A stretch of 64,000 bases of DNA from Chelatococcus composti (lineage in GTDB: Bacteria; Pseudomonadota; Alphaproteobacteria; Rhizobiales; Beijerinckiaceae): positions 62,001 through 126,000 of the forward strand of contig NZ_JACHEH010000007.1 of NCBI RefSeq assembly GCF_014201415.1, in the 5' to 3' direction. How positions within the stretch are numbered: the stretch's first letter is position 1; every line of letters starts with the position of its first letter. The position numbers were made by a program, and so were the translations under genes. Shown here one piece after another: positions 1-64,000 of the stretch. The notes beneath the pieces were generated by a model. It was given only the letters and a program-made list of their open reading frames with translations, ran no database searches and was not told the origin of the DNA.

Positions 1-577
1 GCGCCGGCAGGATGAGATGGGCGAGCCCGTCCAGCGTGAGGAAGCTCACCGGCACGCCGAAGAGGTCACGCGTCGTGCCGCGCCCGCCAGCCGGGAACCA
101 GCCGAGCATGACCGAGAACAGCAGCACCAGCATCAGGCCCTGCCAGAAGTTCGGCAGGCTGAAGCCGAGGATGGAGCCGGCCATTATCGAGTGCCCGCCG
201 AGCGACTGCGGCTTGAGGCCCGCATAGAGGCCGAGCGGAATGCCGACGAAGATGGAGATGAGGAGGGCGGTCAGCGCCAGTTCCAGCGTCGCCGGCAGGC
301 GGTTGAGGATCAGGGTCAGCGCCGGCTCGTTGTAGACGAAGGAGCGGCCCAGGTCGCCGTGCAGCGCATTCCAGACGAAGAGGGCATATTGCTCATAGAG
401 CGGCCTGTCGAGGCCGAGGCGTCGCGTGATCGCCTCCATCTCCTGCTGGTCCGCCTGGGGGCTTGCGAGGATGGCGACCGGGTCGCCCACCGCATAGACG
501 GCGATGAAGACAAGCGTCGCCATGACGGCCAGCACGAGTGCCGCCTGGCCCAGGCGTCGGATGACGTAGACGAGCAT
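1..577 (-). CDS. ABC transporter permease, DppB/OppB type (partial, C-terminus off the left edge)
   Basis: The reverse strand encodes about 192 residues beginning MLVYVIRRLGQA, the usual start of peptide/nickel importer permeases. One membrane helix follows at about residues 9-30, then a periplasmic stretch containing RLGLDRPLYEQY, a sequence typical of DppB-like proteins, then further helices. The first half of the family's roughly 310 residues is present; the rest lies beyond the window. The ATG at 577 is preceded by AAGG. It lies downstream of the binding protein gene on the same strand, separated by about 250 bases holding a repeat-like element, so the two probably make one importer for a peptide-like solute. 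Inner membrane location is inferred from the helices. The substrate cannot be told. Confidence 0.88.
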   Translation of the reverse strand, partial: MLVYVIRRLGQAALVLAVMATLVFIAVYAVGDPVAILASPQADQQEMEAITRRLGLDRPLYEQYALFVWNALHGDLGRSFVYNEPALTLILNRLPATLELALTALLISIFVGIPLGLYAGLKPQSLGGHSIMAGSILGFSLPNFWQGLMLVLLFSVMLGWFPAGGRGTTRDLFGVPVSFLTLDGLAHLILPA

Positions 578-609
578 CGTCGTTGACCTTGCAAAGGGCG
601 GAGCCCGGC

Positions 610-765
610 CGACAGGGCGCTCCGGAGCGAGGCTCCTCCGGCGCGCCGCTCGTCCCTCTCGCACTCACGGGAGAAGGGGGAGAGGGTCCGCAGGGACAGG
701 AGCCTGCGCCAGCCTCTCGCCCCGGCCCTTGCCCCGCCTTGCGGGGAGAGGGAGGCGACGCTCCG
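610..765. repeat. GC-rich inverted-repeat element between binding protein and permease genes
   Basis: The gap between the two transporter genes (578-827) has no convincing gene. It holds two dyad modules: one around 652-686 with CCCTCTCG facing GGGGGAGAGGG, and one around 712-754 with the hairpin CCCCGC-CTT-GCGGGG at 732-746 flanked by CCTCTC and GAGAGG. This composition resembles the small dispersed intergenic palindromes of Hyphomicrobiales genomes. One window cannot show that it is repeated. In the leftward transcript it could attenuate permease expression or protect the 3' end of the upstream message, but there is no T-tract. Confidence 0.45.
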
Positions 766-827
766 GCGGTCACGCGCCGGCAGAACGCGCGTGCCGGTCG
801 GATCCGGTCATCGGCCGATGGCCGAGC

Positions 828-2441
828 TTACTGCGCCAGCTTGACCTCGGTCGCCAGCGTATACTGGTCAATGCGCGGCGTGTAGGTGAGCGTCTTTTTG
901 AACGCCCAGGGCGTCACCTCGAAGTGCAGCGGCAGCAGGGCATGGTCCTCCATCGCGATCTTCGAGGCCTTCTGGAGCAGCTCCTCGCGCTTGGCGTCGT
1001 CAATGGTGCGCTGCGCCTCCTGCACGAGAGCGTCGACCTCCTTGTTGGAATAGCGGCCGCGGTTGGTGTGGCCGCCGCCGGTTTCCTTGTTCGGCGTCAC
1101 GACGAGGGCGTTGAGGGAGTTGGACATCTCGCCCGAATCCGCGCCCCAGCCGGCGAGGTAGGCCGAGAACTCGTGCTTGTTGCGACGCGTGAAGAAGGTC
1201 GAGGCCGTCATGGCATCGACATTGGTCTTGACGCCGACGCGCGTGAACATCTGCGCCACGGCCTGCGCCACCTTCTCGTCGTTGATGTAGCGGTCGTTCG
1301 GCGTGCCGAGCGTCAGCTCAAAGCCGTTCGGGTAGCCGGCCTCGGCCAGCAGCTTCTTCGCCCCTTCGGGATCATAGGCGACGGGCTTGGCATCCTTCGA
1401 TGTGCCGAAGAGCGGGTAGGGCAGCAGCTCGCCGGCGGGCTTGGCGACGCCGCCCATGATGCGCTCGACGATGGCGTCGCGGTTGATGGCCTTGGACAGG
1501 GCCTCGCGCACGCGCTTGTCCTTGAAGGGATTCTTGTCAGTGCCCTTCACGCCCGGCGTCTTGTCCTCGAACTGGTCGAGATGGATGTAGATGATGCGGT
1601 TGGACAGGCCCTCGACGATGGTGAAGCCGGCGCCCTTGATCTTGTCGAAGTCCTGGATCGGCGGGTTCTCGATCATGTCCACGTCGCCGGCGAGCAGCGC
1701 CGCGACGCGCGGGCCGGCGCTGGTGATCGGCCGCATGACGACGCGCTGCCAGATCGGCTTCTCGCCCCAGTAGTCCTCGTTGGCCTCCAGGATGATGTGG
1801 GTGCCGCGGGTGTATTCCTTCAGCTTGTAAGGCCCGGTGCCGATCGCCTTCGCCGGGTCGTTGAAGTCCGCCGACTTCGGCGGCGTACCCATGTTCTCGC
1901 AGCCATCCTTGCCGTACTTGACATCGCCGGCACCGAAGACGGAAGCCGAGAGAATGCCGAGCGTTGTCATGTTGTTGGGGAAGAGCGGCTGCGGGCTCGT
2001 CGTCTTGACGCGGACCGTCAGCGGGTCGGGCGCCTCGATCGATTCGATGCCACGCGTGAACACGGTGAAGGACGAGGGCGAGTTCTCGACCAGTGGCACC
2101 CGGCACATGGTGTAGATGTAGTCGCGGGCGGTGAAGGGCTCGCCGTTCGAGAACTTCACGTTTGGCCGCAGCTTGATCTCCCACGTCGTGTCGTCGATCG
2201 CCTTCCACGACTCGGCCAGCGCCGGCAGCAGCTTCTGGTTGGCGTCGGTGGTGATGAGAGACTCGAAGATGTGGCGGCGCAGCGCGTTGTTCTGGCCGAC
2301 GTTATGGAAGTGCGGGTCGATCGAGGTGGCCTCGGAGGCGACGCCGATCTTCAGCTCCTTCGTGTCCTGCGCGACGGCCGGTTGCGCCATTGCGACCGCG
2401 AGCGGCAACAGGGCATAGGCGGCGGGTTTCAGTTTTTTCAT
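828..2441 (-). CDS. Peptide/nickel-type ABC transporter substrate-binding protein (SBP family 5)
   Basis: This 537-residue protein has a classical signal peptide (MKKLKPAAYALLPLAVAMA, likely cleaved after AVA near residue 24), so it should act in the periplasm. The mature part reads as a DppA/OppA-type receptor: it opens with an EATSIDPHFHN segment, then FESLIT, LAESWK and KFSNGEPFTARD, landmarks of SBP_bac_5. Length fits the family (500-550). A strong AGAGGAGAGGGG ribosome site precedes the ATG. The permease lies downstream on the same strand, and a LysR regulator is transcribed away from the shared upstream region. The M20 deacylase behind the regulator suggests that an amide or N-acyl amino acid type solute is imported, but this is a guess from context. 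Confidence 0.9.
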   Translation of the reverse strand: MKKLKPAAYALLPLAVAMAQPAVAQDTKELKIGVASEATSIDPHFHNVGQNNALRRHIFESLITTDANQKLLPALAESWKAIDDTTWEIKLRPNVKFSNGEPFTARDYIYTMCRVPLVENSPSSFTVFTRGIESIEAPDPLTVRVKTTSPQPLFPNNMTTLGILSASVFGAGDVKYGKDGCENMGTPPKSADFNDPAKAIGTGPYKLKEYTRGTHIILEANEDYWGEKPIWQRVVMRPITSAGPRVAALLAGDVDMIENPPIQDFDKIKGAGFTIVEGLSNRIIYIHLDQFEDKTPGVKGTDKNPFKDKRVREALSKAINRDAIVERIMGGVAKPAGELLPYPLFGTSKDAKPVAYDPEGAKKLLAEAGYPNGFELTLGTPNDRYINDEKVAQAVAQMFTRVGVKTNVDAMTASTFFTRRNKHEFSAYLAGWGADSGEMSNSLNALVVTPNKETGGGHTNRGRYSNKEVDALVQEAQRTIDDAKREELLQKASKIAMEDHALLPLHFEVTPWAFKKTLTYTPRIDQYTLATEVKLAQ

Positions 2442-2543
2442 TTCCCCTCTCCTCTGGATTGATGTGCGCCACCTTATCGAAAATGCGAGGGAAGCGGCAG
2501 CATCCCCCGGCCCGGCGGCTTGCTCATCTCGGACCCGATGCTA

Positions 2544-2581
2544 TTATTCAATCTTGGCATTGTCACCGCCAAAATGAATAA
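2544..2581. promoter_or_regulatory. Nested inverted repeat, probable LysR operator
   Basis: Outer arms TTATTCA (2544-2550) and TGAATAA (2575-2581) are perfectly complementary. Inside them TTGGC (2554-2558) and GCCAA (2568-2572) are also perfectly complementary and almost co-centred. The element is AT-rich in GC-rich surroundings. It sits 17 bases before the LysR-type gene and about 100 bases before the divergent binding protein gene, the normal place for a LysR autoregulatory and target site. Binding is inferred. Confidence 0.55.
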
Positions 2582-2598
2582 CGAGATCGCATAACACT

Positions 2599-3543
2599 AT
2601 GCCCTCCGAGGATAGCGAGAGCCGATCATCGCGCCCAAGCCTGCGCGAGCTGGAGGTGCTGCACGCCCTGATCGCCACCGGCAAGACGACGGCAGCTGGC
2701 CAGCGCCTCGGCATATCGCAGCCCGCCGTCTCGCGCGCCGTGGCGGCTCTTGAGGAGAGGGTGGGGCGGGTGCTGTTCTCGCGCGAGGGCGGCCGCCTCG
2801 TGCCGACGGCCGACGCGCTGGCGCTGGAGGCGGAGGCGGCGCCCATCCTCGCCGGCCTCGCCCGGCTCGAGAACTGGCCGCGCGCACCGCGCACGCAGAG
2901 CGTGCTGCGCGTTTCCGCGGCGCCCACGGTGGCGCATTATTTTCTGGCGCCCATTCTCGCCCGGTTCGTGGCCGTGGAGCCCGAGACGCGCGTCGTGGTC
3001 GAGATTGGCCGCGGCGGAGACGTGCTTGCGGCAGTGGCGGCCGGCGATGTCGACGTGGGCATCGGCATGCTGGAGACGCCGGTCTCCCATCTCGGCGTGC
3101 GGGCCGAGCCGTTCCGCCGCTCGAAGGCGGCCTGCATCATGTGGCCGGGCCATCGGCTCGCGGAGCTTTCCGTCGTCCGTCCGGCCGACATCGGCAGCGA
3201 GGAGCCGTTCATCGTCGTCACGCGGCGTTTCGCGGCGCGGGCACTGCTCGACAGAGCCTTTGCAGATGTGGGCATCGAGCCCAGGATCGTGGCGGAGGCG
3301 ACGACCTCCACTTTCGTGACGGAGATGGTGCGCTGCCGGGCGGGCATCTCGGTGCTCAATCCCTTCCCCATGTCCCTGAGCGACGACGCCAGCGTCGTTT
3401 ACCGGCCCTTCCTGCCGGAGATCACCTACGAGATGGCCTTTCTTCTGCCGGCGACGGGGGCCGCGCCGCCGGCCGCCCGCCGTTTTGTCGATTTCGTCCG
3501 TGCCGAGCAGCCGGACGATCCCTTCACCGTTGCCGTCCGTTGA
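2599..3543 (+). CDS. LysR-family transcriptional regulator
   Basis: The 314-residue protein has an N-terminal winged helix-turn-helix at about residues 14-72: LRELEVLHALIATGKTTAA, then ISQPAVSRAVAALEERVGRVLF, the LysR signature. An effector domain of about 220 residues follows, with the two-lobe LysR_substrate pattern. It is transcribed away from the peptide-type binding protein gene and followed after 23 bases by an M20 deacylase on the same strand. The simplest model is that it controls the transporter and perhaps the deacylase through the dyad upstream of its start. The ligand is unknown. Confidence 0.92.
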   Translation: MPSEDSESRSSRPSLRELEVLHALIATGKTTAAGQRLGISQPAVSRAVAALEERVGRVLFSREGGRLVPTADALALEAEAAPILAGLARLENWPRAPRTQSVLRVSAAPTVAHYFLAPILARFVAVEPETRVVVEIGRGGDVLAAVAAGDVDVGIGMLETPVSHLGVRAEPFRRSKAACIMWPGHRLAELSVVRPADIGSEEPFIVVTRRFAARALLDRAFADVGIEPRIVAEATTSTFVTEMVRCRAGISVLNPFPMSLSDDASVVYRPFLPEITYEMAFLLPATGAAPPAARRFVDFVRAEQPDDPFTVAVR

Positions 3544-3566
3544 GCGGCCCCTGCCGGAGTTCCCTG

Positions 3567-4730
3567 ATGTCCAGTCCCGCCATTACCGAGATCCTCGCCC
3601 GCCTGGTCTCCTTCGACACGACGAGCCGCAACTCCAACCTCGAGCTCATCGCCTGGGTCGAGGACTATCTTGCCGCCCACGGCATCGCGAGCGAGCGCAT
3701 CTACGACGCGACGGGCACCAAGGCAAACCTGTGGGCCACCATCGGCCCGGCGGACCGTGCGGGCTACATCCTGTCCGGCCATACCGACGTCGTGCCCGTG
3801 GACGGGCAGGAATGGGCGAGCGACCCCTTCACGCTCTCCGTGCGCGACGGCCGGGCCTATGGCCGCGGCGCCTGCGACATGAAGGGCTTCCTCGCCGCCT
3901 GCCTGTCGCGGGTGCCCGCCATGAAGGCGGCCGCACTCGCCCGGCCCATCCATCTCGCCTTCTCCTACGACGAGGAGGTTGGCTGCGTCGGCGCGCGCGG
4001 CATCGTGGAGAAGCTGGCTCAGGCCGGGATCAAGCCGCTTGGCTGCTTCGTCGGCGAGCCGACGTCGATGAACGTCGTCATCGGCCACAAGGGCAAGCGC
4101 AGCCTCAAGGTGCGCGTGCGCGGCAGGAGCTGCCATTCCTCGCTCGCGCCGCAGGGCGTGAATGCCGTGGAGTGGGGCGCCCGGCTCGTTGCCTACATCC
4201 GTTCCGTGGCGGAGCGTTTCGCGACGAGCGGCGCCCGCGACCCGCTCTATGACGTGCCTTTCACCACCGCCCATGTCGGCGTCTTCACGGGCGGGACGGC
4301 TCTCAACATCGTCCCCGACGAGAGCGAGATCGTCTTTGAGATCCGTGCCATCGGGGCGGACGATCCCGATGCCGTCGTTGCGGAGATCGAGGCCTATGCC
4401 CGGCGCGAGCTGGAGCCGGCGATGCAGGCCGTCGACCCGCAGAGCGGCTTCGATTTCGATGTCTTCGCCGGCTTCCCTGGCCTCGACACGGCTCCGGACG
4501 CCGAGGTCGTCACGCTCGCCAAGCGCCTGGCCGGGCGCAACGAGCACGCCAAGGTGGCCTATGGCACGGAGGCAGGCCTCTTCCACGCGGTCGCCGGCGT
4601 GCCCTCCGTCGTCATCGGCCCCGGCTCCATCGGCGAGGCACACAAGCCGGACGAATATATCGAGATCGCCCAGCTCGAGGCCTGTGGCGCCTTCGTCGAC
4701 AGGCTCATCGCCCACTGCACGGCCGCCTGA
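3567..4730 (+). CDS. M20 family deacylase, acetylornithine deacetylase (ArgE)-like
   Basis: The 387-residue protein carries the zinc ligands of M20 enzymes: GHTDVVP with His72, GRGACDMKG with Asp104, the glutamate pair at residues 136-137 (YDEEVGC), GEPT near 164, and a late EAHKPDE histidine. The dimerisation lid lies at roughly 180-290. The overall pattern matches ArgE-type N-acyl amino acid deacetylases, which release ornithine or another amino acid from its N-acetyl form. I chose the ATG at 3567 because the family begins just before the first helix (ITEILARLVSFDTTS); a longer open frame upstream runs back inside the regulator gene and is not credible. Next to a LysR regulator and a peptide-type importer it may instead act on an imported N-acyl amino acid, so ArgE function is likely but not certain. 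Confidence 0.82.
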   Translation: MSSPAITEILARLVSFDTTSRNSNLELIAWVEDYLAAHGIASERIYDATGTKANLWATIGPADRAGYILSGHTDVVPVDGQEWASDPFTLSVRDGRAYGRGACDMKGFLAACLSRVPAMKAAALARPIHLAFSYDEEVGCVGARGIVEKLAQAGIKPLGCFVGEPTSMNVVIGHKGKRSLKVRVRGRSCHSSLAPQGVNAVEWGARLVAYIRSVAERFATSGARDPLYDVPFTTAHVGVFTGGTALNIVPDESEIVFEIRAIGADDPDAVVAEIEAYARRELEPAMQAVDPQSGFDFDVFAGFPGLDTAPDAEVVTLAKRLAGRNEHAKVAYGTEAGLFHAVAGVPSVVIGPGSIGEAHKPDEYIEIAQLEACGAFVDRLIAHCTAA

Positions 4731-4785
4731 GGCGCGGCACCAGGACATGCGGGCCGGAAGAAGCCGGCCCGCGTCGAACCGCCCG

Positions 4786-5142
4786 TCAGAAGTCCCGCCC
4801 GTTGTAGGGCGTGAGCTTCAGGCTCTCGATATCGACGCCGTCGAGGCAGCGCACGTTGACGGCCACCACGTCGTTGCCGTCGGGTGTCTTGCCGCGGGCA
4901 AAGGATTCGATGCCGCAGTGGCGGCAGCGCAGGTGATGAATGACCCTGCGGTTGAACTGGTAATCCTCAAGCGCATCTTCGCCGGAGATCAGCCGGAACC
5001 GGTCCGGCGGCACGAAGGTCGGCAAAAGGCCGCGCTTGCTGCAATGCGAGCAGTTGCAGGAGATGACGGTGGCAAGGTCCGTCGTTGCCTCGAAGCGTAC
5101 CGTTCCGCAGTGGCATCCGCCTTGGTAGGTCTGCATTTTCAC
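4786..5142 (-). CDS. GFA family (glutathione-dependent formaldehyde-activating-like / CENP-V domain) protein
   Basis: This 118-residue protein shows the GFA zinc pattern: GGCHCGTVRF at residues 8-17, CNCSHCSKRG about residues 29-38, and a CRHCG pair near residue 74. The domain binds two zinc ions and spans the whole protein. Only a few members act on S-hydroxymethyl-glutathione; most have no proven substrate, so no gene symbol is given. It stands alone between a convergent M20 gene and the ugd gene on the same strand, 69 bases downstream of ugd. Confidence 0.88.
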   Translation of the reverse strand: MKMQTYQGGCHCGTVRFEATTDLATVISCNCSHCSKRGLLPTFVPPDRFRLISGEDALEDYQFNRRVIHHLRCRHCGIESFARGKTPDGNDVVAVNVRCLDGVDIESLKLTPYNGRDF

Positions 5143-5211
5143 GCCCGCCTCTTCTGCTGACCGAGCCGGGACTATGCCATCCGTGGCGGGGGCGCAAGGC
5201 CGCAGGAGCGC

Positions 5212-6546
5212 TTACGTCACCCCGTCGGCGTCCGCCGCCCCGTCCGGCCGGCCGACGCTGACATAGACGAAGCCGCGGCGGGCCATTTCGCCGGCGCGGT
5301 AGATGTTGCGCAGATCGACGACGACGGGGGCCTTCATCCGCGCCTTGATCCGGTCGAGGTCGAGGGCGCGGAAGGCATCCCACTCCGTGACGATGACGAG
5401 CGCATCGGCGCCCTCCACGCAGTCGTAGGCGCTGTCGCAGTAGGTGACGTTCTCCAGCAGGTTGCGGGCCTGTTCCATCCCCTCCGGGTCATAGGCGCGG
5501 ATGGTCGCGCCGCCGTCCTGCAGGGCCGTGATGATCGACAGCGAGGGGGCCTCGCGCATGTCGTCGGTGTTGGGCTTGAAGGTGAGGCCGAGAACGGCCA
5601 CCGTCTTGCCGCGCACCGACCCGCCGCACGCCGCCACGACCTTGCGCGCCATGGCGCGCTTGCGCTGGTCGTTGACGGCCGCCACCGTCTCGACGATGCG
5701 CACGGGCGAGCCCGCGTCCTGCGCCGTCTTGATGAGGGCGAGCGTGTCCTTGGGGAAGCACGAGCCGCCATAGCCCGGGCCGGCGTGCAGGAACTTGCTG
5801 CCGATGCGGTTGTCGAGGCCGATGCCGCGTGCCACCTCCTGCACGTTGGCGCCCACCTTCTCGCACAGGTCGGCGATCTCGTTGATGAAGGTGATCTTGG
5901 TGGCGAGGAAGGCGTTGGCGGCGTATTTGGTCAGCTCCGCCGTGCGCCGGCCGGTGTAGAGGATCGGCGCCTGGTTGAGATAGAGCGGGCGGTAGAGTTC
6001 CGCCATCACCTTGCGGGCGCGCTCGTCGTCGGTGCCGATGATGATGCGGTCGGGGCGCTTAAAATCGGCGATGGCCGCGCCCTCGCGCAGGAACTCGGGA
6101 TTGGAAACGACGGCGAAATCTGCGTCCGGCCGCGTCTCGCGCACGATGCGCTCCACTTCGTCGCCGGTGCCGACCGGCACGGTCGACTTGGTGACGATCA
6201 CGGTATAGCCGTCCATGACCTGCGCGATCTCGCGCGCCGCCTGGTAGACGTAGGAGAGGTCGGCATGGCCGTCACCGCGCCGCGACGGGGTGCCCACGGC
6301 AATGAAGACCGCATCGGCCGAGCGCACGGCATCCGTCAGGTCGGTGGCGAAGAAGAGGCGTCCTTCCTTGACATTGGTGGCGACGAGATCATCGAGCCCC
6401 GGCTCGAAGATCGGGATATCGCCGCGCATCAGGGCCTCGATCTTCGCCGGATCCTTGTCGACGCAGGTCACCACGTGGCCAAAGTCGGCGAAACAGGCAC
6501 CGGAAACGAGGCCGACATAGCCGGAACCGATCATTGCGACGCGCAT
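5212..6546 (-). CDS. ugd: UDP-glucose 6-dehydrogenase
   Basis: The enzyme oxidises UDP-glucose to UDP-glucuronate with two NAD+, feeding exopolysaccharide and envelope sugars. The 444-residue protein begins MRVAMIGSGYVGLVSG, the Rossmann GxGxxG motif. The catalytic cysteine is Cys263 in GYGGSCFPKDT, and the C-terminal UDP-binding domain contains GLTFKPNTDDMREAPS. The start was placed at 6546, giving the normal Rossmann start; an upstream in-frame ATG would add 31 proline-rich residues. It is divergent from the asparaginase gene. With the ExoR homologue elsewhere in the window, it fits a polysaccharide-producing organism. Confidence 0.95.
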   Translation of the reverse strand: MRVAMIGSGYVGLVSGACFADFGHVVTCVDKDPAKIEALMRGDIPIFEPGLDDLVATNVKEGRLFFATDLTDAVRSADAVFIAVGTPSRRGDGHADLSYVYQAAREIAQVMDGYTVIVTKSTVPVGTGDEVERIVRETRPDADFAVVSNPEFLREGAAIADFKRPDRIIIGTDDERARKVMAELYRPLYLNQAPILYTGRRTAELTKYAANAFLATKITFINEIADLCEKVGANVQEVARGIGLDNRIGSKFLHAGPGYGGSCFPKDTLALIKTAQDAGSPVRIVETVAAVNDQRKRAMARKVVAACGGSVRGKTVAVLGLTFKPNTDDMREAPSLSIITALQDGGATIRAYDPEGMEQARNLLENVTYCDSAYDCVEGADALVIVTEWDAFRALDLDRIKARMKAPVVVDLRNIYRAGEMARRGFVYVSVGRPDGAADADGVT

Positions 6547-6674
6547 CGAGTCACCCGATGGTGGAGAAACAGGCGCCGACCGCTCTATAGCGTCGGGGGG
6601 CGAGGGGCAAGGAACCCCCGCAGTTTGACACGGGCGCACGGCTGGGCAAAAGAGCCCCCAAAGGGAGATGCGCG

Positions 6675-7685
6675 ATGGCTGAAGCAGTCCTGGTCGAGGT
6701 AACGCGGGGTGAGGTCGTGGAATCCGTGCACCGGGGCGCGCTCGCGGTGCTCGATGCCGACGGGGCTGAGGTTCTTGTGCTCGGCGATATCGATCGGCCC
6801 GTTTTTCCGCGTTCCGCGGTCAAGATCATCCAGGCGCTGCCCCTCATCGAAAGTGGAGCGGCGGACCGTTTCGGCCTCACCGAGGACGAGCTGGCGCTCG
6901 CCTGCGCCTCCCATTCGGGAGAGCCTCGCCATGCCGAGACGGCCGCGCGCATGCTCTCCCGGGCAGGGCGGGAGCCCGGCTGCCTCGAATGCGGCGCCCA
7001 CTGGCCGATGGGGCAGGAGGCAGCCCGCGCGCTGGCGCGCAGCGGTGGCGAGCCCACCGCGCTGCACAACAACTGCTCCGGCAAACATGCCGGTTTCGTC
7101 TGCGCCGCCTGCGCCATGGAGGTCGATCCCGCCGGCTACATCGAGCCCGGCCATCCGGTGCAGCGGGAGGTGAAGGCGGCAATGGAGGCCCTGACGGGAT
7201 TCGCCCATACGGACGAGCTGCGCGGCACCGACGGCTGCTCCATCCCCACCTATGCCGTGCCGCTCAGGGCGCTCGCCCGCGCCTTCGCCCGCATCGGCAC
7301 CGGAACGGGCCTGACGCGCGACCGCGCGGCGGCCTTCGCCCGCCTGAGGGCAGCCGTTGCCACGCATCCCTTCATGGTGGCTGGCACCGGCCGCTTCGAC
7401 ACCATCCTCATGGAGGCGCTCGGGCAGAGGGCCTTTGTCAAGGTGGGGGCGGAAGGCGTCTATTGCGCCACCTTCCCCGAGCTCGGCCTCGGCATCGCCC
7501 TCAAGTGCGACGACGGGGCCGCGCGGGCGGCGGAAGTCGCCATGGCGGCGCTCGTCGAGCGCTTCCTGCCGCTGTCGGATGTGCAGGCCAAGACCGTCGC
7601 CGATCTTGCCCGCCCCCAGATTCGCAACTGGAACGGCCGTGTCGTCGGCGCCATGCGCCCGGCTGCGGCACTCGCCGGCGCCTGA
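6675..7685 (+). CDS. Asparaginase, Rhizobium etli ReAV type (PF06089)
   Basis: This 336-residue protein belongs to the third asparaginase class, unrelated to E. coli AnsA/AnsB. Family landmarks are visible: FPRSAVKIIQ gives the Ser47-x-x-Lys50 pair, CASHSGE gives Ser79, NNCSGKHAGF gives Cys134 and Lys137, and RGTDGCSIPT gives the second zinc cysteine near 188. These match the residues described for R. etli ReAV with a one-residue offset. It hydrolyses L-asparagine to aspartate and ammonia in the cytoplasm. It is monocistronic, divergent from ugd, and its ATG is preceded by GGGAGATGCGCG. Confidence 0.9.
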   Translation: MAEAVLVEVTRGEVVESVHRGALAVLDADGAEVLVLGDIDRPVFPRSAVKIIQALPLIESGAADRFGLTEDELALACASHSGEPRHAETAARMLSRAGREPGCLECGAHWPMGQEAARALARSGGEPTALHNNCSGKHAGFVCAACAMEVDPAGYIEPGHPVQREVKAAMEALTGFAHTDELRGTDGCSIPTYAVPLRALARAFARIGTGTGLTRDRAAAFARLRAAVATHPFMVAGTGRFDTILMEALGQRAFVKVGAEGVYCATFPELGLGIALKCDDGAARAAEVAMAALVERFLPLSDVQAKTVADLARPQIRNWNGRVVGAMRPAAALAGA

Positions 7686-7689
7686 GGCG

Positions 7690-9057
7690 TCACGCGACGG
7701 CGTTACCGGTCACGAGGATGCCGCTCGCCCGCGCGTCGGGGCGGACGGCGAGGTCGCCGGTGACGGGCTTGTCGTACTCGTAGCCGACGACGGCGCCCTC
7801 GGACGCGCCGGAGATGACGTTGCCCGAGATCACGGCGTTGCGCTCCTTCGGCACCAGGCTGACGCGGATGCCCGTGCGCGCATTGCGCACGACGTTGCCC
7901 GTCACGGTGACGTTGCGCATCGCCCACGACCAGCCGACGCTGATGCCCTTGTCCTCGGCATCCTCGATGACGTTGCCGGTGACGCTCGCCTCGGCCTCGA
8001 CGTGGATGCCGGTGCCGCCGGCGAGCACGCCGTCGTAGGGGCGAGGCCGGTGGCGCAGGCCGCGCAGCAGGTTGCCGCTGCACACGGAGAGGCGGCCGCC
8101 GTGGTCGAGATTGGTCATGGAGATGCCGCTCATCGCCTCCTCGACCACGTTGTTGGCGATGATCGTGCCTTCATAGGCGAATTCTGCCCACAGCGCCGTC
8201 TCGCCCAGGCGGGCGCAGTTGTTGCCGATGATCTGGCACGCCGAGCCGGAATTGTTGCGGATGGCTGAGAGGGCGCAGTCCCGCACCGTGTTGCCGCTCA
8301 CGATCACGCCGCCGGCCCGGAAGATGCTGATGCCGTTGCCGTATTCCCCCGTTCCGCCGGCATCCGCCGAGATGTGGGAGATGCGGTTGCCGGAGACGAT
8401 CGTGCCGTCGTCGCCCTTCTCGCTGCGCCAGACCTGGATGCCGTTGCTGCCGCAATGGGAGACCGTGTTGCCGGTAATCGCGAGGCCGGTCGCATCGAGG
8501 CAGAAGAGGGCCGAGTGGCTGGCCTCGGAGATGGTCGAGCCGGTGATGCGCCCGCCGCAGCCGGTGAGATAGAGCGCGACGCCGCCGGCCTTCTCGAACC
8601 TGCAGGCGTCGATCTCGACCATCGCCACATTCTCCAGCGTCACGAGGCCGCCGCGTTCCGGCAGCAGGCGGGCGAGCCCGTCGAAGCGCAGGCCGTGGAG
8701 CCCGATTGACCGGGCATTCCGCGCCGTGAGCATCGGCCCGCTGTCGGCGTGAACGAAGGTGGTGAGGCCGGGGGCGCCGACGAGCCGCGCGCCGTCCGGC
8801 AGCGTCACGCCGGCGATGCGGTAACGCCCCGGCGGGACAAGGAGCGGCGCGCCCCGCCGCGCCGCCTCCGCCAGCGCCGCGGCGAGCCTCGGGGACTGGT
8901 CCTCCTCCGTGTTGGGCTTCAGGCCGAACTGGAGGGCTGAAAGGCCGAGCCCGGCCATCGCGTCATCTGCCTCCCGGCCGAGGGCACGGTCCACCGTGAA
9001 CGAGGCTGCGCTGGCGAGCGCGGCGGTCATCATGAGGAGGCGGCGGCTTTCGTCCAT
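7690..9057 (-). CDS. TIGR03808-type Tat-exported parallel beta-helix repeat protein
   Basis: The 455-residue protein starts with a twin-arginine leader (SRRLLMMTAALASAA, Arg5-Arg6), so it should be exported folded to the periplasm. The body consists of repeated right-handed beta-helix turns: units such as ITGNTVSHCGSNGIQVW, VSGNTVRDCALSAIRNN and VTGNVVRNARTGIRV, each with a conserved SGN or TGN turn. This matches the alphaproteobacterial family of twin-arginine proteins with TIGR03807 repeats. The helix resembles pectate-lyase and alginate-epimerase folds, so a polysaccharide ligand is plausible, but no catalytic residue can be assigned and no function is established. The start has an in-frame ATG with the RR motif immediately behind it. 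Confidence 0.85.
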   Translation of the reverse strand: MDESRRLLMMTAALASAASFTVDRALGREADDAMAGLGLSALQFGLKPNTEEDQSPRLAAALAEAARRGAPLLVPPGRYRIAGVTLPDGARLVGAPGLTTFVHADSGPMLTARNARSIGLHGLRFDGLARLLPERGGLVTLENVAMVEIDACRFEKAGGVALYLTGCGGRITGSTISEASHSALFCLDATGLAITGNTVSHCGSNGIQVWRSEKGDDGTIVSGNRISHISADAGGTGEYGNGISIFRAGGVIVSGNTVRDCALSAIRNNSGSACQIIGNNCARLGETALWAEFAYEGTIIANNVVEEAMSGISMTNLDHGGRLSVCSGNLLRGLRHRPRPYDGVLAGGTGIHVEAEASVTGNVIEDAEDKGISVGWSWAMRNVTVTGNVVRNARTGIRVSLVPKERNAVISGNVISGASEGAVVGYEYDKPVTGDLAVRPDARASGILVTGNAVA

Positions 9058-9115
9058 GGGCAGATCCTTCTCCGAGGCCCTATTCCTCGCGATCCGTGCC
9101 GGGTTCCCCCTCGGC

Positions 9116-9820
9116 TCAGGGCGCCCGTCGGCGGCGGCGCTCCCGCGCGAGGACGATGGCGGCTGTCTCGAGCGCGCGGACCATGGCGGCGAGGGGCGGA
9201 CGCCGCTCCCTTCCCGCGCCGGCGGCCGCGCGCCGGTCCCGGCGCCTCGGGCGCGCCGTCGGCGCCAAGGCCCAGGAGCCCGGCATCGGCACGTGGACGA
9301 AGACGAGCTGGATCGGCGGGCGCGTTTGCCCTGTCCGGCCGAGTGCGGTGAAGTAGCTCGCGTTGCAGAGGTAGCGGCCGGCGTCGAGGGACAGGCGGAC
9401 AGGCACGCCCGTGCCCGCCATCCCCACTTTCAGGCGCGCGAGCGGCGCCGGCGAGCGGCGAGCGAGCGGGGCGCCGCGTTCGAGCGCGGCTCCGCGGCGC
9501 GTCTTTCCCGAGGCGTCGGGCGCCGTCCTGTTGGCCTTGTTGACGGCGCGCGTCTCCACCCGCAGATGCCGGGTGCGGGCGGCGACTCCAAGCATGAGGA
9601 CGGCCCGCGGCCGTGCGGCTGCGAGGCGGGCCGGCAGTGCCTCGTCCAGGATGTCGTAGCGCGTCGGGAACACGTGATGCTCGACGCGGATGCCGAGGCG
9701 GGCGAGGCGGCGGCTGCGGCAGAGGCATTCGGCCAGCACCGTCGTCGGGTTGACCGGCACGCGCGGGAACGGCCCGAAGCCGGTCACCAGAACGTCGCAG
9801 CGCTCCTGCCCTTCGCCCAT
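9116..9820 (-). CDS. Pyroglutamyl-peptidase I-like cysteine peptidase (family C15)
   Basis: The 234-residue protein keeps the C15 layout: LVTGFGPFPRVPVNPT near the N-terminus, the catalytic Glu in LRVETRAVN (Glu89), the nucleophile in DAGRYLCNASYF (Cys152) and the histidine in FVHVP (His176). The family removes N-terminal pyroglutamate in the cytoplasm. The segment between Glu and Cys is Arg- and Ala-rich, and the C-terminal 30 residues are strongly basic, unlike characterised Pcp enzymes. All catalytic residues are present, so activity is likely while substrate range is uncertain. It sits between the beta-helix gene and meaB on the same strand, with gaps of 58 and 24 bases. Confidence 0.85.
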   Translation of the reverse strand: MGEGQERCDVLVTGFGPFPRVPVNPTTVLAECLCRSRRLARLGIRVEHHVFPTRYDILDEALPARLAAARPRAVLMLGVAARTRHLRVETRAVNKANRTAPDASGKTRRGAALERGAPLARRSPAPLARLKVGMAGTGVPVRLSLDAGRYLCNASYFTALGRTGQTRPPIQLVFVHVPMPGSWALAPTARPRRRDRRAAAGAGRERRPPLAAMVRALETAAIVLARERRRRRAP

Positions 9821-9844
9821 GGCATCCCCTCTGTCACCGCTGCC

Positions 9845-10834
9845 TCACAGGCCCAGCATGGACGCGATCTCGTCGGCCGCCACGGTCGCCGCGAGCGTGC
9901 CCGCCGCGACCTCCGCCTCAAGCGCCGGCACGCGCTTGCGCACCTGAGGGTCGGCATGCAGCCGGGCGTGAAGCCGGTCCTCGACCATGGCCCACATCCA
10001 TTTCACCTCCTGGGCGCGCCGCTTCTGCTGCAGCTCGCCCGTCGCCGTCATGCGCTCGCGATGTTCGACGATCTTCCGCCACAGCTCGTCCAGCCCGACG
10101 TTGGCGAGGCCAGAGATGGTGATGACCGGTGGCGACCACGTGGGGCTCGCAGGCGCGAGAATGTGCAGGGCGGCGTGGTATTCGGCAGCAGCGGCCTTGG
10201 CGCGGGCCGCGCCGTCACCGTCGGCCTTGTTGACGGCGATCATGTCCGCCATCTCGACGATGCCCTTCTTGATGCCCTGCAGCTCGTCGCCGGCGCCGGG
10301 CAGCATCAGCACGAGGAAGAAATCCGTGAGGTCGGCCACCGCCGTCTCGGACTGGCCGACGCCGACGGTCTCGACGAGGATCACGTCGAAGCCCGCCGCC
10401 TCGCACAGCAGCATCGTCTCGCGCGTCTTCGCCGCGACGCCGCCGAGCGTGCCGGAGGAGGGGGAGGGGCGGATGAAGGCGTTCTCGTCCACGGCGAGCC
10501 GCGCCATGCGCGTCTTGTCGCCGAGGATGGAGCCGCCGCTGCGCTGCGAGGAGGGGTCGACGGCGAGGACCGCGACCTTGTGTCCCGCCGCCGTCAGGTT
10601 GGAGCCGAGGGTGTCGATGGTGGTGGACTTGCCGACGCCCGGCACGCCGGTGATGCCGACGCGGATCGCCCCGCCGGTGCGGGGCAGCACCGCCTGGATG
10701 AGTTCGCGCGCCAGTGCCTGATGGTCGCCACGGCGCGATTCGACCAGCGTGATGGCGCGCGCCAGTGCGGCACGCTCCCCGCGCGTCAGGCGGGCGACGA
10801 GATCGGGCAGGGCGGATCGGTCGAGGCGTGTCAT
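9845..10834 (-). CDS. meaB: Methylmalonyl-CoA mutase-associated GTPase MeaB
   Basis: This 329-residue G3E-type GTPase protects and reloads adenosylcobalamin in methylmalonyl-CoA mutase. Walker A is GITGVPGVGKST (ends near residue 71). Also present are AVDPSSQRSGGSILGDKTRM (switch I region), ETVGVGQSE, and NKADGDG for guanine recognition; a C-terminal dimerisation arm follows. The start at 10834 (MTRLDRSALPDLVARL) matches the family start; a longer open frame upstream runs through the divergent gene and was rejected. The mutase genes mutB and mutA lie 2 kb away on the same strand, which supports the role. Confidence 0.95.
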   Translation of the reverse strand: MTRLDRSALPDLVARLTRGERAALARAITLVESRRGDHQALARELIQAVLPRTGGAIRVGITGVPGVGKSTTIDTLGSNLTAAGHKVAVLAVDPSSQRSGGSILGDKTRMARLAVDENAFIRPSPSSGTLGGVAAKTRETMLLCEAAGFDVILVETVGVGQSETAVADLTDFFLVLMLPGAGDELQGIKKGIVEMADMIAVNKADGDGAARAKAAAAEYHAALHILAPASPTWSPPVITISGLANVGLDELWRKIVEHRERMTATGELQQKRRAQEVKWMWAMVEDRLHARLHADPQVRKRVPALEAEVAAGTLAATVAADEIASMLGL

Positions 10835-10999
10835 GGCCGGTATAGTTGTCGCAGATTCGCGACGGCGGTGGGAGGAATCGCGCACAGGCCGTCGCGGCGC
10901 GGAGAGGTGGCAAGCCTTTGCCACCGTTTGCCCCATCTTCGCCCACAATCGGACGCCAAAAGGGATCGCTCCCGGAACTCCGGCAATCGAAGCCCGTTC

Positions 11000-12037
11000 A
11001 TGCAGCCCTTCTTCTCCCGCCGCAGCCTCTTGCGACTGGCGCTTGCCCAGGCCGGCGCCGTCACGCTCGCCGGCTGCTCCAGCGCCATCGGCGCCCTCGA
11101 CAGCAGCAGCACGCCGGCAGCCACCGGCAATTCCTCGCCGACGGGCGCGCGCGGCGGCCCGGTGGTCTACGCCGTCACGACGCGCGCGCCGGTGAACGGG
11201 GCGAGCGAACGGCCGTGGTTCGGCTCGGCCCGTTCGGGCGGCACGCGGGCTGTCGCCGTGCGTTTCGATCCTCCGCCTGAGGGCTTCTTCGACCGCATCG
11301 GCGCCACGCTGACGGGCGACTGGCACATCAATGCCGTCGAGCCGCTCGGCAACAACGATCCCGTCGCGGCGCTGACCCTGGCGGCGGCCGGCCGCGACGT
11401 GCTCATCTACGTCCACGGCTACAACCAGAGCTTCGAGCAGGCGGCCATCGATGCGGCGGAGCTGTCGCGCGCCATCGGCTTCTCAGGGGCGACGGTCGGC
11501 TTCTCCTGGCCCTCGAAGGAAGGGCTGCTCGACTACGGCTACGACCGCGAGAGCGCGCTATGGTCGCGCGATGCCTTCCAAGACCTGCTCGAGGCGCTCG
11601 TTCGCAATGCCATGATCGGCCGCGTCCACATCGTCGCGCACAGCATGGGCACGCTCCTGACGCTGGAGACGCTGCGCCAGCTCTGGGCCGTGAGCGGCAG
11701 CCCGGATGTCGCCGCGCGCTTCGGCGCCATCGTGCTCGCCTCGCCCGACATCGACGTCGACCTCTTCGCCACGAGCGTGCGGCGCATCGGCCCCCTGGCG
11801 AAGCACATCACCGTCATTTCCAGCGTCAACGACCGCGCGCTCGCCGTCTCCAGCCGCCTCGCCGGCGGCGTCTCGCGCGTTGGCGCGGCGGACCGGGCAG
11901 TGCTCGAGCCGCTTGGCGTCCGCATCGCGGACGCCTCCGAATACGGCTGGGGCATCATCCGGCACGACCTTTTCCTCTCGAACAAGGACGTGCGTGGCGT
12001 CATCAAGCGCGCGGTGGAACGGAAGACCTGGGATTGA
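11000..12037 (+). CDS. Alpha/beta-hydrolase lipoprotein, DUF900 type
   Basis: The 345-residue protein opens with FSRRSLLRLALAQAGAVTLAGC: a Tat-like double arginine, a hydrophobic core and a lipobox whose Cys would be lipidated. A Ser/Thr-rich linker follows. The hydrolase domain starts around residue 55 (VVYAVTTRAP), has LIYVHGYNQSFE in the oxyanion region, the nucleophile elbow IVAHSMGTLL, an Asp in ASPDIDVDLF and a late HD pair in IIRHDLFLSN. This is the DUF900 esterase-like family, whose substrates are not known. An envelope location is inferred. It is divergent from meaB, with 165 bases between, and converges on the DUF3750 gene. Confidence 0.85.
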   Translation: MQPFFSRRSLLRLALAQAGAVTLAGCSSAIGALDSSSTPAATGNSSPTGARGGPVVYAVTTRAPVNGASERPWFGSARSGGTRAVAVRFDPPPEGFFDRIGATLTGDWHINAVEPLGNNDPVAALTLAAAGRDVLIYVHGYNQSFEQAAIDAAELSRAIGFSGATVGFSWPSKEGLLDYGYDRESALWSRDAFQDLLEALVRNAMIGRVHIVAHSMGTLLTLETLRQLWAVSGSPDVAARFGAIVLASPDIDVDLFATSVRRIGPLAKHITVISSVNDRALAVSSRLAGGVSRVGAADRAVLEPLGVRIADASEYGWGIIRHDLFLSNKDVRGVIKRAVERKTWD

Positions 12038-12046
12038 TCGCGCCGC

Positions 12047-12787
12047 TCAGACGAGCGCCAGCCGGCCGAAGCCGGGCAGCTTCAATGCAGGCCTGCGCAG
12101 GTCGAACCCTGCGACGAGGCCGAGGAAGTTGATCTCGACCCCCTCAACCCAGGCGACGGTGAGGCCGAACAGGCCACCGATGACGATCTGGAAGCCCGTG
12201 CCGCTCGGCGCGAGGCCAGCGTACAGCATCTCGGCATGATAGTCCTTGCCGAGAGCTGTCGGCGGCAGGGCGACGCCGAGCTGCGGCACGCGCGCCACCA
12301 CATGGGCGACGAAGCTGTTGGAGTTCGGCCCCGGCCAGGCGCGATAGCTGCCCCGCTCGCGGAAGGGATAGTCCGCGATCGCCGCCCGCACGGCAGGCAG
12401 CAGCGCCTGCGCGGCCTCGCCTTCGATGGCGGAGACGAGCTCGGGCATGTTGCCGTACCAGCGCGCATCCGGCGCCCAGCCGTCGCGGCGCACTGGCGAG
12501 CCCCAGCCCACCTTGTCGTAGCGCTCGTAGGGCGCGGCGCCCGCCTCCTTGAGCACGAGCCAGGTGTGGTGCGCCACGGCGCCTTTCCAGCGCCCGGTGC
12601 GCGCCGCGTAGATGTGGATCATGGCAGGGCTGTCCGCAGCAGGTGGCGGCAGCAGCCCGCTGCTCGTCCAGTCGGCCCTGTTCCTGGAGGCAGGATGCTC
12701 CCGCGCCATCCACACGAGGGCGTGGGCGCCGAGCGGCAGCAGGAAGAGAAGGAAGAAGGCGGCGAGGGCGAGGCGCAGCAGACGCAT
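12047..12787 (-). CDS. DUF3750 family protein
   Basis: The 246-residue protein has an N-terminal hydrophobic segment (residues 4-24) that is either a membrane anchor or a signal peptide. A conserved domain follows with IHIYAARTGRWKGAVAHHTWLVLK, ERYDKVGWGSPVR and the motif WPGPNSNSFV. The DUF3750 family is widespread in proteobacteria and has no established function. The PNSNSF and H..W patterns recall peptidase-like or NlpC-like cores, but I cannot assign catalysis. It lies 84 bases downstream of mutB on the same strand. Confidence 0.82.
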   Translation of the reverse strand: MRLLRLALAAFFLLFLLPLGAHALVWMAREHPASRNRADWTSSGLLPPPAADSPAMIHIYAARTGRWKGAVAHHTWLVLKEAGAAPYERYDKVGWGSPVRRDGWAPDARWYGNMPELVSAIEGEAAQALLPAVRAAIADYPFRERGSYRAWPGPNSNSFVAHVVARVPQLGVALPPTALGKDYHAEMLYAGLAPSGTGFQIVIGGLFGLTVAWVEGVEINFLGLVAGFDLRRPALKLPGFGRLALV

Positions 12788-12871
12788 GGGACAACCGGAT
12801 GCCGCCCGCCGCCGGGGCTGTCAATTCACGGGACGGCGAGACGAAAGGCCCCGCCGCCCCTGCTCGCACGG

Positions 12872-15034
12872 CTATTCGGCCGCCTGCTTCGGTTCGTAGC
12901 CGAGCCGGCGGTTCAGCTCCCGGATGAGCTTCTCCGCCGCTTCGGCGATCACCGTGCCGGGTGGGAAGATGGCCGAGGCGCCGGCTTTCATCAGGGCATC
13001 GTAGTCCTGGGGCGGGACGACCCCGCCGACAACGATCATGATGTCCGGCCGGCCCTGCTTCTCAAGCTCCACCTTCAGCTCCGGCACAAGCGTCAGGTGT
13101 CCGGCCGCGAGGGAGGAGACGCCGACGATGTGCACGTCGTTCTCCACCGCCTGTCGCGCCGCCTCCGCCGGGGTTGCGAACAGCGGGCCGATGTCGACAT
13201 CGAAGCCGAGGTCGGCGAAGGCCGAGGCGATCACCTTCTGGCCGCGGTCATGCCCGTCCTGGCCCATCTTGGCGACGAGGATGCGCGGCCGGCGGCCGTC
13301 GTCCCGCTCGAAAGCTTCCACGAGGGCGAGAACGCGCTGGACGGCATCGCTCATCGCGCCGACCTCCCGTTTGTAGACGCCGGATATGGCCTTTATCTCC
13401 GCCCGGTGCCGGCCCCAGACCTTCTCCAGCGCCGATGAAATCTCGCCAACGGTCGCCTTGGCCCGGGCGGCGTCGACGGCAAGCGCAAGCAGGTTGCCCT
13501 CGCCAGTGTCGGCGGCGCGGGTGAGGGCGGCGAGCGCCGCCTCCACCGCCTTGGGGTCGCGCTCGGCCCGCAGGCGCTTGAGCTTCTCGATCTGCGCCGC
13601 GCGCACCGCCGAGTTGTCGACCTTCAGCACCTCGATGGGCGGCTCGTCGTCGGGACGGAAGCGGTTGACGCCGATCACGGCCTGCTGGCCGGAATCGATG
13701 CGCGCCTGCGTGCGGGCGGCCGCTTCCTCGATCCGCAGCTTGGGAATGCCGGCTTCGATGGCCTTCGCCATGCCGCCGAGCTCCTCCACCTCGCGGATGT
13801 GGGCCCAGGCCCGCGCGGCGAGCTCGCCCGTCAGCCGCTCCACGAAATAGGAGCCGCCCCACGGGTCGATGATGCGCGTCGTGCCGCTCTCCTGCTGCAG
13901 GAAGAGCTGGGTGTTGCGCGCAATGCGGGCGGAGAAGTCCGTCGGCAGCGCCAGCGCCTCGTCGAGCGCGTTGGTGTGCAGGGACTGGGTGTGCCCCTGC
14001 GTTGCCGCCATGGCCTCGATGGCCGTGCGCATGACATTGTTGAACACATCCTGCGCCGTCAGCGACCAGCCGGAGGTCTGGCAATGGGTCCTGAGCGCCA
14101 GCGACTTCTCGTTCTTGGGCGAGAAGTCCTTGACGAGCCTGGCCCACAGGAGGCGCGCGGCGCGCAGCTTCGCCACCTCCATGAAGAAGTTCATGCCGAT
14201 GGCCCAGAAGAAGGACAGGCGCGGCGCGAACTGGTCGATCGACAGGCCGGCGGAAAGGCCGGCACGGATGTATTCGACGCCGTCGGCGAGGGTGTAGGCC
14301 AGCTCGAGATCCTGCGTCGCCCCCGCCTCCTGCATGTGGTAGCCGGAGATGGAGATGGAGTTGAACTTCGGCATGTGCGCCGAAGTGTAGGCGAAGATGT
14401 CGGAGATGATGCGCATCGACCCCTTGGGCGGGTAGATGTAGGTGTTGCGCACCATGAATTCCTTGAGGATGTCGTTCTGGATCGTGCCCGAGAGCTTCTC
14501 GGGCGGGACACCCTGTTCCTCCGCCGCCACGATGTAGAGCGCCAGCACCGGCAGCACGGCGCCATTCATGGTCATAGACACGCTCATCCGGTCGAGCGGG
14601 ATGCCCGCGAAGAGCGTGCGCATGTCGTAGATGGAGTCGATGGCGACGCCGGCCATGCCCACATCTCCGGCGACGCGCGGATGGTCACTGTCGTAGCCGC
14701 GATGGGTGGCGAGGTCGAAGGCCACTGACAGGCCCTTCTGTCCGGCGGCGAGATTGCGCCGGTAGAAGGCGTTGGAATCCTCCGCCGTGGAGAAGCCGGC
14801 ATACTGGCGCACGGTCCACGGCTGGGTGACGTACATCGTGGGGTAGGGACCGCGCAGATAGGGCGGCAGGCCCGGGTAGGTGTCAAGGAAGTCGAGGCCC
14901 TTGCGGTCGGCCTCGCCGTAACGCGGCTTGACGAGGATGCCTTCCGGCGTCAGCCACGGCTCGCCCGAGACGGCAGGCGTGCCCGCCGTGGCATCGGCGA
15001 AGGGAAGGCTTGTGAAGTCCGGGATCCGTGTCAT
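12872..15034 (-). CDS. mutB: Methylmalonyl-CoA mutase, large (catalytic, cobalamin-binding) subunit
   Basis: The enzyme interconverts (R)-methylmalonyl-CoA and succinyl-CoA using adenosylcobalamin. The 720-residue protein has the N-terminal TIM barrel with [21 protein letters not shown] and the active-site stretch [13 protein letters not shown]. The C-terminal B12 domain has DGHDRG at 593-598, with His595 as the lower cobalt ligand, followed by the [10 protein letters not shown] and [10 protein letters not shown] segments. Length agrees with catalytic subunits (about 710-750). It overlaps the stop of mutA by an ATGA junction, implying translational coupling. The product feeds propionate, odd-chain and branched-chain carbon into the TCA cycle. 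Confidence 0.97.
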
Positions 15035-16968
15035 GACATCCCTTTCCCGGCCGCCGGCATGGCCACCACCTGCGCCTTGGCGAGCAGGGCGAGCGCATCG
15101 CAGCCGATGAAAATATATTCCCCGACGCCGGCGCCGGCCAAGCGACCGGCCAGCGGCTCGGCCGGACGGCCGGCGAGCCAGATGGCCGCGGCACCGGCTG
15201 CCTTGAGGGCGGCTGCCGCCGCTTCCCCCTCTGCCTCATAGGCCTCGTCCGTGCCGCACAGGCAGGCGACGGAAGCGCCGGATTTTGAGAAGGCGGCGGC
15301 GAGGGCCGCAATGTCGGTCTTGCCCTCAGCCGTTGCGAAGCCGTCGTTGGTCGCGGCTGCGATGCCTCCGGCCTCGAAGAAGTTGCGGGCGAAGGTCGAC
15401 CGTACCGTGAAGGCGGCGAGGGGCCCGAGATTGGCGAGGAAGACAGAAGGGCGACGGCCGCTGCGCGTGAGCGCATCGTCGCTCGCATCGCGCAGGGCCT
15501 CGAAGGGCTCTGCATCGCGCGCGGAGGGCAGCGGCTCGGCCTCGAGCGCCACCTCGTCGGGCAGGGCAGGGCCTGTCGTCTCCGGCGCCGGCATAAGGAC
15601 GGCGACCGGCGCTTCGGCAAGATGCGGGAATTCGCTGGTGCCGGTGATCGGCGCCCTGCGCGTGGCGACGTCGCGACGGGCCTTCTCCCGCGTTTCGGCG
15701 ATGCGCGCCTGTTCGCGGCCGGCAGCGAGGCTTGCGACGATACCGCCCTCGTGCTCGATGGTCTGAAACAGACCCCAAGCCTTCTCGCACAGGGCGCCGG
15801 TCAGCGCCTCGAAGGCGCCGGAGCCGGCGGATGGGTCCGCGACGCGCCACAGGTTCGATTCCTCGGCGAGGATGAGCTGCGTGTTGCGGGCCATGCGGCG
15901 GGCAAAGCCGTCGGGCAGGCCGAGTGCGGCGGTGAAGGGCAGAACGGTGATGCCGTCCGCTCCGCCCAGGGCGGAGGAGAAGGTCGCCACCGTCACGCGC
16001 AGCATGTTGACCCACGGGTCGCGCTTCGTCGCCATGCGCCAGGCGGTCTCCGCGTCGAGGCGAATGGGCCGGGGCGCGAGCCCGCAGGCTTCTTCTACCC
16101 GGGCCCACAAACGGCGCAGGGCGCGGAACTTGGCAAGCGTGAAGAAGGCGTCCGCATCCGCCGGCATGAGGAAGGAGAGGAGGGGGGCGGCGTCCTGCGG
16201 GGCGATGCCCGTCTCGTCGAGCGCGCGCAGATAGGTGACACCTGTCGCGAGCGCGGCCGCAAGCTCCTGCGCCGGCCCGGCGCCGGCCTCGTGCCAGGCG
16301 CGCGTGTCGACGCGCAGGAGGCCGCGCGCGAATCCCCTGCCGCGCAGGTCGGTAACCGTGCCGGCGAGCCGCGCCGCGAGGTCGGGCCAGGCAAGCGGCA
16401 GCCGGCCGGTGCGGGCGAAGTCGCCCACCGGGTCGAGGCCGAAGTCAATGTCGAGGCCGGAGGCCGGCAGACCCCGCTGCGTGACATGCTCGGCGACGAT
16501 GGCCGCGACGCGGGCACCGTCGAAGGGGGCAGTCTCGAGGCGGATGCGCACGAGCTCGAGCAGGACGCCCGACAGCGCGGCCGCCAGCGCCCCGGCATCC
16601 GGCAGCGGAAGGCCGAAGCCGCGCGCTGTCGCTGCGCCCGCGAGTGCAAGCACGAGCCCGCTCGCCCCGCCTTCGAGGTCGGCGAGCGCCAGCCGGTTCG
16701 CCTCAGCGGGGTCGGGATGGTCAATGCGCTGCAGGACCTGCCAGGGGCCGGGCTCGCCGCGCCAGAGCGGTGGGTGAGTCTCCTCCGCCTTCTCGTACAG
16801 CGCCTGGACAACGATGCCTTCCCGGCTGCGGAAGACGAGCTTCTTCTCAAAATCCGCCCCCTTCAGGATACGCTCTACCTGGGCGAGCCAGGCCTGGCGG
16901 GTGGCCCGGGGAAATGCGGAAGCTAGCTCAAGCTCTTCGATCACGCGTTGCGGCCTCGTGCGAAGCAT
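15031..16968 (-). CDS. mutA: Methylmalonyl-CoA mutase, small (non-catalytic) subunit
   Basis: The 645-residue protein starts with a typical small-subunit segment ([20 protein letters not shown], then FEKKLV) and has the barrel domain, for example [21 protein letters not shown]. The C-terminal region is cobalamin-domain-like but lacks the DxHxxG ligand: the equivalent position reads [13 protein letters not shown]. This is as expected for the structural partner of a heterodimeric mutase. Its 3' end overlaps mutB by four bases. The folate genes lie upstream on the same strand with a 106-base gap. I saw no cobalamin riboswitch before it. Confidence 0.93.
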
Positions 16969-17074
16969 GGAAACAGCGGCGAGATTGCCACGGCAGGTGC
17001 CGCCTCACCACCCTTCCATTGGTCGCAGCGATGCCCATCCAGCCTGGGCACATGCCGAGACGGCCGGAGCAGCC

Positions 17075-17596
17075 TCAGAGGTGCACCTCCCAGTCGAGCT
17101 GCTCGATGCCGGTCCTGTCGATGGCGGCGGCCGCCTCGCGCGCAGTGCGACCTCCCACCATCCGGTCCGGGGCAATGTCGGCCAGGGGCACCAGCACGAA
17201 GGCGCGCTCGCCAATATACGGGTGCGGGACATGCAGCTGCGGCTCGTCGATCACCTCGTCGCCGTAGAACAGGATGTCGATGTCGATGATGCGCGGCCCC
17301 CAGCGCTCGCGGCGCACGCGTCCTGCCTCCCGCTCGATCCGCAGCGCCGTTTCGAGAAGCATGCGCGGCGACAGCGTGGTCTCGACAGCGATGCAGATGT
17401 TGAGGAAGGAGGGCTGGTTGGTCTCGCCCCACGGGGCAGTGCGATAATAGCGGGAATGGCGCGTCACGCGCAGGCCTGGCGTCGCATGAAGGGCGGCAAC
17501 GGCACAATCAATCTGCGCGCGCAGGTCGCCGATGTTGGAGCCGAGCCCGAGGATGGCCTCGACCGGAGTGGACGGCTGCCGGGCGGAACTAGTCAT
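17075..17596 (-). CDS. folK: 2-amino-4-hydroxy-6-hydroxymethyldihydropteridine pyrophosphokinase (HPPK)
   Basis: The enzyme transfers pyrophosphate from ATP to 6-hydroxymethyl-dihydropterin in folate synthesis. The 173-residue protein has GLGSNIGD at the N-terminus, YYRTAPWGETNQPSFLN, and the signature RWGPRIIDIDILFYGDEVID with its metal-binding aspartates, then HPYIGERAFVLVPL. The start at 17596 is supported by family length and gives an 8-base overlap with folB; a longer frame would run 19 codons further into folB. It is the third gene of folP-folB-folK. Confidence 0.95.
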   Translation of the reverse strand: MTSSARQPSTPVEAILGLGSNIGDLRAQIDCAVAALHATPGLRVTRHSRYYRTAPWGETNQPSFLNICIAVETTLSPRMLLETALRIEREAGRVRRERWGPRIIDIDILFYGDEVIDEPQLHVPHPYIGERAFVLVPLADIAPDRMVGGRTAREAAAAIDRTGIEQLDWEVHL

Positions 17597-17957
17597 GGCG
17601 CGCGCGCCCCACGGTGACGGAGACGGTCTCGAAGACCGCGTCGATGGGCGCATGCGGCTTCTCGATGGTGACTTCGAGCCGCTCGATCCGTTTGAAACGC
17701 GCCATGAGAGCGTCTGCCACGGCGCCGGCCGCTGCCTCGATCAGCTTGAAATGCCGACTGGAGAAGGCATTCCGCGCCACTTCGACCATGTCGGCATAGC
17801 TGATCGTGTCCTCCAGATTGTCGGACCGCTGTGCCCCGGCCAGCGACAGCTCCGCCGTCAGATGCAGGATGAAGGGCTGCCCGAGCACCCGCTCCTCCGG
17901 CATGACGCCGTGGGTGCCGCGCAGGGTGAGGCCGCGGACGGTGATACGATCCCTCAT
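17589..17957 (-). CDS. folB: Dihydroneopterin aldolase
   Basis: The enzyme converts dihydroneopterin to 6-hydroxymethyl-dihydropterin and glycolaldehyde. The 122-residue protein shows GTHGVMPEERVLGQPFILHL, the catalytic Glu region near residue 20, DNLEDTISYADMV, LIEAAAGAVADAL, and the late VTIEKPHAPI with the conserved Lys-Pro. It lies between folP (3-base gap) and folK (8-base overlap), so the three are almost certainly co-transcribed. The product is a cytosolic oligomer in known members. Confidence 0.95.
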   Translation of the reverse strand: MRDRITVRGLTLRGTHGVMPEERVLGQPFILHLTAELSLAGAQRSDNLEDTISYADMVEVARNAFSSRHFKLIEAAAGAVADALMARFKRIERLEVTIEKPHAPIDAVFETVSVTVGRARHD

Positions 17958-17960
17958 GGT

Positions 17961-18788
17961 CTAGGCCTTCGCTATGGCGTCGGCGACGCTCAGCGCCTGC
18001 ACGTGGGCGACGACGTCGTGAACCCGCACGATCTCGCAGCCGGCGGCGGCGGCGACGAGGTGGGCCGCCAGTGTGCCGGGCAGGCGCTCGTCCGGCATCG
18101 AGCGCACGACATGCCCGATGAAGGACTTGCGTGAGGCGCCGACGAGCATCGGCAGGCCGAAGGTCTGGCGCAGCTCCGCCAGATGGCGCAGCACGACGAG
18201 GTTCTGCCGGGGCGTCTTGCCGAATCCGATGCCTGGATCGAGCACGATGTTGTCCCTCGGGATGCCGGCGCGCGCCGCGATGTCGAGTGTGCGGGCGAAG
18301 AAGTCCCGCATGTCAGCGAGAATGTCGATCGACGCATCCGCTTCGGCGCGGTTGTGCATGGCGATGACGGGCACGCCATGCTCGGCCGCTACGCGGGCCA
18401 TGTCGGGGTCGCGCTGCAGTCCCCAGATGTCGTTGATGATGCGCGCACCGGCGGCGACCGCCGCCGCGGCGACCTTCGCCTTCATCGTGTCGACGGAGAT
18501 GGGCGTCGAGCTCTCGGCGGCAAAGCGCTCGAGCACGGGCATCAGCCGCGCCAGCTCCTCCTCGGCGCTGATGGGCGTGTGGCCTGGCCGCGTGGATTCG
18601 GCGCCGATGTCGATGAAGTCCGCGCCTTCCTCCGCGAGAGCGCGACAGTGCAGGAGTGCAGCCTCCACCGTCGGCAGACGCCCTCCGTCGTAGAAAGAAT
18701 CGGGCGTCACGTTGACGATGCCCATGATACGCGGGCGACCGACGAGGGGAACGCCGGCAAGCTGCCGGTAAGCGAGCACTTCATTCAT
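17961..18788 (-). CDS. folP: Dihydropteroate synthase
   Basis: The enzyme condenses hydroxymethyl-dihydropterin pyrophosphate with p-aminobenzoate; it is the sulfonamide target. The 275-residue protein has the two family signatures, IMGIVNVTPDSFYDGG at about residues 21-36 and DFIDIGAESTRPGHTPIS at about 57-74. It also has NDIWGLQRDP, LDPGIGFGKT, LVGASRKSFIG and the terminal RVHDV. It is the first gene of the folate operon and has 112 bases of non-coding DNA upstream. No acquired-resistance features are visible. Confidence 0.96.
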   Translation of the reverse strand: MNEVLAYRQLAGVPLVGRPRIMGIVNVTPDSFYDGGRLPTVEAALLHCRALAEEGADFIDIGAESTRPGHTPISAEEELARLMPVLERFAAESSTPISVDTMKAKVAAAAVAAGARIINDIWGLQRDPDMARVAAEHGVPVIAMHNRAEADASIDILADMRDFFARTLDIAARAGIPRDNIVLDPGIGFGKTPRQNLVVLRHLAELRQTFGLPMLVGASRKSFIGHVVRSMPDERLPGTLAAHLVAAAAGCEIVRVHDVVAHVQALSVADAIAKA

Positions 18789-18900
18789 GTGAGCTGCGTG
18801 ACGTCCTGACAGTCGCCTGTCAAGCCGCTTGCAGCCCTTGCCATGAATTTGCGCGCATCACCGCGCGGCCTGCGCCGAGGCCGCGGCCGCGGCCGCAGCT

Positions 18901-19287
18901 TCAGACAAACTGCGACAGGCCGGGCACGGCCCCGACGATGGGCCCCATCACATCCTCGCCCGCATGCTCGCGGCCGTAGGCGAAAAGCTCTCGGCCGAGG
19001 CTCTGCATCTGTCCCATGGACAGTCCGGCCGCCGTGAGCTGGCCGCCGAGCGCCATGATGCCACTGCCCATGAGCCCGCCGACCAGACCGGCGAGGCCGC
19101 CGCCCTTGCTGTTGTCCCCCACCTCGGCCATGGCGGCCTCGGCGCCGGGCAGGGCAGCGATGAGCTGGCGCACCTCCGATTCGGGGCCTTCCTTGAGCAG
19201 GAAGTTGAGGACGATCGCAATGGCCTTGCGCGCTGTTTCCGCGTCGAGACCGACCTTTTCAGCTATGCGTGCGACGAGTTCGTCCAT
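18901..19287 (-). CDS. Small conserved DUF2267/DUF2780-like protein of unknown function
   Basis: The 128-residue protein starts MDELVARIAEKVGLDAETARKA, a helical opening like that of DUF2267-type proteins. A Gly-rich middle (KGGGLAGLVGGLMGSGIMALGG) follows, then a second helical part (QLTAAGLSMGQMQSLGREL). It has no signal peptide and no catalytic motif. The start at 19287 is preceded by a clear GAGGAG site; the longer frame to 19344 lacks one. It is a single gene between folP and the divergent HerA-like ATPase. Function unknown; the Gly-rich centre could be a flexible hinge or a short amphipathic membrane contact. Confidence 0.7.
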   Translation of the reverse strand: MDELVARIAEKVGLDAETARKAIAIVLNFLLKEGPESEVRQLIAALPGAEAAMAEVGDNSKGGGLAGLVGGLMGSGIMALGGQLTAAGLSMGQMQSLGRELFAYGREHAGEDVMGPIVGAVPGLSQFV

Positions 19288-19472
19288 CGTGGGCTCCTCT
19301 ACCGGAAGGAGATCGCATCTTCGCGCTGCCGCCGCGAAAAGCAAGCAAATAGTTCATATCGAAACCATCTCGCCGGCGGTTGTCCGGCGTATTTCGCCGT
19401 CTCGCTCACGGTGGCCACTGTGGAAAGGTGCCGCCCGATCTCCTATAAGCGGAATCGGCGTTCAGGGCGCCG

Positions 19473-21041
19473 ATGGACGAGACGCGAGGGATGGCACGAC
19501 CCATGGTGGAAGAAGGCACCATTCTTATCGGCAAGGCCACTGGAGACGCCTACAAGGACACGCCCAAGTACGAGCAGCTGCTGTTGCGGCTCGCCAACCG
19601 CCACGGCCTCGTGACCGGCGCCACCGGCACGGGCAAGACGGTGACGCTGCAGCTGCTGGCCGAGGGCTTCTCCAACGCCGGCGTGCCCGTCTTCGCCGCG
19701 GACATCAAGGGCGATCTCTCGGGCGTGGCGGCCATGGGCGAGGGCAAGGAGCCCTTCGTCAAGCGCGCCGCCGAGATCGGCGTCCCCTACGCCGCCGACA
19801 GCTTCCCCGTCACCTTCTGGGACCTGTTCGGCGAGAGCGGCCATCCCGTGCGGGCGACGGTCTCGGAAATGGGCCCGCTGCTGCTCGCGCGGCTGCTCGA
19901 CCTCAACGACACCCAGGAGGGCGTGCTCAACATCGCCTTCCGCGTCGCCGACGAGCAGGGCCTGCTGCTGCTGGACCTCAAGGATCTGCGCGCCATTCTC
20001 GCCTACGTGGCGGAGAACGCGAGCGCGCTGTCGGCGCAATACGGCAACGTGTCGACCCAGTCCGTGGGCGCCATCCAGCGCCAGCTCCTGGTGCTCGAGA
20101 ACCAGAAGGGCGAGCTTTTCTTCGGCGAGCCGGCGCTCTCCATCTCCGACCTGATGCGGACGGACCGCGACGGCCGCGGCTTCATCAACATCCTGGCCGC
20201 CGACAAGTTGATGAACAACCCGCGGCTTTACGCCACCTTCCTGCTGTGGCTGTTGTCGGAACTGTTCGAGGAGCTGCCCGAGGTGGGCGATCTAGACAAG
20301 CCCAAGCTCGTCTTCTTCTTCGACGAGGCGCACATGCTGTTCGCCGACGCGCCGAAGGCGCTCGTGGAGGCGGTGGAGCGCGTGGTGCGCCTCATCCGCT
20401 CGAAGGGCGTCGGCGTCTATTTCGTCACCCAGAACCCGCTGGATATTCCGGAGACGGTGCTGGCCCAGCTCGGCAACCGCATCCAGCACGCCCTGCGCGC
20501 CTTCACCCCGCGTGACCAGCGCGCCGTGCGCGCGGCGGCCGAGACCTTCCGCCAGAATCCGGCCTTTGACACGCAGAAGGCAATCGTCGAGCTCGGCGTG
20601 GGCGAGGCGCTCGTGTCCGTGCTCGAGGGCAAGGGCTCGCCCTCCATGGTCGAGCGCACGCTCATCGCGCCGCCGTCCGCCCGCGTCGGGCCGCTGACGC
20701 AGCAGGAGCGCGAGCGCATCATCGCGGCAAGCCCGCTCAAGGGCCGCTACGAGCAGGAGATCGACCGCGAGTCGGCCTACGAGATCCTGACGAAGCGCAC
20801 CGCGGAGGCGGCGGCCGCCAAGCAGGCCCCGCAGCAGGCCAGCGCCGGCAGCGAGGGCGGCATCCTCGACACGCTCGGCACCATCCTGGGTGGCGGCAAG
20901 CCGGCGAAGGGCGGGCGCCGCACCGTCACCGTCACGGAGCGGGTGATCACCAACGTCGCCTCCTCCGCGGCGCGTACCATCGGCACCCAGCTTGGCCGCG
21001 CCATCCTGCGCGGCATTCTCGGCTCCATGACCAAGCGCTAA
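19473..21041 (+). CDS. HerA-like ATPase (DUF853, YjgR family)
   Basis: The 522-residue protein has Walker A GATGTGKT at residues 49-56 and [11 protein letters not shown], the family's post-P-loop strand. Walker B is in [11 protein letters not shown] near residue 288, followed by [18 protein letters not shown], in which Gln may act as sensor. The ATPase core resembles HerA/FtsK motors. The last 90 residues hold an Ala/Gln- and Gly-rich linker and a basic C-terminus. Its biological role is not established. Internal ATGs at 19491 and 19503 are possible starts; ribosome sites do not decide between them. No nuclease partner gene is adjacent, so it is not a HerA-NurA or defence pair. Confidence 0.85.
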
Positions 21042-21100
21042 GTGCCGTTGGTCTCATCGTTCCGGGCGGCCGGCGGGCCGCCCTTTCCGTGGAGGCATTG

Positions 21101-22483
21101 ATGTCGCATCTCGACCAGGTACTCGCCAGGATCGACGAGGATCTCGGCGCTTCGCTGAACCGTCTCTTCGGCCTCCTGCGCATCCCCTCCATCTCCACCG
21201 ACCCGGCCTACAAGGCCGAGTGCCGCAAGGCGGCCGAATGGCTCGCCGCAGACCTCGAGGGGCTCGGCTTCGCAGCCGGCCTGCGTGAGACGCCCGGACA
21301 CCCGGTGGTGCTCGCCCACCAGCGCCGCGAGGGCGCGCCGCACGTGCTGTTCTACGGCCACTACGACGTGCAGCCGGTGGACCCGCTCGAGCTGTGGGAG
21401 ACGCCGCCCTTCGAGCCGCGCATCGCCGAGCTGCCGGGCGGGCGCAAGATCATCGTGGCGCGTGGCGCCTGCGACGACAAAGGGCAGGTGATGACCTTCA
21501 TCGAGGCCTGCCGCGCGTGGAAGACCGTGACCGGCTCGCTGCCCGTCGGCATCACGGTGCTGATCGAGGGCGAGGAGGAGGACGGTTCCCGCAACCTGCC
21601 CGAGTTCGTGGAAAGGACGAAGGACGAACTCGCCTGCGATGTCGCCCTCGTCTGCGACACGGGAATGTGGGACCGCGAGACGCCGGCCATCACCGCTTCC
21701 CTGCGCGGCCTGCTCTATGAGGAACTGATCGTGCGTGCGGCCGACCGCGACCTGCACTCGGGCCTCTTCGGCGGTGCGGCGCAGAACCCGATCCACGTCC
21801 TCTCCCGCATCATCGCCTCGCTGCACGATGCTGACGGCCGGATCACGGTACCCGGCTTCTACGACGGTGTCGTCGAGACGCCGCCCGATGTGCTGGAACA
21901 GTGGAAGGCGCTCAACCTCACGGCCGAGGAGTTCCTCGGCGGCGTCGGCCTGAAATATCCGGCCGGCGAGAAGGGGCGTCTGCTCATAGAGCAGATCCAG
22001 TCCCGCCCGACCTGCGACGTCAACGGCATCATCGGCGGCTACACGGGCGAGGGCACAAAGACCGTCATCGCCGCGGAGGCGCGGGCCAAAATCTCCTTCC
22101 GCCTCGTCGGTGACCAGGATCCCGATGCCATCCGCGAGTGCTTCCGCGATTTCGTGCGCCGGCAGCTGCCGGCGGACTGCTCGGTGGAGTTCATCGCCCA
22201 CAAGGGCTCGCGCGCCGTCGCGCTGCCCTATGACGGGCCGGTGCTGGGCAAGGCGCGCAAGGCTCTGGCGGCTGAGTGGGGCAAGGAGCCGGTCACCATC
22301 GGCTCGGGCGGTTCCATTCCCGTCGTCGGCGACTTCAAGCGCGTTCTCGGCGTCGATTCGCTCCTCGTCGGCTTCGGCCTCGACGACGACCGGGTGCACT
22401 CGCCGAACGAGAAGTATGACATGACGAGCTTCCACAAGGGCATCCGCTCCTGGGCGCGCATCCTCGCGGAGCTGGCGGCTTGA
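21101..22483 (+). CDS. M20 family dipeptidase / metallopeptidase
   Basis: The 460-residue protein belongs to the longer carnosinase-like branch of M20. It has FYGHYDVQPVDP (first zinc His and general Asp), ARGACDDKGQ (bridging Asp), EGEEEDGSRNL (catalytic Glu pair), CDTGMW, and the final SPNEKYDMTSFHKG with the last His. It should hydrolyse dipeptides in the cytoplasm. The ATG at 21101 has GGAGG seven bases upstream; a GTG twelve bases earlier overlaps that site and is less likely. Its 3' end lies three bases from the convergent dehalogenase gene. Confidence 0.9.
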   Translation: MSHLDQVLARIDEDLGASLNRLFGLLRIPSISTDPAYKAECRKAAEWLAADLEGLGFAAGLRETPGHPVVLAHQRREGAPHVLFYGHYDVQPVDPLELWETPPFEPRIAELPGGRKIIVARGACDDKGQVMTFIEACRAWKTVTGSLPVGITVLIEGEEEDGSRNLPEFVERTKDELACDVALVCDTGMWDRETPAITASLRGLLYEELIVRAADRDLHSGLFGGAAQNPIHVLSRIIASLHDADGRITVPGFYDGVVETPPDVLEQWKALNLTAEEFLGGVGLKYPAGEKGRLLIEQIQSRPTCDVNGIIGGYTGEGTKTVIAAEARAKISFRLVGDQDPDAIRECFRDFVRRQLPADCSVEFIAHKGSRAVALPYDGPVLGKARKALAAEWGKEPVTIGSGGSIPVVGDFKRVLGVDSLLVGFGLDDDRVHSPNEKYDMTSFHKGIRSWARILAELAA

Positions 22484-22486
22484 GGG

Positions 22487-23164
22487 TCACAGCAGGGCCG
22501 AGAGGTTCGGCAGCACGGCGACGGGGCGCTGGTCGGCATATTCGTCCGGCGCGCCGGCGCGGTTGACCCAGAAGGCGCGGAAGCCGAAGCGCGTCGCGCC
22601 CGCCACGTCCCACCGGTTGCTGGAGACGAAGGCGGCCTGCGCCGGCTTGAGGCCGAACCGCCGCGTCACGAGCGCGTAGGCTGCCGGGCTCGTCTTGAAC
22701 ACGCGCACCTCGTCGACGGACAGGACCGCATCGAGATGCTCGCCGATGCCGGCCGAGGCGACGGCATCGGCGAGCATCGACGTTTCGCCGTTGGAGAGGA
22801 TCGCCGTCATGAGCCCCCTGGCCTTGAGCGCGGCAAGCGCGGCCGGCACCTCCGGATAGGTGTCGAGCACCCGGTAGGCGCCGAGGAGCCTATCGGCGAT
22901 GGCGCGATCGACCGACGGGAATCGCGCGAGCGCATAGTCGAGCGCATCGCGCGTGAGCTGCCAGAAATCCCGGAAGCCGCCATAGAGCGAGAGCACCCAA
23001 GAATATTCGAGCTGCTTGGCGCGCCACAGGTCGGACAGCGCCTGCGCATCCGGGCCTATCGCCCCGGCGTGCCGCGCCACGGCGGCGTGCACGTCGAAAA
23101 GCGTGCCGTAGGCGTCGAAGACGACGACTTTCACACCGGGCGCCGCCTCGTCGAGAAGAGCCAT
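22487..23164 (-). CDS. Haloacid dehalogenase type II (HAD superfamily)
   Basis: The 225-residue protein carries the L-2-haloacid dehalogenase arrangement of HAD motifs: VVVFDAYGTLFDV with nucleophile Asp17, ILSNGETSML (motif II), VRVFKTSPAAYALV (motif III Lys) and FVSSNRWDVAGATRFGF (motif IV). Such enzymes convert L-2-haloacids to D-2-hydroxyacids. The SSNxxD arrangement is typical of true dehalogenases, though many chromosomal members may serve other small-molecule phosphatase-like roles. The start at 23164 has GGGGG seven bases upstream; an ATG two codons earlier is also possible. Confidence 0.87.
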   Translation of the reverse strand: MALLDEAAPGVKVVVFDAYGTLFDVHAAVARHAGAIGPDAQALSDLWRAKQLEYSWVLSLYGGFRDFWQLTRDALDYALARFPSVDRAIADRLLGAYRVLDTYPEVPAALAALKARGLMTAILSNGETSMLADAVASAGIGEHLDAVLSVDEVRVFKTSPAAYALVTRRFGLKPAQAAFVSSNRWDVAGATRFGFRAFWVNRAGAPDEYADQRPVAVLPNLSALL

Positions 23165-23336
23165 CCGCATCCCCCTTTCTTGTTCTTGGCCGGCAGGATG
23201 ACGCCCCGCGACCACATCACGCAAGCGTGGAGGACGCTTCAGCGATATTCATGGTGCCGTGAGGCTCGAACCCATTGACGGCGCGCAGGGCGGGGCGTTC
23301 GATGGGACAAGAACACTGACGTATTGGAGCATGACG

Positions 23337-24224
23337 ATGTCCGGGCAAACGCAGCCTTGGTATAGCGAGACGTGGACCTGGTTCGACGGCGGCTGGCACC
23401 AGGGCAATCCGCCACTCATGGGGCCGCGCACCCACGCCGCCTGGCAGGGCACCTCCGTCTTCGACGGCGCCCGTGTCTTCGAGGGCGTGATGCCGGACAT
23501 CGAGAACCACGCCGCGCGCGTCAACCGCTCGGCCAGGACGCTCGGCCTGAAGCCGACCATGGAGCCGGAGGCGATCGTCGAGCTGACGCGCGAGGGAGCG
23601 CGCAAGTTCGGGCCCGGCGCGGAGCTCTACGTCAAGCCCATGTACTGGGCCGAGGCGGACGGGCCTGCTGTGATCGCGCCAGACCCGGAATCCACCCGCT
23701 TCTGCCTCTGCCTCTTCGTGGCGCCGGTGCCGAAGCCCGGCGGTCTCACCCTGACGAAATCGAGCTTCCGCCGCCCGACGGTGGAGACGATGCCGACAGA
23801 CGCGAAGGCCGGCTGCCTCTATCCGAACAACGCCCGCGCCCTTCTCGAGGCGCGGCGCAAGGGCTTCGACAACTGCCTGGTGCTCGACATGCTCGGCAAT
23901 GTCGCCGAGACGGCCACCACGAACGTCTTCATGGCGCGCGACGGCGAGGTGCTGACGCCGGCGCCCAACGGCACCTTCCTCAACGGCATCACGCGCCAGC
24001 GCGTCATCCGCCTGCTGCGCGAGGCGGGCGTCACGGTGCACGAGACAACCCTGCGCTACGAGGATTTCCTCAACGCCGACGAGGTCTTCCTCACGGGCAA
24101 CTATTCCAAGGTCATGCCCGTGCTGCGCATCGACGAGCGGGAGCTGCAGCCCGGCCCGTTCTACCGCCAGGCGCGCGAGCTCTACTGGGCGTTTGCCCAC
24201 TCCGGCGAGCGTGTCGGCGGATAA
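23337..24224 (+). CDS. Class IV (branched-chain amino acid type) aminotransferase
   Basis: The 295-residue PLP enzyme is close to the branched-chain aminotransferase group. It has FDGARVFEGVMP near residue 42, the PLP lysine in TDAKAGCLYPNN (Lys157), LDMLGNVAETATTNVF with the conserved Glu, and NGTFLNGITRQRVIRLL for the phosphate cup. It may transaminate Val, Leu or Ile, but D-amino acid or (R)-amine aminotransferases share this fold, so ilvE is not assigned. The start at 23337 is preferred over an ATG at 23331 because GGAG is then seven bases upstream. Confidence 0.87.
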   Translation: MSGQTQPWYSETWTWFDGGWHQGNPPLMGPRTHAAWQGTSVFDGARVFEGVMPDIENHAARVNRSARTLGLKPTMEPEAIVELTREGARKFGPGAELYVKPMYWAEADGPAVIAPDPESTRFCLCLFVAPVPKPGGLTLTKSSFRRPTVETMPTDAKAGCLYPNNARALLEARRKGFDNCLVLDMLGNVAETATTNVFMARDGEVLTPAPNGTFLNGITRQRVIRLLREAGVTVHETTLRYEDFLNADEVFLTGNYSKVMPVLRIDERELQPGPFYRQARELYWAFAHSGERVGG

Positions 24225-24293
24225 TATCATCCTGAAGTGACGCCGCCCCTCCGTATCCCTAGGCTGCCGTGCCGGGGATGCCGGAGGTGGGAC

Positions 24294-25085
24294 ATGCGAA
24301 TACTGGCGGGCCTGTCGCTTCTTCTCGTCACCCTCGTCACCGTGCCGGCACGGGCGCAGGAGGTTGATCTGGAGCTCGTGCTGGCGGCCGACGGTTCGGG
24401 CTCCATCGATGACGACGAGTTGCGTCTGCAGCGCGAGGGCTGGGCGAGCGCTCTGACGAGCAACGACGTCCTCGCCGCCATCTCCAACGGCCTCATCGGC
24501 GCCATCGCCGTTGCCTATGTGGAGTGGGGTGGCCCCCAGTCGCAGGTGACGGTCGTCGACTGGCAGATCATCCGCGACGCCGCTTCCGCCGAGGCCTTCG
24601 CCAACAAGCTGCGCACGCGCCCGCGCGGTGCCTACGGCTACAATTCCATCTCCAACGCCATCGACTATTCCGTGCGCCTCGTCGAGGAGAACAGCTACTC
24701 GGGCATCCGCAAGGTCATCGACATCTCGGGCGACGGCCCCAACATCGGCGGCCGTCCCCTTGCGGAGGCGCGGGCGGATGCGCTGGCGAAGGGCTTCACC
24801 ATCAATGCGCTCGCCATCCGCCGGCCGGGCGGGCGCCCCGGCGGGCCGGGCGGCATGTCGCTGGAGACCTATTACGGCGAGCAGGTGATCGGCGGGCCCG
24901 GCGCCTTTGTCGAGATCGCTGACGAGACGCGTCCCTTCGCCGTCGCGGCCCGTCGCAAGCTGGTGGCCGAGATCGCGGGCGTCGCCGCGACGCGTCATGC
25001 GGCCCTGCAGCCCGCCCCTGAGCCTCACACGCGCCGCAGCGGCACGCGCATCAGCCTGAGGCCGGCGAGCAGCGTCGCCCCATAG
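24294..25085 (+). CDS. DUF1194 domain protein, exported, von Willebrand A-like
   Basis: The 263-residue protein has a signal peptide (MRILAGLSLLLVTLVTVPARAQ, cleaved after ARA). A DUF1194 domain follows, with VDLELVLAADGSGSIDDDELRLQ, a DxSxS MIDAS-like metal site, and VIDISGDGPN. The family is a secreted VWA-like group of unknown function, common in alphaproteobacteria. The ATG has GGAGG nearby. The 3' end overlaps the convergent murJ gene by 61 bases, which encodes its basic C-terminal tail (RRSGTRISLRPASSVAP); that tail may be a recent read-through extension. Confidence 0.85.
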   Translation: MRILAGLSLLLVTLVTVPARAQEVDLELVLAADGSGSIDDDELRLQREGWASALTSNDVLAAISNGLIGAIAVAYVEWGGPQSQVTVVDWQIIRDAASAEAFANKLRTRPRGAYGYNSISNAIDYSVRLVEENSYSGIRKVIDISGDGPNIGGRPLAEARADALAKGFTINALAIRRPGGRPGGPGGMSLETYYGEQVIGGPGAFVEIADETRPFAVAARRKLVAEIAGVAATRHAALQPAPEPHTRRSGTRISLRPASSVAP

Positions 25086-26551
25086 GCGAGGGCGCCCGCC
25101 GCCGCGACGAGGACCAGCAGCACCTGCGGCCGCCAGGGCAGAGTAGGCGGCAGCACGCCATCCCCCCAGTTCCGGGCGGCGAGCGCCGCAAGGCCGAGCA
25201 CGGCACAGGCGATGGCGATGGCGATGACGGCGCGGCCCAGCTCGCGGCTGGGCGCGGTCCAGTCACGGCGCTTCGCCAGCGCGAAGAGCAGGAGCACGTT
25301 GACCCAGGCGCCGACAGCGGTGGCGAGGGCGAGGCCGGGCGCCGCCATGGAGCCGACGAGCAGGATCTTGAGCGCCACGTTGACCGCGACGGCCGACAGG
25401 GAGGCAATGACGGGCGTCACCGTGTCGGAGCGGGAGTAGAAGCTGGCGACCGCGGAGCGGATGAGCACCACCGCCGGCAGGCCGGTGGCATAGGCGGCGA
25501 GCACGGCGCCCGCGGCCGCGGCATCCGCGGCCGTGAAGGCGCCGCGCCCGAACAGCGCCTGCATGATGAGATCGGGCAAAGCGAGGAAGGCGACGGCGCA
25601 GGGCGCCGCGAGCACGAGGGTGAAGATGGCGGCCCGGTTCTGCGCCCCGTGTGCCCCGTCGACGTCACCGCCGGCGATGCGGCGGCTCATCTCCGGCAGC
25701 AGGACCGTGCCGGCCGCGATACCGACGACGCCCACCGGCAACTGGTAGAGCCGGTCGGCGTAGTAGAGCGACGAGATCGCGCCCGTGGGCAGCATGGCGG
25801 CGATGATGGTGTCGGCGAACATGGCGATCTGCACACCCGCCGAGCCGATGACGGCCGGGCCGAGCACCTTGAAGAAATCCACCATGTCGGCGTCGAAGCG
25901 CGGCACCGCGAAGCGCGGCGCAAGACCGGCGCGCCTCGCATCCCAGCACACGAGGGCGAGCTCCAGCACGCCAGCGACCGCAACCCCCCAGGCGGCGGCA
26001 TGACCGGCTGTGGGGAAGAGGAAGGCGACGCCCATCGCGGCGATGAGGGACAGGTTGAGGAGGACAGGCGCCCCCGCCGCAGCGGCAAAGCGGTCTGCCG
26101 CGTTGAGGACGCCCGAGACGAGCGTCACCAGCGTGATGAAGAGAAGATAGGGAAAGGTGATGCGCGTCAGCGTCACCGTCAGCTCGAACTTCGCCGGCTC
26201 GTCGCGGAAGCCGGGCGCCATCAGGTCGATGAACTGCGGCATGAAGGCAAGCGCCGCGACGAGCAGCGCGAGCTGAACGAGCGTCAGCAGCGAGAAGACC
26301 CGGTCGGCGAAGCCGCGGGCAGCTTCTGCCCCGCCGGTGGTCAGGATGCGCGCATAGGTGGGGATGAAGGCGGCGTTGAACGCCCCTTCGCCGAAGATGG
26401 CACGGAAATGGTTGGGCAGCCTCAGCGCGACGAAGAAGGCATCGGCGACGAGGCCGGCGCCCATCACAGCGGCGAAGACGATGTCCCGCACAAAGCCGGT
26501 GAGACGCGAAAGCAGCGTGAAGCCGCCGACGGACAGGAGTTTCTTCAGCAT
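25025..26551 (-). CDS. murJ: Lipid II flippase MurJ
   Basis: The protein moves lipid II across the inner membrane for peptidoglycan synthesis. It has 508 residues and about 14 hydrophobic segments. The family start MLKKLLSVGGFTLLSRLTGFVRD is present, as are ALRLPNHFRAIFGEGAFNAAFIP and the conserved ADRLYQLPVGVVGIAAGTVLLPE. The ATG at 26551 fits the known N-terminus; a frame 62 codons longer is basic and implausible. It is a single gene, convergent with the DUF1194 gene and downstream of sodB on the same strand. Confidence 0.95.
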   Translation of the reverse strand: MLKKLLSVGGFTLLSRLTGFVRDIVFAAVMGAGLVADAFFVALRLPNHFRAIFGEGAFNAAFIPTYARILTTGGAEAARGFADRVFSLLTLVQLALLVAALAFMPQFIDLMAPGFRDEPAKFELTVTLTRITFPYLLFITLVTLVSGVLNAADRFAAAAGAPVLLNLSLIAAMGVAFLFPTAGHAAAWGVAVAGVLELALVCWDARRAGLAPRFAVPRFDADMVDFFKVLGPAVIGSAGVQIAMFADTIIAAMLPTGAISSLYYADRLYQLPVGVVGIAAGTVLLPEMSRRIAGGDVDGAHGAQNRAAIFTLVLAAPCAVAFLALPDLIMQALFGRGAFTAADAAAAGAVLAAYATGLPAVVLIRSAVASFYSRSDTVTPVIASLSAVAVNVALKILLVGSMAAPGLALATAVGAWVNVLLLFALAKRRDWTAPSRELGRAVIAIAIACAVLGLAALAARNWGDGVLPPTLPWRPQVLLVLVAAAGALAYGATLLAGLRLMRVPLRRV

Positions 26552-26776
26552 CAGCGCCGCCGCGGCCCGGTGCGCATGGTGCCGACATGTTCCCCGAGGA
26601 GGCCGAACGACATCAGCTGAATTCCGGATAGAAACGTCAGGACGGGGCGCCTTGCGGCCCCGTGCACCGGCTTGAGCGGTGCGGCCAAGGCTGCTCTTAC
26701 CGGTTTCGATCGTGGCAGAAAAGCGGGAAAAATCCACTCTCTCCCGCCGTCGCCGGCGTCGGCGGGCCGCCCACGC

Positions 26777-26800
26777 AAAACGGGGCCCGCAGGCCCCGTT
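26777..26800 (-). terminator. Rho-independent terminator of sodB
   Basis: Nine perfectly paired bases, AACGGGGCC (26779-26787) and GGCCCCGTT (26792-26800), enclose a 4-base loop. Read leftwards the stem ends in TTTT. It lies 23 bases past the sodB stop codon. The rest of the 271-base gap to murJ (26552-26822) shows no gene. Confidence 0.85.
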
Positions 26801-26822
26801 CGCGACGCGTCCCGCGCACCCC

Positions 26823-27422
26823 TCAGCGGATGGCGGCCTCGTACATCTCCGCCACGTATTCCCAGTTCACCAGGTTCTCGATGAACGCCTTGAGATAGTC
26901 GGGGCGACGGTTGCGGTAATCGATGTAATAGGAATGCTCCCACACGTCGCAGCCGAGAATCGGCTTGGCGCCATGCACCAGCGGGTTTTCGCCGTTGGGC
27001 GTCTTCATGACAACGATCTTGCCGTCCTTCACGGCGAGCCAGCACCAGCCGGAGCCGAACTGCGTGGCACCCGCCTGGGCGAAATCTTCCTTCATCTTCT
27101 CGATGGAGCCGAGATCCTCGATGATCTTCTTCTCGAGGTTGCCGGGGATGGCGCCGCCGCCGTTGGGCTTCATCCACTTCCAGAAGTGGATGTGGTTGTA
27201 GTGCTGGCCGGCGTTGTTGAAGAGGCCCTGATTCTTGCCGAAGGAGCCGACGACAATCTCCTCCAGCGACTTGCCGGCGAGGTCCGTGCCCTCCAGGAGC
27301 TTGTTGCCGTTGTCGACATAGGCCTTGTGGTGCTTGTCGTGATGATACTCCAGCGTCTCCCTGGACATGTAGGGCTGGAGGGCGTCATAGGCGTAGGGAA
27401 GATCGGGGAGGGTGAAGGACAT
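26823..27422 (-). CDS. sodB: Superoxide dismutase, Fe/Mn family
   Basis: The 199-residue enzyme dismutates superoxide in the cytoplasm. Metal ligands are visible: His27 in YHHDKHH, a His in HYNHIHFW, and the Asp and His of DVWEHSYYIDY. The segment FNNAGQHYNH places a Gln where iron-type enzymes carry their outer-sphere Gln, and GSGWCWLAV also fits, so iron or cambialistic use is more likely than strict manganese. AAAGGAG precedes the ATG, giving a strong start; a perfect terminator follows. It is a single gene, divergent from the acidic membrane protein. Confidence 0.95.
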   Translation of the reverse strand: MSFTLPDLPYAYDALQPYMSRETLEYHHDKHHKAYVDNGNKLLEGTDLAGKSLEEIVVGSFGKNQGLFNNAGQHYNHIHFWKWMKPNGGGAIPGNLEKKIIEDLGSIEKMKEDFAQAGATQFGSGWCWLAVKDGKIVVMKTPNGENPLVHGAKPILGCDVWEHSYYIDYRNRRPDYLKAFIENLVNWEYVAEMYEAAIR

Positions 27423-27700
27423 CGTTATCTCCTTTGCTTCCGCATCGAGAAATCCGGGACGCGTGCCGGTGGCAGCGCCTGAGGTCATGTCACGTCCGTC
27501 GGCGAACTGCCCGGCGCGCGACGGGCGTGCTGGCCTCCCGGGCAGCGGCTAGCCGTGGAAGAGCCCACCCGGACTACTTAGGCACGGTTGGCGTACGGAG
27601 CAAGCGCGCGCTGCGCAGGCCGCCACGAGTTGGCAGCATGAGCGCGAGGCTTTACTGTGAAGACAAGAAGTATGGCGTACTCTGAAACGAAAGTTGTCGT

Positions 27701-28897
27701 GTGATGGTTGCCCTAATCCTCGTTGTTGCAGGTGTTCTCGTTGCCGGTGGCTTCTACGCGGTGATGACCGGGGCCGACATCATCGTGCTCGAGCGCGGAT
27801 GGTCGATGGTCATTGCCGGCAGTATCTTTGCCGCTGCGGGCTTCGTTCTGGCGGCCATTGCACTTCTCATGCGTGACTTGCGCCGTCTCGCGGCGAATCT
27901 GGAATTCCTGCCGGCGCGCGAGGCTGCGCAGTCGGCAGGCCAGGGCTTCGACGACGAAGCGGACTTCCGTCCTGTGGTGGTGCCGGGCGTTCCTGTCGCC
28001 CCCGCGACGTCCGAGGCCTCGACCGGCCGCAGCGACGAGAGGGAGGAGGAAACGGCCGAGGAGCCGGGCTTCGAGGCGCTGCGGCCCTTCCCCTCACGCC
28101 GATTCGGGGATGTGTCCGGCCGCGAGGGCGAGCGGGAGGAGCCCGTCATCTCCGCCGGGCCGGAGACGGCGGAAGAGGAGCCGGCCAAGCCTGCACGCGC
28201 CGCCAGGCTGGACGATCCGTTCGCTCGCTTCGACTTCTCGCGGGACCTCTTCAGCACCGAGAGCAAGACGAAGGACGAGGCACGGGAGGCCGACAGGGAG
28301 AGCGCCGAGGCGAAGGAGGAACCGCGCCTGCCGGCGGTTGGCACCGCGCCCGAGCAATCCGGGGAGCTGGAGGAGACCACCCCGGAGGCGGAGTCCGCTT
28401 CTGTCGCCGCGCCGGCCCCGGAGCTGCCACAACTGCCGGCCTGGCTGCGCCGCTCGGAGGATAAGGACAAGACGAAACGGCCAGAGGCGCCCGCGCCCTT
28501 CTGGCCGCCGCGGGACCGTGACGTTGCCCCCGCGCCGGCCGACAACGCGGCGAGTGTCGAGGAGGCACCAGCCCGGGCAGCGGAGGCGCCGGAAGAGGCC
28601 GGCATCGACGAGCGCACGGATGCGGCGCAGGAGGTGCAGGAGCAGCCCGCTGCGGCCGAGGAGCCCGTGCCCTCCCAGGCACAGGACGAGGCTGTCGCAG
28701 CGGCGCCCACCGTCGTCGGCACCTACAGCGCCGGCGGCAACCTCTATGTGATGTATTCGGACGGTTCCATCGAGGCCGAGACCGGCCGCGGCGTCTTCAG
28801 GTTCGCCTCGCTCGACGAGCTGAAGCACTACATCGCCACCGGCGAGGGCGGGCAGCTCCAGCCTTCGGGCCGGGCGACCGCGCCCAGCGCCGAATGA
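27701..28897 (+). CDS. Acidic, low-complexity membrane protein of unknown function
   Basis: The 398-residue protein has two predicted membrane helices (residues 2-22 and 32-57) separated by a short loop, then RDLRRLAANLEFL. A long disordered cytosolic region rich in Glu, Ala and Pro covers about 70-340. A compact C-terminal module of about 50 residues starts GTYSAGGNLYVMYSDGSIEAE and continues RGVFRFASLDELKHYI. The C-terminal module is the conserved part and is seen in other Hyphomicrobiales proteins; its role is unknown. The start is GTG at 27701 with GAAAG seven bases upstream; ATG at 27704 is possible. It converges on the sulfurtransferase gene. Confidence 0.75.
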   Translation: MMVALILVVAGVLVAGGFYAVMTGADIIVLERGWSMVIAGSIFAAAGFVLAAIALLMRDLRRLAANLEFLPAREAAQSAGQGFDDEADFRPVVVPGVPVAPATSEASTGRSDEREEETAEEPGFEALRPFPSRRFGDVSGREGEREEPVISAGPETAEEEPAKPARAARLDDPFARFDFSRDLFSTESKTKDEAREADRESAEAKEEPRLPAVGTAPEQSGELEETTPEAESASVAAPAPELPQLPAWLRRSEDKDKTKRPEAPAPFWPPRDRDVAPAPADNAASVEEAPARAAEAPEEAGIDERTDAAQEVQEQPAAAEEPVPSQAQDEAVAAAPTVVGTYSAGGNLYVMYSDGSIEAETGRGVFRFASLDELKHYIATGEGGQLQPSGRATAPSAE

Positions 28898-28924
28898 GGC
28901 GCGGTCCCGGCGGCGCCCGGCCGC

Positions 28925-29785
28925 TCAGTCGAGCGGCTCGGTCACGACGGGGCAATCGGCCCGGCTGCCCCATTCCGCCCACGAGCCGTCGTAGAGCGCG
29001 GCGGGCGGCCTGCCTACGGCATCAAGCGCGAGCCACAGCACCGCTGCCGTGACGCCCGACCCGCAGGAGGTGATGACAGGCCGGTCGAGGTCGACGCCTG
29101 CGGCCTCGAAGGCGGCCCGGATGTCGTCCGGCGCCCTGAGCCGCCCCTGCTCGACGACGCGTCCATATGGCACGTTGAAACTGCCGGGCATGCGGCCGGG
29201 GCGCACGCCGGGGCGCGGCTCCGGCGCCTCACCGCGGAATCGCTCCGGCGAGCGTGCGTCGACGATCTGCGCCGTCCGTCCGGCGAGGGCGGCGCGCACC
29301 TGCTCCACATCTGCGACCCCCTGCGGCGTCCGCGCCGTGATGGTGCGCCGTGGCGGCGAGACCGTTCCGGATTCGACGGGCCGGCGCTCCGCAAACCATT
29401 TCGGGAAGCCGCCGTCCAGGATCCTGACGTCCTGCGCGCCGAAGGCACGGAACATCCACCACACCCGCGCCGCGGAGAAGAGGCCGGCGCCGTCATAGAC
29501 CACGATGCGCATGCCGTCGCCGATGCCGAGCGCGCCGACGGCTTCGGCGAAGCGCTCCGCGCTCGGCATCATGTGCGGCAGATCCGTGGTCTCGTCGCGG
29601 ATGGCATCAATGTCGAAGTGGACCGCGCCCGGTATGTGCGCGGCGCGATATTCCGCGGCGCCGTCGCGATTCTCCCTGGGCAGATACCAGGAGGCATCGA
29701 CGATGGCGATGTCCGGCGCCCCGAGATTTTCGGCGAGCCAGGCGGTGGACACGAGGTGGGGCGAGGGCAGCTTCGTTTCGGTCAT
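28925..29785 (-). CDS. sseA: 3-mercaptopyruvate sulfurtransferase (tandem rhodanese domains)
   Basis: The 286-residue protein has two rhodanese domains. The N-terminal one is inactive, with VSTAWLAENLGAPDIAIVDASWYLP and the IPGAVHFDID turn. The C-terminal one carries the active-site loop CGSGVTA with Cys241. CGSGVT, rather than CRKGVT, points to mercaptopyruvate instead of thiosulfate as sulfur donor. It is 27 bases downstream of the AlaX gene on the same strand and probably co-transcribed with it. Confidence 0.92.
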   Translation of the reverse strand: MTETKLPSPHLVSTAWLAENLGAPDIAIVDASWYLPRENRDGAAEYRAAHIPGAVHFDIDAIRDETTDLPHMMPSAERFAEAVGALGIGDGMRIVVYDGAGLFSAARVWWMFRAFGAQDVRILDGGFPKWFAERRPVESGTVSPPRRTITARTPQGVADVEQVRAALAGRTAQIVDARSPERFRGEAPEPRPGVRPGRMPGSFNVPYGRVVEQGRLRAPDDIRAAFEAAGVDLDRPVITSCGSGVTAAVLWLALDAVGRPPAALYDGSWAEWGSRADCPVVTEPLD

Positions 29786-29812
29786 GGCATGGCCTTCCGG
29801 GCAGGAGCGAGA

Positions 29813-30529
29813 TCAGACGAGCGCGATCCGCACCCGCCGGTTCTGTCGGCCCTTCTTCTCGATGGCCGTGACAGCGACCGGGCCGATCTCGCCCGTGCTG
29901 CGCACATGCGTGCCGCCGCAGGGCTGCAGGTCGAGTCCCTCGATCTCGACGAGCCGCACCCGGCCGGTGCCCATCGGCGGCTTGACCGACATCGTCTTGA
30001 CGAGGCCGGGATTGGCGAGAAGCTCCTCGTCGGTGATCCAGCGCTCCCGCACCGGCGCGTCCTTCGTGATCATATCGTTGAGCCGGGCGCTGATCTCGTC
30101 CTTGTCGAGGCCGGCGTCGGGAATGTCGAAGTCAAGCCGGCCTTCGCCGTTGCCGATGGCGCCGCCCGTGACGGGAAAGGGCAGGACGACCGAGAGCAAA
30201 TGCAGCGCGGTGTGGACCCGCATGCGCGCATGGCGGACGGCCCAGTCGAGGCGCAGGCCGACCGTGTCGCCGACGGCCGGGAGCCTTCCCGCGGCCGCCG
30301 GGATGTGGGCGACCGTCGAACGGTCCGGGCCGTAGACGGCATTGGCAATGGCGATCTCCCCGCCGTCGGGCAGCGTGATCCAGCCGACGTCGCCGGGCTG
30401 GCCGCCACCCTGGGCATAGAAGATGGTGCGATCGAGAACGATGCCGCCGTTGTCGTCGATGCCGACGACGGTCGCCTCGGCCGTCCTGGCATAGGGATCG
30501 TCCCGGAACAGAAGGGTCGTCTTGCTCAT
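29813..30529 (-). CDS. Alanyl-tRNA editing protein AlaX
   Basis: The 238-residue stand-alone editing domain hydrolyses mischarged seryl- or glycyl-tRNA(Ala). The zinc ligands are HTALHLLS (two His) and LQPCGGTHVRSTGEIG (Cys and His). The N-terminal beta-barrel contains TIFYAQGGGQPGDVG. This corresponds to the AlaRS editing and C-Ala-less forms of about 240 residues. The start at 30529 is followed by MSKTTLLFRDDPYARTAEA, which fits the family; the 56-codon longer frame is a low-complexity extension. Confidence 0.92.
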   Translation of the reverse strand: MSKTTLLFRDDPYARTAEATVVGIDDNGGIVLDRTIFYAQGGGQPGDVGWITLPDGGEIAIANAVYGPDRSTVAHIPAAAGRLPAVGDTVGLRLDWAVRHARMRVHTALHLLSVVLPFPVTGGAIGNGEGRLDFDIPDAGLDKDEISARLNDMITKDAPVRERWITDEELLANPGLVKTMSVKPPMGTGRVRLVEIEGLDLQPCGGTHVRSTGEIGPVAVTAIEKKGRQNRRVRIALV

Positions 30530-30838
30530 TGCCTGCCTCCGCGAAACGGTTGGGCGACCGTAGGCGGCGCCTTCCGCTACCGCAAGCCCGCCCGCGGCAC
30601 GAGCACACGCGCCAGCCATGCGTGCCACAGCAGGCATTCCGGTCCGCTTGCCGGCGGCCGGGGCTTGCGACAAGGGAGAACATTGATCGGCCAGCATCCC
30701 CCGGTCATGATCTGCATCAAGGCCGCAACGGTGCCCGGCGATCTAGAACGAGCCTGACGCCCGTATCAGCTCGTTTCGGGCGGAATAGCGGTCTGTGCGG
30801 CGGCGCACGCGCGGCTGCGGGCCTTCAGGAGAAGTCGG
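30530..30838. other. 309-base divergent intergenic region with an FNR/FixK-like box
   Basis: No credible gene was seen between the AlaX gene and the HlyD gene. The region contains the 14-base box at 30707-30720 described separately, and a weakly AT-rich stretch TCTAGA at 30742-30747, placed where a -10 element would fall if the box is centred at -41.5. The remainder is GC-rich with no strong hairpin. Confidence 0.6.
30707..30720. promoter_or_regulatory. FNR/FixK-like box upstream of the HlyD-RbbA-YhhJ genes
   Basis: ATGATCTGCATCAA matches the FNR/FixK consensus TTGAT-N4-ATCAA at nine of ten defined positions; only the first base differs. It lies 118 bases before the HlyD start. With the box at -41.5 the transcript would start near 30755. 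Matching by chance in this GC content is uncommon but possible. Confidence 0.5.
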
Positions 30839-31879
30839 ATGAGTTTGTCCCGTCTCGGTCGTCTCGCGCTGATTGCCGCCCTTCTTTCGGTTCCCGTCCT
30901 GCCGGCCGGCGAGGCGGCCCTCGGCGCCGGGGTCGCGCAGGCGCAGGGCAGGCTCGAGGCGCTGATCAACCGCCTGCGGCGAAACAGCCTGCCAGAGGGC
31001 ATCGTCAAGGCCAACGGCCGCATCGAGGCCGAACAGGTCGACATCGCGGCCAAGTATCCCGGCCGCCTCGTCGAGGTTCTCGTCGAGGAGGGCAGCATGG
31101 TCGAGGCCGGCCAGGTCGTCGCCCGCATGGACGATTCCGAGTACCGGGCGCAGCTGCGCGGTGCCGAGGCGCAGGTGCAGCGCGCCATCAAGGCCAAGGC
31201 GGAGGCTGAGGCGCTGATCGCCCAGCGCGAGAGCGACCGCACGCTCGCCCGCGCCGAGCTCGCCCGTGCCGAGGAACTCTTCGCCAAGGGCCACTTTTCC
31301 CAGGAGCGGCTCGACCAGCGGCGCAGCCAGATGAAGGCAGCCGATGCAGCGCTCCGCGCAGCCCAGGCGGCGCGCGACCAGGCCATCGCCGCCATCGAGG
31401 CGGCGCAGGCGGATGTCGCGCGGCTCGAGACGGTGCTCTCCGACACGGTGCTGAAGGCGCCGCGGCGCGGGCGCGTGCAGTACAAGCTCGTGCGCAGCGG
31501 CGAGGTGGTGGCCGCCGGCCAGCGCATCGTCACGCTGCTCGACCTCACCGATGTCTACATGACGATCTTCCTGCCCGCACGCGATGCCGGCCGGGTCATC
31601 CTCGGCGACGAGGCCCGCATCATCCTCGATCCCGTGCCGCAATACGTGGTGCCGGCCCGGGTTTCCTTCGTCGCAGCTGAGGCGCAGTTCACGCCGAAGG
31701 CGGTGGAGACAGCGGACGAGCGCGAGAAGCTGATGTTCCGCGTCAAGATCCGCATCGATCCCAATCTCCTCAAGCAATACGAGCCGCAGGTGAAGACCGG
31801 CGTGCGTGGCATCGGCTTCGTCCGCACCGTCAAGGACGCCGACTGGCCGACCGACCTCGCCATCCGGCTGCCGGACTGA
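30839..31879 (+). CDS. HlyD/EmrA-type membrane fusion protein, YhiI-like
   Basis: The 346-residue protein has an N-terminal signal or anchor ([16 protein letters not shown]). A lipoyl-like half motif follows near residue 60 ([18 protein letters not shown] and [19 protein letters not shown]). A long coiled-coil hairpin covers about 95-205, rich in Ala, Glu and Arg. The second lipoyl half is [20 protein letters not shown], with a beta-barrel after it. It should bridge the inner-membrane ABC exporter encoded by the next two genes to the outer membrane, perhaps through TolC, which is encoded about 11 kb away. It is separated by 19 bases from the rbbA-like gene. The order matches the E. coli yhiI-rbbA-yhhJ set. 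Confidence 0.9.
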
Positions 31880-31898
31880 GCCATCGGGGAGCTCTCCC

Positions 31899-34667
31899 AT
31901 GGAACTCGCCAGCCGTCCCGCGGCCCCGGCCGACGCCGGTGCGAACGCCGTCGTCACGCTGCGCGGGGTCACCCACCGCTACGGCAAGGTGCGGGCACTC
32001 GACGACGTGACGCTGTCGATCCCGGCCGGCTGCATGGCCGGCCTGATTGGCCCGGACGGGGTCGGCAAGTCGACGCTGCTCGCGCTCGCCGCCGGCGTGC
32101 GCAGGATCGGGGAAGGGGAGGTGCGGGTGCTCGGCGGCGACATGGCCGATGCCGCGCACCGCAGGGCGTGCGGCGCGCGTATCGCCTACATGCCGCAGGG
32201 GCTCGGCCGCAACCTCTATCCCACGCTCTCGGTCTACGAGAACCTCGACTTCTTCGCTCGCCTTTTCGGGCAGGGCGCCGAGGAGCGCCAGGCGCGCATC
32301 GCCGAACTTCTGGCGGCGACCGGGCTCGACCCGTTCCCGGACCGGCCCGCGGGCAAGCTCTCGGGCGGCATGAAGCAGAAGCTCAGCCTGTGCTGCGCGC
32401 TGATCCATGACCCGGACCTCATCATCCTCGACGAGCCGACGACGGGCGTCGACCCGCTGTCGCGCCGACAGTTCTGGGATCTCATCGAGCGCATCAGGCA
32501 GCGCCGGCCCGGCATCAGCGTCATCGTCGCCACGGCCTACATGGAGGAGGCCGAGCGCTTCGACTGGCTTGCCGCCATGCACGACGGCAAGGTGATCGCC
32601 ACCGGCTCGCCGGCCGAGGTGCGCGCACGAGCCGGGACGGACACGCTCGAAGAGGCCTTCATTGCCCTCCTGCCGGAGGAAAAGCGCCGCCAGCACCAGC
32701 CTGTCGTCGTGCGTCCGCGGGTGGCGAGCGATGGGCCGCCCGCCATCGAGGCGGAGGGGCTGACCTGCCGCTTCGGCGACTTCACAGCAGTCGACCATGT
32801 CAGCTTCCGCATCGCGCGCGGGGAGATCTTCGGCTTTCTCGGCTCCAACGGCTGCGGCAAGTCGACGACGATGAAGATGCTGACCGGCCTTCTGCCGGCG
32901 AGCGAGGGCTGGGCCAAGCTGTTCGGCGAGCCGCTCGATGCGGGCGACCTCGAGACGCGCCGGCGCGTCGGCTACATGTCGCAGTCCTTCTCGCTCTACG
33001 GCGAGTTGACGGTGCGGCAGAACCTCGAGCTGCACGCCCACCTCTTCCACATGCCGGCCGAAAGGGTCGCCTCGCGCGTGGAGGAAATGCTGCGGCGCTT
33101 CGACCTCGCGGAGGTTGCCGACGAGCGGCCCGAGAGCCTGCCGCTCGGCATCCGCCAGCGCCTGCAGCTTGCGGTGGCGGTCGTCCACGAGCCGGAAATG
33201 CTGATCCTCGACGAGCCGACCTCAGGCGTCGATCCGGTGGCGCGGGACGCGTTCTGGCGCTTCCTCATCGACCTGTCGCGCGACGAGGGGGTAACGATCT
33301 TCATCTCCACCCATTTCATGAACGAGGCCGCGCGCTGCGACCGCATCTCGCTGATGCACGCGGGCAAGGTGCTCGACGTGGGCACGCCGAAGGAGCTGGC
33401 AGAGCGTCACGGCGGCGGCGACATCGAGGAGGCCTTCGTCGCCTGCCTCGCCGAGGCCGCGGGTATCGACCTGTCGGCCGGAGAGGCGACGCCGGCGCCT
33501 GCGGCCCTGCCGCCGGCCACGGAGCCCGCGCAGCCGGCCCGCTCGTTCGACCTGCGCCGCCTCTGGGCCTACGCCCGGCGCGAGACGATGGAGCTGCTGC
33601 GCGATCCCATCCGTCTCGCCTTCGCGCTGCTCGGGCCGATCATCCTCATGATCACCTTCGGCTACGGCATCTCCTTCGATGTCGAGAAGCTCGCCTTCGC
33701 CGCCTTCGACCAGGACCAGTCGCTGGAGAGCCGGAAGCTCCTCGAGAGCTTCTCGGGCTCGCGCTATTTCGATGAGCGGGAGCCGATCTCCGACGCCGCC
33801 GAGATGGTGGACCGGCTGAAGAGCGGCGAGCTCAAGCTCGCCATCGAGATTCCGGCCGGCTTCGGGCGCGATCTCGTGGCCGGCCGGCAGCCGGAGGTCG
33901 GTGTGTGGCTCGACGGCGCCATGCCCTTCCGGGCCGAGACCACACGCGGCTACGTGACGGGGCTCGCGATGCAGTATCTCGAAACCGCAGCCACGGAGAA
34001 GGGCAGCTCCGTCAGCCTCGTGCCGGCCGACATCGAGACACGCTTCCGCTACAACCAGGCCTTCCGGAGCGTCTACGCCATCGTGCCCAGCGTCATCATG
34101 CTGATGCTTGTGCTGATCCCGGCCATCATGACGGCGGTGGGCGTGGTGCGCGAGAAGGAGACGGGCTCCATCGCCAACTTCCGTGCGACACCCGTCACCA
34201 AGCTGGAGTTCCTCGTCGGCAAGCAGCTGCCCTATGTCGTCATCGCGTTGGTGAGTTTCCTCACGCTCCTCGGCCTCGCGCTGCTGGTGTTCGGCGTGCC
34301 GGTGAAAGGCTCGCTCGCGACGCTGCTTCTGGCGACGCTGCTCTATATTTTCGCGACGACAGGCTTCGGCCTGTTCGTCTCGTGCTTCACGCGCACACAG
34401 GTGGCGGCGGTTTTCGCCACCTCCATCATCGCCATCATCCCGTCGGTCAACTTCTCGGGCCTTCTGGTGCCTGTCTCGTCGCTGTCGGGCAGCGCACGCA
34501 TCCTCGGGCTCGCTTTTCCCGCGGCGTGGTATCAGCCGGTGAGCGTCGGCACCTTCACCAAGAGCCTCGGCTTCGCAGACCTGTGGCTCAACCTCGTCAT
34601 GCTGGCGCTGTTCGCCGTCGGCTTCATCGTCGCGTCGCAGCTCGCGCTCGCCAAGCAGGAGCCGTGA
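31899..34667 (+). CDS. RbbA-like fused ABC transporter: two ATPase domains plus ABC-2 permease
   Basis: The 922-residue protein contains two nucleotide-binding domains and one permease domain. NBD1 (about 18-245) has GPDGVGKST at 51-59, signature LSGGMKQKL and Walker [17 protein letters not shown]2 (about 280-510) has GSNGCGKST, a degenerate signature [11 protein letters not shown] and [12 protein letters not shown]. The ABC-2 permease (about 555-922) has a first helix [18 protein letters not shown], a large periplasmic loop and five C-terminal helices. The same domain order is found in E. coli RbbA, first described as a ribosome-associated ATPase and in context an exporter. LPLG in place of LSGG in NBD2 also occurs in that family. 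It is followed after two bases by a second permease. Confidence 0.9.
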
Positions 34668-34669
34668 CA

Positions 34670-35839
34670 ATGAGCGGACAAGGGGAACGGCACCGCCTCA
34701 CGGCGCGCGGCATCGGGGGGAAGATCGCTAACACGCTGCGTCTCGCCGTGAAGGAACTGCGCAGCATCCGGGCCGACCCCATCCTCGTCGCGCTCATCCT
34801 CTACACCTTCACCGTCGCGATCTACGCGGTGGCGACGGGCGCGAAGACCGAGGCGGAGAACATGGCCATCGCGGTCGTCGACGAGGACCGTTCCGCCCTG
34901 TCGCGCCGCCTGCGCGACGCCTTCCTGCCGCCCCTGTTCAAGACGCCGGTCGAGATCGGTGCCGACGAGATCGACGCCGCCATGGACGCGGGGCGCTTCG
35001 TCTTCGTACTCGTCATTCCGCCGCGCTTCGAGGCGGACCTTCTGGCCGGCCGCAACCCCGAGCTTCAGGTGAACGTGGACGCCACCGCCATGACGCAGGC
35101 GGGCAACGGCGCCGTCTACGCACAGAACATCCTGACCAACGAGATCATCGCCTTCCTCCAGCGGCGGGAAGGCAGCGCCGCCCTGCCGGTCAACGTCGTT
35201 GTGCGGGCGATGTTCAACCCCAACCTCACCTCCGCCTGGTTCACCTCGGTGATGCAGGTGATCAACAACGTCACCATCCTGACCGTCATCCTGACGGGGG
35301 CTGCACTGATCCGCGAGCGCGAGCACGGTACCGTCGAGCATCTGCTCGTCATGCCGGTGACGCCCGTCGAGATCATGCTCGCCAAGATCCTGGCGAACGG
35401 CCTTGTCATCGTCGTTGCGGCCTCCCTCTCGCTCATCTTTGTGGTGGAGGGGCTGCTGGCCGTGCCCATCGCCGGGTCGATCCCGCTCTTTCTCGCCGGG
35501 GCGCTGCTCTATCAGTTCTCCGTGGCGGCGCTGGGCATCCTCATCGCCACCTTCTCGACGTCGATGGCCCAGTTCGGGCTGCTCGCCATCCCGGTGCTCA
35601 TCGGGCTCAACCTGCTGTCGGGTTCGACCACGCCGATGGAGAGCATGCCGGAGTGGCTGCAGTACGTGATGCAGCTTTCCCCCACGACGCATTTCGTCGC
35701 CTTCTCGCAGGCGGTCCTCTATCGTGGAGCGGGGATCGGCATCGTGATGTCGCAGATGCTGGCGCTCGCGGCCATCGGCGTCGTCTACTTCGCCGTCTCG
35801 CTGGGCCGTTTCCGCAAGGCGATCTTCAACGCCGGCTGA
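34670..35839 (+). CDS. ABC-2 type permease, YhhJ-like
   Basis: The 389-residue protein has one N-terminal helix (PILVALILYTFTVAIYAVATG), a periplasmic domain of about 150 residues (AENMAIAVVDEDRSALSRRL onward) and five C-terminal helices ending GRFRKAIFNAG. EREHGTVEHLLVMPVTPVEIMLAKI marks the ABC-2 family coupling region. It is the partner half-permease for the RbbA-like protein, two bases upstream. Together with the HlyD protein they should form one exporter with unknown cargo. The 3' end faces the alcohol dehydrogenase gene across a 49-base gap. Confidence 0.9.
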   Translation: MSGQGERHRLTARGIGGKIANTLRLAVKELRSIRADPILVALILYTFTVAIYAVATGAKTEAENMAIAVVDEDRSALSRRLRDAFLPPLFKTPVEIGADEIDAAMDAGRFVFVLVIPPRFEADLLAGRNPELQVNVDATAMTQAGNGAVYAQNILTNEIIAFLQRREGSAALPVNVVVRAMFNPNLTSAWFTSVMQVINNVTILTVILTGAALIREREHGTVEHLLVMPVTPVEIMLAKILANGLVIVVAASLSLIFVVEGLLAVPIAGSIPLFLAGALLYQFSVAALGILIATFSTSMAQFGLLAIPVLIGLNLLSGSTTPMESMPEWLQYVMQLSPTTHFVAFSQAVLYRGAGIGIVMSQMLALAAIGVVYFAVSLGRFRKAIFNAG

Positions 35840-35860
35840 CCCGGCCGGCGGGAGAGGGGG

Positions 35861-35881
35861 GGGCGGCTGCCGTCGCCGCCC
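35861..35881. terminator. Possible bidirectional hairpin between convergent yhhJ-like and adh genes
   Basis: GGGCGGC (35861-35867) and GCCGCCC (35875-35881) pair perfectly around a 7-base loop in the 49-base convergent gap. There is no T-tract on either strand, so intrinsic termination is uncertain; a role in 3' end stability is equally possible. Confidence 0.4.
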
Positions 35882-35888
35882 GCGGGGC

Positions 35889-36911
35889 TCAGGCAAGGTC
35901 GAGGACAACCCGCCCGTCGATGGCGCCCTTTTCCATCCGCTCGAACACGGCGTTGATGTTGTCCAGCCGGTCCCACGAGAAATGGGCCTTTACGGCACCG
36001 TCGCCGGCGAAGGCGAGCGCCTCCTCGAGATCCTGCCGCGTGCCGACGATGGAGCCGCGCACCGTGATGCGCTTCAGCACGGTGTCGAAGATCGGCATGG
36101 CGAAGCGGCCGGGCGGCAGGCCGACGAGGGCCATGGTGCCATGCGGCCGCAGCACGCCGAATGCCTGCTCGAAGGCGGCGGGCGAGACGGCCGTGACGAG
36201 GACACCATGCACGCCGCCGAGGCGCTTCTGCAGCTCGGCGACCGGATCGCTCTCGCGCGCATCGATGGCGATCTCGGCGCCGAGCGACCTGGCAAGAGCC
36301 AGCTTGTCGGGATGCACGTCGATGGCGGCCACGTGCATGCCCATGGCACGCGCATATTGCACGGCCATGTGGCCGAGGCCGCCGATGCCGGAGATTGCCA
36401 CCCACTCGCCGGGCCTCACCTCCGTCTCCTTGAGGCCCTTGTAGACCGTCACGCCCGCGCAGAGCACGGGTGCGGCCGGCCCCCAGTCGAGATTGTCCGG
36501 CAGGCGTCCGACGTAGTTCGGATCCGCGAGCGCATATTCGGCGAAGCTGCCGTTGACGGAATAGCCGGTGTTCTGCTGGCTGGCGCACAGGGTTTCCCAG
36601 CCGGTGCGGCAATGCGGGCAGTAGCCGCAGGCCGTGTGCAGCCACGGGATGCCGACCCGGTCGCCCTCCTTCACGCGCTTCACGTCCCGTCCCACCGCGG
36701 CGACGACGCCGACGCCCTCGTGGCCGGGAATGAACGGCAGGGTCGGCTTGACCGGCCAGTCGCCCTTCACCGCGTGCAGGTCGGTATGGCAGACGCCCGT
36801 CGCCGCGATCTTGACGAGGATCTGGTCCGGGCGCGGGGCCGGCACCTCCCATTCCTCGATGGTGAGCGGCTCGCCGAACACGCGGGCTATGGCGGCTTTC
36901 ATCTTGGGCAT
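35889..36911 (-). CDS. adhA: Zinc-dependent alcohol dehydrogenase, AdhA/AdhP type
   Basis: The 340-residue medium-chain dehydrogenase has catalytic zinc ligands Cys41 (TGVCHTDLHAVKGDW), His64 (GHEGVG) and a Cys in VLCAGVTVYKGL. The structural zinc cysteines are at 95, 98, 101 and 109 (CGYCPHCRTGWETLC), and the NAD site is ISGIGGLGHMAVQYA. It matches the propanol-preferring bacterial group and should interconvert short alcohols and aldehydes, for example reducing acetaldehyde to reoxidise NADH. AAGGAG lies eight bases before the ATG. It is transcribed away from phaC across a 240-base region with an FNR/FixK-like box. Confidence 0.93.
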   Translation of the reverse strand: MPKMKAAIARVFGEPLTIEEWEVPAPRPDQILVKIAATGVCHTDLHAVKGDWPVKPTLPFIPGHEGVGVVAAVGRDVKRVKEGDRVGIPWLHTACGYCPHCRTGWETLCASQQNTGYSVNGSFAEYALADPNYVGRLPDNLDWGPAAPVLCAGVTVYKGLKETEVRPGEWVAISGIGGLGHMAVQYARAMGMHVAAIDVHPDKLALARSLGAEIAIDARESDPVAELQKRLGGVHGVLVTAVSPAAFEQAFGVLRPHGTMALVGLPPGRFAMPIFDTVLKRITVRGSIVGTRQDLEEALAFAGDGAVKAHFSWDRLDNINAVFERMEKGAIDGRVVLDLA

Positions 36912-37022
36912 GGCACACTCCTTCGGTTGCTTTCTGTAGGAGGGGCAGGCGGAACCGCCGGGCCGGAAACCGCTGCGGCAGCTTCCGGCCACTGCATCGA
37001 CGCGGTGCATGTCCGAAGCTGG

Positions 37023-37028
37023 ATGATG
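37023..37028 (-). promoter_or_regulatory. Candidate -10 element of the adh promoter
   Basis: Read leftwards the hexamer is CATCAT, a 4-of-6 match to TATAAT. Its centre lies 31 bases from the centre of the FNR/FixK-like box at 37050-37063, the spacing of class II FNR-type promoters (box at -41.5). It would start the adh transcript near 37015. Confidence 0.35.
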
Positions 37029-37049
37029 CGCCCGCACGCGCCGGGCGCC

Positions 37050-37063
37050 TTGTCCGAGATCAA
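37050..37063. promoter_or_regulatory. FNR/FixK-like box between adhA and the phaC operon
   Basis: TTGTCCGAGATCAA has the TTG-N8-CAA frame of FixK/FNR sites. Its right half, ATCAA, is perfect and its left half matches three of five. It lies 88 bases before the phaC start and 138 bases before the divergent adh start, so it could serve either or both. A better -10 match is found on the adh side. Confidence 0.5.
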
Positions 37064-37151
37064 ACGCTGCGGCCCCGTGGCATGCCATGCTGCGGCGCAG
37101 CACGCAGATGCCTGGCGAGACGGTCGCCGGGCCGCACGCAAGGAACGCGAG

Positions 37152-38933
37152 ATGAACGATCCTCGTTCCCCGAAGCCGACGATGCCCGCCTGTCACGGCG
37201 AGAGCCTGGGGCTTGAGGGCTACCGCGCGCTCGACCGCATGCGGGAGGCGCTGACGGCGGCGTTGACCGGCGGCATCTCGCCGAGCTCGCTGGCGCTAGC
37301 CTGGTTCGACTGGTCCCTGCACCTCGCTTCCGCGCCGGGCAAGCGGCTGGAGCTTGCCGACAAGGCAGTGCGCAAGGCGGCGCGCTTCGCCGCCCACGTG
37401 GCCGCGGCGGCCCTGCACCCGGACACGCCGCCCTGCATCGAGCCGCTGCCGGGCGACCACCGCTTCCGCGCCGAGGCGTGGCGCAAGCCGCCCTTCAGCC
37501 TGTGGGCACAGGCTTTCCTGCTGCAGCAGCAATGGTGGCACAACGTCACCCACGAGGTGCCCGGCGTCAGTCCGCACCACGAGGCTGTCGTCTCCTTCGC
37601 CGTGCGGCAGCTGCTCGACATTTTCTCGCCGTCCAACTTCCCGCTCCTGAACCCGGAAGTGCTCGACAAGACGGTCGCGACCGCCGGTGCCAACTTTCTG
37701 GAGGGTTTCTCGAACTTTCTCGAGGACGTCACCCGCCAGGCGACCGGGCAGCCACCGGCGGGAGCGGAGGCGTTCCAGCCCGGTCGGGACGTGGCGGTGA
37801 CGCCGGGCAAGGTGATCTACCGAAACCACCTGATCGAACTCATCCAGTATGCGCCTGCGACGGAGACGGTCCTGGCCGAGCCGGTGCTGATCGTGCCGGC
37901 GTGGATCATGAAGTACTACATCCTCGACCTGTCGCCGCAGAATTCGCTGGTGCGCTACCTCGTGGGGCAGGGCCACACGGTCTTCTGCATCTCATGGCGC
38001 AATCCCGATGCCTCGGACCGCGACCTGTCGATGGACGACTACCGGCGCATGGGGGTGATGGCGGCGCTCGACGCGATCGGCGCCATCGTCCCCGGCCGGA
38101 AGGTCCATGCGGTCGGCTACTGCCTCGGCGGCACGCTCCTGTCGATTGCGGCGGCGGCCATGGCCCATGCCGGTGACGGTCGTCTGGCCTCGATGACGCT
38201 CCTTGCCGCGCAGACGGACTTCACCGAGCCGGGTGAGCTGGCGCTGTTCATCGACCACAGCCAGATGCACTTCCTCGAAAGCATGATGTGGAACAGGGGC
38301 TATCTCTCCGCCGACCAGATGTCGGGTGCCTTCCAGCTCCTGCGCTCCATCGACCTCATCTGGTCGCGGCACGTGCGCGAGTACCTGATGGGCGAGCGTA
38401 CACCCATGTTCGACATCATGGCCTGGAACGCCGACTCGACCCGCATGCCCTACCGCATGCACGCCGAATATCTGCAGCGCCTCTACATCGACAACGAACT
38501 GGCGAGCGGGCGCTTCATGATCGAGGGGCGGCCGGCTGCCCTGCAGAACATCCGCGTGCCCATGTTCGTCGTCGGCACGGAGCGGGATCACGTGGCGCCT
38601 TGGCGCTCGGTCTACAAGGTGCACCAGCTCTGTGACACCGACATCACCTTTGTGCTGGCGAGTGGGGGGCACAATGTCGGAATCGTCAGCGAGCCCGGCC
38701 GCGCCGGCCGCCATTTCCGCACGGGCTTCAAGCGTGCGTCCGACCTCTACCTGAGCCCGGACGAATGGCTGGCGGCGGCGACGGTGAAGGAGGGCTCCTG
38801 GTGGACCGAATGGGCCGCCTGGCTCGCCGGGCAGTCGACGCCCGAGCGCGTCCCGCCGCCGGCGATGGGCGCGCCGCGCAAGGGCTATCCGCCCCTGGCC
38901 GATGCGCCGGGGACCTACGTTTTCCAGAGGTGA
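37152..38933 (+). CDS. phaC: Poly-3-hydroxyalkanoate synthase (PhaC-like)
   Basis: The enzyme polymerises (R)-3-hydroxyacyl-CoA into storage polyester. The 593-residue protein has an N-terminal domain with WWHNVTHEVPGVSPHHEAVV and the region FLEGFSNFLEDVTRQATGQ. The catalytic lipase-like box is GYCLGGT with Cys324, an Asp lies in VGTERDHVAPWRSVYK, and a His in ASGGHNVGIV. Length fits class I synthases. The short 3' gap of 6 bases to the MaoC-Pta gene shows co-transcription. A PhaC-related gene in the same operon as pta and ackA is known in Sinorhizobium meliloti, so this may be the second, stress-type synthase and not the main one. Confidence 0.92.
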   Translation: MNDPRSPKPTMPACHGESLGLEGYRALDRMREALTAALTGGISPSSLALAWFDWSLHLASAPGKRLELADKAVRKAARFAAHVAAAALHPDTPPCIEPLPGDHRFRAEAWRKPPFSLWAQAFLLQQQWWHNVTHEVPGVSPHHEAVVSFAVRQLLDIFSPSNFPLLNPEVLDKTVATAGANFLEGFSNFLEDVTRQATGQPPAGAEAFQPGRDVAVTPGKVIYRNHLIELIQYAPATETVLAEPVLIVPAWIMKYYILDLSPQNSLVRYLVGQGHTVFCISWRNPDASDRDLSMDDYRRMGVMAALDAIGAIVPGRKVHAVGYCLGGTLLSIAAAAMAHAGDGRLASMTLLAAQTDFTEPGELALFIDHSQMHFLESMMWNRGYLSADQMSGAFQLLRSIDLIWSRHVREYLMGERTPMFDIMAWNADSTRMPYRMHAEYLQRLYIDNELASGRFMIEGRPAALQNIRVPMFVVGTERDHVAPWRSVYKVHQLCDTDITFVLASGGHNVGIVSEPGRAGRHFRTGFKRASDLYLSPDEWLAAATVKEGSWWTEWAAWLAGQSTPERVPPPAMGAPRKGYPPLADAPGTYVFQR

Positions 38934-38939
38934 TGCGGC

Positions 38940-40340
38940 ATGAGCGACTTTCTCCGCAACCGCACCTTCGACGAGCTCAGCCCGGGCGACAGCGCCTCGC
39001 TGGTGCGAGTCGTCGGTCGCGACGACATCGAACTGTTCGCGGCCGTCTCCGGCGACGTGAACCCGGCCCATCTCGACGCGGCCTTCGCGGCAACCGACAT
39101 GTTCGGCCACGTTGTCGCGCATGGCATGTGGACGGCGGCGCTGGTCTCTGCCGCGATCGGCACGGAGCTGCCGGGCCCCGGCACCATCTATCTCGGGCAG
39201 GAGCTGAAGTTCCTGAAGCCTGTCGCGCCAGGCGACACCATCACGGTGCGCGTGAACGTGCGGGAGAAGCGCCCCGAGAAACGCGTCGTCCTGCTCGACA
39301 CTACCTGCACCAACCAGCGGGGCGAGGAGGTGCTGAGCGGCGTCGCCACGGTGATCGCGCCGGACCGGCGTATCGAATGGCCGCGCAAGCGCCTGCCCGA
39401 CATCTCGCTGCGCCGGCATGACCGCTATGAGGCCTTCGTGGCCAGGGCGCGCCAGGCCTCGCCGCTGCGCGCGGCCATCGTGCATCCCTGCTCGGCCGCC
39501 GCCATCAAGGCGGCCGTGGAAGTGCGGGATGAGGGGCTGCTGGATCCGCTCCTTGTCGGGCCCGAGGCGAAGATCCGCGCCGCGGCCGAGGCGGCGCAGG
39601 TGTCGCTGGACGGTATCGCGATCGAGCCCGTGCCGCACAGCCACGCCGCGGCGGAGCGGGCGGTCGAGCTCGCCGTTGCCGGCAAGGTCTCTGTTCTCGT
39701 CAAGGGCAGCCTGCACACGGATGAGCTGCTCGGCGCGGTGGTGGCCCCGTCCTCAGGCCTCAGGACCGAGCGTCGCATCAGTCACGTCTACGCCATGGAC
39801 GTGCCGGCCTACGACAAGCCGCTCATCGTCACCGACGCGGCGGTCAACATCCGGCCGACGCTCGACCACAAGCGCGACATCTGCCAGAACGCCATAGACC
39901 TGCTGCACGTCCTCGGCATGGAGGAGCCGCTGGTGGCGGTGCTCGCCGCCGTGGAGACGGTCAATCCCAAGATGCCGGCGACGCTGGACGCGGCGGCCCT
40001 CACGGTGATGGCCGCGCGCGGCCAGATCACGGGAGCGCGCGTCGATGGGCCGCTCGCCTTCGACAACGCCATCAGCACGGATGCCGCGCGCACCAAAGGC
40101 ATCGTCTCGCCGGTCGCCGGCCGGGCCGACATCCTGCTGGTGCCGGACCTTGAGGCCGGCAACATGCTGGCCAAGCAGCTCATCTATTTCGCGGGAGCGA
40201 CGGCGGCCGGGCTGGTCCTCGGCGCGCGCGTGCCCATCGTCCTGACGAGCCGCGCCGACCCGCTGTCGGCGCGCATCGCCTCGGCGGCGCTGGCGCGGCT
40301 CGCCGCCGAACCGCGTCCTCTGGAGGGCAAGGGCCCATGA
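38940..40340 (+). CDS. MaoC dehydratase fused to phosphate acetyl/butyryltransferase
   Basis: The 466-residue protein joins two domains. Residues 1-145 form an (R)-specific enoyl-CoA hydratase (MaoC) with AAVSGDVNPAHLDAAFAATD and FGHVVAHGM, the hydratase-2 motif. Residues 155-466 form a Pta/Ptb domain with LDPLLVGPEAKIRAAAE, the AMDVPAYDKPLIVTDAAVN block and LVPDLEAGNMLAKQL. The hydratase could make (R)-3-hydroxybutyryl-CoA from crotonyl-CoA for PhaC; the transferase would convert acyl-CoA plus phosphate to acyl phosphate for the kinase. Whether it prefers acetyl or butyryl groups cannot be told. It overlaps ackA by four bases (ATGA). Confidence 0.92.
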   Translation: MSDFLRNRTFDELSPGDSASLVRVVGRDDIELFAAVSGDVNPAHLDAAFAATDMFGHVVAHGMWTAALVSAAIGTELPGPGTIYLGQELKFLKPVAPGDTITVRVNVREKRPEKRVVLLDTTCTNQRGEEVLSGVATVIAPDRRIEWPRKRLPDISLRRHDRYEAFVARARQASPLRAAIVHPCSAAAIKAAVEVRDEGLLDPLLVGPEAKIRAAAEAAQVSLDGIAIEPVPHSHAAAERAVELAVAGKVSVLVKGSLHTDELLGAVVAPSSGLRTERRISHVYAMDVPAYDKPLIVTDAAVNIRPTLDHKRDICQNAIDLLHVLGMEEPLVAVLAAVETVNPKMPATLDAAALTVMAARGQITGARVDGPLAFDNAISTDAARTKGIVSPVAGRADILLVPDLEAGNMLAKQLIYFAGATAAGLVLGARVPIVLTSRADPLSARIASAALARLAAEPRPLEGKGP

Positions 40341-41533
40341 CAGGCGATCTTCTCGTCACCTTCAACGCCGGTTCCTCGACGATCAAGATCGGCCTGTTCG
40401 AGACCGGCGATGGCAAGGCCCGGCGCATCGCCCGCGGCGTCATCGACCTGCGCCATGAGCCGCCGGTGTTCCGGCTCGACGAGGGGCCACAGCGATTCGA
40501 AACGGCTCTTTCGGCTCCTGCCGAGGACGTGCGGGGACTGCTGGGCGAAACCTTCGGCCTCGTCGGCGAGCATGTGAATCTCGATCGCGTTGGGGCCGCG
40601 GGTATTCGCGTGGTGCACGGGGGAGGGGTCTTCACCGGGCCTGTGCTGATCGACGACGAAGTCGTCGGCAAGCTCGACGAGCTGACCCTTTTGGCACCGC
40701 TCCACCAGCCGCAGAGCCTGCGCATCATCCGTGGGCTGAGGCATCTGCGGCCTGATCTGCCACTCTGCGCCAGCTTCGACACGGCCTTCCACCAGAGCCA
40801 GGCCGACGTGGTACGCCGCTTCGCCCTGCCGCGGGCATTGCACGACGAGGGAATCAGGCGCTACGGCTTCCATGGCCTGTCCTACAAGTTCATCGCCGGC
40901 GAACTGGCGCGCCGCGCGCCGCAGACGGCGGCCGGCAAGGTGGTCGTCGCCCATCTGGGCAGCGGCGCCAGCCTGTGCGCGCTCGAGAGCGGCGTGAGTC
41001 GCGACACCAGCATGGGCTTCTCGACCCTCGACGGCATTCCCATGGCGACTCGCTGCGGGGCGCTCGACCCCGGCGTCCTCCTGCACCTCATGGGGCAGAA
41101 GGGGCTGCCCCTCGGCGCCGTGGAGGACCTGCTCTACCACCGCTCGGGCCTGCTCGGCGTCTCAGGCATCAGTGCGGACAGCCGCGTGCTCCTCGAAAGT
41201 GACGACGAGAGGGCGAGGGAGGCCATCGAGCTCTTCTGCTTCCGCATCGCCGGCGAGATCGGGCGACTCGCCGTGACTCTCGGCGGGATCGACGGAATCG
41301 TCTTCACGGCCGGTGTTGGCGAGAATCAGCCGCGTATCCGCGCCGGAGTCTGCGCGCGGCTGGGCTGGCTCGGCGTCGCCCTCGATGCGCAGGCGAATGC
41401 CGCCAACGCGCCGCGCATCAGTACGGGGGACAGCCGCGTCGCCGTCCTCGTCATCCCCACGGACGAGGAGCAGGTGATCGCAGACGAGACGCTGATGGTT
41501 GTCACGGGCACCGGCGGCGATTCCCCCAGTTGA
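40337..41533 (+). CDS. ackA: Acetate/propionate-family kinase
   Basis: The 398-residue enzyme makes ATP from ADP and acyl phosphate. It has FNAGSSTIKIGLFE at the N-terminus, CASFDTAFHQSQ with the conserved Asp, HLGSGASLCALESG (phosphate loop), and GGIDGIVFTAGVGENQPRIR. It is translationally coupled to the preceding acyltransferase. Together they give substrate-level phosphorylation from acyl-CoA, useful when respiration is limited. Butyrate kinase activity cannot be excluded. The 149 bases after it, up to the tRNA gene, hold a small hairpin but no gene. Confidence 0.93.
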   Translation: MTGDLLVTFNAGSSTIKIGLFETGDGKARRIARGVIDLRHEPPVFRLDEGPQRFETALSAPAEDVRGLLGETFGLVGEHVNLDRVGAAGIRVVHGGGVFTGPVLIDDEVVGKLDELTLLAPLHQPQSLRIIRGLRHLRPDLPLCASFDTAFHQSQADVVRRFALPRALHDEGIRRYGFHGLSYKFIAGELARRAPQTAAGKVVVAHLGSGASLCALESGVSRDTSMGFSTLDGIPMATRCGALDPGVLLHLMGQKGLPLGAVEDLLYHRSGLLGVSGISADSRVLLESDDERAREAIELFCFRIAGEIGRLAVTLGGIDGIVFTAGVGENQPRIRAGVCARLGWLGVALDAQANAANAPRISTGDSRVAVLVIPTDEEQVIADETLMVVTGTGGDSPS

Positions 41534-41682
41534 TCCTCGGGGGCGCGTCTGTCGAGCCGAACGACGGAAAGACGGCGCAACCACAGTGCCGGGCGGCTCT
41601 TGCCCGGGCGGTCGCAATGCAAGCGCGCACGCAGCACGCTTCCGGCGGCGTCAGGAGATGCGGAACTTGGGGAGGAAGAGGG

Positions 41683-41758
41683 TGGCTCCCCGAGCAGGAC
41701 TCGAACCTGCGACCATTCGATTAACAGTCGAACGCTCTACCAACTGAGCTATCGGGGA
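41683..41758 (-). tRNA. tRNA-Asn (GTT)
   Basis: The reverse strand folds into a 76-nt cloverleaf including encoded CCA. The acceptor pairs TCCCCGA with TCGGGGA, the D arm contains AGCTCAGTTGGTAGAGC, the anticodon loop is CTGTTAA with GTT, and the T loop contains GGTTCGAGTCC. The discriminator is G. It is single copy here, convergent with ackA. Confidence 0.97.
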
Positions 41759-41899
41759 TCACGGCGGGGTGACTATAACATGCGCGGCTGGCCTGCAACC
41801 CCTTTTCGCACTCATCCCCCGCCTGTGGATGGCGGCGCCGTGACGCGCCAAAAGGGATGTTGCGAAAAGGGGCGCGCCTTTGATATGAACCCGCGGCGA

Positions 41900-41973
41900 G
41901 GCCTCGTGGCGGAGTGGTTACGCAGAGGACTGCAAATCCTTGCACCCCGGTTCGATTCCGGGCGAGGCCTCCA
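41900..41973 (+). tRNA. tRNA-Cys (GCA)
   Basis: A 74-nt cloverleaf including encoded CCA. The acceptor pairs GGCCTCG with CGAGGCC, the discriminator is U, the anticodon loop is CTGCAAA with GCA, and the T loop contains GGTTCGATTCC. It lies 141 bases from the divergent tRNA-Asn gene and 101 bases before the PIMT gene. Confidence 0.97.
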
Positions 41974-42074
41974 CATCCGGCGATACCGCTTTCGGGATCG
42001 AACCCGCCGGCCCGATGCCAGCGGGATCGCTGCCCGGAGCGTCCTGCCGGCAGCGATGTGAAAGGTCCTCCTCG

Positions 42075-42740
42075 ATGCTCGATTTCGCCCAAGCCCGCCG
42101 CACCATGGTGGACTGCCAGGTCCGGACCTTCGATGTGGTGGACCATGCGCTGCTGAGCGTCCTCGAAGAGGTGCCGCGCGAGCGTTTCGTTCCCGCGGGC
42201 CAGGAAGCCGTTGCCTATTCCGACCGCACCATCACGCTGGCACGTTTCGCGGATGGCACGGCCCGCGTGATGCTGGCGCCCATGGTGCTTGCCCGCATGA
42301 TCCAGGCGCTTGCTGTCACCCCCGGCAGCCGCATTCTCGATGTGGCCGGCGGCACCGGTTATTCGAGCGCCGTCCTCGAGCGCCTCGGCGGCAAGGTCAC
42401 GATGGTCGAGAGCGATTCGGATCTGGCCGAGCGCGCGAAGGCTGTCCTGGCTGATCTCGGCTGCGACGTGTCCGTGAAGGTCGGGCCCGTCGCCCAGGGG
42501 TATGCGGCCGATGCGCCCTATGACCTCATTATCCTGAACGGCGCCTACGAGACCGTTCCCGATGCGCTTCTCGCCCAGCTCTCCCGCGAGGGCCGGCTGG
42601 TTGCCATCGACGCCTCCGAGGGGGCGAGCAAGGTGGTGCTGTTCCAGCGCGCGGGGGAGGCCGTCGGGTGCCGGCGGCTCTTCGATGCGGCCGCTCCGGT
42701 GGTCGAGGGGCTGCGGCGTCAGCCTGCGTTCCAGTTCTGA
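42075..42740 (+). CDS. Protein-L-isoaspartate O-methyltransferase-family protein
   Basis: The 221-residue protein is the alphaproteobacterial PIMT form. It has ARRTMVDCQVRTFDVVDHALL near the N-terminus, VPRERFVP, and the SAM-binding motif ILDVAGGTGYSSAVLERLGG, then MVESDSDLA. The usual PIMT glycine motif reads VAGGTGYS instead of IGTGSGYQ, and the gene always precedes tolC in this order of bacteria. Repair of isoaspartyl residues is therefore likely but not proven for this branch. No signal peptide. The gene ends 187 bases before tolC. Confidence 0.85.
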   Translation: MLDFAQARRTMVDCQVRTFDVVDHALLSVLEEVPRERFVPAGQEAVAYSDRTITLARFADGTARVMLAPMVLARMIQALAVTPGSRILDVAGGTGYSSAVLERLGGKVTMVESDSDLAERAKAVLADLGCDVSVKVGPVAQGYAADAPYDLIILNGAYETVPDALLAQLSREGRLVAIDASEGASKVVLFQRAGEAVGCRRLFDAAAPVVEGLRRQPAFQF

Positions 42741-42927
42741 TCGACCTGGCCCTTTCGGTGTGTCACTTTTTTGCGGCACAACCGGAAAAGTTGCCGAAAG
42801 CATCTGCGTCAGCAGTTCTCGCTGCCGGGCGCGGGCTGTATGCTCTCGCCAAGCGTTATAGGGGCCGGCACGTTCGACAAGGGATCCTGAGGCGCTATTC
42901 AGGCCTCGACATGACGGGAAGGTGGCC

Positions 42928-44322
42928 GTGATTCGACATTCGAAGACCACCGGGGCGAAGTGGCTGAAGCTTGCGGCACTGTCCGGTACTCTCCTTGCGT
43001 CCTGCGCCGTGGCGCGCGCCGAGACGCTGACCGGAGCGCTGGCGAAGGCATACGAGAACAATCCGTCGCTGAACGTCCAGCGCGCGCAGGTGCGCATCAC
43101 GGACGAGAACGTGCCGCGCGCCAAGGGCGGGTGGCGCCCCACGATCACGGCGCAGGGCACCATCGGCGCCATCGCGCTCAACTCGCGCACGCCCAACCTC
43201 GGCCGCTCCAGCGATGATCTCTTTCGCCGCTCCGTCGGCATCGAGATCCAGCAGATGATCTTTGACAGTGGCCGCACGCTGAATAACGTGCGCGCCTCCG
43301 AATCGCAGGTCCTCGGCGCCCGCGAGACGCTCCGCAACACCGAGCAGAGCGTGCTGCTCGAAGGCGTCATCGCCTATATGAACGTCCTGCGCGACACGGC
43401 CGTCTACAACCTGCAGACCAACAACGTCGAGGTGCTGCAGGAGCAGCTGCGCCAGACGAAGGACCGTTTCGATGTCGGCGAGGTAACGCGCACGGACGTC
43501 GCCCAGGCCGAGGCTGCGCTCGCCGCCGGCCGCGCCCAGCAGAGCGTGGCGCGGGCCAACCTCCGGGCCAGCATCGCGACCTATCGTCAGGTGATCGGCG
43601 TCGAGCCCAAGCAGCTCGGGCCCGGCATCTCGGCCGAAAAGTATCTGCCCAAGACACTCGAGCAGGCGATCGCCATCGGTCTGCGGCACCATCCGGCCAT
43701 CGCCGCCGCCCAGCACAGCGTCGACACGGCGGAGCTGCAGGTGAAGGCTACCGAGGCACAGCTCCTGCCGGATTTCCGTGTGTCTGCCGGCGTGTCGCAG
43801 ACGTGGGATCAGACCATTTCGGGCGACAGGCGCACGAACGCCTCGATCATCGGCACGCTCAACGTGCCGATCTACGAGGGGGGCGTGGTCTATGCGCAGA
43901 CCCGCCAGGCGAAAGAGGCGGCTGGCCAGGCCCGCATCCAGGTCGACCTCATCCGTGATCAGGTGCGCCAGCAGATCATCGCCACCTGGTCGCAGCTCGA
44001 GGCGGCCAAGCAGCAGATCACGGCCGCGCAGGCGCAGGTCGAGGCCAACCAGGTCGCGCTCGAAGGCGTCCGCGAAGAGGCCAAGGTGGGGCAGCGGACG
44101 ACCCTCGACGTCCTCAACGCCCAGCAGGCGCTGCTCAACTCGCGCGTGGAGCTGGTCACGGCCCAGCGTGACCGCATCGTCGCCTCCTACGGTGTGCTGT
44201 CGGCCATCGGCCGCCTGACGGCGCCGACGCTCGGCCTCAAGGTCGCGACCTATGACCCGAAGATCCACTTCGAGCAGGTCAAGGACAAGTGGATCGGCCT
44301 CGACACGCCGAGCGGCAAGTAG
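42928..44322 (+). CDS. tolC: TolC-family outer membrane efflux channel
   Basis: The 464-residue protein has a signal peptide (KLAALSGTLLASCAVARA) and starts with ETLTGALAKAYENNPSL, the TolC opening. Two OEP repeats of long helices follow: AQVRITDENVPRAKGGWRPTI in the first, and the second ending ARIQVDLIRDQVRQQIIATW and ALEGVREEAKVGQRTTLDVLNA. It forms the trimeric export channel shared by type I secretion and efflux pumps. The GTG at 42928 has GGGAAGG just upstream; a GTG two codons earlier overlaps that site. It could complete the HlyD-RbbA-YhhJ exporter in this window. Confidence 0.95.
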   Translation: MIRHSKTTGAKWLKLAALSGTLLASCAVARAETLTGALAKAYENNPSLNVQRAQVRITDENVPRAKGGWRPTITAQGTIGAIALNSRTPNLGRSSDDLFRRSVGIEIQQMIFDSGRTLNNVRASESQVLGARETLRNTEQSVLLEGVIAYMNVLRDTAVYNLQTNNVEVLQEQLRQTKDRFDVGEVTRTDVAQAEAALAAGRAQQSVARANLRASIATYRQVIGVEPKQLGPGISAEKYLPKTLEQAIAIGLRHHPAIAAAQHSVDTAELQVKATEAQLLPDFRVSAGVSQTWDQTISGDRRTNASIIGTLNVPIYEGGVVYAQTRQAKEAAGQARIQVDLIRDQVRQQIIATWSQLEAAKQQITAAQAQVEANQVALEGVREEAKVGQRTTLDVLNAQQALLNSRVELVTAQRDRIVASYGVLSAIGRLTAPTLGLKVATYDPKIHFEQVKDKWIGLDTPSGK

Positions 44323-44375
44323 CAGCGGTTGTATTTTGCGGCTCGGATGCCGCTAAATCCTGTGGTCTTCGGGGC

Positions 44376-44396
44376 GGGGCGCTTGCCTCGCCCTTT
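44376..44396 (+). terminator. Weak candidate terminator after tolC
   Basis: GGGCG (44377-44381) pairs with CGCCC (44389-44393), followed by TTT. The stem is only five bases with one possible G-T extension. It is placed about 54 bases past the tolC stop and before popZ. Low certainty. Confidence 0.35.
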
Positions 44397-44462
44397 CCGC
44401 ATGAAATACTCGGCAGAGGCGACGGACGTGATTCTCGCGTCCGCAATTGATCGGTGCGACGC

Positions 44463-45176
44463 ATGAATTCGGCGAGCCCCAAGCTGCAGGACCCTGCGAA
44501 GACGCCCGAGCCGACGATGGATGAGATTCTGGCGTCCATCCGGCGCATCATCACCGAGGATCAGGCTTCGGCTTCGCCGACGCCCCGGCCCGCTCCGACG
44601 GATGAGCGCACACCCCGTCCGGATACCGGCCAGCCCGATGGCGTCCGTCCCGAGATCGCGCGCCGTGATATTGCCGCGCAGGAGAGGGCGCGTCGCGACG
44701 AACCCTTCCTGCCGGAGCCGCCGCGTCGGCCGGTCGTGGCGCAGCAGGCGCGCCCGGCCCAGCGTCCGGCGCCGCCGTCTGCCGCCCCGGTGGTAAACGA
44801 CGCCGCGCCGGCCGTGGTGGACCAGGCGGGGACTTCGCGCACCGCAGTCGAGCGCAGCCTAGCCGAGCAGGTCATGCCCTCGCTCGTCGCCTCGCTCTCG
44901 GCAGGGCTGCCGCCGCGCCAGCCTGAGCCTGCGTCCGTCCCCCGCGAGCCGCGGGACGAGCTGCTTTCTCCCCAGGCAGGGGCCAGCGTCGCCTCGTCCT
45001 TCGAGGCCCTGACGGCGACAGTCGGCGGCAGCCAGGGATCGCGCACGCTGGAGGATCTCGTGCGCGACATGCTGCGCCCCATGCTCAAGGCGTGGCTCGA
45101 CGACAACCTGCCGGCCCTGGTCGAGCGGCTCGTGCGCCAGGAAATCGAGCGCGTGGCACGCGGCGGCCGGCGCTGA
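44463..45176 (+). CDS. popZ: PopZ / DUF2497 cell-pole organising protein
   Basis: The 237-residue protein has the PopZ plan. An N-terminal helix is preceded by EPTMDEILASIRRIITEDQ (client-binding region). A Pro- and Arg-rich disordered linker covers about 35-110, followed by a variable middle. The C-terminal oligomerisation helices read LEDLVRDMLRPMLKAWLDDNLPALVERL and RQEIERVARGG. In Caulobacter and Rhizobiales such proteins form polar microdomains that anchor ParB and other factors. The ATG at 44463 is preferred over a GTG three codons earlier. It lies between tolC and valS, its usual place in this order. Confidence 0.9.
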   Translation: MNSASPKLQDPAKTPEPTMDEILASIRRIITEDQASASPTPRPAPTDERTPRPDTGQPDGVRPEIARRDIAAQERARRDEPFLPEPPRRPVVAQQARPAQRPAPPSAAPVVNDAAPAVVDQAGTSRTAVERSLAEQVMPSLVASLSAGLPPRQPEPASVPREPRDELLSPQAGASVASSFEALTATVGGSQGSRTLEDLVRDMLRPMLKAWLDDNLPALVERLVRQEIERVARGGRR

Positions 45177-45305
45177 AACTTTCCCCGCCGGCGGAGCCGA
45201 CCGGCCCCTCCGGCCGGTCTGTGATTGACTTATGCCCTCCGCTTCGCTTTCTACCAGTCGGTTCCCGGCGCCGGCACCCGCCGGCGCGCGCAAATGGTTT
45301 GGGTG

Positions 45306-48017
45306 ATGGACAAGACCTTCGAGCCGAGCGCTGTCGAGGCGCGGATTTCCGCCATGTGGGAGAGGGAAGAGGCGTTTCGCGCCGGCCGTGCCGACCGCGC
45401 CGGCGCGCCGCCCTACTGCATCGTCATTCCCCCTCCCAACGTCACCGGCTCGCTGCACATGGGCCATGCACTCAACAACACGTTGCAGGACGTGCTGTGC
45501 CGGTTCGAGCGCATGCGCGGCAAGGATGTGCTGTGGCAGCCGGGCACGGACCATGCCGGCATTGCCACGCAGATGGTCGTCGAGCGCCAGCTCGCCGAGC
45601 GGAAGGAGCCGTCCCGCCGCGAGCTCGGGCGTGAGCGCTTCGTCGAGCGCGTCTGGGCGTGGAAGGAGCAGTCCGGCGGCACCATCATCAACCAGCTCAA
45701 GCGCCTCGGCGCCTCCTGCGACTGGTCGCGCGAGCGCTTCACCATGGACGAGGGCCTGTCCCAGGCCGTCGTCAAGGTCTTCGTGTCGCTCTACAACGAG
45801 GGGCTGATCTACAAGGACAAGCGCCTCGTCAACTGGGATCCGCGCTTCCTCACGGCGATCTCCGACCTCGAGGTGCAGCAGATCGAGGTCAAGGGCAACC
45901 TCTGGCACATCCGCTACCCCATCGAGGGCGAGCCGGGGCGCTTCATCACGGTCGCCACCACCCGGCCGGAGACGATGCTGGGCGACACGGCCGTCGCCGT
46001 GCATCCCGAGGATGAGCGCTATCGCGATCTCATCGGCCGCAACGTCGTGCTGCCGCTCGTCGGGCGGCGCATCCCCATCGTGGCTGACGCCTATTCCGAC
46101 CCGGAGAAGGGCACCGGCGCGGTTAAGATCACGCCGGCGCACGATTTCAACGACTTCGACGTCGGCAAGCGCCACGGCCTGCGGCTCATCAACGTCCTCG
46201 GCCCGGCGGCGGAGATCACCGTGCGCGACAACGAGGCCTTCCTGGAGGGGGCCGAGGCAGGCGCCGATCTCGATTGTGTGCTCGCACTGCACGGGCTCGA
46301 CCGTTTCGAGGCGCGCAAGCGCATCGTCGCCATGCTCGAAGAGCGGGGGCTGCTCGAGAAGGTCGAGCCGCACACGCACATGGTGCCGCACGGCGACCGC
46401 TCGGGCGTCGTCATCGAGCCGTGGCTGACCGACCAGTGGTACCTTAACGTCAAGCCGCTCGCCGAGAAGGCGCTCGCCGCCGTGCGCGAGGGCAAGACGC
46501 GCTTCGTGCCCGAGACCTGGGAGAAGACCTACTTCCAGTGGCTCGAGAACATCGAGCCGTGGTGCATCTCGCGCCAGCTCTGGTGGGGGCACCAGATCCC
46601 GGCGTGGTATGGGCCTGACGGCCAGATCTTCGTGGCGACCAGCGAGGACGAGGCGAAGGCGGCCGCCGCCCGCCACTACGGCCACGAGGTGGCGCTGACG
46701 CGCGACGAGGACGTGCTCGACACGTGGTTCTCCTCCGCACTGTGGCCGTTCTCGACGCTCGGCTGGCCGGAGAAGACGGCGGAGCTCGAGCGCTATTATC
46801 CGACGAGCACGCTCGTCACGGGCTTCGACATCATCTTCTTCTGGGTCGCCCGGATGATGATGATGGGCATCCACTTCATGAAAGACGTGCCCTTCCGCAA
46901 CGTCTACATCCACGCGCTCGTCCGCGACGAGAAGGGCGCGAAGATGTCGAAGTCCAAGGGCAACGTCATCGATCCGCTCGATCTCATCGAGAAGTACGGC
47001 GCCGATGCCCTGCGCTTCACCCTCGCCGCCATGGCGGCGCAGGGGCGCGACATCAAGCTTTCGACGCAACGCGTTGAAGGATATCGCAATTTTGCGACGA
47101 AGATCTGGAACGCTGCGCGCTTTGCGGAGCTGAACGGCTGCGTCCGCCAGGCAGGTTTTGCACCCGAGAAGGCGACCCTGACCCTCAACCGCTGGATCCT
47201 CGGCGAGTGTGGCGCCGCCGCCGCCGCCGTCACCGCCGCGCTCGAGGCCTTCAAGTTCAACGAGGCGGCGGGCGCGGTCTATCGCTTCGTCTGGAATCTC
47301 TTCTGTGACTGGTATCTCGAACTCGCCAAGCCGGTGCTGCAGGGCGAGGACGGGCCGGCCAAGGACGAGACGCGGGCGACGATCGCCTTCGTCCTCGATG
47401 AGATCTGCAAGCTGCTGCACCCCTTCATGCCCTTCCTCACCGAGGAGCTGTGGGCCATCAAGGGCGCGGAGGGGCCGGCGCGCGAGACGATACTGGCGCT
47501 TGCGCCGTGGCCGGCGGGCAATGCCGCCGGCGATGCCGAGGCGGAGGCCGAGATCGGCTGGATCATCGACCTCGTGTCCGATATCCGCTCGGCCCGCTCG
47601 GAAACCAACGTGCCGGCCGGAGCGCAGGTGCCGCTCGTCTTCGTCGGGGCGTCGGACGAGACCTGCGCACGCGTGGCGCGCTGGGAGGAGGTGCTGCGGC
47701 GCCTCGCGCGCCTGGGCGAGATCAGCTACGCCGAGACGGTGCCTGCGGGCAGCATCCAGCTCGTCGTCCGCGGCGAGGTGGCGGCCCTGCCGCTCGCCGG
47801 CCTCGTCGACCTCGCGGCGGAGCGCGTGCGCCTCGAGAAGGAGGTCGGCAAGCTCGATGCCGATATCGCCCGCATCGACGCCAAGCTGGGCAATGCGGAC
47901 TTCATCGCCCGCGCGCCCGAGGAGGTCGTGGAGGAGCAGAAGGAGCGCCGCGAGGCCGCGCTCCTACGCCAGGCCAAGATCCGGGAGGCGCTCGCCCGTC
48001 TCGCGGGCGCTGCATAG
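45306..48017 (+). CDS. valS: Valyl-tRNA synthetase
   Basis: The 903-residue class I synthetase has HIGH-type motif [15 protein letters not shown] near residues 43-57 and the KMSKS motif in [16 protein letters not shown] near 545. The CP1 editing domain has [13 protein letters not shown]. The anticodon-binding domain is followed by a C-terminal coiled coil (about 835-903, [19 protein letters not shown]). The ATG at 45306 matches the family start [14 protein letters not shown]; ATGs upstream at 45294 and an earlier GTG or ATG would add sequence not seen in the family. It charges tRNA-Val and hydrolyses Thr-tRNA-Val. Confidence 0.97.
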
Positions 48018-48062
48018 CGCACAAGGTTAATTTTCTCTCAATTTTATGTGACATCAGTGCAA

Positions 48063-48095
48063 CAGGCCGCGACGATCATTGATCGTCGCGGCCTG
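48063..48095. repeat. Perfect 16-bp palindrome between valS and ilvD
   Basis: CAGGCCGCGACGATCA (48063-48078) is followed by one base, then its exact reverse complement (48080-48095). The hairpin is extremely stable but lacks a T-tract on either strand. It sits 46 bases past the valS stop and 213 bases before ilvD. It could end valS transcription or stabilise the mRNA, or bind a dimeric protein. The rest of the gap (48018-48308) has a minor stem TCCGGCAA/TTGCCGGGA near 48193-48213 and no gene. Confidence 0.75.
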
Positions 48096-48308
48096 CTCGC
48101 TGCGCCTGCCGCGAAGCCGCCATAAACGAGTCGCACCTCTTGCCTCACAGCAAATCCTTGAAAGTGCTGCGGTTTGGCTGAAGGGTCCAAACGTCCGGCA
48201 AGCGATTGCCGGGAGTGGCGGGCTCGTGCGTGCCTCTTGGCATCGCCGCAGGCTTCTGGGAAAGAATTGCCTCCGCGAGAGGCCGGCGAACAGGGATTGC
48301 GTTGGCAG

Positions 48309-50039
48309 ATGGACGCGCGCGTCTTCGACAAGGCGAAGCTGCCCAGCCGTCACGTGACGGAAGGGCCGGCGCGTGCGCCCCACCGTTCCTACTACTACGC
48401 CATGGGCCTCACGGAGCGGCAGATCCACCAGCCCTTCGTCGGCGTCGCCAGCTGCTGGAACGAGGCCGCCCCCTGCAACATCGCTCTGATGCGCCAGGCC
48501 CAGGCGGTAAAGAAGGGCGTGGCGGCCGCTGGCGGCACCCCGCGCGAGTTCTGCACCATCACCGTCACCGACGGCATCGCCATGGGCCACCAGGGCATGA
48601 AATCCTCGCTCGTCTCGCGCGAGGTCATTGCGGACTCGGTCGAGCTCACCATGCGCGGCCACTGTTATGATGCGCTCGTCGGCATCGCCGGCTGCGACAA
48701 GTCGCTGCCGGGCATGATGATGGCCATGGTGCGCCTCAACGTGCCGTCCATCTTCATCTACGGCGGCTCCATCCTGCCTGGCAATTTCCGCGGCAAGCCG
48801 GTGACCGTGCAGGACGTGTTCGAGGCCGTCGGGCGCCATTCGGTCGGCGACATGTCGGACGAGGACCTTGCCGAGCTGGAGCAGGTGGCCTGTCCTTCTG
48901 CCGGCGCCTGTGGCGCCCAGTTCACGGCCAACACCATGGCGACCGTGGCTGAGGCCATCGGCCTCGCGCTGCCCTATTCCTCCGGCGCCCCGGCGCCCTA
49001 CGAGATCCGTGACCGCTTCTGCATGACGGCTGGCGAGATGGTGATGGAGCTCGTCGCCCGGCAGATCCGCCCGCGGGACATCGTCACTCGCGAGGCGCTG
49101 GAGAATGCGGCGACTGTCGTCGCCGCCTCGGGCGGTTCCACCAACGCGGCGCTGCACCTGCCCGCCATCGCCCACGAGGCGGGGATCAAGTTCGATCTCT
49201 TCGATGTGGCGGAGATTTTCCGCCGCACGCCCTATATCGCGGACCTCAAGCCCGGCGGACGCTATGTCGCCAAGGACCTGTTCGAGGCCGGCGGTGTTCC
49301 GTTCCTGATGAAGACTCTGCTCGATCACGGCTTCCTCCACGGCGACTGCATGACCGTGACGGGCCGCACGATCGCGGAGAACCTCGCCTCCGTGCGCTGG
49401 AACGACGAGCAGGACGTGGTGCGTCCCGCCGACGATCCGCTGTCGCCGACGGGCGGCGTCGTGGGCCTTCGCGGCAGCCTGGCGCCCGACGGGGCTATTG
49501 TGAAGGTGGCGGGCATGGACGAGGACAGCCTTGTCTTCGCGGGGCCCGCCCGCTGCTTCGACAGCGAGGAAGCCTGCTTCGAGGCGGTGAGAAACCGCGC
49601 CTATGAAGAGGGCGACGTGCTCGTCATCCGCTACGAGGGTCCGCGGGGCGGGCCGGGCATGCGCGAGATGCTGGCCACCACGGCCGCCCTCTACGGGCAG
49701 GGCATGGGCGACAAGGTGGCGCTCATCACGGACGGGCGTTTTTCCGGCGCGACGCGGGGCCTGTGCATCGGCCACGTGGGGCCGGAGGCAGCCGTGGGAG
49801 GGCCGATCGCCCTCCTGCGCGACGGTGACATCATCGAGATCGATGCCGTGGCCGGAAGGCTGGATGTGCGGTTGTCGGAGGCCGAGATGGCGCGTCGGCG
49901 CGCCGTCTGGACACCGCGCGAGACGGACTATGGCTCGGGGGCACTCTGGAAATATGCGCAGACGGTCGGGCCGGCGCGCGGCGGCGCCGTGACCCATCCC
50001 GGCGCTTTTGAAGAAAAGCACTGCTATGCTGACCAGTAG
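48309..50039 (+). CDS. ilvD: Dihydroxy-acid dehydratase
   Basis: The enzyme dehydrates 2,3-dihydroxy-3-methylbutyrate and its homologue in valine, leucine and isoleucine synthesis. The 576-residue protein has Fe-S ligand cysteines at about 56 (WNEAAPCN), 129 ([11 protein letters not shown]) and 201 ([14 protein letters not shown]), Mg2+ site [12 protein letters not shown], and the motif ASGGSTN. Length and motifs fit the [2Fe-2S] type (about 570), rather than the 615-residue E. coli [4Fe-4S] form. The sugar-acid dehydratases share this fold and cannot be fully excluded. The ATG at 48309 starts in frame inside a longer open frame. It overlaps the next gene by 14 bases. Confidence 0.88.
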
Positions 50040-50859
50040 AGTATTTGCGCGGGGGCTCGGTGCCCTCATCTTCGCCGCCGCCGTGCCGACGGCCTTGGCG
50101 CTCGACGGCCCGCGCCCGGCCGCTTCACCGGTAATCGCAACGTCGCCAACCGAGCCCTTCAAGTCGGTGCGCGATGCCTTCAAGATCGGCATCCGCGACT
50201 ACAACGCCGGAGACAAGGTGGGAGCGGTGCGCGCCCTCGAATATGCGGCGACGCAGGGCCACACCATGGCGTTGTGGAAGCTTGGCCGGATGTATGCCGA
50301 GGGCGACGGCGTCATGCACGACGACCTCAAGGCATTCGAGTATTTCTCCAAGATTGCCGACCAGTACGCGGACGAAAGCCCGACGTCGGCGAATGCGCGC
50401 TTCGTTTCCAGCGCCTTTGTCGCGCTCGGCGGCTATTTCCTTGAGGGCATTGCCGGCAGCTACGTCAAGCGCGACGTCAACCGCGCCGTGGACATGTTCT
50501 ACTACGCGGCCTCCTATTACGGCGACCCCGACGCCCAGTATGGCCTCGCGCGCCTTTATCTCGAGGGCATAGGCGTGGAGAAGGACAGCCGCCAGGCGGC
50601 GCGCTGGCTGCACCTGTCGGCGGAAAAGGGGCATCACGCCGCCCAGGCGCTGCTCGGCAATCTCCTCATCCTCGGTGACGGCGTGCCGCGCCAGGGCGCC
50701 CGCGGTCTGATGTGGCTGACCCTGGCGCGCGAGGCGGCCGATCCGGAGAAGGACGCTTGGATCATCGAGCTGCACGACAAGGCCTTTGCCGCCGCGAGCG
50801 AGAGCGACCGGCAGGCGGCGCTGGCATACATGCAGCAGTACCTGAGCAAGAACCGCTAA
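50026..50859 (+). CDS. exoR: ExoR-like periplasmic Sel1-repeat protein
   Basis: The 277-residue protein has a signal peptide ([20 protein letters not shown]). Sel1/TPR-like repeats follow: [38 protein letters not shown], then [19 protein letters not shown] and [19 protein letters not shown]. In Sinorhizobium and Agrobacterium ExoR is a periplasmic repressor of the ChvG/ExoS-ChvI two-component system controlling succinoglycan and motility. Length and repeat layout agree with ExoR (268 residues). The ATG at 50026 overlaps ilvD by 14 bases. No ChvG/ChvI genes are in the window, so the role rests on similarity. Confidence 0.82.
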
Positions 50860-50873
50860 GCGACTCTGACGAT

Positions 50874-53018
50874 TCAAACTTCCGGCACCGGCTGTCGTTC
50901 GGCGAGCCGGGCCCGGTGATAGGCATAGAGCCGCGCGTGGCGCACGCCGTGCGCACTGCGCGATAGCTCTTCAAGCTGTGCCAGCGCCGTTGGCCGGCCG
51001 GCGATTGCGGCCTCGACGGCAGCGTCGTGCCGCCGGCGAAAATCCTCGAAATCCGCATCCGGCCCCTCCGGTCCCGATACCAGGGCATAGAGGCGCGTCG
51101 CCCCGCCGCGGCCGCGCAGGCGCACCTCGTCGACGAGGAGGAAGGCGAAGGCCGGCGCTGCGGCAACGACTTCTCCCGAGACGAGGATGGGCTCCCCGTA
51201 GGTCTTGCTGGTCTGCTCGATGCGCGCTGCGGCATTCACGGTATCGCCGACGGCGGAATAATCGAAGCGGTGCCGCGAGCCGAGATTGCCCACGCAGGCC
51301 GGCCCGGTGTGGATGCCGATGCCGATGGCGAGCGGCGGCAGTCCCTCCATGGCAAGGGACGGGGCGAGGCGGGCGATGGCCTCCTGCATCGCGAGCGCCG
51401 CCTCGAGCGCCTTCGCCACATGCTCGGGCACGTCGAGCGGCGCGTTCCAGAACGCCATGAGGCCATCGCCCAGGAATTTGTCGATGGTGCCGCCGTGGCG
51501 CATCACCTCGTCCGCGAGCGGCGTATGCACGGTATTGAGGAAGGTGACGACCTCGCGCGCATCGAGCCGCTCGGCGCGGCTGGTGAAGCCGCGAATATCG
51601 GCAAAGAGCACGGTGAGGGGGCGGATCTCGCCACCGAGCGCCAGGCGTTGAGGCTCGCGCGCCAGCGCCGACACCACCTCGGGCGACAGGTAGCGCGCGA
51701 AGGCGTCGCGGATCCACCGTCGCTCCGCCTCCGTGCGCCGCAGGGCGATGGCGATGGCGCTGGCGAAGGAGGCTACCGTGCCGACGAGCGGCCAGACGGG
51801 GTCGACGAGCAGCGCCCCATGCGTGAAGGCGAGCCAGCTCCCCGCGACGGCGGCGGCGGCGAGGACGATGAGGCCGAGGGCGCTGAAAAGGGGGCGCAGC
51901 CGGAGGGCAAGGGGTGCCGCCAGTGCTGCAAGGACGAGCAGCGCCACCACTTCGAGCCCGGGGGCATAATCCGGCCGCACGAGGCGGGCGCCCGACAGCA
52001 CATGCTCCAGAAATTCGGCGTGGATGTCGACACCCGGCACCGCTGCCTCGAGCGGCGTCGCGCGCACGTCGGCAAGGGTTGCCGCGCTCGTGCCGAGGAG
52101 AACGATGGCGCCGGAGAGGGCGGAGGTGTCGGCCGTGCCTTCGAGCAGGCGCCAGGCAGCGATGCGGCGCCCAGGCTGCGTGCCCGCGTAGTGGATGCGC
52201 ACGGCGCCATCGCCTTCGGTGGCGATGGTGGCGGCCCCGATGCGCACGGCCGCGACCCCCGTTTGCCGGCCGAAGGCGGTCTCGCCGCTCGCATTCGAGG
52301 CACGCACGAGGATGGTCGAGGCCCCCTGCGCCACGCGCAGTGCCTCGCTCGCCAGGCCCGGCACCATGGCATCGCCGAGTACCAGCAGGGTCGGCACGCG
52401 CCGCACCACGAGGTCGCGGTCCGGCACCCAGTTGAGCGCGCCGATGCCTGCCGCGGGCTCCGTGAAAAGGGGCAGGGAGGGGATGACACCGGCAAAGCGC
52501 GGCACGAAGGCTCGCGGATCGTCGCCGGCGGTGGCGAAGCCTGCCTTCGGAGCAGGGAGCGTCCCGCCTGCCGCGTTCGTCAGCGTGAGGCTCATGACGA
52601 CGGGGACGGAGGCCGCGGCCTGCGCCAGCCGCTCGTCGCTGGCCGCGTCCTGCCGCTCCGGTTCGGACAGGAGAATATCGAAGGCCACCGCGGCGGCCCC
52701 GGCCTCCCGCAGCCGGTCGACGATGGCCGCGAGGCGGGCCCGCGGCCACGGCCACTGGCCGAGCCGCGCAAGGCTCTCGTCGTCGATGTCGACGATACGC
52801 ACCGGCAGGGCCGGATCGTAGGGGCGGGGTGACAGCCGCTGGTAGCTGTCGAAGATGATGTCGCGCACCGCCCGCACTGGCATCGGGGACCACAGGATGA
52901 GGACGGCCATGACGGCGGCGGGCACGAGCACGGCGGCCCAGCCGCCGGGCCGCAGGCCGCGGCGCGTGCTTCCCCCGGCAGGCATCGATGTCGCCGGCGT
53001 CGCGCCGCTTTCCCGCAT
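50874..53018 (-). CDS. CHASE2 domain adenylate/guanylate cyclase
   Basis: The 714-residue membrane protein has an N-terminal helix (WAAVLVPAAVMAVLILWS). A large extracytoplasmic CHASE2 sensor covers about residues 45-350, with IVDIDDESLARLGQWPWPR and VAFDILLSEPE. Three helices follow (about 355-425) and a class III cyclase domain (about 465-640) with LTVLFADIRGFTSRAERL, a metal-binding Asp pair, and GGTIDKFLGDGLMAFWNAP. It should make cAMP in response to an envelope signal. GGGAGG lies about seven bases before the ATG. It is divergent from the FecR gene, and its 3' end lies 14 bases from the ExoR-like gene. Confidence 0.92.
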   Translation of the reverse strand: MRESGATPATSMPAGGSTRRGLRPGGWAAVLVPAAVMAVLILWSPMPVRAVRDIIFDSYQRLSPRPYDPALPVRIVDIDDESLARLGQWPWPRARLAAIVDRLREAGAAAVAFDILLSEPERQDAASDERLAQAAASVPVVMSLTLTNAAGGTLPAPKAGFATAGDDPRAFVPRFAGVIPSLPLFTEPAAGIGALNWVPDRDLVVRRVPTLLVLGDAMVPGLASEALRVAQGASTILVRASNASGETAFGRQTGVAAVRIGAATIATEGDGAVRIHYAGTQPGRRIAAWRLLEGTADTSALSGAIVLLGTSAATLADVRATPLEAAVPGVDIHAEFLEHVLSGARLVRPDYAPGLEVVALLVLAALAAPLALRLRPLFSALGLIVLAAAAVAGSWLAFTHGALLVDPVWPLVGTVASFASAIAIALRRTEAERRWIRDAFARYLSPEVVSALAREPQRLALGGEIRPLTVLFADIRGFTSRAERLDAREVVTFLNTVHTPLADEVMRHGGTIDKFLGDGLMAFWNAPLDVPEHVAKALEAALAMQEAIARLAPSLAMEGLPPLAIGIGIHTGPACVGNLGSRHRFDYSAVGDTVNAAARIEQTSKTYGEPILVSGEVVAAAPAFAFLLVDEVRLRGRGGATRLYALVSGPEGPDADFEDFRRRHDAAVEAAIAGRPTALAQLEELSRSAHGVRHARLYAYHRARLAERQPVPEV

Positions 53019-53100
53019 GGAACGCCTCCCTCTGCAGGCAGAATGTTGCAATCGCCCCGGCGCCCAAGGCAATCACTCGTGCATCGGGCAGGTTACGGGT

Positions 53101-53106
53101 TATAAT
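53101..53106 (+). promoter_or_regulatory. -10 element of the FecR-domain gene promoter
   Basis: A perfect TATAAT lies 26 bases before the ATG, giving a start site near 53113. The -35 region around 53078-53083 (CGTGCA) is weak. It lies in the 114-base region shared with the divergent cyclase gene. Confidence 0.55.
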
Positions 53107-53132
53107 TTGGTGCAGGGCAAGAGGGGCGAGCG

Positions 53133-53969
53133 ATGGCAAGGAGCTTGTTCGCGACGCTGGCCGCACTGGCTGGCTGCATTCTCGCAGCATCGACCGGACC
53201 TTCGGCGGCTCAGACGGACATCGGCGACGCCGTGGTCGCGGAACGCCAGGTGTCGGGCAATCTCAAGGGGCGTGTGCGGACGGTTTCCGTCGGTTCGGAC
53301 GTGTTCGCCGACGAGGTCATCCGCACGGGCCGGGACAGTGCAGCGCGCCTCGTCTTTCTCGACGACACCCATCTGATGATGGGGGCCAATGCATCCGTCA
53401 CGCTCGACCGCTTTGTCTTCAATCCGGACGGGACGGCCGCCCAGGCCGTCATCCGCGCCACGCGCGGCGCCTTCCGCTGGGTGAGCGGGGCTTCGCCCTC
53501 GCGCGCCTATCAGATCCGCACGCCGGTGGCGACGATCGGCGTGCGCGGCACCGTCTTCGATATGCTCGTGGAGGCAGCGCGCGTCACGGTGGTGCTGCAG
53601 GAGGGGAGGATTGTGGTCTGCACCCTTGCCGGCCGGTGTGTCGACGTGGTGCAGCCCGGCGACGTGGTCGTCGTTACCCGCACCGGCCTGTCGGGGCCGG
53701 CGCCCGGCACGGCGAACACCTTCGACTTCTACCAGGCCTGCGTGCAAAGCAGCAACCGCGCGCTCTGCCGCCAGGTGGAGCAGGTGCCGGTGCAGCAACA
53801 TCGGCCCTACTGGCTTTTTGACCGCAACGGGCCCGGTTCCCCGGGTTCAGACGGCGACGGCTCCTCGTCGGGCGGCAATCGCGGAGGCGGAGGGGGCAGC
53901 GGCAGCAACAGCAATTCGGGGAGCGGCGGTCAGAGCGGCGACCCGACGGGGGCGAGCAGCAGAAACTGA
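53133..53969 (+). CDS. FecR-domain exported protein
   Basis: The 278-residue protein has a signal peptide (LFATLAALAGCILAASTGPSAAQ). A FecR domain covers about 40-190, with GSDVFADEVIRTGRDSAARLVFLDDTHLMMG, RGAFRWVSGASPSRAYQIRTPVATIGVRGT and VQPGDVVVV. A C-terminal tail of about 50 residues is rich in Gly, Ser, Asn and Asp. The RTPVATIGVRGTVF segment is the hallmark. It is not next to a sigma factor or TonB receptor; it is paired divergently with a CHASE2 cyclase, an arrangement that recurs in proteobacteria. A role in sensing or shaping the cyclase input is plausible but unproven. Confidence 0.88.
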   Translation: MARSLFATLAALAGCILAASTGPSAAQTDIGDAVVAERQVSGNLKGRVRTVSVGSDVFADEVIRTGRDSAARLVFLDDTHLMMGANASVTLDRFVFNPDGTAAQAVIRATRGAFRWVSGASPSRAYQIRTPVATIGVRGTVFDMLVEAARVTVVLQEGRIVVCTLAGRCVDVVQPGDVVVVTRTGLSGPAPGTANTFDFYQACVQSSNRALCRQVEQVPVQQHRPYWLFDRNGPGSPGSDGDGSSSGGNRGGGGGSGSNSNSGSGGQSGDPTGASSRN

Positions 53970-53978
53970 GGCCGGCGC

Positions 53979-54761
53979 TCACACGTCGAGTTCGGCCATG
54001 AGGGGCACGTGGTCGGACGGCTTGTCCCAGCCGCGCGTGTGCCTGACCACAGTGACGCTGCGCAGTCGGTCAGCCGCCTGCGGCGACAGGAGCATGTGGT
54101 CGATGCGGATGCCGTTGTTCTTCTGCCAGGCGCCGGCCTGATAGTCCCAGAAGGTGTAGATGCCGTCGGCATCGGTGGTGGCGCGCAGGGCATCGCACAG
54201 GCCGAGGTGAAGGAGGCTGCGGAACTTCTCCCGCGTCGGCGGCAGGAAGAGCGCATCGTTCACCCACTGCTCCGGCCGGGCAGCGTCCTTCGGTTCGGGG
54301 ATGACATTGAAGTCGCCTGCGATCACGAAAGGCTCTTCCTCGCGCAGACGGGCCCGCGTATGGGCATGGAGCCTGTCCATCCAGGCGAGCTTGTAGCTGT
54401 ACTTCTCCGAAGGCGCGGGGTTGCCGTTCGGCAGGTAGATGCAGGCGATGCGGACCACGCCCTTGTCCCCCGGCACCAGCGCCTCGATGAAGCGCGCCTG
54501 CTCGTCGCTGTCGTCGCCGGGCAGGCGCAGCTGGATGTCCTCCATCGGCCGCTTGGAGAGGATGGCGACGCCATTGAAGCTCTTCTGCCCGCGCACGGCG
54601 ATGTTGTAGCCGGTGCCGTCGAGCTCGAGCCGCGGAAAGGCATCGTCCTGGCACTTCAGTTCCTGCAGGCAGACTACATCGGGCGCCTCTTCCTTGAGGA
54701 ATCGCAGCAGGTGCTCCTGCCGCTGCTTGACGGAATTGACGTTCCAGGTGGCGATCCGCAT
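53979..54761 (-). CDS. xthA: Exodeoxyribonuclease III
   Basis: The 260-residue enzyme is an AP endonuclease and 3' exonuclease in base excision repair. It has MRIATWNVNSVKQRQ at the start, CLQELKCQD with the metal-binding Glu, IACIYLPNGN, GDFNVIPEPKD, and the final SDHVPLMAEL with catalytic Asp and His. It is a single gene, convergent with the FecR gene and divergent from the ceramidase-family gene. Confidence 0.95.
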   Translation of the reverse strand: MRIATWNVNSVKQRQEHLLRFLKEEAPDVVCLQELKCQDDAFPRLELDGTGYNIAVRGQKSFNGVAILSKRPMEDIQLRLPGDDSDEQARFIEALVPGDKGVVRIACIYLPNGNPAPSEKYSYKLAWMDRLHAHTRARLREEEPFVIAGDFNVIPEPKDAARPEQWVNDALFLPPTREKFRSLLHLGLCDALRATTDADGIYTFWDYQAGAWQKNNGIRIDHMLLSPQAADRLRSVTVVRHTRGWDKPSDHVPLMAELDV

Positions 54762-54855
54762 GGCGTGTCGGCTCCGGCGAAGGGTGTTGCCTGATCGTCA
54801 GGGAGATGTGACACGGGAGGGGCGGCACCGCAATCGCAGGAACCGGAGACAAGGG

Positions 54856-55533
54856 ATGGACCGGGCGGGCTGGCACGTGACAATCGATGCCTATTGCGAG
54901 CGCCTCGATGCGGGTTTCTGGTCCGAGCCCGTCAATGCCGTGACGAACGGCGCCTTCATTCTTGCCGCGCTTGCGGCGGGCGTCGTCTGGCTGCGCGCCC
55001 CGCGGCGCGATTGGCTCGTCGCCATCCTCATCGCGCTTACCTTCGCCGTGGGCCTCGGCTCCTTCCTCTTCCACACGGTCGCGACGCGCTGGGCAGCCCT
55101 CGCTGACGTGCTACCGATAGCCCTGTTCATCGTCATCTACTTCTTCCTCGCCATGCGGCGCTACCTTGGCCTGCCGCTGTGGGCGGCGCTCGCCGTCACG
55201 GCCGCGTTCCAGGCGCTCTCGATGGCGGTGCCAGGGCTGTGGCGCGATCTGACTGTCAGCTGGCTCGGCTACGACCCGCTGGGCGGCTCGGCAGGCTATT
55301 TGCCGGCCGCGGCCGCGCTGATCGGGGTCGGGGCGTTGGCATGGGGGCGCAGGCCGGCGGTCGGCTGCACGCTTTTGGGGGTCGGCGGTCTCTTTCTCGT
55401 CTCGCTCGCCTTCCGCAGTGTCGATTCGGTCGTCTGCGCTACCTGGCCGCTCGGCACCCACTTCCTGTGGCACCTCGCCAACGCGCTCGTGCTCTTCCTG
55501 CTGCTGCGGCTCGCCCTGGTGCGGTCGTCCTGA
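54856..55533 (+). CDS. Ceramidase-family membrane protein (PF05875-like)
   Basis: The 225-residue protein opens with DAYCERLDAGFWSEPVNAVTNGAFIL, the conserved ceramidase start with Glu and Asn. About seven helices follow. LGSFLFHTVATRWAALADVLP carries a His-Asp pair and the late GTHFLWHLANALVL carries two His, consistent with the zinc site of alkaline ceramidases. The family hydrolyses amide bonds of ceramides in eukaryotes; the bacterial substrates are not settled and may be other lipids or alcohol amides. GGAGACAAGGG precedes the ATG. It is a single gene, convergent with a small Cys-rich open frame. Confidence 0.8.
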   Translation: MDRAGWHVTIDAYCERLDAGFWSEPVNAVTNGAFILAALAAGVVWLRAPRRDWLVAILIALTFAVGLGSFLFHTVATRWAALADVLPIALFIVIYFFLAMRRYLGLPLWAALAVTAAFQALSMAVPGLWRDLTVSWLGYDPLGGSAGYLPAAAALIGVGALAWGRRPAVGCTLLGVGGLFLVSLAFRSVDSVVCATWPLGTHFLWHLANALVLFLLLRLALVRSS

Positions 55534-55536
55534 CGT

Positions 55537-55662
55537 CTACCAGCGCCTCGTGCAGACGCGCACGTGGCGCGGCCCGCACGGGGTGTCGCGCCAGCGGCAG
55601 ACGACACGGCCGCACGGCGGCGGCCCGGGCCGCCAGAAGCACCCCAGCGATTGCACACCCAC
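55537..55662 (-). CDS. Possible 41-residue Cys-rich mini-protein
   Basis: A short open frame starts with GTG at 55662 and contains CGRVVCRWRDTPCGPRHVRVC, a tight Cys/Trp/Arg/Pro pattern with third-position GC bias like real genes. No signal peptide and no clear ribosome site are visible in this frame. A neighbouring frame has a leader-like GGCAIAGVLLAARAAA, which could mean a frameshifted or decayed secreted gene. It is very tentative. Nothing else is seen between 55534 and 55742. Confidence 0.25.
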   Translation of the reverse strand: MGVQSLGCFWRPGPPPCGRVVCRWRDTPCGPRHVRVCTRRW

Positions 55663-55742
55663 CGGACGGAGGTGACAGGACCTTCCGCTCGCTCCGCTGT
55701 TCGGGCGATCCGCTGTTCGGGTGATGTCGGTTGTCAGCCCGT

Positions 55743-55892
55743 TCAGTTCTTCTCGATCGACACACCACCCTGGCCGATGCTGATCTCGACGCCGTCGGGT
55801 TTGCGCTCTTCCTGGTAGAGCCGGTACCCGAGAACGGCGACGACGACGCATAACGCGCCGACGACGAGATAGAGCAGGCTCCGCGACCCCAT
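55743..55892 (-). CDS. Small single-helix membrane protein
   Basis: The 49-residue protein has one membrane helix (SLLYLVVGALCVVVAVLGYRLY) and a short cytosolic or periplasmic tail, EERKPDGVEISIGQGGVSIEKN. Very similar small proteins (one helix, then GVEI..G..GVSIEK) occur in other Hyphomicrobiales, so it is likely a real gene. The start at 55892 has GGGGGTG nearby. A longer frame upstream to 55988 overlaps the marC 3' end and lacks support. Function unknown. Confidence 0.7.
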   Translation of the reverse strand: MGSRSLLYLVVGALCVVVAVLGYRLYQEERKPDGVEISIGQGGVSIEKN

Positions 55893-55959
55893 GATGCACC
55901 CCCGATCCTCTTGTGTCCGGTTGGACACGGGGGCTGGGCGGCAATTGTTCCGGGGACGG

Positions 55960-56589
55960 TCAGCCGGCCCCGGCAACCGCCCTGACACCGTCGATGACGA
56001 ACTGCACCGCGAGAGCGGCGAGGACGACGCCGAGCAGCCGCGTCAGCACGATGTTGCCCGTGGTGCCGAGAAGGCGCGAAATGCCGTTGGCGAGGTAGAA
56101 GACGACGAGGCAGAGCGCGAGCACCGCGGCGATCATCAGGAGGAGTAGGCCGAGCCGCAGCGGGTCGCCGTCCGTCTGGCCGGCGAGGAGGATGGTGGCC
56201 GTGATGGCGCCGGGCCCGGCGAGCAGGGGGATGGCGAGCGGAAAGGCCGCGACGTTGCGGATGTGATCCTCCGTGATCGCGGTGTTCGCCGTCGCTGCCT
56301 TGCGGGCGGTCCTGAGCTCGAACACCATCTCGAAGGCGATCCAGAACAGCAGGAGCCCGCCGGCGATGCGGAAGGCGGGCAGGCCGATGCCGAGCGCCCG
56401 CAGCAGATAGTCTCCGCCGAGGCCGAAGAAGGCCATGATGCCGAAGGCGATGAAGGCGGCCCGCACGGCGACGCGCCGGCTCTCGGCCGTCGTCATGCCG
56501 CGCGTGAGGCTTAGGAAGATCGGGGCTAGGCCCGGCGGGTCGAGCGTGACGAGCAGCGTAACGAGCGCCGACGAGATGAATTCCTGCAC
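55960..56589 (-). CDS. MarC family integral membrane protein
   Basis: The 209-residue protein has six hydrophobic helices and the family start FISSALVTLLVTLDPPGLAPIFLSLT. AFRIAGGLLLFWIAFEMV and VAAFPLAIPLLAGPGAITATILL also mark MarC/YhgN-like proteins. The role is not established; the early link to multiple antibiotic resistance was withdrawn. The likely start is a GTG at 56589 preceded by GGGGG; a frame 42 codons longer is a basic run without support. It is divergent from gyrA with a 281-base gap. Confidence 0.88.
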   Translation of the reverse strand: MQEFISSALVTLLVTLDPPGLAPIFLSLTRGMTTAESRRVAVRAAFIAFGIMAFFGLGGDYLLRALGIGLPAFRIAGGLLLFWIAFEMVFELRTARKAATANTAITEDHIRNVAAFPLAIPLLAGPGAITATILLAGQTDGDPLRLGLLLLMIAAVLALCLVVFYLANGISRLLGTTGNIVLTRLLGVVLAALAVQFVIDGVRAVAGAG

Positions 56590-56870
56590 GATGCCCCCGC
56601 GTTCTGACGCTGTGCGACGGCGATTGTGCCGTTGCTGCAGTGGCTTGCGCAAGGCACCCGGCGCTCCTTTGCCCTCATGGCCAGCATCGGTGGGGCGGGC
56701 GCGCCGCAAAAACATCCGAAATCGTGACTAAGTGGCTGATTCTCATTGCGGATCGGACGCGCCGTGCGGAGCTTTCTGCTATGGCATTTTGGGGCCGGAT
56801 GGGCTAGACGGAGTAAGACTCATTCCGCCCGCGACACCCGCCGGCGGAACATTCACTGCGGACGAGCACC
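56590..56870. other. 281-base divergent region between marC and gyrA
   Basis: No gene seen. This region should carry the gyrA promoter, but I could not pick out a clear -35/-10 pair. A sequence TGAGAATCA on the reverse strand at 56737-56745 resembles half of a Fur box and is probably chance. Confidence 0.4.
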
Positions 56871-59657
<2,787 letters not shown>

Positions 59658-59687
59658 GTGGCCAGTCCGCACCGCGACCATCCCGAC

Positions 59688-59711
59688 GAAGCGGCGCCCC
59701 GGCGCCGCTTC
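59688..59711 (+). terminator. Terminator hairpin after gyrA
   Basis: GAAGCGGCGCC (59688-59698) and GGCGCCGCTTC (59701-59711) pair over 11 bases. Read rightwards the stem is followed by AGTCGTTTTC. It lies 31 bases past the gyrA stop and just touches the stop codon of the convergent PPK2 gene, so it may act on both transcripts. Confidence 0.7.
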
Positions 59712-60591
59712 AGTCGTTTTCGAGGTCCTCGCGGATGTCGGAAAGCTTCGCGCGCATCGCGTCCGAGACCTGCGGGAAGGCGAGGTCGAGCTTGCGCATC
59801 TCGCCGATGATGGCGGCCATGACGACGACGCGCGTGAACCACTTGTTGTCCGCCGGCACCACATACCAGGGCGCTTCCTCGGTCGCGGTGGCGCGGATGG
59901 CGGCCTCATAGGCCTGCATGTAGGCGTCCCAGTGCTGGCGTTCGTCGACGTCCTTCACGTCGAACTTCCAGTTCTTGGATGGGTCGTCGATGCGGTCGAG
60001 AAGGCGCCTCTTCTGCTCTTCCTTCGACACGTTGAGGAAGAACTTGAGGATCTTCGTGCCGTTGCGCGAGAGATAGTCCTCGAACCGGCGGATGTCCTTC
60101 AGCCGCTCGTCCCAGATGGCGTCCGTCACAAGGCGGCGGGGCAGGCGCTGGCGGGCGAGAAGTTCAGGGTGTACGCGCACCACCAGCACCTCCTCGTAGT
60201 ACGAGCGGTTGAAGATGCCGATGCGGCCGCGCTCCGGCAGTCGGCAACTGGTGCGCCACAGGAAGTCGTGGGCAAGTTCCTCCTCGGACGGGGCCTTGAA
60301 AGGATGCACCTGACAGCCCTGGGGGTTGATCCCGGACATTACGTGCTTGATCACGCCGTCCTTGCCGGCAGCGTCCATCGCCTGGAAGATGAGGAGCACC
60401 GCCCATTCCCGCTGGGCGAAGAGCTTCTCCTGCATGTCGCGCATGTGGGAGATGCCCTCTTCCAGCATTGCCTTGGCCGCGGCCTTATCGATGTCGAAGC
60501 CGTTGGTGTCGCGCGGCTCATGCTTCGAGAGCCGGAACTTGCTGCCGTCCGTGATGCGATAGGAGGCAAGAAGGGCATCGATGTCCGACAT
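59710..60591 (-). CDS. Polyphosphate kinase 2 family protein
   Basis: The 293-residue protein has the PPK2 P-loop MDAAGKDG at residues 72-79 and the Walker B-like [17 protein letters not shown]. It also has [24 protein letters not shown] (lid) and [16 protein letters not shown]. It uses polyphosphate to phosphorylate nucleotides, most likely AMP or ADP, in the cytoplasm. The single-domain length suggests class I or III; AAGKDG rather than GGKGG makes class III (AMP and ADP) slightly more likely. It is a single gene, divergent from coaD with an 81-base gap. Confidence 0.92.
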
Positions 60592-60672
60592 GGGCGACTC
60601 CGGGGGCAGGAAGGGGCTAGGATAAAGGGCCCGGCCGGTTTATCCAGCGCAGGGTGTCGTCAGGGAGATTCC

Positions 60673-61176
60673 ATGTCCGCACGCACCGCTCTCTATGCCG
60701 GCTCGTTCGATCCCGTCACGAACGGGCATCTCGATGTCGTGCGCAACGCCTGCCGCCTCGTCGACAGGCTCGTCATCGCCATCGGCATCCACCCGGGCAA
60801 GACGCCGCTCTTTTCCGTGGAGGAGCGGGCGGCCATGCTCGAGGAGGAATGTGCTCCGCTGGCGCAGCAGCAGGGGACCGAGCTTGCCGTGGTCACCTTC
60901 TCCGACCTCGTGGTGGAGGCGGCGCGCCGCCATGGCGCGAGCCTGCTCATCCGCGGGTTGCGCGACGGCACGGACCTCGACTACGAGATGCAGATGGCGG
61001 GGATGAACGAGGCGCTCGCGCCGGACGTGCAGACCGTCTTCCTGCCGGCCTCGCCCATGGTGCGCCCCATCACAGCCACGCTCGTGCGCCAGATCGCGTC
61101 CATGGGCGGCGATGTCTCGCGCTTCGTGCCCCAACGGGTGGCCGCCCGCCTTCAACGACGTTTCGCTGCCGGTTGA
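60673..61176 (+). CDS. coaD: Phosphopantetheine adenylyltransferase
   Basis: The enzyme catalyses the fourth step in coenzyme A synthesis. The 167-residue protein has [20 protein letters not shown] with the nucleotidyltransferase (T/H)xGH motif. [21 protein letters not shown] and the late [21 protein letters not shown] with the ISSTxVR-like motif are also present. The ATG at 60673 has CAGGGAG upstream. It precedes two cyclophilin genes with a 22-base gap and probably forms one transcript with the first of them. Confidence 0.96.
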
Positions 61177-61198
61177 CCGGCCGGATCAGGAGAGCCTC

Positions 61199-61762
61199 AT
61201 GCCGCGTTTGCTGCTCGCGCTTGCCGCCTTCGTGTCTCTCATCGTCGCGCCCGCGCTCGTCGCACCGGCCGCGGCGCAGGCGCTTGATCCCGAGAACACG
61301 ATCTATCTCGACACCAAGGACGGGCGTGTCACCATCCGCCTGCGGCCGGATCTCGCGCCGATGCATGTCGAGCAGATCAAGAAGCTGACGCGCGCCGGCT
61401 TCTATGACGGCGTCGTCTTCCACCGCGTCATCGAGGGCTTCATGGCGCAGACGGGCGATCCGACCGGCACCGGCACCGGCCGCTCGAACCTGCCGGACCT
61501 GCCGGCCGAGTTCTCCAACGCGCCCTTCAAGCGCGGCACCGTGGGCATGGCGCGGGCGCAGGATCCCAATTCCGCCAACTCGCAGTTCTTCATCTGCTTT
61601 GACGACGCGTCCTTCCTCAACGGCCAGTACACCGTCTTCGGCGAGGTCGTGTCGGGCATGGAGGTGGTCGACAAGATCAAGAAGGGCAACCCGGCCCGCA
61701 ACGGCATGGTCGACAACCCGGACAAGATCGTCCGCATGCAGGTCGCTGCGGACGCCAGGTAA
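61199..61762 (+). CDS. Peptidylprolyl isomerase, exported cyclophilin type
   Basis: The 187-residue protein has a signal peptide (LLLALAAFVSLIVAPALVAPAAAQ, cleaved after AAA), so it acts in the periplasm. The cyclophilin core has FYDGVVFHRVIEGFMAQTGDPTGTG, FKRGTVGMARAQDPNSANSQFFIC and the tryptophan-free YTVFGEV. It overlaps no neighbour but lies 22 bases after coaD and 85 bases before its cytoplasmic paralogue. It is a folding helper for envelope proteins. Confidence 0.93.
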   Translation: MPRLLLALAAFVSLIVAPALVAPAAAQALDPENTIYLDTKDGRVTIRLRPDLAPMHVEQIKKLTRAGFYDGVVFHRVIEGFMAQTGDPTGTGTGRSNLPDLPAEFSNAPFKRGTVGMARAQDPNSANSQFFICFDDASFLNGQYTVFGEVVSGMEVVDKIKKGNPARNGMVDNPDKIVRMQVAADAR

Positions 61763-61847
61763 CGCCGCAGGCAACGGTGAAAGATCGCTTGTCGAGCGGC
61801 GGGCGCCGCTTGGGCCGTCCACGGCCCTTACAACCAGGAGAGGAAAG

Positions 61848-62318
61848 ATGACGACCGATCCCGAAAACACGATCATCATGGAAACGACCAAGGGCCGCGT
61901 CGTCATCGCGCTGCGGCCGGACCTGGCGCCCAACCACGTGGCGCGCATCAAGGAGCTGGCGCGCGCCGGCTTCTACGACGGCATCGTCTTCCACCGCGTT
62001 ATCGACGGCTTCATGGCCCAGGCCGGCTGCCCCTACGGCACGGGCACCGGCGGCTCTGACCTGCCGGACCTGAAGGCCGAGTTCAACGAGGAGCCGCACG
62101 TGCGTGGCACCTGCTCCATGGCCCGCACTCAGTATCCCCACTCGGCCAATTCGCAGTTCTTCATCTGCTTCGACGATGCGCGCTTCCTCGACCGGCAGTA
62201 CACCGTCTGGGGCAAGGTCATCGAGGGTATGGAGAACGTCGACCAGCTGAAGCGCGGCGAGCCCGTGCGCGACCCCGACAAGATCATCTCGATGCGTGTC
62301 GCGGCCGACGCGGCATAA
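61848..62318 (+). CDS. ppiB: Peptidylprolyl isomerase, cytoplasmic cyclophilin
   Basis: The 156-residue protein is a near copy of the preceding cyclophilin without the signal peptide: FYDGIVFHRVIDGFMAQAGCPYGTG, VRGTCSMARTQYPHSANSQFFIC and YTVWGKVIEGMENV. The Trp that binds cyclosporin is present here (YTVWGK) but not in the periplasmic paralogue. AGGAGAGGAAAG precedes the ATG. The pair probably arose by tandem duplication. Confidence 0.93.
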   Translation: MTTDPENTIIMETTKGRVVIALRPDLAPNHVARIKELARAGFYDGIVFHRVIDGFMAQAGCPYGTGTGGSDLPDLKAEFNEEPHVRGTCSMARTQYPHSANSQFFICFDDARFLDRQYTVWGKVIEGMENVDQLKRGEPVRDPDKIISMRVAADAA

Positions 62319-62344
62319 TATTGGCTGAACGCGGGCAGACCGGG

Positions 62345-62422
62345 TGCCTCGCAGGTGGCGCCCGGGCTCAGCACGGCCGGGTGGCCCGGCTCCTGCCCGC
62401 CGGCCGCGTGGCCCGCGAGGCA
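62345..62422 (+). other. Structured GC-rich element between ppiB and queA
   Basis: Outer arms TGCCTCGC (62345-62352) and GCGAGGCA (62415-62422) pair over eight bases. They enclose a perfect hairpin GCCGGG-TGG-CCCGGC (62376-62390) and other partly complementary GC-rich stretches. It lies in the 215-base gap between ppiB and queA. It could be a terminator for ppiB without a T-tract, or an mRNA leader of queA; no known queuosine riboswitch pattern is evident. Confidence 0.4.
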
Positions 62423-62533
62423 AGGCAGTGAGGGCTGGCTGGGCATGCCTGCATGCGGAAGGCACACTGGCAAGCCCCCTGCCGGCCGCCTAAGTCCTGT
62501 CTCGAAGCCCCTCGTTTCATTCGGGAAGAACCG

Positions 62534-64000
<1,467 letters not shown>

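What the first reader, a model, noticed from the sequence alone, without database searches (positions are those of the whole stretch)
30707..41533. Compact low-oxygen island: exporter, alcohol dehydrogenase and acyl-phosphate/PHA operon with two FNR/FixK-like boxes
Seen: a HlyD-RbbA-YhhJ exporter set, adhA, and phaC, maoC::pta, ackA lie together, and both upstream regions carry FNR/FixK-like boxes (30707-30720 and 37050-37063). Known: FNR and FixK bind TTG-N8-CAA type sites; grouping of ackA, pta, adh and PHA genes in low-oxygen loci is described in Burkholderia (lxa locus), and a phaC-like, pta, ackA operon in S. meliloti is stress-inducible. Inference: the island disposes of reductant (alcohol, polyester) and gains ATP from acyl-CoA when oxygen falls, while the exporter ships an unknown product. 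The tie between the RbbA-type exporter and this metabolism is the undescribed part.
Basis: partly seen in the sequence, partly recalled or inferred. Interest (0 to 1): 0.72.

Follow-up and report, generated by a model that had tools for sequence, protein, structure and literature searches.

The report
Low-oxygen metabolism genes with exporter
A small gene cluster that probably helps an alphaproteobacterium cope when oxygen runs low pairs a polyester and acyl-phosphate operon with a poorly understood membrane exporter, and this exporter often carries the same kind of oxygen-regulator DNA switch in other bacteria too.

Summary
The genes are as named: hlyD-rbbA-yhhJ exporter, adh, phaC, maoC::pta, ackA. 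The fusion's second half is nearer to phosphate butyryltransferase than to classical Pta. The two boxes are imperfect and not beyond chance by letters alone, but are the only intergenic one-mismatch TTGA-N6-TCAA matches in the window and are conserved in two congeners. The genome has fixL-fixJ-fixK and FixK-type sites before ccoN and the fixK block. In relatives 7 of 25 phaC upstream regions hold a perfect box. The undescribed tie recurs: 12 of 50 family RbbA loci lie within 10 kb of a pta-type gene (about 0.5 expected), and in 37 class-wide loci 8 have phaC nearby, though only 1 has pta, about 11 kb off. Upstream of hlyD a box within one mismatch stands in 17 of 77 named and 11 of 35 class-wide loci (best controls 3 and 1). 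Best reading: a FixLJ-FixK low-oxygen island of a known kind, in which the RbbA-type exporter is a recurrent, apparently unreported member. Induction, cargo and flux are untested.

The parts
30707..30720 (.). box 1, FixK/FNR-like, ATGATCTGCATCAA, 118 bases before hlyD
   Evidence: 13 of 14 columns identical in three congeners; G018 has ATGACTTGCATCAA between divergent phaC and hlyD
30839..31879 (+). hlyD-type periplasmic adaptor
31899..34667 (+). rbbA, two ATP-binding domains and one ABC-2 membrane domain
   Evidence: NF033858 over cut-off; Pfam
34670..35839 (+). second ABC-2 permease (yhhJ-type)
35889..36911 (-). zinc-type alcohol dehydrogenase, AdhP-like
   Evidence: NF006940 348.4 bits, cut-off 344
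37050..37063 (.). box 2, FixK/FNR-like, TTGTCCGAGATCAA, between divergent adh and phaC
   Evidence: 13 of 14 columns identical in three congeners
37152..38933 (+). phaC, polyhydroxyalkanoate synthase, class I-like
   Evidence: PF07167, PF12551; TIGR01838 543 bits, under cut-off 623
38940..40340 (+). maoC::pta fusion, (R)-specific enoyl-CoA hydratase plus phosphate acyltransferase
   Evidence: NF006045 over cut-off; nearest solved structures phosphate butyryltransferase and (R)-specific enoyl-CoA hydratase
40337..41533 (+). ackA, acetate/propionate-family kinase
   Evidence: NF005462 over cut-off

Best explanation
A low-oxygen island under a FixL-FixJ-FixK cascade. Shown: the genes, a fixL-fixJ-receiver-fixK-hemN block elsewhere in the genome, FixK-type sites before ccoN and before the receiver-fixK genes, imperfect but conserved boxes before both units, and recurrence of box and neighbourhood in relatives. 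Inferred: when oxygen falls FixK binds box 1 and box 2 and raises the exporter, phaC-maoC::pta-ackA and perhaps the divergent adh. The hydratase half supplies (R)-3-hydroxyacyl-CoA to PhaC, so that polymer takes up carbon and electrons; the acyltransferase half and AckA turn acyl-CoA into acid and ATP; Adh re-oxidises NAD(P)H. HlyD-RbbA-YhhJ is a complete ABC-2 exporter made under the same condition; its cargo is unknown, my guess being a lipophilic or amphipathic end product or noxious compound.
For: fixL, fixJ, receiver, fixK, hemN in one block (fixJ and hemN over their cut-offs). 23 TTGA-N6-TCAA sites against 6; of 15 examined, 14 are not inside a called gene, and a further one lies 141 bases before ccoN. 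Perfect box in 7 of 25 phaC upstream regions of the family, controls 0. phaC-maoC::pta-ackA next to the fixLJ-K block in G061, about 4 kb from it in G009 and (cut) G050; pta-ackA about 5 kb from it in G037. Exporter box: 17 of 77 named loci, 11 of 35 class-wide loci within one mismatch, best controls 3 and 1; 5 perfect in each, controls 0. 12 of 50 family RbbA loci within 10 kb of pta, 0.49 expected. One box between divergent phaC and hlyD in L131, L139, L141, L097. Published FixK2-dependent genes of Bradyrhizobium include phaC2, an acetate kinase, an efflux adaptor and a box starting ATGATCTG (PMC9104804, passages and part of Table 2).
Against: The window's own boxes are imperfect and not beyond chance by letters alone. 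60 of 77 named and 24 of 35 class-wide hlyD regions have no box within one mismatch. Adh regions: 0 of 6; maoC::pta regions without adjacent phaC: 1 of 14. Box and linkage are not correlated on the tree. Linkage to pta is rare class-wide (1 of 37, about 11 kb apart). FixK (212 bits, cut-off 300) and FixL (589, cut-off 850) score under their curated cut-offs. Other genes behind the genome's sites include unremarkable ones (FAA hydrolase, galactarate/altronate dehydratase-like, aminotransferase, ABC permease, MarR, AraC). No expression data.
Confidence: 0.66

Rival explanations
1. The metabolic operon is FixK-controlled, but the exporter beside it is a general exporter whose box is chance or vestigial; the two are neighbours without a shared condition.
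For: Most exporter loci elsewhere have neither linkage nor a box within one mismatch; box 1 is imperfect.
Against: Exporter boxes exceed all control half-sites in the named and the class-wide set and exceed other first-of-operon genes of the same loci, 17 of 78 against 38 of 453; box 1 is conserved in congeners.
Confidence: 0.18
2. The RbbA protein acts mainly on ribosomes, as reported for E. coli RbbA (recalled), and belongs to a low-oxygen slow-down of translation, not to export of a metabolite.
For: The model's name; a FixK-type site also stands 85 bases before a ribosome hibernation factor in this genome.
Against: RbbA stands with hlyD and a second permease in nearly all loci seen where the contig allows, which fits an exporter.
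Confidence: 0.07
3. The operon is phosphate-controlled (PhoB), as recalled for the S. meliloti phaC-like-pta-ackA operon.
For: Similar gene content to the recalled operon; 3 of 31 phaC upstream regions have a Pho box with at most 3 mismatches.
Against: Shuffled Pho half-sites give mean 0.92 and maximum 5, so 3 is not enriched; the window's best Pho match has 5 mismatches before phaC and 4 before hlyD.
Confidence: 0.04
4. Both boxes and the neighbourhood are accidents; the genes are expressed independently of oxygen.
For: Box quality by letters alone is at chance level.
Against: Conservation, recurrence in relatives.
Confidence: 0.05

Closest known systems
FixK2 regulon of Bradyrhizobium diazoefficiens (PMC9104804, PMC10888616: passages and part of Table 2)
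   Same: phaC2, a phosphoketolase-acetate kinase unit, a metallo-beta-lactamase-fold protein, stress proteins and an efflux periplasmic adaptor (bll4634) fall in fixK2 mutants and have boxes; one box starts ATGATCTG as box 1 does
   Different: phaC2 is not described there as joined to maoC::pta-ackA; whether bll4634 belongs to an RbbA exporter could not be settled here
lxa locus of Burkholderia cenocepacia (PMC6127331, PMC9733578, PMC9104464, PMC3759415: passages)
   Same: Low-oxygen cluster with a phosphate acetyl/butyryl transferase, a zinc alcohol dehydrogenase and acetoacetyl-CoA reductase
   Different: About 50 genes with six universal stress proteins; no RbbA exporter is mentioned in the passages seen
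S. meliloti phaC-like-pta-ackA operon (recalled, Summers 1999; not found)
   Same: phaC-like gene, pta, ackA together
   Different: Recalled as PhoB-controlled; no Pho-box signal here
E. coli yhiI-rbbA-yhhJ (recalled; listing of PMC9962212)
   Same: HlyD-like adaptor, RbbA, YhhJ
   Different: No phaC/pta neighbourhood known to me; not examined here

Membership tests
RbbA-type ABC exporter | RbbA model over its curated score | tested here: met
   1513 bits, cut-off 1050
RbbA-type ABC exporter | adjacent adaptor and second permease | tested here: met
   hlyD and yhhJ-type genes on both sides
FixK/FNR regulon | FixL, FixJ and FixK in the genome | tested here: met
   best models FixL, FixJ, FixK in one block; FixL and FixK under their curated cut-offs
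FixK/FNR regulon | consensus box before the unit | tested here: inconclusive
   one mismatch each to TTGA-N6-TCAA, conserved in congeners
FixK/FNR regulon | low-oxygen, FixK-dependent expression | not testable with these tools
   needs RNA
Bifunctional enoyl-CoA hydratase/phosphate acyltransferase (PRK08190) | model over its curated score, both domains | tested here: met
   740 bits, cut-off 282; MaoC and PTA_PTB domains
Classical phosphate acetyltransferase (TIGR00651) | model over its curated score | tested here: not met
   61 bits, cut-off 311; the phosphate butyryltransferase model gives 284, itself under its cut-off of 410.5
Class I PHA synthase | TIGR01838 over its curated score | tested here: not met
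   543 bits, cut-off 623; Pfam PhaC_N over its cut-off
lxa locus | universal stress proteins within the cluster | tested here: not met
   none among the seven island genes; the rest of the window was not scanned for them

The most novel reading that the evidence does not exclude
The HlyD-RbbA-YhhJ exporter is a recurrent output of the FNR/FixK/Anr low-oxygen response in Alphaproteobacteria and beyond: it carries the box even where it stands alone, settles again and again beside phaC, acyl-phosphate genes and stress-gene islands, at times sharing one box with phaC, and it ships a product made when oxygen is short.
Probability: 0.5. Interest if true: 0.66.

Novelty: new variant of a known kind. 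Interest (0 to 1): 0.54.

Why it matters
RbbA-type exporters are widespread and, as far as I know, without an agreed role. A recurrent place in FixK/FNR-controlled low-oxygen loci names a condition in which to look for phenotype and cargo, with a simple test (rbbA deletion at low oxygen). The fused hydratase/phosphate acyltransferase would join polymer making and ATP making at one branch point.

Tried and rejected
Phosphate control (Pho box): not enriched. Recent acquisition: GC of the island (0.66-0.70) is like that of the flanks (0.64-0.72). Empty site at alaX: pcm and tolC were not found near alaX in the six relatives fetched (L197-L202), so no empty site can be read. Another Pta in the genome: the two other PTA_PTB hits are in proteins whose best model is NADP-dependent malic enzyme, though under its curated cut-off. 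Bradyrhizobium bll4634 as RbbA adaptor: the one Rhodopseudomonas locus at hand (L191) has no box within 2 mismatches before hlyD, and its upstream DNA gave no support; left open.

Limits of the counts. In one search the numbers of loci per genome were typed by hand; the expectation of 2.3 for the 16 of 80 named loci assumes six such loci per 4.5 Mb. The 80 named loci are the best 80 of at least 594 candidates, several have short flanks, and some are near-copies. In one search one upstream region (L150) was cut out wrongly; one search recounts without it (77 regions instead of 78; unlinked 11 of 59), still uses 17 of 78. Family loci in the tree were partly fetched because they were linked; the 106 rows leave out fragments and L081-L083. 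Neighbour families: 101 of 220 listed neighbour proteins were scanned. Of the 23 genome sites, 15 fetched loci plus the ccoN site were examined, with a crude codon-usage gene caller; one of the 14 'intergenic' sites (L023) overlaps a called start. Two of six family hlyD matches within one mismatch (L108, L110) overlap the start codon of near-identical loci and probably mean nothing. The 7 perfect phaC boxes come from 7 loci of 4 genera. Names c18, c19, c10, c11 in relatives rest on clustering with the own genome's fixL, fixJ, receiver and fixK.

Papers: passages of PMC9104804 (also the first part of its tables section), PMC10888616, PMC6127331, PMC9104464, PMC3759415 and PMC9733578; all others only as search listings. 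That the RbbA exporter is unreported as a FixK/FNR target rests (RbbA with FixK: 0 papers) and 67 in an open-licence library.

Full report
What is there. The window is G000:C7:62001-126000 of a 3.7 Mb genome, 99.99% complete. Seven genes lie from 30839 to 41533: hlyD, rbbA and a second ABC-2 permease on the + strand; an AdhP-like alcohol dehydrogenase on the - strand; phaC, a maoC::pta fusion and ackA on the + strand. RbbA is well over its curated score and has two ATP-binding domains and one membrane domain. The fusion is over the score of the bifunctional enoyl-CoA hydratase/phosphate acetyltransferase model, but its second domain scores 284 bits with the phosphate butyryltransferase model and 61 with classical Pta, and its best match among solved structures is a phosphate butyryltransferase. 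The two other PTA_PTB hits in the genome are malic-enzyme-type proteins. GC is like that of the flanks. Neighbours are housekeeping-like: alanyl-tRNA editing protein and sulfurtransferase on one side, tRNA-Asn, tRNA-Cys and an isoaspartate methyltransferase-like gene on the other. Two congeners, G090 and G058, have the same seven genes in the same order.

The boxes. They gain weight in two ways. Of five one-mismatch matches to TTGA-N6-TCAA in the window these two alone are intergenic. And both are conserved in the two congeners inside diverged DNA (13 of 14 columns). The first half of box 1, ATGATCTG, also begins a published box (ATGATCTGGGTCAA) of a FixK2-dependent unit of Bradyrhizobium (PMC9104804).

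The regulator. The genome has fixL-fixJ-receiver-fixK-hemN on G000:C4. TTGA-N6-TCAA occurs 23 times against 6 for the backward pattern. Of 15 sites examined 14 are not inside a called gene, and a further one lies 141 bases before ccoN, the high-affinity oxidase gene. Genes behind other sites include the receiver gene that precedes fixK and a second CRP/FNR-type regulator, a universal stress protein, a second phaC, a ribosome hibernation factor, a P-type ATPase and a thiolase-like protein, but also unremarkable genes such as an FAA hydrolase, a galactarate/altronate dehydratase-like protein and a branched-chain aminotransferase.

Relatives, metabolic operon. The fusion was sought in 99 genomes of the own family (probably Beijerinckiaceae in the wide sense, since one member, G095, has a contig and an RbbA protein identical in length and sequence to those of a named Roseiarcus record; inference). 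In 74 upstream regions of exporter, phaC, pta and adh units the box is perfect in 7 and within one mismatch in 14; the best of 39 permuted half-sites reaches 0 and 2. All 7 perfect ones are before phaC (7 of 25 phaC regions, 4 genera). In G061 the phaC-maoC::pta-ackA operon lies next to the same fixL-fixJ-receiver-fixK block; in G009 and G050 it is about 4 kb away (G050 cut by the fetched stretch); in G037 pta-ackA is about 5 kb away.

Relatives, exporter in the family. RbbA was sought in the same 99 genomes. Of 50 loci, 12, in 7 genera, lie within 10 kb of a pta-type gene where about 0.49 are expected, and one more (G018) lies beside phaC. One genome, G088, has four such modules.

Relatives, exporter elsewhere. 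Among 80 named loci chosen by likeness to the family's RbbA, 16 have phaC, pta or ackA within the flanks: Bosea and a near relative, Methylobacterium/Methylorubrum, Sulfitobacter, Ruegeria, Tistrella, Labrys, Pseudomonas, Dechloromonas, Contendobacter and unnamed relatives. Methylocapsa aurea has fixK 0.5 kb upstream and fixJ-fixL downstream of the exporter, Parvibaculum sedimenti fixL-fixJ 6 kb away. On a quick tree of 106 RbbA proteins the linkage label needs 17 changes, at least 15 on well-supported branches; shuffled labels need 24.2 on average, so the label is also clustered. The arrangements differ (co-directional, divergent, downstream), which speaks for repeated association, not one inherited block. 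A less biased set, the 37 RbbA loci over cut-off from 385 genomes of the class, has phaC within the flanks in 8, maoC::pta-ackA in 1 (about 11 kb away) and fixK in 1. So class-wide the usual partner is phaC; the link to pta is mainly a matter of the family and its nearer relatives.

Exporter boxes. Upstream of hlyD a box within one mismatch stands in 17 of 77 named loci (5 perfect; best controls 3 and 0), in 11 of 59 of these that are unlinked (best control 2), and in 11 of 35 class-wide loci (5 perfect; best controls 1 and 0). Other first-of-operon genes in the named loci have it in 38 of 453, so these neighbourhoods are box-rich and the exporter more so (17 of 78, Fisher p 0.001). In Ruegeria, Sulfitobacter, Methylobacterium and G002 one box lies between the divergent phaC and hlyD. 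Box-bearing or close neighbours elsewhere include GroEL, BON and Host_attach proteins in Rhizobium johnstonii pRL9, Hsp20 and a universal stress protein-like protein in R. tropici, Hsp20 and an alcohol dehydrogenase in Aurantimonas, and an RNA-type metallo-beta-lactamase in Labrys. Over 101 neighbour proteins scanned, the commonest family was metallo-beta-lactamase (5), with two phosphoketolases and two Usp proteins; most families occurred once.

Against. Most exporter loci have neither linkage nor a box within one mismatch; box and linkage are not correlated on the tree; adh regions have no box within one mismatch (0 of 6) and maoC::pta regions without adjacent phaC only 1 of 14; the window's boxes are imperfect; the sets hold related genomes; nothing here measures expression.

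How it works, most likely. Shown: genes, regulator genes, boxes, recurrence. Inferred: FixL senses low oxygen, FixJ raises FixK, FixK activates both units. The hydratase domain and PhaC move acyl-CoA into polymer; the acyltransferase domain and AckA make ATP and an acid; Adh re-oxidises cofactor; the exporter removes an unknown, perhaps lipophilic, product. Several relatives add a FabI-type enoyl reductase or a PhaB-type reductase, which would allow a route from 3-hydroxybutyryl-CoA by crotonyl-CoA to butyryl-phosphate; this is a guess that a substrate assay would settle.

Known or new. FixK2 dependence of phaC2, an acetate kinase and an efflux adaptor is published for Bradyrhizobium (PMC9104804, PMC10888616: passages, part of Table 2), and a low-oxygen cluster with a phosphate acyltransferase and an alcohol dehydrogenase for Burkholderia (PMC6127331: passages). 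What I did not find in print is the RbbA-type exporter as a recurrent, box-bearing part of this response. Hence: a new variant of a known kind.

Noticed in passing
L078, L080, L083, L091 (G088 contigs C131, C165, C118, C133): One relative has four exporter plus phaC-maoC::pta-ackA modules; in three of them a TetR-type regulator gene lies between the metabolic genes and the exporter or beside phaC.
   Followed up: partly
L019 and L017, sites at 1501-1514 (own genome, outside the window): FixK-type sites stand 85 bases before a ribosome hibernation factor (S30AE) and 121 bases before a second phaC.
   Followed up: no
L071 8986-9360: A single-domain response regulator between fixJ and fixK, kept with them in four relatives.
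   Followed up: no
L152: A record labelled Oceanobacillus (Bacillota) holds an RbbA locus that groups with alphaproteobacterial ones; mislabelled, contaminated or transferred.
   Followed up: no
L157 836-2506: Beside a linked rbbA-maoC::pta-ackA locus lies a protein with a sulfur-transferase and a sulfide:quinone reductase-like part.
   Followed up: no
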